Shown here: in pieces, positions 1 through 44,123 of the stretch
Numbering within the stretch: position 1 is the stretch's first letter
Layout: each line of letters starts with the position of its first letter
Assembly (NCBI GenBank): GCA_030620045.1
Contig: JAUXAD010000004.1
Span: 1 to 44,123 of the forward strand
Direction of reading: 5' to 3'
Source of the DNA: an archaeon
GTDB taxonomy: Archaea; Nanobdellota; Nanobdellia; Pacearchaeales; GW2011-AR1
DNA: 44,123 bases
The notes under the pieces: generated by a model
Database searches by the model: none
Told to the model about the DNA's origin: nothing
What the model saw: only the letters and a program-made list of their open reading frames with translations
Made by a program: the position numbers and the translations under genes

Positions 1-3000
1 GCAGGAAGCCCTTTGTAAGGTTCTGTTTCATAATATTTCAACACAGGATTCTTAGGATCACTTAGTGAAGATGTATACAGATTCTTATAAGATGTCTCGT
101 CAAATCTTTTAAAAGAAAATTGTTTATTAATCTCTTTAGAAAGATTCTTTGAATCATTTTCTATTACACCATTTAAATCATAAACCGCCATTACTGAATA
201 ATCTCCTCTTTTATCCTCATTTAATTCTAATAAATACTTTTCACCACCATATCCAAAACCTTGAACAGGAACAGATTCTCCAGATCCAATATTTCCAAAT
301 CCACTAGAAACCCCCCCATCATATCTCTTTTCTTGTGAATCCTTCTCTCTTCCCCAATCAAATCCAACCCCACTTAATCCTTGTTTTTCATTTATTCCCT
401 CAACAAAATTAGTTCTTTCAGCATTTTGTTTATTAGCATTATAAAGCTCAACCAATTCTTTATTCAATTTTTTCTTTGCCATCTTAGAATCAACTCTAGA
501 ATTTAACTGCAAACTTCTTGCTTGCCCAATTGAAACTGTATTTGGAGTTATCATATTAATAATTTCTGAAGTATTAATCATTTCCCCTCCTCCAACATTT
601 ATTTCTCCATCAAGAATTCTCCCAAGCTCGTCTTTAACAAGAGGGATATACTCTTTCCCAAATTCCTCAGTATTAACATAAGTTTCTCCTAAAAATTCCT
701 TTTGTTCAGTAAAACCTTTCTGCAAATTTTTAATCTCCTCATTCTGTTCTTTTAATTCATTATAATATGCATCAACATCATTATCAATTTCATCTCCTTT
801 ATGATACATACATTCCTCTATTGAATCATACTCTTTACCAGCAACTAAATCAGCACAACGCTCATACCATCCCCCTTCGCCCCTCATAACTTCCTGCCTT
901 GCAATTGCTTTTCCTTCAGTATTTGCAAAAAAGTTTTTAACAGTTAACCATGCACCAACACCCAAACAAGCTGTCTTAAGTCCCTTAACAACAGTTCCAA
1001 GACTTTCAGAAATCTCTGTCCATTGTTCAATTGTCTCATTTAGCCCATCAATTATTTCCTTGGTTTTTTCAGGAGAAAGTTTTATCGCTCTTTTTTCAAT
1101 TCCAATTTTAAACCCAAAATTCGCCTCTGTTCCAACATTATCTATATTAGGAATAACTGAAACTCTTGCAGACTTTTTCAAATTCACTTTTATCAAAATA
1201 AAAGTATGCTTACTTCCAAAACTTTCCATAATATTTTTTTCTAATGTTTTTGTATCAGAAATAATTTTTCCATCCTTAACAAGATTTACTTTTATTTTAG
1301 CTGAATCATCCCCAATAGAAATAAGCTGGATAGATTCCTTTCTTGATTCATTTAAATAAATAATCTGATTTTTCCTTAAAACAGGAAAAGTTACTTCTCC
1401 ATCAGAATTTTTTATTTTTATTTCTGCACTATAATCTTCAAGACTTGGCTCGTAAATTCCCTCAAAAGAAATTTTTCTAAATTGCCCATTAATCATAACA
1501 CTTCTGCTTGCAATCTCAGAACTTGAAAGCTTGTATTCATTATCACAATACTTCTTCAAATTCTTGCCAGAATTCGGATATTTCTCTTTAAACTCTTCAC
1601 ATAATTCAACAACAGTTCCCTTCTGCTCCATATAGTCTGCAAGAATTATTTTCTTATACAAAGTTTCTTCACCATAAGTTATTTTATCAGAATGCTTTAC
1701 AGAAGAAAAACTATCTATAATTGTCTCATAATCTTCCATTGCATTTCCATAATAACTTTTATCACCAATCTCTTTATCCCTGGGTCCTGCAAAACCAACA
1801 ATTGAAACTTTTTTATTAAAAATATCCCCCTCTTCTCCATAAGAAAGAAGCTGGATATCTTTTTTCATTATAATCCATTCTCCAACAGTTATTGAATCAA
1901 CCATATCATCAAAACGCTCAACTCCAGTTGAAATCTCATCATCAGTTAACTTATCTTTATGCTCAGATATTGCAACAAGATAAACATATAAGTTTTCTTT
2001 TTTTCCTGTATCTCCCTCAGTTCCAACATATCCTAAATAAACAGATTTATTCTCATCTTTTTTATACAACCAATCACCAACTTCATATCCTTTCTCACTT
2101 GCTCCTTCAAAACTTAGATTAATTTGTGGCTCAATCTTTAAATCAAAAGCATTTTCATCCTCACACTTAATAGTAACTTTTTGAACAAGCCCCTCTTTTC
2201 TTATCCCTCCTTTTTTAATATAACATTTATTCTCTAAAAATTTCCCTCCTTCAGCAACCTCAACAATATCCCCATTTACTTCTAACTTAGCTCTTGTATC
2301 TGGATCTTCTAAACTTTCTAATTTTATTTCCAAACCTGCCAGGCATTCAAATCCAGGCATATAAATTTTCCTAGAGGTCTCTCCTTCTTTTAGACTAACA
2401 CTTGAAATTTTTTTAATATCAGTATAAATTGAGATTGTTGCTCTATCAGTTTCAATATCTTTTGCCCTCAAATATCCTTTTCCATCCCAAAACCTATATT
2501 GCATATACTTCTCATCCCATTGCTCGTCAGTAAGTTCAGGAAGATAAAAACTTGCCTTTCCAATACCAAAAGCATTCTTAATATCATATTTTATTTTTGC
2601 TGTTAAATTTCCCTGAACAAATTCTGGCATTGCTGATGCATTTTTCTGTTTTTTCAAAAGTATAACAACATAACCAATATTATTTAAAACAGGGGAATTC
2701 AAATTTTCCTCTACTCCTAATGCTGCCCTCGCAGGATGAAACCCAATCCCTGAAACTTCATCAGGATATTCTCCTGCAAAAGAAATAGTCTCAATTGCTT
2801 CAACATCAATCAAAGGATTAATTTTTGTTGCACCCAGCTGACAAAAAATCGGAACATTTTCCTCCTCAAGTAAATCACTTCTTACAACAGCAGGAGTACA
2901 TCCAAAAGGAGCAATTTGAATAACAAAATCTTGCCCAGCTTCGCACATTGATTTGTCAAACTTCAAACCTCCATCCATACCCATACCAGTCCCTTCAAAA

Positions 3001-3104
3001 TGAGGGGCTCCAAAATTTGTCCTCCTATAATCTGCACTTACAAAAGAAATTAACAAAAGCCCAACTAGCAAAAAGATTCCAATTTTAATTTTCATTGTTT
3101 TCAT
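1..3104 (-). CDS. Large exported protein, C-terminus beyond the window
   Basis: The frame is open from 3104 to the left edge, giving at least 1,034 residues with the C-terminus missing. I chose the ATG at 3104 because it overlaps the stop of the upstream gene as ATGA and has a GGAG sequence about 9 nt before it; an in-frame ATG at 3095 is the alternative. The N-terminus is a typical Sec signal (basic start, hydrophobic run, cleavage likely after FVSA). The mature part contains a Cys-containing N-terminal segment and, around residues 440-500, a helical stretch with spacing like a TPR-type repeat (Y..I..F, a CEEFKEKYPNS-like helix). I recognise no enzyme motif. It is the third member of a coupled set with the pilin-like 615 aa gene, so a joint envelope role is inferred. 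The exact function is unknown. Confidence 0.8.
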   Translation of the reverse strand, partial: MKTMKIKIGIFLLVGLLLISFVSADYRRTNFGAPHFEGTGMGMDGGLKFDKSMCEAGQDFVIQIAPFGCTPAVVRSDLLEEENVPIFCQLGATKINPLIDVEAIETISFAGEYPDEVSGIGFHPARAALGVEENLNSPVLNNIGYVVILLKKQKNASAMPEFVQGNLTAKIKYDIKNAFGIGKASFYLPELTDEQWDEKYMQYRFWDGKGYLRAKDIETDRATISIYTDIKKISSVSLKEGETSRKIYMPGFECLAGLEIKLESLEDPDTRAKLEVNGDIVEVAEGGKFLENKCYIKKGGIRKEGLVQKVTIKCEDENAFDLKIEPQINLSFEGASEKGYEVGDWLYKKDENKSVYLGYVGTEGDTGKKENLYVYLVAISEHKDKLTDDEISTGVERFDDMVDSITVGEWIIMKKDIQLLSYGEEGDIFNKKVSIVGFAGPRDKEIGDKSYYGNAMEDYETIIDSFSSVKHSDKITYGEETLYKKIILADYMEQKGTVVELCEEFKEKYPNSGKNLKKYCDNEYKLSSSEIASRSVMINGQFRKISFEGIYEPSLEDYSAEIKIKNSDGEVTFPVLRKNQIIYLNESRKESIQLISIGDDSAKIKVNLVKDGKIISDTKTLEKNIMESFGSKHTFILIKVNLKKSARVSVIPNIDNVGTEANFGFKIGIEKRAIKLSPEKTKEIIDGLNETIEQWTEISESLGTVVKGLKTACLGVGAWLTVKNFFANTEGKAIARQEVMRGEGGWYERCADLVAGKEYDSIEECMYHKGDEIDNDVDAYYNELKEQNEEIKNLQKGFTEQKEFLGETYVNTEEFGKEYIPLVKDELGRILDGEINVGGGEMINTSEIINMITPNTVSIGQARSLQLNSRVDSKMAKKKLNKELVELYNANKQNAERTNFVEGINEKQGLSGVGFDWGREKDSQEKRYDGGVSSGFGNIGSGESVPVQGFGYGGEKYLLELNEDKRGDYSVMAVYDLNGVIENDSKNLSKEINKQFSFKRFDETSYKNLYTSSLSDPKNPVLKYYETEPYKGLP

Positions 3105-4948
3105 TTAAAATATATCTCCAAACCTTTTTCTTCAAATAATAAATAATTATCTTGCAACTCTGCAATTGATTTTGGCAAACTCAAACTTCCTGCATTTATT
3201 TCAATAACACCTGAACTTTCTAACTCAGATTCTAAAATATAATAATTTTCTTTTCCTCCTCCAGATAATACATTTGAAATAATTTGTTCAGGAATTTCAA
3301 TATCAAAACATTTTTCTTGCATCAATCCAAAAAATCCACCCAAACCAGTTTGAGGAACTTCCATACATTGCTCATAAACAGTCTTCTCTAGTTTCAAAGA
3401 AGAACTCTTATACACATAAACTTGAACTTCATATTGCCCTTCACTTAATTTCACAGTTTTCTGCCCAGGATAAACAACCGTCTTCGAAGATTTGTCAGAA
3501 ATAAAACTAATCATTGCATTTCCATCATAACTACTTCCATCTAATTTTAATTCAATATTTGTTTCATAAAGCTTATCTAAAAGAATATCAACACTTCCAG
3601 ACACTGTTGTAGAATATAAATATTTAGCATCTTCAAAACCTTCTGCTTTTGTCACAATATAACCATTAACACACTGTGGGAAGTTATCTTCTAAATTTCC
3701 TTGTTCTGCCTTCCCAATATTACAAACCGTCCCAGAACATTCATAAGAAATATCTGCTTCAACAGGATTAAGTTTTGTATCATAAGTATTTACTTCAACT
3801 AAAGTATTTTTGTATTTGCATAATTCAGGGACTCCAATTTCAACAGCACTAACATCTAAAGCCTCTCTTGGTTTATTTCCCTGAACCACAACTGCAACAG
3901 GGAATTGGAAAATTTCTTTTCCACTATAAACCTGAATTAAAACAGGATATCTAACATTGTAAACAAAATGATACGGCACATAACAAAAACCTAAAATACC
4001 CAAACCTACTTGATTTCCAACTGGTTTTGATATTAAAACACTTTCTTCAGAAGGAGCAACTTCAAAGCTATTAGCCCACTCCTTTGAATTAATAAATCTA
4101 ACACCTGCATTAACAGAAACATCTACAACAAAATATTCATCCTCCTTATTCCTCAAAGAATAATCTCCTCCTTTTACCTTCAAAGATAATGTATTCGCCT
4201 CAATAGCTTCTTGTAATTCATCAAAAACTTCATCAGCACCCCAAGTCACAGGAGAACAAGTTAACTCAACACCGTCAACAGGAGCATAAAGTCTTAATGT
4301 ATCCACAGCATAATTTTCTAAAAATAAATTCTTCTGCTCATACTCATAAATTTTCTTTGCAGAATTATAAAGAACTCCTAATTTTGATCTAACTGCCACC
4401 TTATGAGTTCTAATCAATGCACTGTCTTCTTCTTTATTAATACTTAAATCCATATCCAGACTAACTTCAACCTCATTATCTCTAATAGTAATTTTTGTCT
4501 CTGCCTCTCCCTGACTAATTTCAAATTCTTGTTCATAATATTCATCAAATATACATTCAGTAATCTTCTTATCTATAAATTCTTCAAGCTGGTTTTCCAT
4601 CTTTCTTTTAGAAGGCACCTGCTCCTTCTGGACATTATTTCCAGAAACATAATACCAATAAGGAATAGGATTTCCTAAAAAATTAAGCTGAGATGAAAAA
4701 GGCATATATGCTGAACCTGGCTCAAAATCTGGCAAAGAAATATAGCCACCTTGACTTTCTAAAACATCTATTCCTATTAAAGTACTATCTTCTAAACAAG
4801 ACAAAAAACTAACATAAACTGGTTCTATGTTTGCAGGAATTTGTTCAGAAATAAGAGAATCTTTAAATATAAAAAAACCAGCAATTACAGCAACTAAAAT
4901 TATTGCAATTATGATAAAAATAGTAATTTGACCTATTTTGTTTTTCAT
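3101..4948 (-). CDS. Pilin-like membrane-anchored exported protein (class III-type signal)
   Basis: This 615-residue protein begins MKNKIGQITIF followed by an Ile/Val-rich segment to about residue 27. That matches the class III (type IV pilin-like) signal pattern, with a short basic start, Gly-Gln at residues 6-7 and then a hydrophobic helix. The remaining roughly 585 residues form a large extracellular domain with about ten Cys and beta-rich segments, far longer than a structural pilin (usually 100-200 aa). I infer a surface protein inserted through, or modelled on, the pilin pathway. A candidate processing peptidase is encoded at 41723-42565. It is coupled upstream to a 44 aa gene (ATGA) and downstream to the giant exported protein (ATGA). 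No enzymatic motif was recognised. Confidence 0.85.
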   Translation of the reverse strand: MKNKIGQITIFIIIAIILVAVIAGFFIFKDSLISEQIPANIEPVYVSFLSCLEDSTLIGIDVLESQGGYISLPDFEPGSAYMPFSSQLNFLGNPIPYWYYVSGNNVQKEQVPSKRKMENQLEEFIDKKITECIFDEYYEQEFEISQGEAETKITIRDNEVEVSLDMDLSINKEEDSALIRTHKVAVRSKLGVLYNSAKKIYEYEQKNLFLENYAVDTLRLYAPVDGVELTCSPVTWGADEVFDELQEAIEANTLSLKVKGGDYSLRNKEDEYFVVDVSVNAGVRFINSKEWANSFEVAPSEESVLISKPVGNQVGLGILGFCYVPYHFVYNVRYPVLIQVYSGKEIFQFPVAVVVQGNKPREALDVSAVEIGVPELCKYKNTLVEVNTYDTKLNPVEADISYECSGTVCNIGKAEQGNLEDNFPQCVNGYIVTKAEGFEDAKYLYSTTVSGSVDILLDKLYETNIELKLDGSSYDGNAMISFISDKSSKTVVYPGQKTVKLSEGQYEVQVYVYKSSSLKLEKTVYEQCMEVPQTGLGGFFGLMQEKCFDIEIPEQIISNVLSGGGKENYYILESELESSGVIEINAGSLSLPKSIAELQDNYLLFEEKGLEIYFK

Positions 4949-5079
4949 TCTTTTTTTACCTCCAAACCAAGTTTTTTCTTTATTAAATTTAAGATTTCTG
5001 TATTAATATCTTTGTTAATAACCTCTTTAAATTTATTCCAAAGTTTCTCATCCTCTATAAGAAGCAAGTATTTTTTCAT
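4945..5079 (-). CDS. Small 44 aa protein translationally coupled to the pilin-like gene
   Basis: The minus-strand frame starts at an ATG at 5079, preceded by GAGAGGTTT, and ends in a TGA that overlaps the next gene's ATG (ATGA at 4948-4945). The product is charged and amphipathic (starts MKKYLLLIEDEKLW, ends LEVKKE), with no signal peptide or Cys, so it is probably cytoplasmic and helical. The start signal, the stop/start overlap and the amino-acid composition support a real gene despite its size. Its position first in a set of coupled envelope genes suggests an accessory or regulatory role, but no family was recognised. Confidence 0.6.
   Translation of the reverse strand: MKKYLLLIEDEKLWNKFKEVINKDINTEILNLIKKKLGLEVKKE
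4958..4963 (-). promoter_or_regulatory. Strong Shine-Dalgarno for the 615 aa gene
   Basis: On the minus strand this reads GGAGGT, 9 nt before the ATG at 4948. It lies inside the 3' end of the 44 aa gene. Many other genes here appear leaderless, so this internal site shows that the organism uses Shine-Dalgarno initiation within operons. Confidence 0.75.
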
Positions 5080-5171
5080 TTAAACCTCTCATATTCTAAG
5101 AAAATTTCAATATATAAATGTTTCTTAATAATTAAGTTAGTTAGTAAATAAGTTAGTAAGATAAATATATT

Positions 5172-6056
5172 TTATTCTGTAGGCCATATTGGTTCTTCAA
5201 AGAAAAAACAATAACCAGCTAAAAAATGAAAAAAACCTGGTACATTCTCACTTGCAGGTAATACAGTATAACTAAGTTCTGCATGAATTCTTTCAAATAA
5301 TGTTGCTCCAATACCAAATTTTAATCCAAACATTGCACTTGATATTTCTTCATGAACATCAAAGTCAGGTATCTCTATTGTTGTAAATTCGCCCAATGCA
5401 CCAATACCAAACAATATAGAAGGATTTAATTTAGGTATTTGTTCTAAAAATAAATTTAATGGGTGAAATTCTGCATTGGCTCCTAGTAAAAAACCACCTG
5501 ATTTTACAGTTGCCTCAACTGGCTCTGTATACTCCTTTGATGAACCAAAAGCATGTGCATCTACCTTAGCTCCAAATCCAAATTCAGGAATATTAAAACC
5601 ACCAGCCACACCAATTGTTACAGAAGGGTCATAAGCTTGTTCTGTTTTTCCTTCTGCTGATACTGGAAATACTATTCCAAGCATTGGTTCAATATAAAAA
5701 TTTATAGGTTGACCAGCAACTGTTAATCCAGATAACCCCATTCCCAAAGCCATTCCTCCAGCAACCAATAATTTTGATAATCCCTTTTTAGGTTTATGTT
5801 TACTATTTAATGAATAAAGAAATTTATCAACATTTTTCCCATCTCTTTCTCTATCTTGATAAATTCGTTCTTGAAATTTATCAACATCTTTTCCATGTTT
5901 TTCTCTATCTTGCTCTATGTATTCACTGAATCTTTCAAGTTTTTCTCCATATTTTGCTCTATCTGAATCAATTACATTTTTCTGAAATCCTTTAAGCTTT
6001 CCTCTATACTCTGCTCTATCTTGAGGGGGTATTTTTAATTCTGATTCTTGTTTCAT
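5172..6056 (-). CDS. Beta-barrel-like membrane protein with an 18-residue repeat arm
   Basis: The 294 aa product has three parts. Residues 12-84 hold four copies of a charged unit of about 18 residues (pattern [QS]DR..(Y/H/D)GK..(D/E)(K/R)F...I), beginning near residues 12, 31, 49 and 67 and probably helical. Residues 93-115 are a Gly/Ala/Leu-rich hydrophobic segment. Residues 119-290 alternate glycine and aromatic/hydrophobic strands (for example GVAGGF, GFGAKVDAHAFG, FGLKFGIGA) and end in aromatics, like small outer-membrane beta-barrels of the OmpA/OmpW type. Such barrels are not expected in archaea with a single membrane, so the fold call is an inference from pattern only. It stands alone, with its own TATA-like box (6092-6103) about 41 nt upstream. 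Confidence 0.75.
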   Translation of the reverse strand: MKQESELKIPPQDRAEYRGKLKGFQKNVIDSDRAKYGEKLERFSEYIEQDREKHGKDVDKFQERIYQDRERDGKNVDKFLYSLNSKHKPKKGLSKLLVAGGMALGMGLSGLTVAGQPINFYIEPMLGIVFPVSAEGKTEQAYDPSVTIGVAGGFNIPEFGFGAKVDAHAFGSSKEYTEPVEATVKSGGFLLGANAEFHPLNLFLEQIPKLNPSILFGIGALGEFTTIEIPDFDVHEEISSAMFGLKFGIGATLFERIHAELSYTVLPASENVPGFFHFLAGYCFFFEEPIWPTE

Positions 6057-6129
6057 TTTTTATTCACTTACAAAATTCGCAATTTTATTTGATATTTAAA
6101 TATTCTTGTGATTCAGTGGTTATGTTCTC

Positions 6130-8331
6130 TCACTCACAATATTCATAACACCCCGCCCAAGTACATATTTCTATACATACTGGTTCAGGTTTTTCATTGC
6201 AACTTCCTCCACTACATCCATATTGACAATCTTCTATTAAATTTGAGGTACTTGTAGATGTGCAATATTTATCTAACACACAAGTATATGTTTTATAATT
6301 TTTCCAGACATCATTACTTTGGCAAAATGAACTTCCTATATAACCATCAGTTCCACAATCTGAACTAGAGGAACACTCACTATAAGTCATGGCTGCTAAA
6401 AGATCTATCCTTGGGAAGCTAAGACCATTATCCGGGTCTATAATTGGAACTCCTGACCTCTTTAATATCTCTTCTATTTGGTCGGGTAGTATTGAAGGTT
6501 CAAATTGTTTTGCCAAAGCTATAGCACCAGCAACATGTGGGGCTGCCATTGATGTTCCTGAATAAGTAGCATAACCTCCAATTATTGTAGAATGAATACT
6601 CTCTCCTGGAGCAAGGAGATCAAGCAAAATACCAGTATTAGTAAAACTTGATATAACATCTGATTTTGTTGTTGAACCTACTGAAATTGCATTTGGTGAA
6701 CAAGCTGGATATGAAATACCATTAGAATGGCCCTGGTTGTCAGATGCAATAGTCACTGCTATACCTAAATTATGTGCTGTATTAATAACATTATCCATCC
6801 AAGTTGGGCATGTTGCACGATTATATTCGCCATGATTACCAATACTTATTGTTGTTGCTACAATATTATAATCAGTTTTTTTATTATTACACCAATCAAC
6901 ACCAGCAATCATAGCTGAGCCTGGACAGCTTCCTCCAGAACTACAAACTTTCAATGCTAATAATTCAGCATTAGGAGCAACACCCCGGTAAATAGTATTA
7001 TTAGAAGCTACAATACCAGCTACATGCGTCCCATGATTATGGTCATCCATTGGATTGAAATCACCATTATAAAAATCATAACCATCAAGAACCCTACCAC
7101 AATTATTCCAGACATAATCTATATCTTTAACTTTATCGATTTCAAAACCATAACAATTATAAATAGAATCAGAAACCAATCTAATTTTTATCGTATCACC
7201 AGGAACAGAATCACTCCACATACTAGGCATATCTTCACAATGATTGGGAGGAGAACTCCATGAAGAAGTGCTTTCAATAATTTGTACAACATTATTATTC
7301 CCATCTAAAATTTCTATAGAATCCCAATAATCTTTCTCAAGTCCAATTCTATCAAAATGAACTGCAATATTATTATAACCTGACTTTGTGATTGTCCATG
7401 TATTATAATAATTGCTTGGATAATTGTGTGGAGATTCAACAAAATAATCTGCTATTTCTGTTGTAGTTTGACTTATGCTACAACTTGGATTCCCCAAATC
7501 AGGATGTGTATAATCAATTCCAGTATCAACTACACAAACAACAGAGCCCTCACCAGTTACTCCCATATCCCATATATCATCTGCATTTATTAATGGAATA
7601 GAATCATCAAGGGTTATATGAAGCAATTCATCTTCATAAATTTCTTCTACATTTGGGTCTTGTTCTAATTTATCCAAACCTTCTTGTGTAATTTTTCCTG
7701 CAAATCCATTAACAGTGTTATATCTATGTTTAAGTTGGAATTCATTTGAACTAAACTTTGATAATACTTTATCTTGTTTTCTTTTTATTTTTGATTTTAT
7801 TTCTGGTAAAGCACTCTTAGTTATTCCAAGCATTTCGTCATCTTCTAGAATTTCATCATCTTTTAGCATAACAATCACATCTATGAAATCTTCATTTTCA
7901 TCATCAATCAATTTATCTTTTTCTTTATCAGGTTTATCAAATACCTTTTCCTCATCTACAGAATCAGAATTATCTTCAGGAGAATTAGTTTCTGCATTTT
8001 CAGTTTCTTCGGTTTCTGAATCAACCTCTTCTGAATTAGAATCTACATCAGAACTTGAACTAGAACTTGAGCTACTTGAAGAACTTGAACTTCCTCCACC
8101 ACCTCCAGATGAACTCAAAAATGAACTCACAAAATCATCTTCACCATCATTTAAGAAATTTGGATTAGATAAACTATTACTGCTTTGTTCGCTATTAATT
8201 AAAACAGATTCTGTCCCTGCAATATTTTCATTATCAAATTTTGTAAATTCCTGAACTGTAATAATTAAACTTAAAGAAACAACCAAAATAGAAACAATTA
8301 AAATAGATATCAAAACACTTCTTTTTTTCAT
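6130..8331 (-). CDS. Cell-surface subtilisin-like serine protease (S8) with CUB-like insert
   Basis: Peptidase S8 catalytic residues are visible: Asp269 in VVDTGID, His433 in HGTHVAG, Ser594 in GTSMAAPHVAG, and oxyanion Asn532. Residues 5-26 are an N-terminal signal/anchor, followed by a Gly5-Ser14 linker and an acidic low-complexity stretch to about 150. An I9-type propeptide spans about 150-240. Between the Asp and His motifs lies an insert (about 285-400) that looks like a CUB-type beta-sandwich (YWDSIEILDG, then PGDTIKIRLVSDS). After the catalytic domain, residues 652-733 form a Cys-rich module ending in a C.E.C.W.GC..YC tail that recurs in the 864 aa neighbour. It is likely an extracellular endopeptidase tethered to the membrane; the substrate is unknown. 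The TATA-to-ATG spacing of about 25 nt suggests a leaderless mRNA. Confidence 0.93.
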   Translation of the reverse strand: MKKRSVLISILIVSILVVSLSLIITVQEFTKFDNENIAGTESVLINSEQSSNSLSNPNFLNDGEDDFVSSFLSSSGGGGGSSSSSSSSSSSSSSDVDSNSEEVDSETEETENAETNSPEDNSDSVDEEKVFDKPDKEKDKLIDDENEDFIDVIVMLKDDEILEDDEMLGITKSALPEIKSKIKRKQDKVLSKFSSNEFQLKHRYNTVNGFAGKITQEGLDKLEQDPNVEEIYEDELLHITLDDSIPLINADDIWDMGVTGEGSVVCVVDTGIDYTHPDLGNPSCSISQTTTEIADYFVESPHNYPSNYYNTWTITKSGYNNIAVHFDRIGLEKDYWDSIEILDGNNNVVQIIESTSSWSSPPNHCEDMPSMWSDSVPGDTIKIRLVSDSIYNCYGFEIDKVKDIDYVWNNCGRVLDGYDFYNGDFNPMDDHNHGTHVAGIVASNNTIYRGVAPNAELLALKVCSSGGSCPGSAMIAGVDWCNNKKTDYNIVATTISIGNHGEYNRATCPTWMDNVINTAHNLGIAVTIASDNQGHSNGISYPACSPNAISVGSTTKSDVISSFTNTGILLDLLAPGESIHSTIIGGYATYSGTSMAAPHVAGAIALAKQFEPSILPDQIEEILKRSGVPIIDPDNGLSFPRIDLLAAMTYSECSSSSDCGTDGYIGSSFCQSNDVWKNYKTYTCVLDKYCTSTSTSNLIEDCQYGCSGGSCNEKPEPVCIEICTWAGCYEYCE
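8050..8091 (-). repeat. Imperfect hexanucleotide repeat encoding a poly-Ser linker
   Basis: About seven tandem hexamers related to AGTTCA (minus strand) encode 14 consecutive serines in the protease linker, directly after five glycines. Ser codons are mixed, so the run is held at protein level, but it could still expand or contract by slippage. The 864 aa neighbour has the matching Gly run followed by Lys instead of Ser. Confidence 0.7.
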
Positions 8332-8352
8332 TATAACAAATAATTTTTTGAT

Positions 8353-8360
8353 GTTATAAA
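8353..8360 (-). promoter_or_regulatory. TATA box of the protease gene (duplicated promoter)
   Basis: On the minus strand this reads TTTATAAC, centred about 25 nt before the ATG at 8331. The surrounding bases, including TTTGTTATAATG at the start codon, match the promoter of the 864 aa gene at 11015-11022 almost base for base. Confidence 0.7.
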
Positions 8361-8398
8361 TATTTGTATAAATTAGAACAATAATCTAATCAAAATCT

Positions 8399-10993
8399 TT
8401 ATTCCCATATACAATATGTTTCACACCTTCCCCACCAACATAATTCTGTGCACACCTCTACCAAACATCTTCCATTAACACATTTATTCGGACAGCTTTC
8501 TTTTAGTTTATGGGGGGTCCAAGAATCACAATAAGAATAAGATTTTCCAGGATAATTACATTCATAAGTCCGAAACTTTTGTTTAAGATCATTATTAGAT
8601 AAACAATAAGGTTCTTCCACCCAACCATCAGTTCCACAATCTGCATCTTTTAAGCAAGCAATTGTCAGGTGAGTGCAATATGAATCAATTGTACCATCGT
8701 TATTACAAATATCTTCTGTATATGGATTTGAATCATCACATTCTTCATCTGATGAACATTCTATTATACACTCCCCATCTTCACAACCAGACTGACAATA
8801 CTCCTCTCCCCCCCACTCAAAACATAAATCAGTATCATAATATCCACATGTCTGCACATAATCTCCATCACATCTTGTTTGTCCTAAAGGACCACATTCA
8901 TTTTCACAATCTTCTGGATTACATTCCCCATATGAACATCCATGATCACAATCTTCAACTTTTTGTTTAGTTGTAGTTTCAAAACAAACTTCACTAGAAC
9001 AACCCCTATCTATGAAATCTCTATAAACACTATCACCATCACAATAATTATCACTATATTCATCTACCCCACATTCTTGAACTTTTTCCTCTTCTACATT
9101 CACATTATTAAAACAAACTGCATTAGAACAACCTTTATCATAACATGTCCTCTTTTTCCAAACATCATTATTTTTGCAAAAATTCAACCAAGAACCACAA
9201 CTATCAGAGCCACATTCTTCTTTTTTCCCATATGTACTTTGGGATATACATTCTGATTGTTTAGTTCCTGGATATTTACAACTATAATCTACAAAAGTCC
9301 CATAGACATCATTACTACTACAGACAAGTCCACTCCAGTAATCCTTAGAACAATCAACATCTGAGGAACAATCTATTGATCTACATCCATAAATAGAATA
9401 ATCTGGATCACAATATTCATTTTGGTTGCAATAATCACTTACTCCCCATGAACCATAGGTTAAACTCCCACTACAATCTGAAGAAGAACTAGAACAATGC
9501 TTATTTACTAATCTTCGACCAACATCATCCCCTAAATCTGTCCCCCAAGGACAGCCAGAATTATACCAATTGCCACACACAACAGATGAGGGCTTAAATA
9601 CATAATCTCCACAATCAGTATCACAACAAACTCCCGAAGTACATTGAGCATTTGAACAATAAAAATAACTCCAACCAGTATTGTCTCCATTACAAAATTC
9701 AGTACTTCCACAATAATCATACGTTTGCCAACTATTTGACACTATACTGCCACTACATGAAGATGAAGAACCAGAGCAATATCTTCTTTTGTCTCTTCTA
9801 TAAACATCGTCTCCTACACACTCTCCACTTGGACAAGAATAATAATAGCTTCCATAATGATAATCGCACACAGAACTACTTGATTTATAATGACATCCAT
9901 CACAACAAACTCCAGAAGAACATTCACAACATTCATCTCTTGTTTTGTCCCATGTTTCTCCAGACCAACAACAACCACAATCTCCTAAATAACACCATGC
10001 AGAACCCGTACAATATAAACTACCATAACATTCAGAATCCCAATCGCAATCATAATCCCCGTGCCCACATAAACTACAACCATATTGTTTTCTTTTTGGA
10101 CAATAATCACTATATCCTTTTCTGCTTACTAAAGTATCATCAACCCACCCACTCCAAACAACTTTGCAAGCTCCATTGGAGCAACCATAATTGTAGAAAT
10201 ACTTTTTCTTCCTCACTTCAGTGCTGGTACAATAATAATACCAATCGTACTTTTTATCATAATCATTACAATTTTTTGTTTGCCAATTTACACCATCAGC
10301 AGTGAGCGATGTAAATCCACAATCAAGCCAGGCTTCATAAAGTATGTAAGAATTACTATAACTACAACGGTCAGTTTTACGGTCTACCTCACCACAACCA
10401 AGAGGGATAAGCCAACAATCATAAGCTATTGCAGTACTTTTTGTTTTATAATCAAAACATTCTTCATAATCATTATATCGGCAATAAGTTCCACCAGGAC
10501 CTTCAGCAGTTTCTTCACTACCTGCTTTGCAATTCCCTCTTACTAAAATTTCAGTTTGATTCGATTCAGTTAAATTCAAATCTGTCTCATTATTCGGTAT
10601 GCCAAAATCCACATCACTCAAATTAGTTTCATTCTCACTTTCATTATAAAAGTTAATTTCATTTTCAGTATCAACCAAATCAACCTCCTCCCCTACAACA
10701 TCAGAATTATCATCCTTTTTTGGTTTCTTTTTAGACCCTCCACCACCACCCCCAGATGAACTCAAAGATAAACTTTCAAAAACATCATCATCTTCTATCT
10801 CATTATCTAAAGAACTTAAACCAGACAAACCCCCAAGATTACTTTGCTGAACATTAAGTAAAACCTGTTCTGTCTCTGCAACATTTTTTTCATTATAAGA
10901 TTTTGCGACTTCCTGAACAAGAATAATCAAACCCATAGAAACAACTAAGATAGAAACAATTAAAACAGAGATTAAAACACTTTTTTTCTCCAT
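8399..10993 (-). CDS. Giant Cys-rich exported protein, paralogous ends with the protease
   Basis: The 864 aa product shares its first 90 or so residues with the neighbouring S8 protease: the same LISxLIVSILVVS anchor, acidic stretch and SSSGGGGG linker. It also shares its last 85 residues, with a DCGTDG.....C module and a C-terminal C.E.CWWGRCETYC tail. The central 600 residues are a dense array of Cys-, Ser- and Tyr-rich modules. At least two of these are tandem copies of a unit of about 90 residues with GVCCD.C, DDV.RR and YC.....C motifs. No catalytic residues were found. Many disulfides are implied, so it is a rigid extracellular structural, binding or matrix protein. It could be a partner or substrate of the protease, since the two use duplicated promoters. 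The function is otherwise unknown. Confidence 0.85.
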   Translation of the reverse strand: MEKKSVLISVLIVSILVVSMGLIILVQEVAKSYNEKNVAETEQVLLNVQQSNLGGLSGLSSLDNEIEDDDVFESLSLSSSGGGGGGSKKKPKKDDNSDVVGEEVDLVDTENEINFYNESENETNLSDVDFGIPNNETDLNLTESNQTEILVRGNCKAGSEETAEGPGGTYCRYNDYEECFDYKTKSTAIAYDCWLIPLGCGEVDRKTDRCSYSNSYILYEAWLDCGFTSLTADGVNWQTKNCNDYDKKYDWYYYCTSTEVRKKKYFYNYGCSNGACKVVWSGWVDDTLVSRKGYSDYCPKRKQYGCSLCGHGDYDCDWDSECYGSLYCTGSAWCYLGDCGCCWSGETWDKTRDECCECSSGVCCDGCHYKSSSSVCDYHYGSYYYSCPSGECVGDDVYRRDKRRYCSGSSSSCSGSIVSNSWQTYDYCGSTEFCNGDNTGWSYFYCSNAQCTSGVCCDTDCGDYVFKPSSVVCGNWYNSGCPWGTDLGDDVGRRLVNKHCSSSSSDCSGSLTYGSWGVSDYCNQNEYCDPDYSIYGCRSIDCSSDVDCSKDYWSGLVCSSNDVYGTFVDYSCKYPGTKQSECISQSTYGKKEECGSDSCGSWLNFCKNNDVWKKRTCYDKGCSNAVCFNNVNVEEEKVQECGVDEYSDNYCDGDSVYRDFIDRGCSSEVCFETTTKQKVEDCDHGCSYGECNPEDCENECGPLGQTRCDGDYVQTCGYYDTDLCFEWGGEEYCQSGCEDGECIIECSSDEECDDSNPYTEDICNNDGTIDSYCTHLTIACLKDADCGTDGWVEEPYCLSNNDLKQKFRTYECNYPGKSYSYCDSWTPHKLKESCPNKCVNGRCLVEVCTELCWWGRCETYCIWE

Positions 10994-11014
10994 TATAACA
11001 AACAGTTTCTTATT

Positions 11015-11022
11015 GTTATAAA
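11015..11022 (-). promoter_or_regulatory. TATA box of the 864 aa gene
   Basis: On the minus strand this reads TTTATAAC, centred about 25 nt before the ATG at 10993. It is a near copy of the protease promoter at 8353-8360, as are the bases from the box to the start codon. Confidence 0.7.
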
Positions 11023-11065
11023 CATTTATATAAACTAAAAGAACAATCCAAATTCATCTGAGGGC

Positions 11066-11302
11066 TTACCTTAATCGCGACTTCTTGCCTGCCCTAAGAT
11101 AATTAAGTCCACCAAGAATAATCAAAATTCCTCCACCAAAAATTATCCACTTATCAATATCAATATCAAAAACAAACTCAGGGAAAGTAATAAAACCAAA
11201 AGTAGAATTAATAAAATACAATCCAAATATTAAATACACAAAAAAAATAAACATATTTGCTCCTCTTTTTCTAACATAATCACCATCTCTTTTTCTTCCC
11301 AT
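11066..11302 (-). CDS. Small two-helix membrane protein, unknown
   Basis: The 78 aa product has a basic N-terminus (MGRKRDGDYVRKRG), a hydrophobic helix at about 17-37, a short acidic loop (FDIDIDK), a second helix at about 53-69 containing GGGILIILGG, and a basic tail. By the positive-inside rule both termini are cytoplasmic. No family was recognised. It lies between the Cys-rich surface locus and tRNA-Val, transcribed away from the tRNA. Confidence 0.6.
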   Translation of the reverse strand: MGRKRDGDYVRKRGANMFIFFVYLIFGLYFINSTFGFITFPEFVFDIDIDKWIIFGGGILIILGGLNYLRAGKKSRLR

Positions 11303-11322
11303 ATATATTGTTAAGAAAGAAC

Positions 11323-11334
11323 ATATTTAAATAT
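11323..11334 (+). promoter_or_regulatory. TATA box of tRNA-Val
   Basis: ATATTTAAATAT is centred about 27 nt before the tRNA 5' end at 11356. With the 25 nt rule seen at mRNAs here, transcription would begin 0-3 nt before the mature tRNA. Confidence 0.55.
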
Positions 11335-11355
11335 TTCTGAAACAAATTAAAGAAG

Positions 11356-11427
11356 GGTCCTGTGGTCTAGTGGCATGACACTTCCTTGACGTGGAAGAGA
11401 TCGCAGGTTCAATTCCTGCCAGGACCA
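11356..11427 (+). tRNA. tRNA-Val (anticodon GAC)
   Basis: The 72 nt cloverleaf has a perfect 7-bp acceptor stem (GGTCCTG with CAGGACC), an anticodon stem CTTCC/GGAAG with loop TTGACGT (anticodon GAC, reading GUC/GUU), a T arm GCAGG/CCTGC with TTCAATT, and discriminator A. There is no encoded CCA and no intron. Confidence 0.95.
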
Positions 11428-11448
11428 TTAGTTATCTTTTAAGAGGTT

Positions 11449-11802
11449 TTATAGTTCACTAGTTTCAATTGGTTCTAAACTAATTTTACAAGAATCCCTT
11501 TCTTCTCCATCTATATACAAGGTAAGTTTCCTTTCTTTCAATGACCAAGCTACATCAACCATATGTTCATCTTTATCATCTAACTCATCTGCTCTTGCAT
11601 TCAAATGACCATAACCTTTTCCTTTATACGCATAATAAACTTTAATTCCATTATCCAAATCCTTATATATTTTTAGAAGCCCACCATTCCCTTCATAATT
11701 AATTAAATAAAAGAATTTGTTATCTTTATAATCTAATGAATCTCTGGGTATCCTAAAAGTAAGTGTTCCTTCATCAAAATTCAAAGATTTTAAAGATATC
11801 AT
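11449..11802 (-). CDS. Unknown 117 aa protein with LamG/jelly-roll-like pattern
   Basis: The beta-rich sequence has features of a concanavalin/LamG-like sandwich: GTLTFRIP near the start, then a late segment HMVDVAWSLKERKLTLYIDG, which is the usual 'W-then-hairpin-with-D-G' strand pair. There is no signal peptide. Its ATG overlaps the stop of the 110 aa membrane gene upstream (ATGA, 11799-11802), so the two are translated together and probably act together at the membrane. The fold assignment is inference and the ligand is unknown. Confidence 0.6.
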   Translation of the reverse strand: MISLKSLNFDEGTLTFRIPRDSLDYKDNKFFYLINYEGNGGLLKIYKDLDNGIKVYYAYKGKGYGHLNARADELDDKDEHMVDVAWSLKERKLTLYIDGEERDSCKISLEPIETSEL

Positions 11803-12131
11803 TTTTTATCTAGTTTTCTAACGGGTCTATTTTTTTTAAATTTTTCCATTCTTGGTGGTTTCATTTCTTTAGATAACTTCATAACTTGACCAATGTCCCC
11901 ACTTCTTATGTCTTCCACCCCTTTTTCAATACCTTTCAGACTTTCTTTAATTGAAATAAAAATTTCATTTGATTTAACAAAAAAGAATATAGAAATAGAT
12001 ATTGCAAATATAGCCAGTATAAAAGTTACTAAGAAAGTCACATCTAATTCAAGAAGCTTGAATTCACATATTGCAACTAAAAAATACAGAGAGAATAAGC
12101 TAATTTGAATGAATACTTTATACTCCATCAA
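11799..12131 (-). CDS. Small membrane protein with cytoplasmic helical tail
   Basis: The 110 aa product has two hydrophobic helices (about residues 7-26 and 31-52). They are followed by an amphipathic segment (IKESLKGIEKGVEDIRSG) and a very basic tail (MEKFKKNRPVRKLDKK) that could touch nucleic acid or the membrane surface. No family was recognised. It is first in a two-gene unit with the LamG-like 117 aa gene, joined by an ATGA overlap. Confidence 0.6.
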   Translation of the reverse strand: MMEYKVFIQISLFSLYFLVAICEFKLLELDVTFLVTFILAIFAISISIFFFVKSNEIFISIKESLKGIEKGVEDIRSGDIGQVMKLSKEMKPPRMEKFKKNRPVRKLDKK

Positions 12132-12200
12132 TTTTAATTAAGTTAATCTATTTAAAAAAATTTATGTTTTATAATATACCTAAATTGAACTTTCAGTTAT

Positions 12201-12210
12201 CTTTAAAAAC
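12201..12210 (+). promoter_or_regulatory. TATA box of the eL42-eS1 operon
   Basis: CTTTAAAAAC is centred 25 nt before the ATG at 12231, placing the transcription start on the start codon (leaderless). Confidence 0.65.
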
Positions 12211-12230
12211 AAAAAAAATCTGTTTCTAAT

Positions 12231-12542
12231 ATGAAAATACCAAAAACCACGAATAGATACTGCCCATATTGTAAAAAAAAGACAGAGCAAAAGATTAAAA
12301 TAGTTTCAACTGGAGGAAAAAGAGGAACTTTAACAAGAGGTTCATTATCAAGAGCAAAAAAACGTGGATTAAATCGTGGAATAGGAAACAAAGGAAAATG
12401 GGGAAGTAGACCAGCTATATCTAAATTCAAAAGAAAAACTAAAACAACTAAAAAGACAAATATCATGTATACCTGCAACGAATGTAAAAAATCAAAATAC
12501 CAAAAAAAAGGCCAGCGAGCTGGGAAGGTATTACAAGAATAA
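12231..12542 (+). CDS. rpl44e: Large-subunit ribosomal protein eL42 (L44e)
   Basis: This protein of the 50S subunit near the E site is found in archaea and eukaryotes. The 103 aa sequence starts MKIPKTTNRYCPYC and has the two zinc-ribbon knuckles of the family: Cys11/Cys14 near the N-terminus and Cys82/Cys85 in TCNECKKSKYQKKGQRAG near the C-terminus, with a basic glycine-rich centre (GGKRGTLTRGSLSRAKKRG). The length fits archaeal eL42 (about 92-100 aa, slightly extended here). It is first in an operon with eS1, whose ATG is 1 nt past its stop. The mRNA is probably leaderless. Confidence 0.95.
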   Translation: MKIPKTTNRYCPYCKKKTEQKIKIVSTGGKRGTLTRGSLSRAKKRGLNRGIGNKGKWGSRPAISKFKRKTKTTKKTNIMYTCNECKKSKYQKKGQRAGKVLQE

Positions 12543-12543
12543 A

Positions 12544-13080
12544 ATGGCCCAAGCAAAAAGAAAAAAGAAATTTTTTGACGTTGAAATGCCTATAATAGAT
12601 AAGCAAACACAGCTACAAGCATATGAACTTAAAGAATTAGATGGAAGACTCATTAAATACGACTTGACAAGACTTCTCAGAGGGAAAAGCATGTTAATTC
12701 AGTTAAAAGTAAAAGTTGAAGGAGAAAAAGCTATTGCAACCCCTAGAAATATAAAATTACTGCCTTGCTTCTTAAAAAGAATGGTTAGAAAAGGAACAAA
12801 TTATATTGAGGATTCATTTTCAACAAAATGCAAGGACGCTCAAATAAGAATAAAACCTTTTCTTATATCAAGAAGAAAAGTCTCCAGAGCAGTCAGAAAA
12901 GCTTTAAGAGAAAAAGCAAAAGAAGAATTAATAAATTATGTAAAGGACAAAACTACAGAAACTTTATTTGAAGAAATATTAAAAAACCAAATACAAAAAC
13001 CTCTAAGTTTAAAATTGAAAAAAATCTATCCATTATCTCTTTGTGAACTTAGAGTTGTTGAGGTTGAAAAAGAACTATAA
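12544..13080 (+). CDS. rps3ae: Small-subunit ribosomal protein eS1 (S3Ae)
   Basis: The 178 aa product shows the eS1 pattern: a basic start (MAQAKRKKKFFDVEMP), the region GRLIKYDLTRLLRGKSMLI.L.V, and the conserved SFSTKCKDAQIRIKPFLISRRKVSRAVRKALRE-type segment (residues about 90-125) that binds 16S rRNA near the mRNA exit. Archaeal eS1 is usually about 195-220 aa, so this copy is reduced, mostly at the C-terminus, as in other small-genome archaea. It is translated directly behind eL42. Confidence 0.93.
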   Translation: MAQAKRKKKFFDVEMPIIDKQTQLQAYELKELDGRLIKYDLTRLLRGKSMLIQLKVKVEGEKAIATPRNIKLLPCFLKRMVRKGTNYIEDSFSTKCKDAQIRIKPFLISRRKVSRAVRKALREKAKEELINYVKDKTTETLFEEILKNQIQKPLSLKLKKIYPLSLCELRVVEVEKEL

Positions 13081-13087
13081 TAACAAT

Positions 13088-13098
13088 CTTTAAAAATT
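13088..13098 (+). promoter_or_regulatory. TATA box of tRNA-Thr (and probably mazG)
   Basis: CTTTAAAAATT is centred about 28 nt before the tRNA 5' end. No other TATA-like box lies between the tRNA and the MazG-like gene 9 nt behind it, so this box probably drives both. Confidence 0.5.
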
Positions 13099-13120
13099 AA
13101 ATACTTCTAAATATTTTATT

Positions 13121-13192
13121 GCCTGTGTAGCTCAGTGGTAGAGCGTTTGCCTTGTAAGCAAAGGGTCGGGAGTTCGAATCTCTCCGCAGGCT
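13121..13192 (+). tRNA. tRNA-Thr (anticodon TGT)
   Basis: The 72 nt cloverleaf has acceptor GCCTGTG/CGCAGGC (one T-G pair), D arm with AGTGGTA, anticodon stem TTTGC/GCAAA with loop CTTGTAA (anticodon TGT), T arm GGGAG/CTCTC-type with TTCGAAT, and discriminator T. There is no CCA and no intron. Confidence 0.95.
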
Positions 13193-13201
13193 TTTTAAAA
13201 A

Positions 13202-13531
13202 ATGAGTTTAGAAGGAACCCAAAAAGATGTTGATGAATGGACCAAACAATTTGATCCCCAATATTGGCAACCCCTAGAGCAATTTGCACAATTAGGAGAA
13301 GAAACAGGAGAAGTTGGAAGATCTCTAAATAGAATACACGGACCTAGAAAAGCAAAAAAAGATGAAGAAATAAAAAATCTTGGACAAGAACTAGTAGATG
13401 TTTTATTTGTCTTATGTTGCATTGCAAATCGTGAAGATATAAATCTTCAGAAAGAATGGAATGAAATGACGCAAAAAAGACTTTACAAAAGAGATAATCA
13501 AAGATTCAAAAGAAAAGAAGAATCACAATAA
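13202..13531 (+). CDS. MazG-like nucleotide pyrophosphohydrolase
   Basis: The 109 aa all-alpha protein carries the MazG/dUTPase-like metal-binding pattern: Glu33-Glu34-x-x-Glu37 (GEETGEVGR) on one helix and Glu63-x-x-Asp66 (GQELVDVLF) on the next. This family hydrolyses NTPs or dNTPs to NMP plus pyrophosphate, usually for nucleotide-pool cleaning. A window between the helices (HGPRKAKKD) sits where the substrate loop lies. The start codon is 9 nt behind the tRNA-Thr 3' end with no separate promoter, so the mRNA is likely released by tRNA 3' processing. The preferred substrate cannot be read from the sequence. Confidence 0.85.
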   Translation: MSLEGTQKDVDEWTKQFDPQYWQPLEQFAQLGEETGEVGRSLNRIHGPRKAKKDEEIKNLGQELVDVLFVLCCIANREDINLQKEWNEMTQKRLYKRDNQRFKRKEESQ

Positions 13532-13563
13532 TCCTTAAAAATAATATAGCCCTCTCCCATATT

Positions 13564-14721
13564 ATGAATACTGATATCGGTGGAGATTTATCAGAAGATG
13601 AATTGTTGGAGGAAATCAATAGAATAAAAGAGGTCTATCCTGAATCGTACACTGGATATTTTAATGCTAAACCAGCACCATTTAAAACAAAATTTGATAC
13701 CAGGAATAATTATATCATTGTTCATGCAGATTGTCATGATGATTATAAGAAATATCTAACACCAGATCAGCAGAAGTGGTGGGTAAGAGAGCGAAGATAT
13801 CATTTGAGACTTAATTCAGATTATCTTTGTTCACAAACTTTGGGTATAGCTTTTCCATATCATCAACTATTTCTGTCTTTTATTACGCCAAAATATGCAG
13901 AAGGATGTCTTAAAGCATTAACAGATCTAGAATATTCTCTGATAGAGCAAAGGAAATCTAATTATGATATGTATTGGAGTGATAAGAATAGATATGACAT
14001 GCTTAGGACATTGAGAAGCAAAGATAATCTATCAAAGGCATTTGATGCCAGAGCTGCTGATATTGTTAAAAAAATTAATGATAGCATTGATGGAATACTA
14101 GCATTTCATTTTGCTACTTTTTCGCCAAAAAGAAGAACAGCAAGAAGTGATGATTGGTATGATCATTTTTCAACAGAACCTAATGATGAGAAAGGTCTGA
14201 ATTTTGGAAAGCTATGCCCTGTGAAATCTATTGAATGCATACCAAACAACCACCATGCACTGAGTCAGCTTGAAACAATGACAAAGGAATTGCAATATGC
14301 AAGAGCAGTAGGATTAACATCAAAAGTAATCACAGATGATGGCTTTAAGTATATCCCTATGATAGATTTCGCAAGTGAAATTAGTTTGGTATCAATAAAT
14401 GACACTTTAGACAAAATAAGTATGAGGGGCATGATAATAAAATCTGGACTTTCACATCATTTTTATGGCTTTGAGCTTCAATCATTTGAACAACATCGCA
14501 ATTTCATAAAATCACTCAAAGAGCATTATTCTGTATGCGGCGCTTATCCAGATCTTCAACTGGAACAAGGATTTTCTATGTTAAGATTAACACCAGCAAC
14601 AAATAGACTTTATCAACCATGTATTCACAACATATATTTGCCAAAATTACCAAAACCAGATAATAAACCAGAAAATATAGATAATTTAGAAAGGCTTGAA
14701 TCTCAATTAAAAATAGCATAA
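13564..14721 (+). CDS. Unknown 385 aa protein, possible primase-fold (AEP-like) domain
   Basis: I do not recognise a named family. The N-terminal 250 residues are mixed and rich in aromatic and charged residues (QQKWWVRERRYH at 69-80). The last 130 residues show spacing like the archaeo-eukaryotic primase superfamily: a hydrophobic strand ending in Asp268 (YIPMIDFAS), then SGLSHHFYG at 294-302 (the s.xH motif position), then LRLTPATNR at 340-348 (the 'R.P.s' position). The usual second acidic residue of motif I is not evident (DFAS instead of D.D), so this is tentative and may be inactive. A TATA-like box (13533-13542) lies about 26 nt upstream. The in-frame TAA is directly followed by coding-like sequence (see 14722-14862), so the protein may be truncated. 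Confidence 0.65.
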   Translation: MNTDIGGDLSEDELLEEINRIKEVYPESYTGYFNAKPAPFKTKFDTRNNYIIVHADCHDDYKKYLTPDQQKWWVRERRYHLRLNSDYLCSQTLGIAFPYHQLFLSFITPKYAEGCLKALTDLEYSLIEQRKSNYDMYWSDKNRYDMLRTLRSKDNLSKAFDARAADIVKKINDSIDGILAFHFATFSPKRRTARSDDWYDHFSTEPNDEKGLNFGKLCPVKSIECIPNNHHALSQLETMTKELQYARAVGLTSKVITDDGFKYIPMIDFASEISLVSINDTLDKISMRGMIIKSGLSHHFYGFELQSFEQHRNFIKSLKEHYSVCGAYPDLQLEQGFSMLRLTPATNRLYQPCIHNIYLPKLPKPDNKPENIDNLERLESQLKIA

Positions 14722-14862
14722 AAATTAAAAAATTGGTGCAAAAGATTAGGTTATGAATTTAAACAGGAGCACAAACTCGAATTTATAGGTTTTCAAGATA
14801 AAAGATTTACTCCTCAAATTAGAATCCTTCTGCAGGCTTTTTATCACAATAATTCTTATAAA
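14722..14862 (+). pseudogene. Remnant C-terminal domain, in frame behind the 385 aa gene
   Basis: After the TAA at 14719-14721 the same frame stays open for 46 codons. It encodes LKNWCKRLGYEF and then EHKLEFIGFQDKRFTPQ. This matches the C-terminal 35 or so residues of the protein at 14884-15243 (LRNWCKRLSYDF, then EQKLELIGFRDRTFSPK). The similarity may reach slightly upstream of the stop (ER..S.L..A in both). It is either the cut-off tail of the 385 aa gene after a nonsense change, or a broken duplicate of the downstream gene. There is no start codon of its own. Confidence 0.65.
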
Positions 14863-14883
14863 TAATGTTTAATCATTTATCTG

Positions 14884-15243
14884 ATGAGATATATTGAATT
14901 TCACCTGCCATATGGAAAAAAAGAAGATAATCTTTTTTTAGAAGCAAGGATAAATAAAGTGCAAGAAGAAGGTGAAGAAGGAACAAACAATTGGTGGTAT
15001 AAAACAGAAGTTGGATATCCTGCGGGAAAGCATATTAAACATTTCTCAGAACTCAGAGGGATATGGGAAGAAGGATTAGGATATAAAGGATTGGCAGAGA
15101 GAGCTACAAGTTCATTACATGAAGCAGTAAAAAAATTGAGGAATTGGTGCAAAAGATTAAGTTATGACTTTGAGAAAGAGCAAAAACTTGAACTTATAGG
15201 TTTCCGAGATAGAACATTCTCTCCAAAAATTCTAATCCCTTAA
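14884..15243 (+). CDS. Unknown 119 aa protein
   Basis: This small soluble protein has no signal or Cys cluster. It has two recognisable parts: an N-terminal beta-type segment (MRYIEFHLPYGKK, then NNWWYKTEVGYPAG) and a C-terminal helical segment with RNWCKRLSYDFEKEQKLELIGF. The C-terminal part recurs as a broken copy just upstream (14722-14862). A TATA-like box CTTATAAATA (14855-14864) is centred about 25 nt before the ATG, supporting this start and a leaderless mRNA. The function is unknown. Confidence 0.7.
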   Translation: MRYIEFHLPYGKKEDNLFLEARINKVQEEGEEGTNNWWYKTEVGYPAGKHIKHFSELRGIWEEGLGYKGLAERATSSLHEAVKKLRNWCKRLSYDFEKEQKLELIGFRDRTFSPKILIP

Positions 15244-15255
15244 TAGGCTTTTTAT

Positions 15256-15396
15256 TTACCTCTTCTCAATAACATGCCCACATTCAGAACATTTCCATTT
15301 TTCAAAAACATCCTCTTTAAATGAAAAAGGCAATAAATAACCTCTTCCACATTTCGGACATCTTGGAAAAATACATGAATTATTATCTTCCGCCAT
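15256..15396 (-). CDS. 46 aa zinc-ribbon protein
   Basis: The minus-strand ATG at 15396 opens a 46-codon frame to TAA at 15256. It contains CPKCGRGYLLP and KWKCSECGHVIEK, two CxxCG knuckles about 20 residues apart, i.e. a minimal zinc ribbon. Another Cys (residue 8) precedes the first knuckle. Such mini-proteins bind nucleic acid or act as small adaptors. It lies convergent with the 119 aa gene and just downstream of GINS. Confidence 0.75.
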   Translation of the reverse strand: MAEDNNSCIFPRCPKCGRGYLLPFSFKEDVFEKWKCSECGHVIEKR

Positions 15397-15439
15397 TTTC
15401 CCCTCTAATTTAATTATTAACAATTATGAATTTTTAAAT

Positions 15440-15994
15440 TTATTCCTCTCCAACCATCTCAACCTTCCCGTCTTCTATAAGAATTTTTGTTATCTCCTTA
15501 GAAAGATTCACAATTTCTCCCTTATCATAAGGTCCCATTTTTTCTCCATCTAATCCAACAAATTCTTCAACATTTTCCTTAAAAATAACTAATTCATTTT
15601 TTTTTGTTTCCTCTTTTCCATTCAACACTTCATTAAGTTTTTTATCAGAAATATCTACGCATTTCATTAAATCCTCAAAAAGAGATTTTTCAAAACTAAG
15701 CATATTATCAAAATCCTGCTTTGAAATTCCAGTTTCAGCAGCAATTAAAACCAAATTCAAAATTTTCTTCCTCCTCCTTAACATAAGTTCTTTAAAAAGA
15801 GTTACAGCATTCTCAAGTTGTTTTTTTGTCTTAATAATAACATCAGAAAAAGCATCATCTTCCTTTGACGCTATTTCCTTTTTTTCTTTCAAATACTTAG
15901 CAAGCTCAACAATAAAACTATTAGATATCTTTTGCAGTTGCTCTGAATATCTCTCTTTTCTCGCTGCTTCGTAAACATCATTATAAGTTATCAT
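15440..15994 (-). CDS. GINS-family replication protein (Gins51/Gins15-like)
   Basis: The 184 aa protein begins MITYNDVYEAARKERYSEQLQKIS, the typical start of archaeal Gins51-type subunits. A helical A domain follows with a RRRKKILNLVLIAAETG segment (about 72-90), then a linker, then a small beta B domain at the C-terminus (VEEFVGLDGEKMGPYDKGEIVNL). GINS binds MCM and the GAN/RecJ-like nuclease to form the archaeal replicative helicase complex, and a RecJ/GAN-like gene is present at 26422-27759. It is last in an operon-like run apgM-rdgB-GINS. I saw no second GINS subunit in the window, so it may form a homotetramer. Confidence 0.85.
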   Translation of the reverse strand: MITYNDVYEAARKERYSEQLQKISNSFIVELAKYLKEKKEIASKEDDAFSDVIIKTKKQLENAVTLFKELMLRRRKKILNLVLIAAETGISKQDFDNMLSFEKSLFEDLMKCVDISDKKLNEVLNGKEETKKNELVIFKENVEEFVGLDGEKMGPYDKGEIVNLSKEITKILIEDGKVEMVGEE

Positions 15995-16028
15995 ATTAAA
16001 GAAAACAAAGAGAGATTTTTAATAATTG

Positions 16029-16565
16029 TTATGATAAATAATCCTTTAATTTCTCCAAAGCTATTCTATGCATAGAAATCGCATTTTTTTCATCAGCAGT
16101 CATTTCTGCAAAAGTTTTATCATATCCTTCTAGAATAAAAATCGGGTCCCAAGAAAAACCATTTGTTCCTCTTGGTTCTGAAGGAATTGTTCCATAAACT
16201 TCTCCATAAAAATACTTTATTTCTTTGCCATTATAGTAAGTTAATGTAGTTCTAGTATGTATTCCATGATTCTCAAAAAAATTAGCAATCTTACAGATTT
16301 TTTCTAAACCAACTGTTTCCCAAAACCATTTGATTAAAGGTCCAGGAAAACCATTCAAACAATCTATATATACAGATTGGTCCCAGATAACTAAAGGTTT
16401 CTTAACTTGTTCCCAAGCTTGTTTTGCTTTATGTTCTGCAATTTTATCAGAATTCAATCCTTGAATTTCATCTAAATCTAATTTAATGCTCTTTGGCTCA
16501 ATCCCAAGAATTTGCCCAGCTTCTCTAAGTTTATCCTTGTTCCCTGTCACAAAATAAATATCCAT
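16029..16565 (-). CDS. rdgB: XTP/dITP diphosphatase (RdgB/HAM1)
   Basis: This enzyme hydrolyses non-canonical purine triphosphates (XTP, ITP, dITP) to monophosphates. The 178 aa protein has the family's N-terminal TGNKDKLREA phosphate-binding motif (7-16), a DLDEIQG metal-site segment (about 30-36), the catalytic segment at WDQSVYIDCLNGFPGP, the GTNGFSWDPIF strand, and the C-terminal FAEMTADEKNAISMHR nucleotide-binding helix. The length is normal. It begins 12 nt behind the apgM stop, so the two are probably co-transcribed. Confidence 0.96.
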   Translation of the reverse strand: MDIYFVTGNKDKLREAGQILGIEPKSIKLDLDEIQGLNSDKIAEHKAKQAWEQVKKPLVIWDQSVYIDCLNGFPGPLIKWFWETVGLEKICKIANFFENHGIHTRTTLTYYNGKEIKYFYGEVYGTIPSEPRGTNGFSWDPIFILEGYDKTFAEMTADEKNAISMHRIALEKLKDYLS

Positions 16566-16577
16566 TTTATAAAAGAA

Positions 16578-17822
16578 TTATCTCACAAACCCAACTTTCT
16601 TCAGCAACTCATTCCCCAACATTCCCCCAAGACTCCCTTTTCTTGCTTCTTTTTCAGAAAATTTCTTTTCTTTAGGAACAGAGTCATTGTAAAACAAAAC
16701 CGGAACAGGATCTGCAGAATGGTGTTTAAGCTTGCAGGGTGTTGTATGGTCTGCTGTAACAACAACTTTAATTTTATTTGGTGGAGCAAACTTTCTCAAA
16801 AAATTAAAAAAAGTTTTGTCAATATATTCTAACATTAATTTTTTTTCAACAGGCTTATTATCATGTCCTGGCGTATCTGTTTCCTTTAAATGTATATAAG
16901 CATAATCTACTTTTTTGTGATTTTTTTTCAAAGCTTTAATAGAAAAAGTGCAGGCTTTTTTCAGACCTTCCCATAAATTTCCATAAGAATCTAATTTTTT
17001 TAATTTAGGGTAATCAAAAGAAAAAACTTTCATGCCAGAATGTCTTGTAAAACCTATTTCCAAAGGCATGTAAGCAACAGAAAGCCACTTTTTATATTGT
17101 TTTAATTTTGGAACTTCAATCCCAGCGCCCCTCACAAAAAGAAAGTTCGCAGGCATTAACCCCCTTCTCCTCCTCTCTTCATTTACTGGATGTTTATCAA
17201 GAATCTCATACGCTTTTTCTATGAACTCATTTACAATATTTGCAGTATATTGTGAATTTTCATCATCATCCAAAGGCTTGCAAAATCTAACTTTATCTAC
17301 AGCTTGAGATTTTCCCTGAGTATATGTCAAATCATTTCCAGAAATATTATCAGAAAAACCTCCCCTAAACACCAAAACCCCTCTATGCTGAATCGTTGGC
17401 TCAAAAATAAACTTGCAAGGAAGTTTTATTTTATTGTTTAATGCTTTAGCCAAAATTCCTGCTTCCAACGTTGTTAAAGTCCTTCCTGCTCTTCTGTCTA
17501 AAATATTACGCTTTTCCAAAGAATCAATTGTCGCAAAATTAGCTCTTAATGCCAAATCCCCTCTTGTCAATTTTATATCTGTGCCCCTTGCCTCTAATTG
17601 TCCTCTAGTACTTGAAATTAAATTACTGCCAAAAATAGAAACAATCGCTTCATCTGATTCAGGAACAAATCCTGGCTTAACAGGATACATATATCCCATC
17701 TCCCCTCTAGTAGCCAAAAAATCTAAATTAGGAGTATCTGCAGCCTCTAAAGGCGTCTTCTCATTAAGCTGTTTGCAGGGCAAATCCCCCATGCCATCCA
17801 AAATCACAAATATTCCCTTCAT
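16578..17822 (-). CDS. apgM: Cofactor-independent phosphoglycerate mutase, archaeal type
   Basis: It interconverts 3- and 2-phosphoglycerate in glycolysis/gluconeogenesis through a metal-bound phosphoserine intermediate. The 414 aa protein is of normal length for ApgM and belongs to the alkaline-phosphatase fold. It starts with the metal-binding FVILDGMGDLP motif (Asp9), followed by KTPLEAADTPNLDFLA, the nucleophile region PESDEAIVSIFG (Ser56), and near the end VVTADHTTPCKLKHHSADPVP, which supplies Asp and His ligands. It is first in the run apgM-rdgB-GINS and diverges from ftsY over an 85 nt gap holding a TATA box for each strand. Confidence 0.97.
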   Translation of the reverse strand: MKGIFVILDGMGDLPCKQLNEKTPLEAADTPNLDFLATRGEMGYMYPVKPGFVPESDEAIVSIFGSNLISSTRGQLEARGTDIKLTRGDLALRANFATIDSLEKRNILDRRAGRTLTTLEAGILAKALNNKIKLPCKFIFEPTIQHRGVLVFRGGFSDNISGNDLTYTQGKSQAVDKVRFCKPLDDDENSQYTANIVNEFIEKAYEILDKHPVNEERRRRGLMPANFLFVRGAGIEVPKLKQYKKWLSVAYMPLEIGFTRHSGMKVFSFDYPKLKKLDSYGNLWEGLKKACTFSIKALKKNHKKVDYAYIHLKETDTPGHDNKPVEKKLMLEYIDKTFFNFLRKFAPPNKIKVVVTADHTTPCKLKHHSADPVPVLFYNDSVPKEKKFSEKEARKGSLGGMLGNELLKKVGFVR

Positions 17823-17877
17823 TTTATATATTAAACAAAGCCCTCTTCTTTATAAAAATTTATATCTAATAAGAAAA

Positions 17878-17887
17878 CATTATAAAT
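17878..17887 (+). promoter_or_regulatory. TATA box of ftsY
   Basis: CATTATAAAT is centred 25 nt before the ATG at 17908. This supports that ATG rather than any start further upstream, because the frame stays open far into apgM on the opposite strand. Confidence 0.7.
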
Positions 17888-17907
17888 CTCCAAGCACTAA
17901 AAAATAT

Positions 17908-18930
17908 ATGTTCAAATTTTTAAGAGATAAAATAGGAAATTGGGCAAAAAAAGTCTCAGAAAAAGCAGAGCCAGTTGAAACCCCCAAAAAAATTAAAGAA
18001 AAACCAAAAAAAATAACAAAGCCCTCCCCAGAACCTGAAGAAGAAAATATTTTCAAAAAAATAACTTCAAAAATATCCAAGGTAAAAATTTCTGAAAAAG
18101 AATTTGAAGTCTATTCTGAAGAACTTGAAATGTTACTCTTAGAAAACAATGTTGCTTTAGAAGTTTCTGAAAAAATAATTCAAAAATTAAAAGAGAAAAT
18201 CGTCAAAAAAGAATTACTAAAAAAAGAAATTGAAAGTGAAATAAAAGATTCATTCAAGGAAATAATTGAAGAAATTTTAATAGAGCCCTTTGATTTAGTT
18301 GAAAAAATTAAAGAGAAAATTTCAGACCAAGCAAAAGAACCTTATGTTATTTTATTTTGTGGGATAAATGGAACAGGAAAAACAACAACTATCGCAAAAA
18401 TTGCAGATTTGTTAAAACATAAAGGAATTTCTTGTATTATCGCTGCAGCAGATACTTTTAGAGCAGCCTCAATTGAGCAGATAAAAGAACACGGAGATAA
18501 AATAGGGATTAATGTCATTGCTCATGATTACGGCTCTGACCCAGCATCAGTTGGATTTGATGCAATAAAATATGCAAAAAAGAATTTCATTGATTGTGTT
18601 CTGATTGATACAGCAGGAAGAATGCATACCTCAAAAAATCTTTTAAAAGAAATAGAAAAAATTTCACGGGTTTGCAAACCAGACTTAAAAATCTTTGTCG
18701 GTGAAAGCATAACTGGAAATGATGCAATAGAACAAGCAAAAAGTTTTGACTGGACAATTGGAATTGACGGCATAGTTTTAACAAAAGCAGACATTGATGA
18801 AAAAGGCGGGACATCTTTATCAGTAGGATATGTTACAAAAAAACCAATTCTCTACCTTGGCACAGGACAAGCTTATGACAAGATAGAAGTTTTTGACAAA
18901 CAAAAATTCATAGAAAAACTAGGATTATGA
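17908..18930 (+). CDS. ftsY: Signal recognition particle receptor FtsY
   Basis: This SRP receptor GTPase docks the SRP-ribosome complex at the membrane. The 340 aa protein has a short hydrophobic/basic N-terminus (MFKFLRDKIGNWAKK), a charged linker (about 20-60), an N-domain helix bundle, and a G domain with G1 GINGTGKTTT (152-161), ADTFRAAS, DTAGRMHTS and the TKAD motif. The C-terminal GTGQAYDKIEVFDKQKF is diagnostic of FtsY rather than SRP54. I chose the ATG at 17908 over the open frame upstream because of the TATA position and the normal protein length. A candidate structured RNA begins 7 nt behind its stop. Confidence 0.96.
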   Translation: MFKFLRDKIGNWAKKVSEKAEPVETPKKIKEKPKKITKPSPEPEEENIFKKITSKISKVKISEKEFEVYSEELEMLLLENNVALEVSEKIIQKLKEKIVKKELLKKEIESEIKDSFKEIIEEILIEPFDLVEKIKEKISDQAKEPYVILFCGINGTGKTTTIAKIADLLKHKGISCIIAAADTFRAASIEQIKEHGDKIGINVIAHDYGSDPASVGFDAIKYAKKNFIDCVLIDTAGRMHTSKNLLKEIEKISRVCKPDLKIFVGESITGNDAIEQAKSFDWTIGIDGIVLTKADIDEKGGTSLSVGYVTKKPILYLGTGQAYDKIEVFDKQKFIEKLGL

Positions 18931-18937
18931 ATTTTTG

Positions 18938-19024
18938 TGACGTCTATGCGATTTCACAGGAGGCAATTAGAAATCGCCGTTCAGTGTTTAGAGGAAGTTC
19001 AAAAGAAACCAGCGGGTGTCTTTT
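18938..19024 (+). ncRNA. Candidate structured RNA, copy A (behind ftsY)
   Basis: The segment is clearly richer in G+C than the surroundings and shares a near-identical core with 40401-40487. Hairpin 1 is a perfect 8-bp stem (GCGATTTC 18948-18955 with GAAATCGC 18970-18977) closing a 14 nt loop that ends GGAGGCAATTA. A GGAAG motif and an A-rich linker follow. Hairpin 2 (ACC 19008-19010, loop AGCG, GGT 19015-19017) is followed by a T-rich tract from 19021. A weak outer helix (18938-18941 with 19 nt-distant 18979-18983) is possible. No clear own TATA box was seen; it may be released from the ftsY transcript. The class is unknown, and the strand is inferred from copy B. Confidence 0.55.
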
Positions 19025-19075
19025 ATTTGATAAGAAGAAGTTTATTGAGAAGTTGGGGTTATAAAAAAAGAGTTA

Positions 19076-19732
19076 TTAATAATGTATATCTTCAGGCGCT
19101 AATTCACCAGATTTATAATTACACTCAATTAGATCCAAAAAAGTTTCCAATTCTTTATGTTCATCATCACGAATTCCAGCAATTCTAAGAATATTTCTTT
19201 TTTGTAATAATAAATCTACCATAATAGAACCACCCCTTTCTGTGAAGGTATTTTCTGCACCCCAACCACCATGAGAATGGAGTCCTAAATTTCGAGATTC
19301 CAAATTAATGCGAGTTTTAGAACCCCCATATCGTCCACGATAAAAATTCATTCTTACTTCTCTTAAAAATTCAAAATCCTCTGCTTCTCCAAGAGAATTA
19401 TCATATTCTCCTTTTGGATTTCTTCCTTGACCGAAATCAAATGAAAGATATTGGTAAGTTACAAGAGATGAGGAATTATAATAATGTTGACCAAAACCAA
19501 GCTCAATTTCAGAACCCTTAAGAGAGTAATGAAATGCCTCACCAATATCTAAAGGTATTCTAGGTGAACCATCATTTCTTATAAAGTATTTTGGGTCTAA
19601 TTTCTCATCTGGTTTTTTGCCAAAAAATTCTTTTGGACCATGCCTCTTTATTTCCATCCATCTTAAAGCATTTAGTTTTCCTTCTTCAAAAGTTCTCGAA
19701 AATATTCTTTCAACAGATTTCATGAAATCCAA
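19076..19732 (-). CDS. Unknown 218 aa protein
   Basis: This soluble protein has no signal peptide or membrane segment and is rich in aromatic and charged residues. The centre (about 70-165) looks beta-rich with glycine-rich turns (IELGFGQHYYNSSSLVTYQYLSFDFGQG, split here only as an approximate description; then LHSHGGWGAENTF). Two His (LHSHGG) and several Asp/Glu could form a metal site, but no known motif matched. It is transcribed opposite to ftsY and srp54, between them. A TATA-like box lies near 19744-19753 on the minus strand. The function is unknown. Confidence 0.7.
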   Translation of the reverse strand: MDFMKSVERIFSRTFEEGKLNALRWMEIKRHGPKEFFGKKPDEKLDPKYFIRNDGSPRIPLDIGEAFHYSLKGSEIELGFGQHYYNSSSLVTYQYLSFDFGQGRNPKGEYDNSLGEAEDFEFLREVRMNFYRGRYGGSKTRINLESRNLGLHSHGGWGAENTFTERGGSIMVDLLLQKRNILRIAGIRDDEHKELETFLDLIECNYKSGELAPEDIHY

Positions 19733-19814
19733 GAGGATAAAAGGTTTATAAAAATTTATATTCTAAAATATCTTTAACCAAAAATTTAATAACCCCAATA
19801 TTTCTTTATAAAAT

Positions 19815-21182
19815 ATGTTAGAAAAACTCGGAGAAGTCATAAGAAAAGCTACAGACAAGATAGCAAATGCCATATTTTTAGATAAAAATCTTGTTGATTC
19901 TATAACCAAAGATTTGCAAAGAGCCTTAATTGAAGCAGATGTAAATATAGTTTTAGTTAAAGAACTAAATGATAAGATAAAAAAAGCTGCTCTAGATGAA
20001 AGAATTAAAGGCGTAGATAAAAAAGAGCACATAATAAAATTATTGCATGACGAACTTATAAAAATTCTTGGAGAACATAAACAATTAAAATTACAAAAAA
20101 AGCAAAACAGAATTATGCTTTTCGGTTTGTATGGGGCAGGTAAAACAACAACAATAGCAAAATTAGGAAATTATTTTGCAAAGCGTGGGAACAAAGTTGC
20201 TTTAGTAGGATTAGACACTCACAGACCTGCGGCTCCAGAACAATTAAAACAATTAGCAGAACAAAATAAACTCACTTGTTTTATAGAACCAAAAGAAAAA
20301 GATCCAGTAAAAATCTGGAAAAAATATGAAAAGCAACTAAAAGATTACAATTTAATCTTAATAGATACTGCAGGTAGACATACTTTAGATAAAGATTTAG
20401 TCAAAGAAATAAAATTATTAAACAAAGAAATAAAGCCCACAGAATCAATTTTAATAATGCCTGCAGATATTGGTCAGGCATCAAAACAACAAGCTCAAGA
20501 ATTCAAGGAAGCAATAAACATCTCTGGAGTTATAATCACAAGGATGGATTCAACAGCCAAGGCAGGGGGTGCATTAACAGCCTGTGCAGAAACAAAAGCT
20601 CCAGTCTATTTTATAGGAACAGGTGAGAAAATAAATGACATAGAAGAGTTTAATCCTGAATCTTTCCTTTCAAGGCTTTTAGGAATGGGTGATTTACAAT
20701 CTTTAATAGAAAAAATAAAATCAGTGACTAATGAGAAAGAGCAGGAAAAAATACAAAAAAGAATTGAAGAAGGCAAATTAAGTTTAAGTGACGTTGTTGA
20801 ACAAGTAAAATCAATGGGTTCTATGGGAGGATTAGACAAAATTAAATCCATGATTCCAGGATTAGGGGATGCCAAAATTCCAGATAACCTTTTAGAAAAC
20901 CAACAAGAAAAGATTTCAAAATGGGAACATGTAATAAAATCTATGACTCAAGAAGAAAGAGATAATCCTGAATTATTAGAAAAACAAACTTCTAGAATAG
21001 CAAGAGTTGCAAAAGGTGCAGGTGTCCACACAAGTGATATTCGTTCTTTATTAAAACAATATAACATGCTTAGTGAAATGATGAAAGGTGGAGCAGAAAT
21101 AGATATGTCACAGGGAATGAGCCAAAAACAAATGATGAAACTTGCAAAGAAGTTTGCTAAAGGTGGAAAGTTGAGGTTTTAG
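19815..21182 (+). CDS. srp54: Signal recognition particle 54 kDa protein
   Basis: This GTPase binds signal sequences and SRP RNA. The 455 aa sequence shows the N domain (1-90), G domain with P-loop GLYGAGKTTT (104-113), GLDTHRPAAPEQL, DTAGRHTLD, TRMDSTAKAGGAL and the GTGEKINDIEEFNPE motif. The methionine-rich M domain follows (from about 300: SMGSMGGLDKIKSMIPG, then repeated Met pairs to the C-terminus). P-loop positions 3 and 5 are Tyr and Ala instead of the common Gln and Ser. Its partner ftsY is 0.9 kb upstream on the same strand. No SRP RNA was recognised in the window. Confidence 0.98.
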   Translation: MLEKLGEVIRKATDKIANAIFLDKNLVDSITKDLQRALIEADVNIVLVKELNDKIKKAALDERIKGVDKKEHIIKLLHDELIKILGEHKQLKLQKKQNRIMLFGLYGAGKTTTIAKLGNYFAKRGNKVALVGLDTHRPAAPEQLKQLAEQNKLTCFIEPKEKDPVKIWKKYEKQLKDYNLILIDTAGRHTLDKDLVKEIKLLNKEIKPTESILIMPADIGQASKQQAQEFKEAINISGVIITRMDSTAKAGGALTACAETKAPVYFIGTGEKINDIEEFNPESFLSRLLGMGDLQSLIEKIKSVTNEKEQEKIQKRIEEGKLSLSDVVEQVKSMGSMGGLDKIKSMIPGLGDAKIPDNLLENQQEKISKWEHVIKSMTQEERDNPELLEKQTSRIARVAKGAGVHTSDIRSLLKQYNMLSEMMKGGAEIDMSQGMSQKQMMKLAKKFAKGGKLRF

Positions 21183-21194
21183 GCAAACCCTTTA

Positions 21195-21656
21195 CTAAGG
21201 AACAAGATAACCAACATGGTCAGGCTCTATCCAACCATCTGAACCACAAGGAATTTTACTACCGGATAACAAAAGAGGATCACCTGCCGAACAAGGATGT
21301 TTATAAACAGGACGCCCTCTTATACTACTTATAGGCCTCCAACTATTAGTATCAGTATCATAAATATCTCCATCTGATCTTACATCTCTACATGCTCCAT
21401 CACCACTCAAATAAGTATAAGTCCCAGAACATTCTGTATTTGCATTTGTATCTATACTCACCACAGTGTCACAAATCCAAGAACTTCCACTCATTTGTAA
21501 AACCTGTCCATCTGCACAAGGTTCAATTTCATCATGAGAATGCCCAACTCCATTTGAACCTGCCCAAGCATAAACACCAATCCCAGTTAATATTAAAATT
21601 CCAATTATAATCAAAGTGTAAAGCCATCTATTAGAAAAATTAATAATCACCTTCAT
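21195..21656 (-). CDS. Exported anchored protein, 153 aa
   Basis: There is an uncleaved signal/anchor at about 10-32 (WLYTLIIIGILILTGIGVYAWA). An extracellular part follows with the segment GVGHSHDEIEPCADGQVLQMSG, here noted only for its 'GHSHDEIE' motif. Six Cys are arranged as spaced pairs, and several short 'C.DG/C..GD' units recur. The pattern resembles the tail-fibre/pilin-like short surface proteins common in uncultured archaea and bacteria. No enzyme motif is present. It is convergent with srp54 (12 nt gap). Confidence 0.7.
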   Translation of the reverse strand: MKVIINFSNRWLYTLIIIGILILTGIGVYAWAGSNGVGHSHDEIEPCADGQVLQMSGSSWICDTVVSIDTNANTECSGTYTYLSGDGACRDVRSDGDIYDTDTNSWRPISSIRGRPVYKHPCSAGDPLLLSGSKIPCGSDGWIEPDHVGYLVP

Positions 21657-21706
21657 AATTAAAGTAAAGAGATAAGATATTTAAATCTTTTTATGATAAT
21701 AAAACA

Positions 21707-22318
21707 ATGATCTCTCAAAAAATCCTTTGCCAAGGAGCAGAAGCAAAAATAATCCTTTCAAATGATTTTGTAATTAAAGATAGGATTCCAAAATCATATC
21801 GCTTAAAAGAACTTGACGACAAAATAAGAAAAAGAAGAACAAAATCAGAATCAAAACTCCTTATCAAAGCGTCAAAAATAATTTCTTCCCCAAAGCCATT
21901 TTTTATTCCACAAGTAAGTTACAAAATAAAAATGCCCTTCATCGACGGTAAAAAACTCTCAGAACATCTTGATAATTTTGAATTAAAAAAACAAAAACAA
22001 ATATGCAAACAAATCGGAGAATCAATAGCAAAACTCCACGACTCAGATATAATTCACGGAGACTTAACAACTTCAAACATGATATTAAAAGATAATAAAG
22101 TTTTTTTTATTGATTTTGGCTTAGGATTCATAAGCAAAAAATTTGAAGATAAAGCAGTTGACCTCCATTTACTTAAACAGGCCTTAGAAGCAAAACATTT
22201 CAAAAATTGGGAAGAACTTGTTAAAAAAGTTTTCAAAGGATATGAAAAATCTAAAGATTCAAAAATTGTTCTTGAAAGATTAAAAGCAGTTGAAAAGAGG
22301 GGAAGATATAAACATTAA
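21707..22318 (+). CDS. bud32: Bud32 kinase/ATPase of the KEOPS complex
   Basis: This is a small RIO-like kinase that, with Kae1, supports N6-threonylcarbamoyladenosine (t6A37) synthesis on ANN-decoding tRNAs. The 203 aa protein has the compact Bud32 layout: glycine-poor loop QGAEAKI (9-15), Lys24 in VIKDRIPKSYR, the family-specific KRRTKSESKLL helix, the catalytic loop HGDLTTSN (His117, Asp119, Asn124), the metal site DFG (136-138) and a C-terminal basic tail (KRGRYKH). It stands alone and is not fused to Kae1, which I did not see in the window. A TATA-like box (about 21676-21686) lies 26 nt upstream. Confidence 0.95.
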   Translation: MISQKILCQGAEAKIILSNDFVIKDRIPKSYRLKELDDKIRKRRTKSESKLLIKASKIISSPKPFFIPQVSYKIKMPFIDGKKLSEHLDNFELKKQKQICKQIGESIAKLHDSDIIHGDLTTSNMILKDNKVFFIDFGLGFISKKFEDKAVDLHLLKQALEAKHFKNWEELVKKVFKGYEKSKDSKIVLERLKAVEKRGRYKH

Positions 22319-22379
22319 TGATGTCCACGCCGAACAGAACTACTTTTTGTCACATCAATGAAATGTGTTTTTTAATTTG

Positions 22380-23585
22380 CTAATCAGTATCGCTCATCAT
22401 AGACATAAATCTATCTTGGGTCATATAATCATCTGGAAAATCCATAAGTTTTGAAATTTGTCTTTGTGAAGGTTCTTTCCACCCAAGAGTTTTATAGAAA
22501 GTTCTTACATAATGTTCCATATCCTCTTTTGTAGGAGTTAAAGATTCTCTATACTCTGAAAGAGCATCTTTTAATTCTCCTTTAAAGATTGCTCTCTGCA
22601 TCTTTCTAAAATCTCTCAAACCAGAAGTTTCTCTCGGGTTCAATAGAATTTTTCTATAATCAGGAACTAACCCAAAATATAAATCAACACATTCATCAAC
22701 ATCAATTAGATACAAATCCTCTCCATCAAAAATTTTATCATCAAAATCAATGAATCCCTGTTTCCTATAACCTGCTAAACAAACCTTACCCAGCATTTCA
22801 GCGTCTTGCTCAATTATCTCCTTTCTATGAGTCTCTAAAAATGTGTCAGGAAATTTTCCTTTAACTTCACTTAAAAATAAAAATTCTTCTACTGATGATT
22901 CGTAATATCCAATCACTTCTGGAACATTTATTCCTAATTTTGAAAATTCAATTGTTCTTTCCATTTCTTTTTTAGATGCTGTTTTTTGTATAGAAGAAAT
23001 AGAAGTAAGCCTAAATTTCGGTTTAGCATCAGAATAATAAAAACTATAAGAAATGTCTGCACTTTTTGCATAAACCCCCAACTGATCATCTCTCACTCTA
23101 AATTTAAATATTGGTCTTTTAACCGCTTTTTCTTTTTTTACTTCCTCGCTTATCTTTTCAAAATTCTCAGGTAAAAAGGTTTCTATTGGAATATCTGAAA
23201 ATTTTTGATTTATTCTCACCACCGCTTTTGAACCAATTGAATATTGTGTCCATTCCTCAGATCTTCCCGTATACTCTGCAATTTCTTTGTCTAAAGTTTC
23301 TCTTCTCCACAAACCTCTTCCTCTTGTTTGATTTCCTCTATAAAGAAAAAAATTCCCTCCTAATTCTCTAAATTCAGGGTCATTTATTGGGGGGTGGTTT
23401 ATTCCTGTTCCACCAATAAGACCTTCACCAGTTAATAAATTGCTAATAATATTAAGTTCATCTTCCCATTCATCTGGTTTCTCCCCAATATGTTTGTAAA
23501 TATCTTTATCTGCATGTTCTTCCACAAAATGTAATAAATCTTTTCTTGCATTAACAGTATGGTGTTCAAATTGGATTTCTTCCAT
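22380..23585 (-). CDS. Unknown 401 aa protein with an atypical kinase-like C-terminal half
   Basis: The N-terminal 190 residues are unassigned (they contain GGTGINHPPIND and YRGNQTRGRGLWRRETLD). From about 195 the layout is kinase-like: a basic strand, a helix with ERTIEFSKLGINVPEVIGYYES, a hinge-like strand FLFLSEVKGKFP, then GYRKQGFIDFDD and LYLIDVDECVDL in the places of the catalytic loop and the metal site. The usual HGD and DFG are therefore DFD and DVD, with no catalytic-loop Asn. It may be a divergent aminoglycoside-phosphotransferase/RIO-like enzyme or a pseudokinase. It is convergent with bud32, which has all the normal motifs. The assignment is inference. Confidence 0.65.
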   Translation of the reverse strand: MEEIQFEHHTVNARKDLLHFVEEHADKDIYKHIGEKPDEWEDELNIISNLLTGEGLIGGTGINHPPINDPEFRELGGNFFLYRGNQTRGRGLWRRETLDKEIAEYTGRSEEWTQYSIGSKAVVRINQKFSDIPIETFLPENFEKISEEVKKEKAVKRPIFKFRVRDDQLGVYAKSADISYSFYYSDAKPKFRLTSISSIQKTASKKEMERTIEFSKLGINVPEVIGYYESSVEEFLFLSEVKGKFPDTFLETHRKEIIEQDAEMLGKVCLAGYRKQGFIDFDDKIFDGEDLYLIDVDECVDLYFGLVPDYRKILLNPRETSGLRDFRKMQRAIFKGELKDALSEYRESLTPTKEDMEHYVRTFYKTLGWKEPSQRQISKLMDFPDDYMTQDRFMSMMSDTD

Positions 23586-23683
23586 TATCTTTCACAGAAT
23601 AAGGCTTCTGAGATGCCAACACCTCTAAGATAATCAATAGATAATATTTATAAAATTAACTAAAACTCACCCTGTGCAAGCAA

Positions 23684-23798
23684 TAGCCCTACCAGGATTC
23701 GAACCTGGGTCCCAGCCTTTCTTCGCAATCGCAATGAACATAAGATGCGTGCATCTTGCACCAAGGGGCTGTATACTTGACCACTGTACTATAGGGCT
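23684..23798 (-). tRNA. tRNA-Gln (anticodon TTG) with intron
   Basis: On the minus strand a cloverleaf forms once 42 nt are removed. The acceptor is AGCCCTA/TAGGGCT with discriminator A73, the D stem GTAC/GTAT, the anticodon stem CAGCC/GGCTG with loop C-C-TTG-G-A, and the T arm CCAGG/CCTGG with TTCGAAT. The A1-T72 pair fits archaeal tRNA-Gln. Position 33 is C instead of the near-invariant U in this reading. A TGG (Pro) reading would give T33 but breaks the anticodon stem, so Gln is preferred. Confidence 0.85.
23719..23760 (-). other. tRNA-Gln intron, 42 nt, canonical position 37/38
   Basis: The intron sits between G37 and A38. It contains a strong internal hairpin (AAGATG, loop CACG, CATCTT). 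Flanking this, the intron start TGCAA can pair with either of two TTGCG copies near its end, giving the helix expected of an archaeal bulge-helix-bulge splice site. The exact cut points could shift by 1-2 nt. Confidence 0.7.
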
Positions 23799-23820
23799 TA
23801 CAAAGAAAAAACTTCTTTTG

Positions 23821-23830
23821 AATTTATAAG
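23821..23830 (-). promoter_or_regulatory. TATA box of tRNA-Gln
   Basis: On the minus strand this reads CTTATAAATT, centred about 27 nt before the tRNA 5' end at 23798, leaving at most a very short 5' leader. Confidence 0.5.
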
Positions 23831-23877
23831 GTTTTTCATATCAAAGGCTTTATAAATAGTTAATGGCAGAGATTTTT

Positions 23878-24153
23878 ATGGTATGGACAGAACAAGAAAT
23901 ACAAAAGTACGGAGCTATGTCTCAAAGATTTGACATTCTTTATACGCGTAAAAGAATCTTTCGTAAAAGAATCTCTCCAGAAAAGCCTGAATCTAGAAGT
24001 AGATATCTTACAAGAAAAATAATGAAACTAAGCAAAGAAGATCGCGGTATTTTAAGAGAAATAGCAGAAAAAAATGGAGAAGCGGTCACTCTTATAGCTT
24101 TAGAAAACACAGTGATTAAAAATTTTATTAATCATTCAAAAACACTTTCATAA
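23878..24153 (+). CDS. Small basic protein, unknown (91 aa)
   Basis: I set the start at the ATG at 23878 because the TATA-like box CTTTATAAAT (23848-23857) is centred 26 nt before it. The ATG at 23863 is only 11 nt from that box and is less likely. The protein is very basic in its first half (YTRKRIFRKRISPEKPESRSRYLTRK, a run described by composition rather than motif) and helical in its second (LSKEDRGILREIAEKNGEAVTL). A nucleic-acid-binding role is plausible. Its 3' end overlaps the minD-like gene by 22 bp in convergent orientation. No family was recognised. Confidence 0.55.
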   Translation: MVWTEQEIQKYGAMSQRFDILYTRKRIFRKRISPEKPESRSRYLTRKIMKLSKEDRGILREIAEKNGEAVTLIALENTVIKNFINHSKTLS

Positions 24154-24920
24154 AAAACTTCCCTATTAATCTCATGCCTTTTAGGAGTTATCTTAAAAAA
24201 GTTTCTCAAGTTAAAAGGTTTATATCTTTCTCCAACCAAAGTTGCTGCAAGCTTTTTATATTCAACACTAGCCCCTGATTTTGGCTTGTGAGTTATAGAG
24301 GGAGTAGATTCAGACAAAGCTTTCAAAACATTAACATCATGAGGAACAACAGCCATCACAGGAATTTCAATTGTTTTCTCAATGTCATTTACAGACAATT
24401 CAAAATTCTTATTATAAACTTTATTAAGAATCAAACCAATTATTGGAGCCCCTCTTTGCCTTGCTAATTTCACAGCTTTTAATGTTACACTCAAAGTAGG
24501 GTAATCAGGAGTAGTCACAACAAGGAGACCATCAGAAGCAAGCATTACTGCCAAAGTTTCTTCATTTAATGAAGGAGACGAATCAATAAGAATAACATCA
24601 TATTTCTTCTTCAAAAATTTAATTTTATCTTTTAATTTTAAAGGGTTAATAATCCTACCAGACATAGACGAGGGAATAACATCAAAATTCTCTAACTCAT
24701 GAATCGCATCTTTAATATTTGATTCTCTTCTCAAGACATGATGGAGAGTTATTTCTGGATTTATAATATTCAAATGCAAACCAAGATTCGGGGCTGAAAA
24801 ATTAGCATCTATCAATAATACCTTTTTATCGAAATCTGCAATCGCAGCACCTAAAGCGACAACAGCAGAGGTTTTACCCACCCCTCCTTTTAAACTAACA
24901 ATGCCTATTGTCTTTCCCAT
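24132..24920 (-). CDS. MinD/ParA-like ATPase
   Basis: The 262 aa protein has the deviant Walker A motif KGGVGKTS (11-18), switch regions LLIDANFSAPNLG and VILIDSSPSLNEE, and the late LNKVYN nucleotide-specificity segment, all typical of the MinD family of archaeal SIMIBI ATPases. The C-terminal 40 residues are a family-atypical basic tail with no clear MinD membrane-targeting helix. Archaeal MinD-like proteins position membrane or chromosome-associated structures. No MinE-, ParB- or pilus-specific partner lies next to it, so its cargo is unknown. A TATA-like box ATATTTAAATAA lies about 27 nt upstream. Confidence 0.9.
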   Translation of the reverse strand: MGKTIGIVSLKGGVGKTSAVVALGAAIADFDKKVLLIDANFSAPNLGLHLNIINPEITLHHVLRRESNIKDAIHELENFDVIPSSMSGRIINPLKLKDKIKFLKKKYDVILIDSSPSLNEETLAVMLASDGLLVVTTPDYPTLSVTLKAVKLARQRGAPIIGLILNKVYNKNFELSVNDIEKTIEIPVMAVVPHDVNVLKALSESTPSITHKPKSGASVEYKKLAATLVGERYKPFNLRNFFKITPKRHEINREVFYESVFE

Positions 24921-25001
24921 ACAATCAATAAATCCTTTTTATTTAAATATCTTTCATTATGGCACCGAAAAAAATAAATAACCAAGATATCTGTTGAGAT
25001 A

Positions 25002-25973
25002 ATGGTAGACAAAACAAAAATAACTACGGAAAATCTTAGAGACTACCTAAAAGCTTTTGGATTTGAGGATATTGAAGATATTGGGGAAGTTACTCGGCAC
25101 ACGAATGTAAATTATATATTTAAAATAACCTTAAAAGATGGAAAAAAGATTTTTATAAAACAAGCTTTTCCTTATGTTAAAGTAGCTCCAGACATGGAAG
25201 CTCCGATTAATAGACAATATTTTGAAAATTTATCTTTAAAATGGTTATATGAATTAAATAATTTAATAATTCCAAAAATGATCGAATATGATAAGGATAA
25301 TGATGTAATAATTTTGCACGAAGTTGGAGATGACGCTCTTGTGCTCTCTGATCAATTAGATAAAGGATATTGGGAACTTCAAATTATTCCCGAATTAGCA
25401 AAATTCTGTGCAGAGCTACATGGTAAAACATATGAAACAGACGAAATGATAAGACCAGAAAAAGAAAACAAGGAACATATTGATTTCATCGTTGGATTTA
25501 GACTAAAAGGGGCAAGAGAAGTTGATAGAGATTCAACACAAAAGTTATTTAATGAAAGTTTAAACACAAAATCATCCCTTATCTACGGGGATTTTGCATC
25601 CAAGAATATTTTAGTGCAAGGAAAAAATTTCCATTTAGTTGATTTTGAAAATGTCTGTAGATTTGACCCCGCATTTGATACAGGATATTTACTAGCACAT
25701 TGGTTTGTTGAAGCAGAAAATGAAGAAGATTTTAATTTTTTAATGAAGATTTATGATAGTTTCTTTGAAGTTTATTCTAAGAAATTTAAAGAAAACACAC
25801 AAATCTCTGAAGAAGATCTAACAGGAATAAATGATAGGTCTAAAAGATATATCGGAGCAATAATGGCTCATAGACTCTTCGGAGGAGCTAAAAATCCTAA
25901 TTTAATACAAAAAGATGAAAAAATCTTAGAATTTTTAAAAAAGATTTCTCTAAATTTCCTCAAAAGACGATAA
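25002..25973 (+). CDS. APH-fold small-molecule kinase (aminoglycoside phosphotransferase family)
   Basis: The 323 aa protein shows a kinase-like N lobe (Lys53 in KIFIKQAFPY) and hinge VIILHEVGDDAL. The catalytic loop is YGDFASKNIL (Asp197, Asn202) and the metal site is LVDFENV (Asp214) followed by FDPAFDTGYLLAHW. The HLVDFE.....DPAFD layout is that of the APH/choline kinase/methylthioribose kinase group. The substrate is probably a small metabolite or sugar rather than an antibiotic, but it cannot be named from sequence. A TATA-like box lies about 26 nt upstream, so this start is supported. Confidence 0.85.
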   Translation: MVDKTKITTENLRDYLKAFGFEDIEDIGEVTRHTNVNYIFKITLKDGKKIFIKQAFPYVKVAPDMEAPINRQYFENLSLKWLYELNNLIIPKMIEYDKDNDVIILHEVGDDALVLSDQLDKGYWELQIIPELAKFCAELHGKTYETDEMIRPEKENKEHIDFIVGFRLKGAREVDRDSTQKLFNESLNTKSSLIYGDFASKNILVQGKNFHLVDFENVCRFDPAFDTGYLLAHWFVEAENEEDFNFLMKIYDSFFEVYSKKFKENTQISEEDLTGINDRSKRYIGAIMAHRLFGGAKNPNLIQKDEKILEFLKKISLNFLKRR

Positions 25974-25995
25974 TTATAGAACCATCCATAACAAA

Positions 25996-26005
25996 CTTTA
26001 AAAAA
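25996..26005 (+). promoter_or_regulatory. TATA box of the uS15 gene
   Basis: CTTTAAAAAA is centred 25 nt before the ATG at 26026, giving a leaderless transcript. Confidence 0.6.
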
Positions 26006-26025
26006 CTAAATTACTATCAAATAAA

Positions 26026-26376
26026 ATGCCAAAAAAAACTTTAAAAAAACCAATAGAGAAAAAAATTACAAAATCTAAAAAAATATCACAGCCAGAATTT
26101 GAAAAGAAGATTATGGAACTAGCTGGAAAAGGGCTTACAAGTGAAAAAATTGGAGAAGAATTAAGACAACAAGGAATCCATCCAAAGGAATATAATAAAA
26201 AAATATCTCAAATCTTAAAAGATAAATATATTAACCCAGATTTAAAAAATGTTGAAGAAAAATTAAAAAGAGTCAAAAAACATTATGAAAAAAACAAGCA
26301 GGATAAAAGAGCAATGAGAGAAAAAGACAGAATATTTTCACAACTTAGGAAACTCAAAAAGTATTTTAAGATTTAA
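26026..26376 (+). CDS. rps15: Small-subunit ribosomal protein uS15
   Basis: The 116 aa protein has a lysine-rich N-terminal tail (1-25) and then the archaeal uS15 pattern. The first part is LAGKGLTSEKIGEELRQQGIHP with ...KKISQILKD (the IG..LR..GIP and I..IL.E core). The second part, KRVKKHYEKNKQDKRAMREKD followed by SQLRKLKKYFK, corresponds to the HL..n.kD......L...esri.RL.kYY rRNA-binding helices. It is shorter than the usual archaeal form (about 150 aa), with a reduced N-terminal domain. It sits next to the RecJ-like nuclease, a pairing common in archaea. Confidence 0.88.
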   Translation: MPKKTLKKPIEKKITKSKKISQPEFEKKIMELAGKGLTSEKIGEELRQQGIHPKEYNKKISQILKDKYINPDLKNVEEKLKRVKKHYEKNKQDKRAMREKDRIFSQLRKLKKYFKI

Positions 26377-26421
26377 GTTAATTTTATCTAAAAGTTAAAT
26401 TAATTTCTTGTATAATTTAAA

Positions 26422-27759
26422 ATGAAAAAAGAGGGAGATTCTTTAGAAATAGAAATCAAATCAATAGTTGAAAAATTCCTAGAAATATCTAAAGATAAAG
26501 AAATTCAAATAATAAGTCATTTTGACACAGATGGAATTACCTCTGCCACAATAATGATACAAACATTAAAAAAATTAGATAAAAAATTCTCTGTAAAAAT
26601 TGTAAAACGCCTCGAAGAAGAATTCATTTATAATTTACCAAAAAACAAACTAATCTTTTTTCTGGATTTAGCTTCAGGAAGTCTAAACCATATTATAAAA
26701 TCTGGATTAAAAAATGTTTTTATAATTGATCATCATGAAATAATCCAAAAAGTTCCAGAAGAAATTAATATCATAAATCCTGAACTTAACGACAAGCAAA
26801 AAATAAGCAGCTCTGGTCTCACATATCTTTTCTGCAAACAAATAGACCAAAAAAATAAAGAGTTTGCAAAATTAGCTGTTTTAGGCATGATTGGGGATTT
26901 AATGGAAAAAAGTATAGATAAATTAAACAATGAAATTTTAAATGACGGAGAAGTAAAGAGAAAGAGAGGTCTTTTAATTTACCCTTCGACAAGACCATTA
27001 AACAGAACTCTCGAATACTGTTCACAACCCTATATCCCAGAAGTTACTGGAAATACAAATGGAGTTCTTGAATTATTAAGAGAGACTGGCTTAAACCCAG
27101 TAAATGGAAAATACAAAAGCCTTATGGAATTAAATGAAAAAGAAATGTCAACATTAGTTACTGCAATCATGTTAAGAAACCCAAAAGTAAAAAATAAAGA
27201 AATAATTGGGGATATTTTTTTAATAAAATTATTCAACAAACTTGAAGATGCAAGAGAGCTGAGTGCCATGATTAATGCCTGCTCAAGGTTAGGAGAAAGT
27301 GGATTAGCGATTCAATTTTGTATGGAAATTCCAAAAGCCAAGAAAAAAGCAGAATCTATGTATGTAAAATATAAACAATTTATTATCTCAGGATTAAAAT
27401 CTGTATCTGAAATAGAAAAAATACAAGGAGATGGATTCGTAATAATTAATGCAAAGGACAAAATAAAAGATGGCATAATTGGAACAATAGCAGGCATTCT
27501 CTCAAACTCTTCTTTATATGAAGAAGGAACAATGATAGTTACTATGGCATATTACGACGACAAAATCAAAGTATCGGCAAGAAATGTTGGAGAAAATGGA
27601 AGAAATGTTCGGGAAGTTTTAAATAATGTTATAGAAAAAATCGGGGGAGAAGTTGGGGGCCATAAATTTGCAGCAGGGTGTATGTTTTCACAAAAAAAAG
27701 AAAAGGAGTTTATTGAATCATTAAAGAAAAATTTAGAGATTGAGTTGGTGAGGATTTAA
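26422..27759 (+). CDS. Archaeal RecJ/GAN-like DHH phosphoesterase
   Basis: The 445 aa protein has the DHH-family metal motifs: HFDTDGI (His33, Asp35, Asp37), FFLDLASG (Asp82), IIDHHE (Asp103-His104-His105), and the DHHA1 domain signature GGEVGGHKFAAGC (GGH at 412-414) near the C-terminus. The archaeal group with this layout includes the GINS-associated nuclease GAN, a 5'-3' exonuclease and Cdc45 relative. All core acidic and His residues are intact, so activity is expected. The replication partner GINS is at 15440-15994. Neighbouring uS15 and aIF2-alpha are typical archaeal linkage. Confidence 0.93.
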   Translation: MKKEGDSLEIEIKSIVEKFLEISKDKEIQIISHFDTDGITSATIMIQTLKKLDKKFSVKIVKRLEEEFIYNLPKNKLIFFLDLASGSLNHIIKSGLKNVFIIDHHEIIQKVPEEINIINPELNDKQKISSSGLTYLFCKQIDQKNKEFAKLAVLGMIGDLMEKSIDKLNNEILNDGEVKRKRGLLIYPSTRPLNRTLEYCSQPYIPEVTGNTNGVLELLRETGLNPVNGKYKSLMELNEKEMSTLVTAIMLRNPKVKNKEIIGDIFLIKLFNKLEDARELSAMINACSRLGESGLAIQFCMEIPKAKKKAESMYVKYKQFIISGLKSVSEIEKIQGDGFVIINAKDKIKDGIIGTIAGILSNSSLYEEGTMIVTMAYYDDKIKVSARNVGENGRNVREVLNNVIEKIGGEVGGHKFAAGCMFSQKKEKEFIESLKKNLEIELVRI

Positions 27760-27800
27760 TATATCACAACCTTTAAAACCTTTTTATTTCTTCATAAAAT

Positions 27801-28505
27801 ATGGAATTAGAAGTAGGAGATGTTGTTTTATGCACAGTAGATAGAATAGTTGGAACTATTGTATTTGTAAAAATAGAAGGGCACGGAGAGGGAAACATAA
27901 TCATAAGTGAAATAGCCCCTGGGCGAATCAGAAACCTAAGAGACTATGTTGTTCCAAAGAAAAAAATTGTTTGCAAAGTTCTAAGAATTTCAGGGGATAG
28001 AATAGATTTATCATTAAGAAGAGTTACACAAAAAGAACAAAAAGAAATAAAAGAACAATATAAACAAGAAAAAAGCTACGTGAGCATTTTAAAAAGTGTT
28101 TTAGGAGAAAAGATAGATAACATAATTAAAGAGATATTAAAAGAAGAAAAAGTCTATGAATTTTTACAAGAAGCAAAAGAGAATTCAAAAAAACTAGAAA
28201 AACTTGTTGGAGAAGAAGATTCTAAGAAAATATTAAAAATTCTAAAAGCCCAAAAACAGAAAAAAGCTATTATAAAAAAAGAAATATCCTTAATCACAAC
28301 CAAACCAAATGGTCTAGGATTAATTAAAAATATTTTGGGCAAAATAAAAGAAGCAGAAATAAAATATATTTCTGCAGGAAAATACACGATCAAAACAGAA
28401 TCTACTGATCCAAAAACAGCAGACAATAAACTCAAAAAAATAATAAGTGAAATTGAAAAAAAAGCAAAACAGCAAGGTGTTGATTTTAATATAAAAGAAA
28501 AATAA
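27801..28505 (+). CDS. eif2a: Translation initiation factor aIF2, alpha subunit
   Basis: This subunit of the heterotrimer delivers initiator tRNA. The 234 aa protein begins with an S1-type OB domain (residues 5-80: GDVVLCTVDRIVGTIVFVKI, and SEIAPGRIRNLRDYV, the region of the eukaryotic Ser51 loop, with LSLRRV at its end). A helical middle domain and a C-terminal alpha-beta domain follow (ISLITTKPNGL, IKYISAGKYTIKTES). The length is a little below the typical 260-275 aa. A TATA-like CTTTAAAAC about 25 nt upstream supports the start. The beta and gamma subunits are not in the window. Confidence 0.95.
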   Translation: MELEVGDVVLCTVDRIVGTIVFVKIEGHGEGNIIISEIAPGRIRNLRDYVVPKKKIVCKVLRISGDRIDLSLRRVTQKEQKEIKEQYKQEKSYVSILKSVLGEKIDNIIKEILKEEKVYEFLQEAKENSKKLEKLVGEEDSKKILKILKAQKQKKAIIKKEISLITTKPNGLGLIKNILGKIKEAEIKYISAGKYTIKTESTDPKTADNKLKKIISEIEKKAKQQGVDFNIKEK

Positions 28506-28513
28506 ATTAAGAT

Positions 28514-28720
28514 TCAATCAAGATGCATTCTTTTTCTTATCTCTTCATAACCTGACAAAAAACAACCTGGACCATTCAAAGTAGGTCTTGCGCCAGAAAA
28601 TACAATTCTTAATTCATACCCTTTCTTTTTAAGCTCACCTTCCAACTTTAATGCCTCTTTAGAAGAATCACGATACAATGTCATTGCATCTGTTTCCAAG
28701 TTATTAATTTTTTCTCCCAT
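28514..28720 (-). CDS. Small glutaredoxin-like protein without a Cys pair
   Basis: The 68 aa protein fits a short thioredoxin/glutaredoxin-like pattern: strand AMTLYRDSS, helix KEALKLEGELKKKGYE, strand LRIVFSG, cis-proline-like ARPTL, then a Gly-containing strand and helix GCFLSGYEEIRKRM. The redox CxxC after the first strand is replaced by RDSSK, so it is unlikely to be a dithiol oxidoreductase; one Cys (GPGCF) remains late. This fold assignment is inference. It is convergent with aIF2-alpha (8 nt gap). Confidence 0.55.
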   Translation of the reverse strand: MGEKINNLETDAMTLYRDSSKEALKLEGELKKKGYELRIVFSGARPTLNGPGCFLSGYEEIRKRMHLD

Positions 28721-28759
28721 ATATAAATCAAATTTAACTTATATTTAAAGATTATTATA

Positions 28760-29977
28760 CTAAACTAAAGTAGCCTGTTCCTCCCCTAATAACGCCTCCC
28801 CATAAACCCCATCATAACCTGGTTTAATTTTTATTTTTTGTTCTCTATTTTTTATAATCAAATCAACAAGCTTTTCATTTATTCCTTTCTCTAAAAACTC
28901 CTCCTTAGAGATCTCCAACAAAATATTAAATTCATTCCCAAATTCCTTAATCAGTAGATTATAAACTTCCCAAACCCTCTTACTTTGCATACTAGTTCCC
29001 ACAGCGAGAGCAATCAATTCGTGCAGTGGCAAAAGTTTGTAAAAGGGTTTTGAATTCTCTGGCTTAAATCCCAATGCACGAGAAGAAAGCTGTTCTACAC
29101 GGCTATCAACCCCCACAATCAATTTTTTTTGACAAGCAGGACAAATCCCATTTAATTCCTTACTCTTTTCAGGACTACAAGAAAAACTACAAATCCTATG
29201 CCCATCCCAGTGATATTTGCCATACGCAGGGTCTGTTTCAATAGTAGCAACAAAGTCATTTTCTCTTATCTGTCTAATCACTTCTCCATAAGAATCTGCT
29301 TTCTTAAAAATAGTTGCCTCTCTTCCTAATCTAAAAGGCCAAAAACTATGCGCATCTGAAAAACTTATAATTGCTTTATTCTCTAACTCCTTAATTCTCC
29401 AATTCATTGCAGGATCAGAACTCATCCCTGTTTCAATTGCATGAATATTTTCAAATTCTTCTTTAAAACATTCTTTCAAACTGTCAAATCCAGACATACT
29501 CCCAAAAATTCCAAACCAGGGTGTCCAAATATGTGCAGGAATTATTTCAATATCTTTTGAAATTTTCATCATTTCTTTGACAAATTCGTCTCCAGGAATT
29601 TTAAAAATAGGTCTTCCATCATAATCTCTCCTCCCCTTTGTATCAAAATAAGAATTAATTTTTTCAGCAATTTCAATGCTTGGGATTAATAGAAGCAAAT
29701 GAATTCTTCTACCGTGCTCCTGAGTATAAATCAAAGAAATCTCCCCAGAAATAATAAAAGGAAAATCTTGATAATAATAAAATCCATTCTTCTCAACAAG
29801 TTTTTCTTTTATTTCATTAAACCAAATTGGGTGAGTAAAATCACTAGTTCCTAATAAATCAAGTCCTTTAATTTTCGCCCACTTTACTAAATTTTCAAAG
29901 GTAATACTCTTACTGCACGCCCGAGAAAATCTAGAATGAATATGCAAATCAGCGAAAATCAAATTTTCTCTTTCCAT
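28760..29977 (-). CDS. EndoQ-type PHP-domain DNA endonuclease
   Basis: Endonuclease Q of Thermococcales (the COG1379/TIGR00375 group) cuts 5' of deaminated bases and abasic sites. The 405 aa sequence matches that family: PHP-domain metal motif FADLHIHSRFSRACS (Asp10, His12, His14), then SDFTHP, IISGEIS, HGRRIHLLLLIP, IIPAHIWTPWFGIFGSMSGFDS-type segments with conserved His, and SFSDAHSFWP. A zinc-finger-like cluster follows (two Cys in CSFSC and two in CPACQ), then a helical C-terminal domain with a helix-hairpin-helix-like end. It is probably a DNA-repair enzyme for cytosine and adenine deamination. Start and length are normal. Confidence 0.9.
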   Translation of the reverse strand: MERENLIFADLHIHSRFSRACSKSITFENLVKWAKIKGLDLLGTSDFTHPIWFNEIKEKLVEKNGFYYYQDFPFIISGEISLIYTQEHGRRIHLLLLIPSIEIAEKINSYFDTKGRRDYDGRPIFKIPGDEFVKEMMKISKDIEIIPAHIWTPWFGIFGSMSGFDSLKECFKEEFENIHAIETGMSSDPAMNWRIKELENKAIISFSDAHSFWPFRLGREATIFKKADSYGEVIRQIRENDFVATIETDPAYGKYHWDGHRICSFSCSPEKSKELNGICPACQKKLIVGVDSRVEQLSSRALGFKPENSKPFYKLLPLHELIALAVGTSMQSKRVWEVYNLLIKEFGNEFNILLEISKEEFLEKGINEKLVDLIIKNREQKIKIKPGYDGVYGEALLGEEQATLV

Positions 29978-30008
29978 AAAAACTTAGAATTAAAGGAGAT
30001 TAAATAAT

Positions 30009-32759
30009 TTATTGTTCTCTTCTCTTAGCAGCAATTCCTCCACCAATAATAGCAGCTAAAACAACAGCAACAATTACAATCCATAACCATGTTAAATCCT
30101 TTTCCTCAGCTTCCTCCTCTTCCTCTTCTTCAACAACTTTCTCCCCAATTGCAAAATAACTAAGTGAAGTCACTTCAACATCATAATAATAATAGTCATC
30201 ATCTGATTCTGTGTAAGTCGTTGTTAATTCTTCCCATTCTTCTTCAGATTCACTAAACTTAAACATGGTTATATTATTTTCATTAAGATTATTACTAGAA
30301 ACCCACGATTTATTTACTCTTATGGTTATTATTGCTTTATCCAACTTATCTTCAAGATTCTCTGTTTCAATCTGCAAATATTGATGAACCTTTCCAGATT
30401 TTTCCACAGATACATTCACAGGTTTGCTACTATATTTCTTTACAGTTATTTTAACATCTTGTGCTTCAGTATGCACTTCAATTTGTATTTGTTTTATTCC
30501 AATGTCTTTATCAAAATCTTTCATTATTACAGCAACTCCAGGAGTTATCTTTATCCATGAATGAGTTTCCTTAACCTCTACAACCCCATTTCCCCCACCT
30601 GTATCCTCTGTTGTATCATCTGCTGCTGTAGGTACTGTAGTAGAACTACCACTAATAGCTGGTTCATTACCATCAAAGTGCGGGATTCTTATCCAAATTC
30701 TATCATTAGTTGTATCAATATAACAAGGATTTGTTGCATTAAAATTAGAAACATTAGTTATACAAGTATTATCTCCCATTAATGTTTCCCATTCAGAAGA
30801 ATATGCAGAATAATGCGAATGATTACCTGCTAACAAAGTTCCATTAGTTCCATTTGTATCTGTATCCCAAATAAGAGTATCAACATCATCCCCTGTATAA
30901 AAAAGAGGTAGAGACATCTTAACCTCCTGACTCTCATTTAACCCTGCTACTGAAGTGCTTCCCTCTGTATAAGGAATTGAAACTAAAACATAATCATAAA
31001 TAGTTGGACCCATAGAACCAAATCTTAATGCAGAACTAAATGAGCCACCACTAGGTCTTGATTCTGTTGCAGCACTATCAAATGCTATGTCTGGAGGTCC
31101 AGAAGCCAGCATATCAACATTCACATAATGAATTTTTATTCCTCCATAACCCATCCTAAAACTCAATTTTCCACCACCAATTATTACAGATAACGGACTA
31201 AAATTGTCTCTTCCTTGACTTTCATCAGGACCAAATCCCCCAAGTTTGCATCCATCTTCAGGGTTTGGAACGTCACAATTTGAACTTGAAGTATAAAATT
31301 CAATAAAAATATTTTCTGAATCTAATGCCCCATCAATATCTCTAGGATTCCATGACGCCATAGTAATATTATCATTAGCTAAAATTTCAGCAACAGTCAT
31401 AGTTCCCACTCTCCTTGGAGCATAATTATTAGAGTATATATTCATTTCTTTAACCCCAATTGCACGTATTAAAGGAAGATAAAAATCTCCATCTTCATTA
31501 CTTAAATCATCCATAAATGTAAATTCAGTGCAATTATAATCAGAATAATCCACTATTACCTCTATATGCGCATCAACATGTCCTAAAGTTTCATTAGTAG
31601 TTGCATTAACTAAACTAAATGATTGTTTTGCTGAAGAAATATTTATTTGTCGGCTCCAATTCCCAGCATCATTCATTGTAATATTACTTTCAGATGTATT
31701 CCAATCAGCACCAATTAATTCATGCATAGTAAAATTAATTAGTCTATCGGTATCTGTATAATTTAAACTTATATTTCTATATCCCCCATAATAATCAGTT
31801 CCATTTCTCGCTGTTGCAAATAAAATATAATCTACAGCCTCAGCAGAACCTGAGAGAGTTATATTATAAAAACCTGTAGATAAACTATAGTTATCTGTTG
31901 CTCCATCGCCACGCCAAGCACTCATATTATACGGCATTGAAGCATCATCTCCAAGGTAAACCATGTTTCCTGGTTCTAAAATAAAAGGAACAACTGTAAA
32001 TTCATCATAATCGTCAATTCCTCCTGTAGAATTTAGAGCATGCCCACTAACCCAAACTAAATTTTCTGTAACATTAAATTGCTTATGAAGAGTGTGTGTT
32101 GTATGGTTATAACTAGATAAGTTAATATTATTTGAAGGAGTACTTATATTATAACTGTTAGTTGCAGAAAAATTATTCCAATCAAAACTTACAGGCATAC
32201 TTTCATTAGGATAAATCATAACAGAATAATTTCTGTCTATTGGGACATAAACTGTTTTTTGCGAAATATAATTGTCAAAATCCCCATCAATGGGATAACC
32301 TAATTTAGTATCTTTAACTTGATAATAAAATTTTTTTGCAGAACCAGTAGCATTAACAGCAGTAATATTAATTGTCCCTGCTTCTCTTAAATAAAAATTA
32401 ATATCAGTTGTATCCTCAAATTCTCCAAATGGAAACCAAGGAAGTGATTGCCCAACATAATCTATAGGTGTAGTACCATTTGTCCTATTTTGTTCAAAAT
32501 GTCTAATGACTGGTTTATAAAAATAACTTGAGTTTTTATGTACATCAAAATTAAACCCTCCTGTCTCATTAGAATATGAAGCATTTGAACCAACCAACGT
32601 AGGAGCACCGCCCATAGTCCAAAAAGTAATATTAATTGTTGCATTATATAAAGCAGTTCCATTAACATCCTTAACATGTCCATAAAAATCCCAAGCAGAA
32701 ATAAAACTTAAACTAATTAAAAATATTCCAATAAACAAAAATAATATTTTTCTCACCAT
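30009..32759 (-). CDS. Surface protein with PGF-pre-PGF domain and C-terminal anchor
   Basis: The 916 aa protein has a Sec signal (about 1-22, ending SAWDF). A long ectodomain follows, rich in Asn-x-Ser/Thr sites and beta repeats (an early carboxypeptidase-regulatory-like Ig unit DVNGTALYNATINITFW, named here for type). Then comes the PGF-pre-PGF domain (about 725-875: HSWIKITPG, VHQYLQIETENL, MFKFSESEEEWEELTTTY, SLSYFAIGE). An acidic run precedes a C-terminal transmembrane helix (WLWIVIVAVVLAAIIGGG) and a short basic tail (AAKRREQ). That domain is found in archaeal cell-surface proteins. The many N-glycosylation sequons suggest a glycosylated envelope protein. It has no PGF-CTERM tripeptide, so a plain TM anchor is inferred. 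Confidence 0.9.
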   Translation of the reverse strand: MVRKILFLFIGIFLISLSFISAWDFYGHVKDVNGTALYNATINITFWTMGGAPTLVGSNASYSNETGGFNFDVHKNSSYFYKPVIRHFEQNRTNGTTPIDYVGQSLPWFPFGEFEDTTDINFYLREAGTINITAVNATGSAKKFYYQVKDTKLGYPIDGDFDNYISQKTVYVPIDRNYSVMIYPNESMPVSFDWNNFSATNSYNISTPSNNINLSSYNHTTHTLHKQFNVTENLVWVSGHALNSTGGIDDYDEFTVVPFILEPGNMVYLGDDASMPYNMSAWRGDGATDNYSLSTGFYNITLSGSAEAVDYILFATARNGTDYYGGYRNISLNYTDTDRLINFTMHELIGADWNTSESNITMNDAGNWSRQINISSAKQSFSLVNATTNETLGHVDAHIEVIVDYSDYNCTEFTFMDDLSNEDGDFYLPLIRAIGVKEMNIYSNNYAPRRVGTMTVAEILANDNITMASWNPRDIDGALDSENIFIEFYTSSSNCDVPNPEDGCKLGGFGPDESQGRDNFSPLSVIIGGGKLSFRMGYGGIKIHYVNVDMLASGPPDIAFDSAATESRPSGGSFSSALRFGSMGPTIYDYVLVSIPYTEGSTSVAGLNESQEVKMSLPLFYTGDDVDTLIWDTDTNGTNGTLLAGNHSHYSAYSSEWETLMGDNTCITNVSNFNATNPCYIDTTNDRIWIRIPHFDGNEPAISGSSTTVPTAADDTTEDTGGGNGVVEVKETHSWIKITPGVAVIMKDFDKDIGIKQIQIEVHTEAQDVKITVKKYSSKPVNVSVEKSGKVHQYLQIETENLEDKLDKAIITIRVNKSWVSSNNLNENNITMFKFSESEEEWEELTTTYTESDDDYYYYDVEVTSLSYFAIGEKVVEEEEEEEAEEKDLTWLWIVIVAVVLAAIIGGGIAAKRREQ

Positions 32760-32809
32760 CTTTTAATAAATAAAATTAGATTATATACTTTATAAATGTT
32801 TTTTACAAA

Positions 32810-33877
32810 TCATTCCTCGTCAACAACACCAGCATCTGTCACAAAGAAAATAGTTTCATTGTCTGGTAAATTTGGACTATCAATTAATTTTGCAACCCTT
32901 GAACCTTTCTTACCTCTTCTTAAATAAATTCTGTAAGTTGAAGCATGCCCGACGATGTGCCCGCCAATAGCTGTTGTAGGGTCTCCAAACATCTGAGCAG
33001 GATTAGCCATCACCTGATTAGTAACATAAACTGCCAGGTTATGTTTTTCTGCCAACTCCATCAAACCTTTGTGAATATACTTGTTAAGTTTTTGCTGTCT
33101 GTCTGCTAATTGCCCTCTTCCAGCAAACTCTGCTCTAAAATGTGCAGTCAAAGAATCAACAACTAATAATTTAATTGGCTCTCCATTCTTAATCATTTCT
33201 GAAATTTTTTCTAAAAGCAAAATCTGGTGATCAGAATTAAAAGCCCTTGCAACAAAAATATTTTTCAAAACTTTTTCAGAATTTGCGCCCAAACTTTCTG
33301 CAATCTGTTTTATTCTTGCAGGCCTAAAAGTTCCTTCTGTATCAATAAAAACACTCTTTCCATTAGCTCCCCCTCTATCAAAAGGTAATTGAGCATTAAC
33401 TGCTAAAGTCAAACCTAACTGGGTTTTACCAGAACCATAAGCACCAAAAGCTTCTGTTATAGCTCTAGTCTCAATCCCCTTTCCACCCAAAAGCTCATCA
33501 AAATTTTTACTTCCTGTGGTAATATTAATAACATTAGACCTTTTCCTAGCATATTCTATCCCATCTGTAAATCCCAAATCCAGCATATTTCTCGCTGCTT
33601 GAATTGCTTTTCTTGCAATAGCCGGACTAATACCGGCAGCATCTCCAAGTTCTGCAGGACCCATAACAGCCAAAGACATCATATCATAAACTCCTGCTGA
33701 CTCAAGCTTAGCAGCCACAGCAGGCCCTATCCCTGGCAAATCAGTTAATTGAGGCTCTTTTTCTCCTCCATCATCCTTAGATTCTCCAGAAACAGCTTCC
33801 TTAATTTGACTTGCAGACGAATTAGTAGAAGGTATTTCCTTCGACCTAATTTTTTCAGTTTCCTTTTTAACAGTCAT
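32810..33877 (-). CDS. radA: DNA recombinase RadA
   Basis: This RecA/Rad51 homologue carries out strand exchange. The 355 aa sequence has an N-terminal helix-hairpin-helix (LPGIGPAVAAKL, about 47-58), Walker A GAYGSGKTQ (145-153), an ATPase core with VFIDTEGTFRP, KLLVVDSLTAHFRAEFAGRG, the L2-loop/allele NQVMANPAQMFGDPT, and GHASTYRIYLRRGKKGSRVAK. An upstream in-frame TTG (33922) would extend it, but the TATA box TTTATAAATA lies inside that extension and is centred 25 nt before the ATG at 33877. I therefore take 33877 as the start. Confidence 0.97.
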   Translation of the reverse strand: MTVKKETEKIRSKEIPSTNSSASQIKEAVSGESKDDGGEKEPQLTDLPGIGPAVAAKLESAGVYDMMSLAVMGPAELGDAAGISPAIARKAIQAARNMLDLGFTDGIEYARKRSNVINITTGSKNFDELLGGKGIETRAITEAFGAYGSGKTQLGLTLAVNAQLPFDRGGANGKSVFIDTEGTFRPARIKQIAESLGANSEKVLKNIFVARAFNSDHQILLLEKISEMIKNGEPIKLLVVDSLTAHFRAEFAGRGQLADRQQKLNKYIHKGLMELAEKHNLAVYVTNQVMANPAQMFGDPTTAIGGHIVGHASTYRIYLRRGKKGSRVAKLIDSPNLPDNETIFFVTDAGVVDEE

Positions 33878-33896
33878 AGAAAACAAAACCTTTCCA

Positions 33897-33906
33897 TATT
33901 TATAAA
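33897..33906 (-). promoter_or_regulatory. TATA box of radA
   Basis: TTTATAAATA on the minus strand is centred about 25 nt before the ATG at 33877. It fixes the start codon and implies a leaderless mRNA. Confidence 0.75.
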
Positions 33907-33969
33907 GATTGTTCGAGTACAAAAGATAGATTAGAATATAAGAGATTAATGAAGTTTTCCTTACTAAGG

Positions 33970-36114
33970 TTAAGATTTTATATATTTTACATTCAATGGA
34001 ATTTGAATAGCTTGTGCTGGTTCTTTAGAAAGTATACCTGCTTCACATTCTAAGCTTATAGAAGATTCCAGATATCTAAAGCCAAATTGTATAATAAATA
34101 CAGCAGATTCGCCACTATTTGCTTCGATTATTTTTGTCCCCCTCATTTGTGCTGTGTTAAACACCACATCTTTTCCAGAAATTTGAGCAACTCCAGAAAT
34201 TTGAGCAACATCGGGATCTTGAGCAATTCGAAACTGATAATATGTAATCATGTCTTCCATCGAAGCAAATAACTGATCTCTTGTCTCATTATCTACACAC
34301 CACAAATGTAAAGTAACATCTCTTGTTTTTGTTTGAAATTTTATTGGTAAATTTACATTAGCTGAATAAAATCCACCCTCATATTCTAAATCCACTTCTT
34401 TAAATTCAATTTCGCCAGAATCTAATAATGTGCCATGCCCTATGTGTCCCACTCCTTCAAATAACATCGGAGTAGAAGAATCTCCTGACTGGATTTCTTC
34501 CTCCCCTTCTTCTGAAATCTCAGTCTCTCCCAAGTCATTAGGATATTTATCAAGATAAGCATCTGCTATTTCTTCTGATAATTGTCCTTCCCCTGGTCCT
34601 ACACCAGTTGCAATAATATATGCCTTACTTGTCCAAACTATTATTTCAGGAGTTTCTTCTGGTTTGTCAAACCTCCTATATATTTTCTGTCCCTTATATT
34701 CTCCTAAAACAAGTTCTCCCATATTTGATAATCCTATGAGAGCATTTTCTACATCTTTTTTATTATTAAATGGACAAACAATTCCTGCTTTACCCTCTGT
34801 TCCATCTGGATTTTTATATCCTGCTACACAACATTTCACTATACCTATTTGCTCACCATCTTCTGAAAATAATCCTATTTGATGTTCTTCACGTTTACCA
34901 TATTCAGATACAAAATATTCATAATCCTCAATATTTTTTTCAATCAATAATTTAGAACACATTTTAAGTCCAGGTTCTTCTGGTTCTGGTTCACCACCAA
35001 ACAATTTCTTAAACCATTTAATTATTTTTTCTATAAAGTTTTCTGTCAAGCATTCTCCGCTAATGCATACATTACTTTCACACTCAAAACTATTATCACA
35101 AGTTCCTGCATCTAATTGTTCTATGAATTCATAATTATCAGAACAATACTCTCCAGACTTCCTATATCCCATTGGATAACACTTGCCCTCTAATTCACAG
35201 CCATTACATTTGTAAAATATTTCATCTTCTGGAATTACTTCAACTTCTTCTGCCTCTTCTTCAGGAATACAGGTTCCGATTCCACATGGAACTGGTTCTG
35301 CTTCTTCCTCTGCCTCTTCTTCTATTTCTCCTCCTGCTTCTATTATTGACACTCCTAAATCACTAGTATACTTTTTAAGATAAGCATCTGCTACATCTTC
35401 TGCTAATTGCCCACCTCCAGGACTTCCACCAACCACAAGAGCATAATTGTCATGTGTCCAAACCATCACTCCACTATTTTTGTGCCAATATACTTTCTGT
35501 CCTTTATATTCTTCTAAAGCAAATCCCTCTTCTTTGGCCAGCCATGTAATTGAATTTTCAGTATCTTTTCTATTATCATATGGACAAACATATGCGATAT
35601 TATCTCTATTTATATCCGAACCTAGATAATGTGCTGTGCAACATATTACAGTACTTATTTCAACGCCATCTTCTGAATATATAGGCACTTCTTTCTCATA
35701 TCTGGATCTATAATAGTTATAATTCCCAATATCTTCTTGAATAAGCAATTCAGAACATATTACAGGCCAAAGGTTCTGCTTCACAATTGTTTCCCCCTCC
35801 CCTTCTCTCAAACATGCCCCACCTTCACAGCCGTATGGACATTCATAAACTATGAGTTCATCAAGTTCATTTGCATCACAGTAAATTTCAGTTAAATAAG
35901 GATAATAAGTAATTTCTCCAGTTGATTCATCTATCTCATGGCGGCAAGTATCAAGACTAACATGTGTAACACCATTGTCTCTGACTTCAACTTCTCCCTC
36001 AACATAATAACTCTCTTCTAAACTCAAATGCCCATCACTATCAGTACAATTCTGAGCATAAACAAAATTAATAAAAATAATTAATACTAAAAGTATTATC
36101 ACCAACTTTTTCAT
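33970..36114 (-). CDS. Exported Cys-rich protein with two copies of a surface module
   Basis: The 714 aa protein starts with a Sec signal (MKKLVIILLVLIIF, ending VYAQN). It contains the same module twice, at about 115-255 and 395-530: CSELLI..(Q/E)..I.(N/D)Y.Y, (Y/F)SEDG, (K/I)CC, VCP(Y/F)(D/N)N(R/K)KD.EN, then WT and AYLKKY/AYLDKY. Between them lies a Cys-rich hinge with CDNSFECESNVCISGECL and the amphipathic FIEKIIKWFKKLFGGE, a motif I know from many uncultured archaeal surface proteins. The C-terminal 150 residues form a beta-rich domain without Cys-rich repeats. It is paralogous to the 899 aa gene upstream. The function is unknown and probably structural or adhesive. Confidence 0.8.
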   Translation of the reverse strand: MKKLVIILLVLIIFINFVYAQNCTDSDGHLSLEESYYVEGEVEVRDNGVTHVSLDTCRHEIDESTGEITYYPYLTEIYCDANELDELIVYECPYGCEGGACLREGEGETIVKQNLWPVICSELLIQEDIGNYNYYRSRYEKEVPIYSEDGVEISTVICCTAHYLGSDINRDNIAYVCPYDNRKDTENSITWLAKEEGFALEEYKGQKVYWHKNSGVMVWTHDNYALVVGGSPGGGQLAEDVADAYLKKYTSDLGVSIIEAGGEIEEEAEEEAEPVPCGIGTCIPEEEAEEVEVIPEDEIFYKCNGCELEGKCYPMGYRKSGEYCSDNYEFIEQLDAGTCDNSFECESNVCISGECLTENFIEKIIKWFKKLFGGEPEPEEPGLKMCSKLLIEKNIEDYEYFVSEYGKREEHQIGLFSEDGEQIGIVKCCVAGYKNPDGTEGKAGIVCPFNNKKDVENALIGLSNMGELVLGEYKGQKIYRRFDKPEETPEIIVWTSKAYIIATGVGPGEGQLSEEIADAYLDKYPNDLGETEISEEGEEEIQSGDSSTPMLFEGVGHIGHGTLLDSGEIEFKEVDLEYEGGFYSANVNLPIKFQTKTRDVTLHLWCVDNETRDQLFASMEDMITYYQFRIAQDPDVAQISGVAQISGKDVVFNTAQMRGTKIIEANSGESAVFIIQFGFRYLESSISLECEAGILSKEPAQAIQIPLNVKYIKS

Positions 36115-36132
36115 AATTAAACAAACAAAAAC

Positions 36133-36142
36133 ATATTTAAAA
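36133..36142 (-). promoter_or_regulatory. TATA box of the 714 aa gene
   Basis: On the minus strand TTTTAAATAT is centred about 24 nt before the ATG at 36114. The surrounding bases (forward ACAAAAACATATTTAAAAAAC) are the same as upstream of the 899 aa gene, indicating a duplicated promoter. Confidence 0.65.
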
Positions 36143-36156
36143 AACTATTCTAAACA

Positions 36157-38856
36157 TCAAGGATAAATTATCTCTTCTTCTGTAATAAGTTTAACTTCAA
36201 CGTCGTCTATCAGGAACTCTGGAGTGATTGGCCTTCCTCCTGTGTGGATTTCAAATCCAGGCATACCATAGAGGAGAGGACTTTCAGTATCTTTATATTT
36301 ATATATAAGTTCATCGTCCAGATAAACATTAAGAATATTATCATAACCTCTTATTTCAAGAGTGTGCCAACCATCATCAAGTCTAAAATGAGTATCATCA
36401 AGTCTTGGCCAGTTCTCACCAACATGCTTGTTTAAATTATTCACCCCCTCAGAGATAGCGACAATATATCTACTCTGACCCATAATAGATCTCTTCCTGA
36501 AGTTAACATGCACTGAGCCCTCTATCCTCTTAAACCTAAATTTAAAGAGATGATTATCCCATTCCCTCGGAAGGTCTGGCTGTATAACACCAGTTAATTT
36601 TAGAACTGTATTGCCATCTATTACTACTGTGCTCGCGTATCCTTCATCACCATGAAAAACCCAATTTCCTAAACCACTTTCAAAATCATCAATAAAATGA
36701 CATTCCTCTTTTAACATATCTTCTTCACTCTTACAAGTTACCAAGAGATATATCTCTTCTGCCAGCTCAAGGCACATCTCTTTTATATCATCCTCAGTTA
36801 TTTTTTCGCATATGCTAGCATCTTTTGATGTTTCTGCAGCCTTAACATAACATTTATTTTTTCTATCATCAGAAGTTATTTTTTCACATACACTGCTATC
36901 TCCTGTCCTCTCTGCAACAACAATATAACAATGATTTCTTTCATCAATATCCTCTATGCCTCCACATTTCTCATCAGGCAATATACAACCAACATATACT
37001 TCACAGGATTCATTTTCAGGATGAGGATCAGTTTGCAGTCTAGCACCTGGCTGACTTTCACATTTATATCCTTTTTCCTTATCTTCTTCAGTACAATATA
37101 CCCATGGTCTTGATGGCGGTGCATCAGGAATATCATCTTCTGTCAATTCAAACTCAGAAGGATATTTTTTAAGATATGCCTCTGCAAGATCTTCTGGCAA
37201 TGAAACCCCCTCTTCTGCTCCTGGACCAACTGCAATAAGATATGCATTATTTATCCACACTATTGCTTGGCCTCCATCATCTCCAAATACCTTTTGATCT
37301 CTAAACTCTCTAAAAACAAAATTTCTCTCCTTAGCTATCAACCATTTGACAGAGTTAGTTACATCTTCTTTATTATCATATGCACAAAATAATACTCCAT
37401 GCGCTATATCTTCTTTATCTTTATATATTGCAGCACAACACTTTATTGTGCCTAAATGCTCGCCATCCTCTGAGAATAAAGGAGCTTGCGTATGTTCATT
37501 TTCACCAGGAGGCATAGATTGTTCATATTTATATTCTCCAATATTATGCTCGAGAAGCAGTTTAGAACATTTCTTTTCAACTCCGTCATCATCTCCATCA
37601 CCAAACAATTTCTTAAACCAAGCAATTATTTTCTCTATAAAGTTTTCTGTTAAGCATTCTCCGCTAATACAAACATTGCTTGCACATTCAAAACTATTAT
37701 CACATTCTCCTTTTTCTATTTGATTCACAAATACATTATCAGGAGTACAATATGTTCCAAACTTTCTATACCCAATAGGATAACATTTTTCATCAGCCTC
37801 GCATCCAGAGCAGGAATAAAAACCTCTTCCATCTGAAATATTAGTTGGTTCTTCTTCAGGAACACAGCTTCCCATTCCACATGGAACTGGTTCTGGTACT
37901 TCTTTTCTTTTGACTTCAATTATTGCTATGTCTTCAACAAGATTACATCCACCAACATCAGTGTATATTTTAAGCTTATTTTTACCAAATCTAAAAGGTT
38001 CACCTAAACTCATTTTATCTTGATGTATTTTATAACCATCTCCATCTGTTCTATCATCTTCAAAAGAAGTGTGCCACATTCCCTTCTCATAATCATATAC
38101 TTTAAGATAAAAAGGATAATTAGGAATTGGATTTCCTTGTGTATCAAAAACCCCCATTTCAACTTTAAATTCTTCTCCAACATAATAAATATTTTTATCA
38201 AAACTTATACTTACTTTAGCAGCGCATACATCAGGACGAGGTTCTGGGGGACATCCTGGACAGCCAGGGCATCCTAAACATTCTACCTCACCATTTTCTT
38301 TATCTCTAAATTCAGTTTCTGTACTATCTTCAACTTCTGTTGGGCAAGACTCTGTTGCTTTTGTATCAACCTTATATAAAATTTTTCCTTTTGAATCACC
38401 CTCCCCTACTACTTTACCAAATTCAAAATATCCTTCATTATTTGTCATTTCTGGACGTGAGGCATAATCCCAATGATCAGTGGAATATTCATAAATAGCA
38501 GGATAAAAAGGATAATTAGGAATTCTGTTTCCTTGTGAATCAAAAACTTCAACTGTAAATTCAGCATAATCTCCTTCATAATAAACATCTTGGCTAAAAG
38601 ATATTTTTATGCTCGCTGCACATGTTTCAGGTTCTGGTATTGTTTCAGTACAAGAATCACAATCCCAAACAGAACATCCTTGTTCATCTGTTGTCATAGG
38701 ACAAAGAGTTGTTTCATCAGGACACCATCTACTTATTGGAATCCCTGGACATTCTTCAGTTTCATTTGTTTCATTTGTTTCATTCTGAGCATAAATTAGA
38801 TTAATAGAACTAATTAGAAATATTAAAACAAACAAAAATACCACCAGCTTTTTCAT
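36157..38856 (-). CDS. Exported multidomain Cys-rich protein, paralogue of the 714 aa gene
   Basis: The 899 aa protein has these parts in order. First come a Sec signal (MKKLVVFLFVLIFLISS, ending IYAQN) and a short Cys-rich region. Two Ig-like beta units follow (CAASIKISFSQDVYYEGD and CAAKVSISFDKNIYYVGE, each with F(D/V)(S/T)QGN.IPNYPFY). Next are the CDNSFECASNVCISGECL hinge with FIEKIIAWFKKLFGD and one copy of the CSKLLLE...FSEDG...CC module. A pair of C(Y/L)..A.....D.S(V/I)CEKI repeats (about 640-700) comes next, and the protein ends in a concanavalin/LamG-like domain (DDFESGLGNW, WHTLEIRGYDNILNVYLDDE). No anchor is seen after the signal. An adhesion or carbohydrate-binding role is inferred. 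Confidence 0.82.
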   Translation of the reverse strand: MKKLVVFLFVLIFLISSINLIYAQNETNETNETEECPGIPISRWCPDETTLCPMTTDEQGCSVWDCDSCTETIPEPETCAASIKISFSQDVYYEGDYAEFTVEVFDSQGNRIPNYPFYPAIYEYSTDHWDYASRPEMTNNEGYFEFGKVVGEGDSKGKILYKVDTKATESCPTEVEDSTETEFRDKENGEVECLGCPGCPGCPPEPRPDVCAAKVSISFDKNIYYVGEEFKVEMGVFDTQGNPIPNYPFYLKVYDYEKGMWHTSFEDDRTDGDGYKIHQDKMSLGEPFRFGKNKLKIYTDVGGCNLVEDIAIIEVKRKEVPEPVPCGMGSCVPEEEPTNISDGRGFYSCSGCEADEKCYPIGYRKFGTYCTPDNVFVNQIEKGECDNSFECASNVCISGECLTENFIEKIIAWFKKLFGDGDDDGVEKKCSKLLLEHNIGEYKYEQSMPPGENEHTQAPLFSEDGEHLGTIKCCAAIYKDKEDIAHGVLFCAYDNKEDVTNSVKWLIAKERNFVFREFRDQKVFGDDGGQAIVWINNAYLIAVGPGAEEGVSLPEDLAEAYLKKYPSEFELTEDDIPDAPPSRPWVYCTEEDKEKGYKCESQPGARLQTDPHPENESCEVYVGCILPDEKCGGIEDIDERNHCYIVVAERTGDSSVCEKITSDDRKNKCYVKAAETSKDASICEKITEDDIKEMCLELAEEIYLLVTCKSEEDMLKEECHFIDDFESGLGNWVFHGDEGYASTVVIDGNTVLKLTGVIQPDLPREWDNHLFKFRFKRIEGSVHVNFRKRSIMGQSRYIVAISEGVNNLNKHVGENWPRLDDTHFRLDDGWHTLEIRGYDNILNVYLDDELIYKYKDTESPLLYGMPGFEIHTGGRPITPEFLIDDVEVKLITEEEIIYP

Positions 38857-38859
38857 GAT

Positions 38860-39336
38860 TCAATAAACAAAAACATATTTAAAAAACTTCCTAACTTTTC
38901 TCCTACTTCTTTTCTTTTTTATTCTATAAATAATATAACTAACTAAAACTAAAAAAATTATTATTCCAAACCAACAAAGTGGATTATATTTTAAATTTTC
39001 AACGAATCTCACAGAAAAAGGTTGACAACTTGGATGCCCAAATATAAAAGAGGATAAATGAGGTTTTAACCCATTACAGCATTTGTCCCTATCCCAAATG
39101 AGGACTCCTTGTTCAACACAATAATTTTCGACCATAAATTCCTCTCCACAAATACCTTGGTTGAAATTATCGATAGTACAATTAGAGCCATCAGGAAAAA
39201 TGCAAATAGATTCTTGCGCAGTAGCTCTAGTCTCATAACCTCTTTGAACACACTCTTTGAAATCTGAACTTACTGCAGCCAACACATTTGAGGTTAATAA
39301 AAGGATTAATCCAAGAATAATCAAACTCTTTTTCAT
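38860..39336 (-). CDS. Exported DUF333-like protein with C-terminal TM anchor
   Basis: The 158 aa protein has a Sec signal (MKKSLIILGLILLLTSNVLA). Then comes a Cys module of DUF333 type (FKECVQRGYETRATAQESIC, FPDGSNCTIDNFNQGIC, i.e. the C...G.......C.FPDGS.C......G.C layout), followed by YCVEQGVLIWDRDKCC. A C-terminal helix (WFGIIIFLVLVSYIIY) and a very basic tail (RIKKKRSRRKVRKFFK) complete it. DUF333 proteins are small exported proteins, some called hemolysin inhibitors, of unclear function. A TATA-like box lies about 25 nt upstream, behind RPA. Its stop is 3 nt before the 899 aa gene. Confidence 0.75.
   Translation of the reverse strand: MKKSLIILGLILLLTSNVLAAVSSDFKECVQRGYETRATAQESICIFPDGSNCTIDNFNQGICGEEFMVENYCVEQGVLIWDRDKCCNGLKPHLSSFIFGHPSCQPFSVRFVENLKYNPLCWFGIIIFLVLVSYIIYRIKKKRSRRKVRKFFKYVFVY
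38875..38884 (-). promoter_or_regulatory. TATA box of the 899 aa gene
   Basis: TTTTAAATAT on the minus strand is centred about 24 nt before the ATG at 38856 and lies inside the 3' end of the 158 aa gene. It matches the promoter of the 714 aa gene. Confidence 0.65.
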
Positions 39337-39366
39337 AAGTAAAAAAAGACTTAGAACTTTATAAAA

Positions 39367-40314
39367 TCACTCCCTTTCCAACTTCTCAATCAATTCATCC
39401 ATATTCACTTCTTTAACTCCATCAACAATAAATTCAGGATTATTAAAAAATTTATTAATCCTAACATTCCCAGAAAAAACCATTTCTTTCCCCAAGATAT
39501 TTTGTTTTTGGTTAGATAACTTTTCAGTATCTTCTAATTCTGTAAGTCCTAAATCTTGAAGACGTTCATGAAACAAAACACAACGAATACTTTCTGTGCC
39601 ATCATCTAAAACTATATTTATCAAAGCTCTTTTTTCAGGGGGAACCTTGCCATGCTCTCCACAAACAAAATCTTCTGCTTCTGGTATTACTTTCTTTTTA
39701 CATTCAGGACAAACATTAAAAAATCTCGGTTCAAAAGCCTGGACAATAAATGCCCTCACGCTCGCATTATCATTTGTTTTAAAATCAATAATATTTTTTT
39801 CTTTAACAACCCTCTCTGTCTTAACATTTTCCAGAACCTCATTACTTAATTTAAACTCAGAAAAACTCCCTAAATGTAATTCATTGTCTCTCATACTCGC
39901 ATTTAAAATTTCAATAACTTTGCCTTCTCCAATTTCACCTTTTTCAATTAATTCTATATGATTTGTGTCCCATAAAACTACTTTAATATTTGAAGTATCA
40001 TCTGCAAGAAATAAATTTGCAACCTTGCCTTCTTCTCCTTTCTTTGTTGTAAATGCTCTAACAGAAATCACATTGACAACCTTCCCAATAACATTAACCC
40101 TTCTCATCCCCGGCAACAACTCGTCTATCTTTAATTTTTCATTATCAAAAGAAATTCCAAGCTCAGCAGCAACAACTTGCGCAGCCCCCTCTTTACTAAT
40201 CAACCCAGAAAGTTTCGCCCTTTTTGCCTCAACTCTTCTTTCTATCTCTTCTTTTTCTAATCCTGCAGATTTAGCAATTCTTCCCAAAATCCTTTCATAA
40301 TTTTCCTCAGGCAT
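39367..40314 (-). CDS. rpa: Replication protein A (RPA), single-stranded DNA-binding
   Basis: The 315 aa sequence has an N-terminal helical region (GRIAKSAGLEKEEIERRVEAK). An OB fold follows (about 70-165: RRVNVIGKVVNVISVRAFTTKKG, LFLADDTSNIKVVLWDTN, then GKVIEILNASMRDNELHLG). A zinc site comes next (Cys202/Cys205 in CPECKKK; Cys218 and His221 in CGEHGKVPP), then a second OB-like part (LINIVLDDGTESIRCVLFHERLQDLG). This is the archaeal RPA type with a zinc finger inside the C-terminal half. It protects ssDNA in replication and repair. A TATA-like box lies about 24 nt upstream. It diverges from the RNA element/EF-1-beta unit. Confidence 0.93.
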   Translation of the reverse strand: MPEENYERILGRIAKSAGLEKEEIERRVEAKRAKLSGLISKEGAAQVVAAELGISFDNEKLKIDELLPGMRRVNVIGKVVNVISVRAFTTKKGEEGKVANLFLADDTSNIKVVLWDTNHIELIEKGEIGEGKVIEILNASMRDNELHLGSFSEFKLSNEVLENVKTERVVKEKNIIDFKTNDNASVRAFIVQAFEPRFFNVCPECKKKVIPEAEDFVCGEHGKVPPEKRALINIVLDDGTESIRCVLFHERLQDLGLTELEDTEKLSNQKQNILGKEMVFSGNVRINKFFNNPEFIVDGVKEVNMDELIEKLERE

Positions 40315-40370
40315 TTATAAAAAAAATCTCAATTGTTTTTAAGTATTGTTGTAAAAAAGAAATAAGAAAA

Positions 40371-40380
40371 CTTATAAACA
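40371..40380 (+). promoter_or_regulatory. TATA box upstream of structured RNA copy B / EF-1-beta
   Basis: CTTATAAACA with an A-rich element before it predicts transcription from about 40401, at the foot of the hairpin and about 88 nt before the EF-1-beta ATG. No TATA-like box is visible about 25 nt before that ATG. Confidence 0.65.
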
Positions 40381-40400
40381 CTTCCAAATTAGAAAAAATA

Positions 40401-40487
40401 ACTTACGCGCGATTTCCCTGGAGGCAATTAGAAATCGCCTCACCGTAAAGGAAGGGAAAATCGAAAAAAACCGCTTAGGTTGTTTTC
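40401..40487 (+). ncRNA. Candidate structured RNA, copy B (EF-1-beta leader or independent sRNA)
   Basis: Hairpin 1 is GCGATTTC (40409-40416) with GAAATCGC (40431-40438), loop CCTGGAGGCAATTA. It is extended by TTACG (40403-40407) with CGTAA (40444-40448). A GGAAG motif and an A-rich linker follow, then hairpin 2 with AACC (40469-40472), loop GCTTA and GGTT (40478-40481), then a TTTT tract directly before the EF-1-beta ATG. From the stem through the A-rich linker the order of parts matches copy A at 18938-19024. The loop holds GGAGG, a Shine-Dalgarno-like sequence. It is GC-rich compared with the surroundings. Confidence 0.6.
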
Positions 40488-40488
40488 A

Positions 40489-40761
40489 ATGGGAATCACT
40501 GCAGTTAAAATAAAAATCATGCCAAGTTCACCAGATGTAAATCTAGAAGAAATAAAAGAAAAAGCAAAAGAAAAAATAGAAAAGGCTGGAGGAAAAAATT
40601 CTCAATTTGAAGAAGAAGCTATAGCTTTTGGTCTTAAAGCAATAATAACTCTTTTTGCCTGGCCAGAAGAACAAGAAATTGAACCCTTAGAAGAAAAACT
40701 CAAAGAAATTGAAAATGTGAATTCTGTTCAAGTTATTGATATGCGAAGAGCATTTGGTTAA
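40489..40761 (+). CDS. ef1b: Translation elongation factor 1-beta (aEF1B)
   Basis: This is the guanine nucleotide exchange factor for EF-1A. The 90 aa protein is the full length of the archaeal form, which is only the catalytic C-terminal domain of eukaryotic EF-1-beta. It begins MGITAVKIKIMPSSPDVNLEE and has the central AIAFGLKAIITLFAWPEEQE and the end VNSVQVIDMRRAFG. I use the ATG at 40489, not a TTG three codons earlier, because it begins the conserved strand. The implied leader from the TATA box at 40371 contains structured RNA copy B. Confidence 0.95.
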   Translation: MGITAVKIKIMPSSPDVNLEEIKEKAKEKIEKAGGKNSQFEEEAIAFGLKAIITLFAWPEEQEIEPLEEKLKEIENVNSVQVIDMRRAFG

Positions 40762-40784
40762 ACCAATATTAAAATACAATAATT

Positions 40785-40794
40785 CTTATAAACT
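40785..40794 (+). promoter_or_regulatory. TATA box of the acyl carrier protein gene
   Basis: CTTATAAACT is centred 25 nt before the ATG at 40814, implying a leaderless mRNA separate from EF-1-beta. Confidence 0.65.
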
Positions 40795-40813
40795 ATTACC
40801 CCTCCTTTAAAAA

Positions 40814-41077
40814 ATGGGAAATAAATTAGAAGAAGAAACTATTCTAGAAATATTGAAAAAGACCTTAACTAAAATACTTAAGCCAGATAAAAAAGATATA
40901 ACTCAAGATACAAGATTCATAGAAGATTTAGAGATAGATAGTCTTGACAGACTTGAATTTGGTTATGCAGTTGAAGAGAAATTACAAGTAAAAATTTCTG
41001 ATGAAAAAATCCTTGATTTTAATTCTATTAATGATTATATGAAATATTTATCAGAAGAGAGGAATCTATATAAATAA
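40814..41077 (+). CDS. acpP: Acyl carrier protein-like
   Basis: The 87 aa acidic helical protein has the phosphopantetheine attachment motif LEIDSLDRLEF (Asp42-Ser43-Leu44). It also has the ACP start (ILEILKKTLTKIL), TRFIEDLEIDS and a helix III/IV region (EEKLQVKISDEKILDFNSINDYMKYL). All features for carrying an acyl or other group on Ser43 are present. Archaeal lipids do not need fatty-acid synthesis, so its role here is open. It has its own TATA box, and no synthase or phosphopantetheinyl transferase is adjacent. Confidence 0.88.
   Translation: MGNKLEEETILEILKKTLTKILKPDKKDITQDTRFIEDLEIDSLDRLEFGYAVEEKLQVKISDEKILDFNSINDYMKYLSEERNLYK
41066..41076 (+). promoter_or_regulatory. TATA box of the HIT-fold gene
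   Basis: CTATATAAATA, at the 3' end of the ACP gene, is centred 25 nt before the ATG at 41096. Confidence 0.65.
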
Positions 41078-41095
41078 TGTAATTCTTTTTTTTCT

Positions 41096-41743
41096 ATGCT
41101 AGCACCAGAACAAGTAGAACAAATAAAACAGCAGATAATCCAGCAGATAGAATCAAATTTCCCAGAAGATAAAAAAGAGTCTGCAAAACAACAAGTTCAA
41201 TCAATGAATTCTGAACAGTTAGAAAAATTTTTAGAACAAAATAAATTAGTAAAAAACAATCAAGGGCAAGCAGTTGGGGCGCCTGGTGGTGGGGAGAAAC
41301 CACAACAATGTATTTTCTGCTCTATTATTTCAGGAGATATCCAATCTAATCAAATAGATGAAAACAAAGATGCAATTGCAATATTAGAAATTAATCCAAT
41401 ATCAAAAGGCCATGCATTAGTTATTCCAAAAGAACATGTCTCTTCTCCAGAAAAACTTTCTAAAGATGTTTCTTCTTTAGCAGAAAATATTGCAAAAAAA
41501 ATAAAGACTAAATTAAAACCAAAGGATGTGAAAATTCTACCTTCAAATTTATTTGGACATGAAATAATTAATGTTCTCCCAGTCTATAAAGATGAAACTC
41601 TTAAATCAGAAAAACATCAAGCAAAACCAGAAGAACTTGAAGAAGTGCAAAAAATAATTCTTAAAGAAAAGAAGATTATCAAAAAACCAAAAACAGAAAA
41701 AATAAAGGGGAAAAAACTTTGGTTACCAAAAAGAATTCCATAA
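41096..41743 (+). CDS. HIT-fold protein without the catalytic histidine triad
   Basis: The 215 aa protein has a charged helical N-terminal part (1-60), a Gly-rich linker (GAPGGGEKP), then a HIT domain beginning QCIFCSIISGDI with NKDAIAILEINPISKGHALVIPKEHV (about 71-115, a standard HIT start including the CxxC zinc motif). The triad position reads FGHEIINVLP: only the first His (155) remains, and the second and third are Ile157 and Asn159, with the second being the normal nucleophile. A Lys-rich tail follows. It is therefore probably a non-catalytic nucleotide-binding or scaffold protein. Its 3' end overlaps the prepilin peptidase gene by 21 bp (convergent). Confidence 0.88.
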   Translation: MLAPEQVEQIKQQIIQQIESNFPEDKKESAKQQVQSMNSEQLEKFLEQNKLVKNNQGQAVGAPGGGEKPQQCIFCSIISGDIQSNQIDENKDAIAILEINPISKGHALVIPKEHVSSPEKLSKDVSSLAENIAKKIKTKLKPKDVKILPSNLFGHEIINVLPVYKDETLKSEKHQAKPEELEEVQKIILKEKKIIKKPKTEKIKGKKLWLPKRIP

Positions 41744-42565
41744 ATCTATTTTCAAAAAATAAAACAAAATTAAAATTAAAAAACCAATTAAAAACGCAGG
41801 ACTAAAAGGAATCCCATACCGCACTAAAATATATTTCTTTTTTTGAAGTAATTTAATTTCCTTCCCTTCTAATCCATCCCAACCCTTTTTAATAACTTTG
41901 TCTCCAATCTTTACATCTTCATAAAGCCAATCACCTTCTGTTAATTTCTTCGGATTAATTTTTTTCACCATGCAAACCTCATCAACAGATTTAGCACTTA
42001 AATAAAGATAAGGAAAAATAAAAATCAGAATTCCAAAATAAATTAAAATACTTTCAATAAATCCAAGTACAAGAAACACAATTGAAAGGACCATGATAAA
42101 ATAAACAAACTTTCTCTTGGATTTAAATTGATTGATAAATTCTTTCTTAAATTTCTCAGAATTTTTAATTCCTAGAATAACACTCGTTATTAAACCATAA
42201 ACAGAACCTGCAAGAAAAAATAAAATTAAAAACAATCCAAAAAATTTCACATTGCTAAGAAAATTTCCATAAAAAGGCAATACTGCTCCCAAGGCAATCA
42301 TTAATTTCGCATCACCTCCAGCAAATATTCTCCCATAATAAAATAAATTTCCAATAACAAAAAATATCCCCAACCCAATCAAACCTTGATAAAAAAATGA
42401 AAAGCCCCCTCCAGAAAACAAGGAATAGAAAAATCTAAAACCTAAAGCAAAAATTATCAAGGAAAAACTTAACCAGTTAGCAATTTCCCTGCTTTTCACA
42501 TCTTGAACAACGGCAAAAATAATCCACACAATTGCCAGGACCGATAAAAAAATCACCTCTAGCAT
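41723..42565 (-). CDS. Prepilin/preflagellin peptidase (A24 family)
   Basis: This membrane aspartyl protease cleaves class III signal peptides. The 280 aa protein has about seven hydrophobic segments and both active-site motifs: VQDVKSREIANWLS (Asp22) after the first helix, and FAGGDAKLMIALG (Asp85 in GGDAKL). The N-terminal helices and KLM...GA match the archaeal FlaK/PibD/EppA type. The protein is longer than the usual 230 or so aa, with a soluble loop at about 185-245. It is last in a set of membrane proteins and is a candidate processor of the pilin-like 615 aa protein at 3101-4948. Confidence 0.92.
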   Translation of the reverse strand: MLEVIFLSVLAIVWIIFAVVQDVKSREIANWLSFSLIIFALGFRFFYSLFSGGGFSFFYQGLIGLGIFFVIGNLFYYGRIFAGGDAKLMIALGAVLPFYGNFLSNVKFFGLFLILFFLAGSVYGLITSVILGIKNSEKFKKEFINQFKSKRKFVYFIMVLSIVFLVLGFIESILIYFGILIFIFPYLYLSAKSVDEVCMVKKINPKKLTEGDWLYEDVKIGDKVIKKGWDGLEGKEIKLLQKKKYILVRYGIPFSPAFLIGFLILILFYFLKIDLWNSFW

Positions 42566-42639
42566 TTTATTTATAAAATGATAATGGAAAATTTATCTTG
42601 CTTTATCATAAAAAGAAAAACAAAACCAGATTTATAAAA

Positions 42640-42756
42640 CTATTTTACTTTTAATTTCAAAGTTCTTCCTCTTCCACCTTTCTTATAAGGATGTTTTTTC
42701 TTTTCCTTTTTCTTATCTTTTCCTTTATTTCTTCTTTGTGAAAATGCATAATCCAT
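42640..42756 (-). CDS. Small basic protein, 38 aa
   Basis: A minus-strand frame from an ATG at 42756 to TAG at 42640 encodes MDYAFSQRRNKGKD, a Lys-rich stretch, then HPYKKGGRGRTLKLKVK. The composition (about half Lys/Arg) is that of a ribosome- or nucleic-acid-associated small protein. It sits between the 227 aa membrane protein and the prepilin peptidase with a gap of 14 nt to the former, which supports operon membership. No family was recognised. Confidence 0.5.
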   Translation of the reverse strand: MDYAFSQRRNKGKDKKKEKKKHPYKKGGRGRTLKLKVK

Positions 42757-42770
42757 TATATAATTAAACC

Positions 42771-43454
42771 TCAATGTTTTTTTAACCCTTTTATAATTGC
42801 CTTTACAATCTTATGAAGTATTCCTCTCTCAGTCTTTGCCCTGCTTTTTTCCATCTCTTCTTTATTCTTCTTAAAACTATCACCTAAATAAGAAGATAAA
42901 TAATAAATCCCAATCATTGCTAAAAAAATTCCCAATATAATAAGAAATCTCCATATATTAGCTTCTTGTGTAAAAACAAGCCATTTAAAAAATTCAACAA
43001 TTTTTCTTAAGATTTGAAGCTGTGCAAGAATAATTGTAAATGCAGCTCCTATAATCATTGCAATAGAAGAAGAAAAAATAGAATAATCAGAAAGTATCTC
43101 ACTAAATTTAAAAAAGAAATAACCCCATAAAATAATTATCAATAAAAGAGTTAGGGACAAAGAATAAGGCTCTCCAAATAAAATTACAAACACAATACTA
43201 ATCTTAGTTAGAAAAGTATCTATAGCAGAAACAGATTTAATTTTCAATAAAATTTCCTTCCACTCTTTTCCAAGATAATCCCATTTTCCTTCTTGTAATA
43301 TCTCTTTTATATCTTCTACTTTTTCAACACCTTCTTGTAATTTCTCCTCAGCCTCTTCTAAACTTTCTTTAATATCTTGAGCCTGAATATTAAATGATTG
43401 TGTAATAATTAAAATTAAAAATAAACAAATAAACAAAACACCTATTTTTTTCAT
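42771..43454 (-). CDS. Membrane protein with signal and four helices
   Basis: The 227 aa protein has a Sec-type signal (MKKIGVLFICLFLILIITQS, cleavage near IQAQD). An acidic helical segment follows (KESLEEAEEKLQEGVEKVE), then about four transmembrane helices (roughly 85-175), and a basic C-terminus (KKNKEEMEKSRAKTERG, then IIKGLKKH). The layout of a signal, an acidic stalk and a helix bundle with basic tail matches the 205 aa neighbour, so the two may be paralogues or partners. The function is unknown. Confidence 0.7.
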   Translation of the reverse strand: MKKIGVLFICLFLILIITQSFNIQAQDIKESLEEAEEKLQEGVEKVEDIKEILQEGKWDYLGKEWKEILLKIKSVSAIDTFLTKISIVFVILFGEPYSLSLTLLLIIILWGYFFFKFSEILSDYSIFSSSIAMIIGAAFTIILAQLQILRKIVEFFKWLVFTQEANIWRFLIILGIFLAMIGIYYLSSYLGDSFKKNKEEMEKSRAKTERGILHKIVKAIIKGLKKH

Positions 43455-43495
43455 ATAGAAAATAAATTAAAGAAGTTTTTAAATATTTTGAGAAA

Positions 43496-44123
43496 TTATT
43501 TTTTAATTCCCTTCCCAGCTCCCTTCAAAACTGCCGCCCCTTCTTCAGCTGTTGCTCCAGATTTCGCTGCTGCTATCTCTCCTTTAGATTTTTCCAAAAG
43601 AACAGCAAGTTTGCTTACTCCAAAATGAATCAACACAAAGGAAACAGCACCAACAATAATCACAATCCCAATACTTAAAACACTTATTCCTCCAGCAACA
43701 AGAAACATAGCCCCGGAAATTGCCCTTAATGCTCCTGTAACTGAAACTATCCCTGCTATACCAATACCAATTAATACCCTAACCCATGGACTTTCAAAAG
43801 CAGTTAGTTTAAGAATCTCAAATATAGCTGCTATAATTATTAATACAATAAATATTGAAACTAAAGCCTGAGCCCATGTCTCTCCAAAACCAAAGAAATT
43901 CATAATGCTGCCATACCAAGTAGTTGAATCGATAGGTTCTGCTAAAGCACCTTCAATATTCACATTAATTGTTATGCCATCCTGTGCTGGTTCTGCATCT
44001 TCTACAGTAGGTCCTACATCGTCCTCAACAGGTTCTATGTCGTCCTGTGCTCCAACTAAAACAAACCCACCTAGAAAACTAATCATTAATATTCCCAACA
44101 AAAACAAACTCAAAAATTTTTTA
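43496..44123 (-). CDS. Membrane protein, start beyond the window
   Basis: The frame is open to the right edge, and the visible 5' end (LKNFLSLFLLGILMISFLGG) looks like a signal peptide in which the true start may lie just outside. The 205 or more residues comprise the signal, an acidic segment (DDIEPVEDDVGPTVEDAEP), about four hydrophobic helices from residue 75, and an Ala/Lys-rich C-terminus (EKSKGEIAAAKSGATAEEGAAVLKG shown only by composition). It is similar in layout to the 227 aa gene 41 nt downstream. The function is unknown. Confidence 0.65.
   Translation of the reverse strand, partial: KKFLSLFLLGILMISFLGGFVLVGAQDDIEPVEDDVGPTVEDAEPAQDGITINVNIEGALAEPIDSTTWYGSIMNFFGFGETWAQALVSIFIVLIIIAAIFEILKLTAFESPWVRVLIGIGIAGIVSVTGALRAISGAMFLVAGGISVLSIGIVIIVGAVSFVLIHFGVSKLAVLLEKSKGEIAAAKSGATAEEGAAVLKGAGKGIKK

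Follow-up and report, generated by a model that had tools for sequence, protein, structure and literature searches.

What is the short, GC-rich, two-hairpin sequence that occurs twice in this window (the whole 44,123-nucleotide stretch of DNA analyzed here), once behind ftsY and once before the EF-1-beta gene? A sequence-only reading had described both copies as having the stem GCGATTTC/GAAATCGC, a 14-nt loop ending in GGAGGCAATTA, a GGAAG motif, a second ACC/GGT hairpin, and a T tract, and we found every one of these parts in copies A and B. Within the window, GGAGGCAATTA has 2 occurrences versus 0.02 expected by chance, and GCGATTTC has 5 versus 0.43 expected. The copies were also correctly said to be GC richer than their surroundings, since the cores (18948-19025 for copy A and 40409-40488 for copy B) have GC fractions of 0.436 and 0.438 versus 0.317 for the window, where just 2.6% of 80-nt windows have a GC fraction of 0.44 or more. 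The outer pairings TTACG/CGTAA and TGAC/GTTCA, previously offered as covariation, do not recur in other copies, and stem 1 is preceded by variable bases. The features of the two loci are as follows.

17413..18930, + strand: ftsY (SRP receptor GTPase), which carries a duplicated end
18892..18930, + strand: T', the functional ftsY 3' end upstream of copy A, FDKQKFIEKLGL plus stop
18900-18912 (ACAAAAATTCATA) and 18926-18938 (TATGAATTTTTGT), + strand: inverted repeat spanning the end of T'
18948..19025, + strand: copy A element core (stem 1, spacer, stem 2); covariance model (CM) score 99.4 bits, E 5e-19
18948..18977, + strand: copy A hairpin 1, with covariation in aligned copies
18948-18955 (GCGATTTC) and 18970-18977 (GAAATCGC), + strand: copy A stem 1 arms
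18956-18969, + strand: copy A loop 1, ACAGGAGGCAATTA
19001..19024, + strand: copy A hairpin 2, AAAAGAAACC / AGCG / GGTGTCTTTT, with covariation in aligned copies
19026..19064, + strand: T, the displaced second ftsY 3' end, starting directly at the copy A 3' end, FDKKKFIEKLGL plus stop
40409..40488, + strand: copy B element core (type B spacer and hairpin 2); CM score 81.4 bits
40409..40438, + strand: copy B hairpin 1
40463..40487, + strand: copy B hairpin 2, GAAAAAAACC / GCTTA / GGTTGTTTTC
40489..40761, + strand: EF-1-beta gene, with its ATG (40489) directly after the last base of copy B

We searched Rfam 15 at gathering and permissive thresholds and found nothing relevant to the element, in agreement with the earlier statement that it matches no known RNA class. 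By sequence search, the window's own genome (G000; G, C, and L numbers are our handles for genomes, contigs, and loci) has nine clear copies, two of them with a longer hairpin 1. A covariance model built from 16 short copies served for the search of relatives that the sequence-only reading had proposed, and among 200 genomes of the order, all compared as incomplete metagenome-assembled genomes (MAGs), it found the element in 33 genomes and in 28 of 104 genera. All 33 belong to one family of Pacearchaeota-type DPANN archaea, with strong scores in eight genera of that family and weak matches in others, and the copies number at least 100. Among named records, the exact core occurs in MAGs of Pacearchaeota, Woesearchaeota, and Nanoarchaeota; the exact core pattern had zero matches in viral contigs. 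The searchable literature, which excludes subscription journals and preprints, held no earlier description of the element. It is apparently an undescribed family of tiny mobile elements, about 76 to 140 nt long, in Pacearchaeota archaea.

In 96 aligned copies, every one of the eight stem 1 pairs had two-sided changes, as did eight of the nine in stem 2. Paired cells amounted to 93.8% versus 78.7% in shuffled and at most 57% in slid controls, with an alignment that had been made to fit the structure. The G008 copies by themselves have stems of GTGGCATC/GATGCCAC or GTGATATC/GATATCAC, while the model seed had GCGATTTC/GAAATCGC, and because these stems differ from that of the seed, the covariation does not depend on the structure-fitted alignment alone. 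A loop-anchored pairing test discriminated poorly, since 472 of 1388 swapped control pairs likewise reached 7/8, and the covariation claim is therefore based on the 96-copy shuffle and slide test. We predict that the element folds, as RNA or as a single strand, into two hairpins with a purine-rich spacer. The many additional copies and the strong compensatory change in both stems bear out the earlier suggestion of a structured family restricted to this lineage. The conserved core of loop 1 is AGGC and not GGAGG; we counted GGAGGC in 57 copies, AGAGGC in 14, GAAGGC in 14, and AAAGGC in 3. Separately, four loci (L042, L044, L045, and L063, in G036, G037, and G028) gave weak matches to a hairpin-2-like module, GGAARGTTC..AAGAAACC..GGTTTCTTAT. 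Three of the four are in other families of the order, the modules lie directly before tRNA 5' ends or start codons, and from their sequence they are possibly distant relatives that lack hairpin 1.

The distribution of copies is patchy even within a genus: G075 has seven copies and a second genome of its genus, G002, has none. Comparison of congeners showed the same locus occupied in one genome and empty in the other at L249 (G132 versus G131) and at L269, L270, and L278 (G174 versus G175). These occupied/empty sites include a tRNA intron and the smc start; at the latter, only the occupied genome has the duplicated start. Some copies are antisense to genes, and others are within reading frames or tRNA introns; this placement together with the presence or absence between congeners is the behavior of a mobile element. 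When the nearest relative of each copy was sought, 31 of 37 comparisons pointed to another copy in that genome and not to one at the corresponding site of another genome. The copies are short, multicopy, dispersed, and mobile and have no transposase gene, as is typical of miniature inverted-repeat elements (MITEs) and Rickettsia palindromic elements (RPEs). In G008, there are tandem arrays with a unit of about 121 nt, and by our reading, the sequence between units appears to resemble the smc 3' end. The G008 genome also has a second repeat with the element at a fixed internal point (L195, L197, L198, and L199, on C18 and C19), where the junction reads ..AAATTCAGGGATT, then the element, and then GTTAAATCTTAAAAACAATTTT; because that point is fixed, the two repeat families may move together. 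Two tRNA introns, L028 (G013 C6) and L270 (G174 C12), have an antisense element copy flush with the exon, and in G175 the same tRNA as at L270 has a short intron. In the window itself, Rfam matches a 115-nt tRNA at 23684-23798 on the minus strand that ARAGORN misses, so this tRNA probably bears an intron.

Placement of the copies relative to genes is one sided. An ATG opening at least 60 codons (or a frame running to the end of the flank) lay 0 to 3 nt from the element 3' end in 33 of 101 copies, a set in which two loci are counted twice, versus a control-window mean of 1.5. The mirrored tests at the 5' end were at chance (3 versus 3.4 expected and 2 versus 3.2 expected). Whichever way a conserved gene is oriented, the element's 3' end lies directly against the inside edge of that gene; the 5' end does not. 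Other copies adjoin antisense stop codons, a boundary visible only to something that tracks conserved sequence, and we therefore infer that recognition or persistence is set by the 3' flank alone. The element also adjoins a tRNA 5' or 3' end with a gap of 0 to 1 nt at six loci (L004, L007, L079, L107, L196, and L045), and at L214, read by eye, it adjoins the antisense end of an apparent 16S rRNA.

Some copies lie in frame within protein genes. Insertions of 27 to 29 codons occupy one PolB loop in three genera (G008, G013, and G014), flush with the conserved YVEYV and after a variable loop, while most relatives' PolB proteins have a short loop without the insertion. An unrelated 29-residue insertion occurs at this same exonuclease-domain loop in G030 polB (L218). 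In-frame insertions were also found in a LigD-type phosphoesterase (two genera) and an RsmB/F-like methyltransferase. We saw no conserved encoded peptide, as the frames of hairpin 1 differ between the G014 and G008 PolB insertions and other copies hold stops. Targets common to several genera, several of which were identified from Pfam, are EF-1-beta, SRP54, S10, Spt5, RpoP, S3Ae, a HerA-like ATPase, Gins51, smc, ftsY, and PolB.

Copy A is flanked by two recoded ftsY 3' ends, which the sequence-only reading had overlooked. T and T' each comprise the last 13 codons including the stop; 11 of the 13 codons differ and one amino acid differs. Ten of the 13 nucleotide changes are at third positions, and for Gins51 in G024 the share is six of six. 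Host codon usage fits neither T nor T' of ftsY clearly better. In relatives, ftsY has a single 3' end without the element; we rejected on this comparison the possibility, raised earlier as one that would speak against an RNA family, that copy A is a degraded coding repeat.

Duplications of 21 to 48 nt of the target, starting at the element 3' end, were present at at least 14 sites. Eleven of 137 copies had a duplication above the 99.5% null level (0.7 expected), and these start no more than 2 nt from the element 3' end, the exception being one tandem copy. Others are at ftsY in the window, smc in G008 (L204), smc in G024 (split over L030 and L211), and smc in G075 (L282). T and T' are identical or nearly so, and hence recent, at G030 ftsY (L194), G024 smc (L030/L211), G008 smc (L204), Gins51 (L180 and L088; G003 and G157), L051, and tRNA-Leu (L275), and they differ mostly at synonymous positions at G000 ftsY, G000 smc, and G024 Gins51. 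A minority of copies have target duplications, and most start-codon copies have none. In gene-interior copies, stem 1 is immediately preceded by an inverted arm of 8 to 11 nt whose sequence is the reverse complement of the first bases of T. Testing all copies for pairing of at least 8 bp between the 5' and 3' flanks gave seven versus 0.6 expected, limited to gene-interior copies. The arm is not a simple snap-back of local sequence, as the arm at G008 smc (L204) fits another smc allele better. Gins51 in G008 has undergone repeated insertion rounds at one nucleotide. At two Gins51 sites (L180 and L088:1722), the duplicated start has acquired its own Shine-Dalgarno-like AGGAGG/GGGAGG and the displaced copy retains an ATGA overlap with the preceding gene.

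We consider it reasonably probable that this family, with its structure, insertions, target duplications, and one-sided gene-edge rule, is a small, non-autonomous Pacearchaeota element that is mobilized in trans, is directed one-sidedly to gene ends, and spreads between species at conserved sites. The 3' end, after hairpin 2, joins the edge of a conserved block T, leaving the 5' end toward dispensable sequence. This edge may be a start codon, a stop codon met in antisense, the end of a tRNA or rRNA, or a position no more than about 45 nt from a gene end. In some cases insertion duplicates 21 to 48 nt of T. At a gene-interior site, the upstream T' keeps the gene complete and T is stranded beyond the element, and copy A in ftsY is an example. 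Homing between species would explain why the element persists in many genera at identical conserved sites, although the EF-1-beta copies at the same start codon in different genera could be vertically inherited. By analogy with fungal mitochondrial gene-end invaders, donors of other species may explain why T and T' of some copies have diverged synonymously. The inverted arm of gene-interior copies has no agreed cause and, like the lack of a target duplication in most start-codon copies, is a point against this preferred explanation.

The mobilizing enzyme would be supplied in trans, and we looked for one. There were zero reverse transcriptase (PF00078) matches in G008, G013, and G014, whereas an ORF-less group II intron or retroelement would be expected to have this enzyme available in the genome. 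The Y1 transposase and TnpB/Cas12f were absent from G008, G013, and G030, which are incomplete genomes. By genome co-occurrence, none of these enzymes tracks the element. Joint absence from G008 and G013, which have 44 and 16 copies, argues against reverse transcriptase, Y1, or TnpB each as sole partner, and in incomplete MAGs such absence is weak evidence.

The closest known parallels are of four kinds. RPEs and prokaryotic MITEs are small, multicopy, hairpin-forming, and non-autonomous, and RPEs are about 100 to 150 bp long, with many in-frame insertions in protein genes and others in RNA genes (PMC10969869). The present element shares all of these traits, yet its host is archaeal, it has two separate hairpins with a conserved loop in place of one palindrome, its 3' end is tied to gene edges in either orientation, and it has 21- to 48-nt target duplications and an inverted arm without a conserved encoded peptide. 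Terminal inverted repeats matching an autonomous element are expected of MITEs and RPEs, and no conserved terminal inverted repeat was found in the copies. We place the element among the small palindromic mobile elements, as one whose placement follows an unusual rule. Endonuclease-encoding mobile ORFs of fungal mitochondria duplicate the carboxy terminus in atp6, atp9, cox2, and nad3; they insert near the gene 3' end, a working, synonymously diverged end is kept, and the native end is displaced, with the divergence attributed to horizontal transfer of foreign gene ends (PMC3630166). The likeness is in the duplicated gene end whose working copy has diverged mainly synonymously (G000 ftsY and smc and G024 Gins51), whereas our element is below 150 nt, encodes nothing, also sits at gene 5' ends (Gins51 and L051), and occupies dozens of loci per genome. 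IS200/IS605 elements, their non-autonomous derivatives, and the TnpB omegaRNA have subterminal hairpins and a structured 3' RNA, with the 3' flank serving as guide. Hairpins and a structured 3' end are common to both, and here too the 3' flank would be the guide; in contrast, Y1 and TnpB are missing from element-rich genomes, target duplications are present, and our search placed no element at the TnpB loci of G000. A further parallel is with integrative elements directed by an identity block to the 3' ends of tRNA or protein genes; they duplicate the gene end and leave the gene intact, as seen here at tRNA-Leu, ftsY, and smc. Unlike them, the element has no integrase or cargo, and N-terminal targets and start-codon flush sites are common.

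We weighed other explanations against the preferred one. The copies could be an ordinary MITE or palindromic element of an unseen insertion sequence that inserts at random, with the gene-edge pattern arising purely from selection against harm, and small size, copy number, lack of an ORF, patchiness, hairpin ends, target duplications, and in-frame insertions like those of RPEs (PMC10969869) are all consistent with it. However, selection alone predicts intergenic scatter and equal ends, whereas only the 3' end is flush with genes; identical insertion nucleotides in different genera, the variable 21- to 48-nt duplications, and the lack of evident terminal inverted repeats also fit poorly, and we regard this explanation as rather unlikely. 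About 40 copies lie directly before start codons, mainly of information-processing genes (EF-1-alpha, EF-1-beta, L11, S10, S3Ae, SRP54, Spt5, and RpoP), and with sites common to several genera and strong covariation, they might be a conserved cis-acting RNA leader of start codons and tRNAs, inherited vertically and homogenized by gene conversion. A leader would make no sense at antisense stop codons, at tRNA or 16S rRNA 3' ends, inside PolB, or in tandem arrays, and close relatives entirely without the element also make this reading improbable. A fixed small RNA gene is ruled out by copy number and placement. The earlier proposal of a small trans-acting RNA whose exposed GGAGG loop binds the anti-Shine-Dalgarno sequence draws on the conserved purine loop of G000-type copies. 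About one in three anchored copies has GAAGGC or AGAGGC in the loop, and across the loop variants complementarity to the anti-Shine-Dalgarno CCUCC is therefore not kept; copies inside reading frames and antisense to genes further make this proposal highly implausible.

RNA guidance is attractive because T is always on the 3' side, in a conserved gene. The element would then be a guide-RNA scaffold with T as its 3' extension, directing cuts in unoccupied genes that a recoded T' escapes. Consistent with this, G024 Gins51 and G000 ftsY differ from T almost only at third codon positions, and insertion recurred at one Gins51 nucleotide in G008. Against it, TnpB/Cas12f co-occurrence gave no candidate nuclease that tracks the element, recent insertions in which T' equals T should be self-targeting, and a TAM-like motif is not evident at the insertion point, which leaves RNA-guided homing doubtful. 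Equally speculative is its extension to a gene-less drive, in which an RNA with T as guide would let a nuclease open the unoccupied gene while the recoded end rescues it and resists recutting; if true, archaea would have a natural cleave-and-rescue drive in miniature.

The DPANN archaea, small and reduced, have hardly been cultivated, and knowledge of the mobile DNA in their genomes is scarce. It is unusual for a gene-less element of about 80 nt to be found repeatedly at the same nucleotides of essential-gene ends in many genera. The genes reached include ftsY, smc, Gins51, PolB, EF-1-beta, and tRNAs, which are kept working through duplicated or recoded ends. Annotators of these genomes should bear in mind that a gene end, an additional loop in PolB, or a tRNA intron can be inserted sequence. 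The finding raises the question of which molecule recognizes gene edges, and if an RNA-guided or one-sided insertion enzyme is behind the element, it could be a new, very small targeting system.
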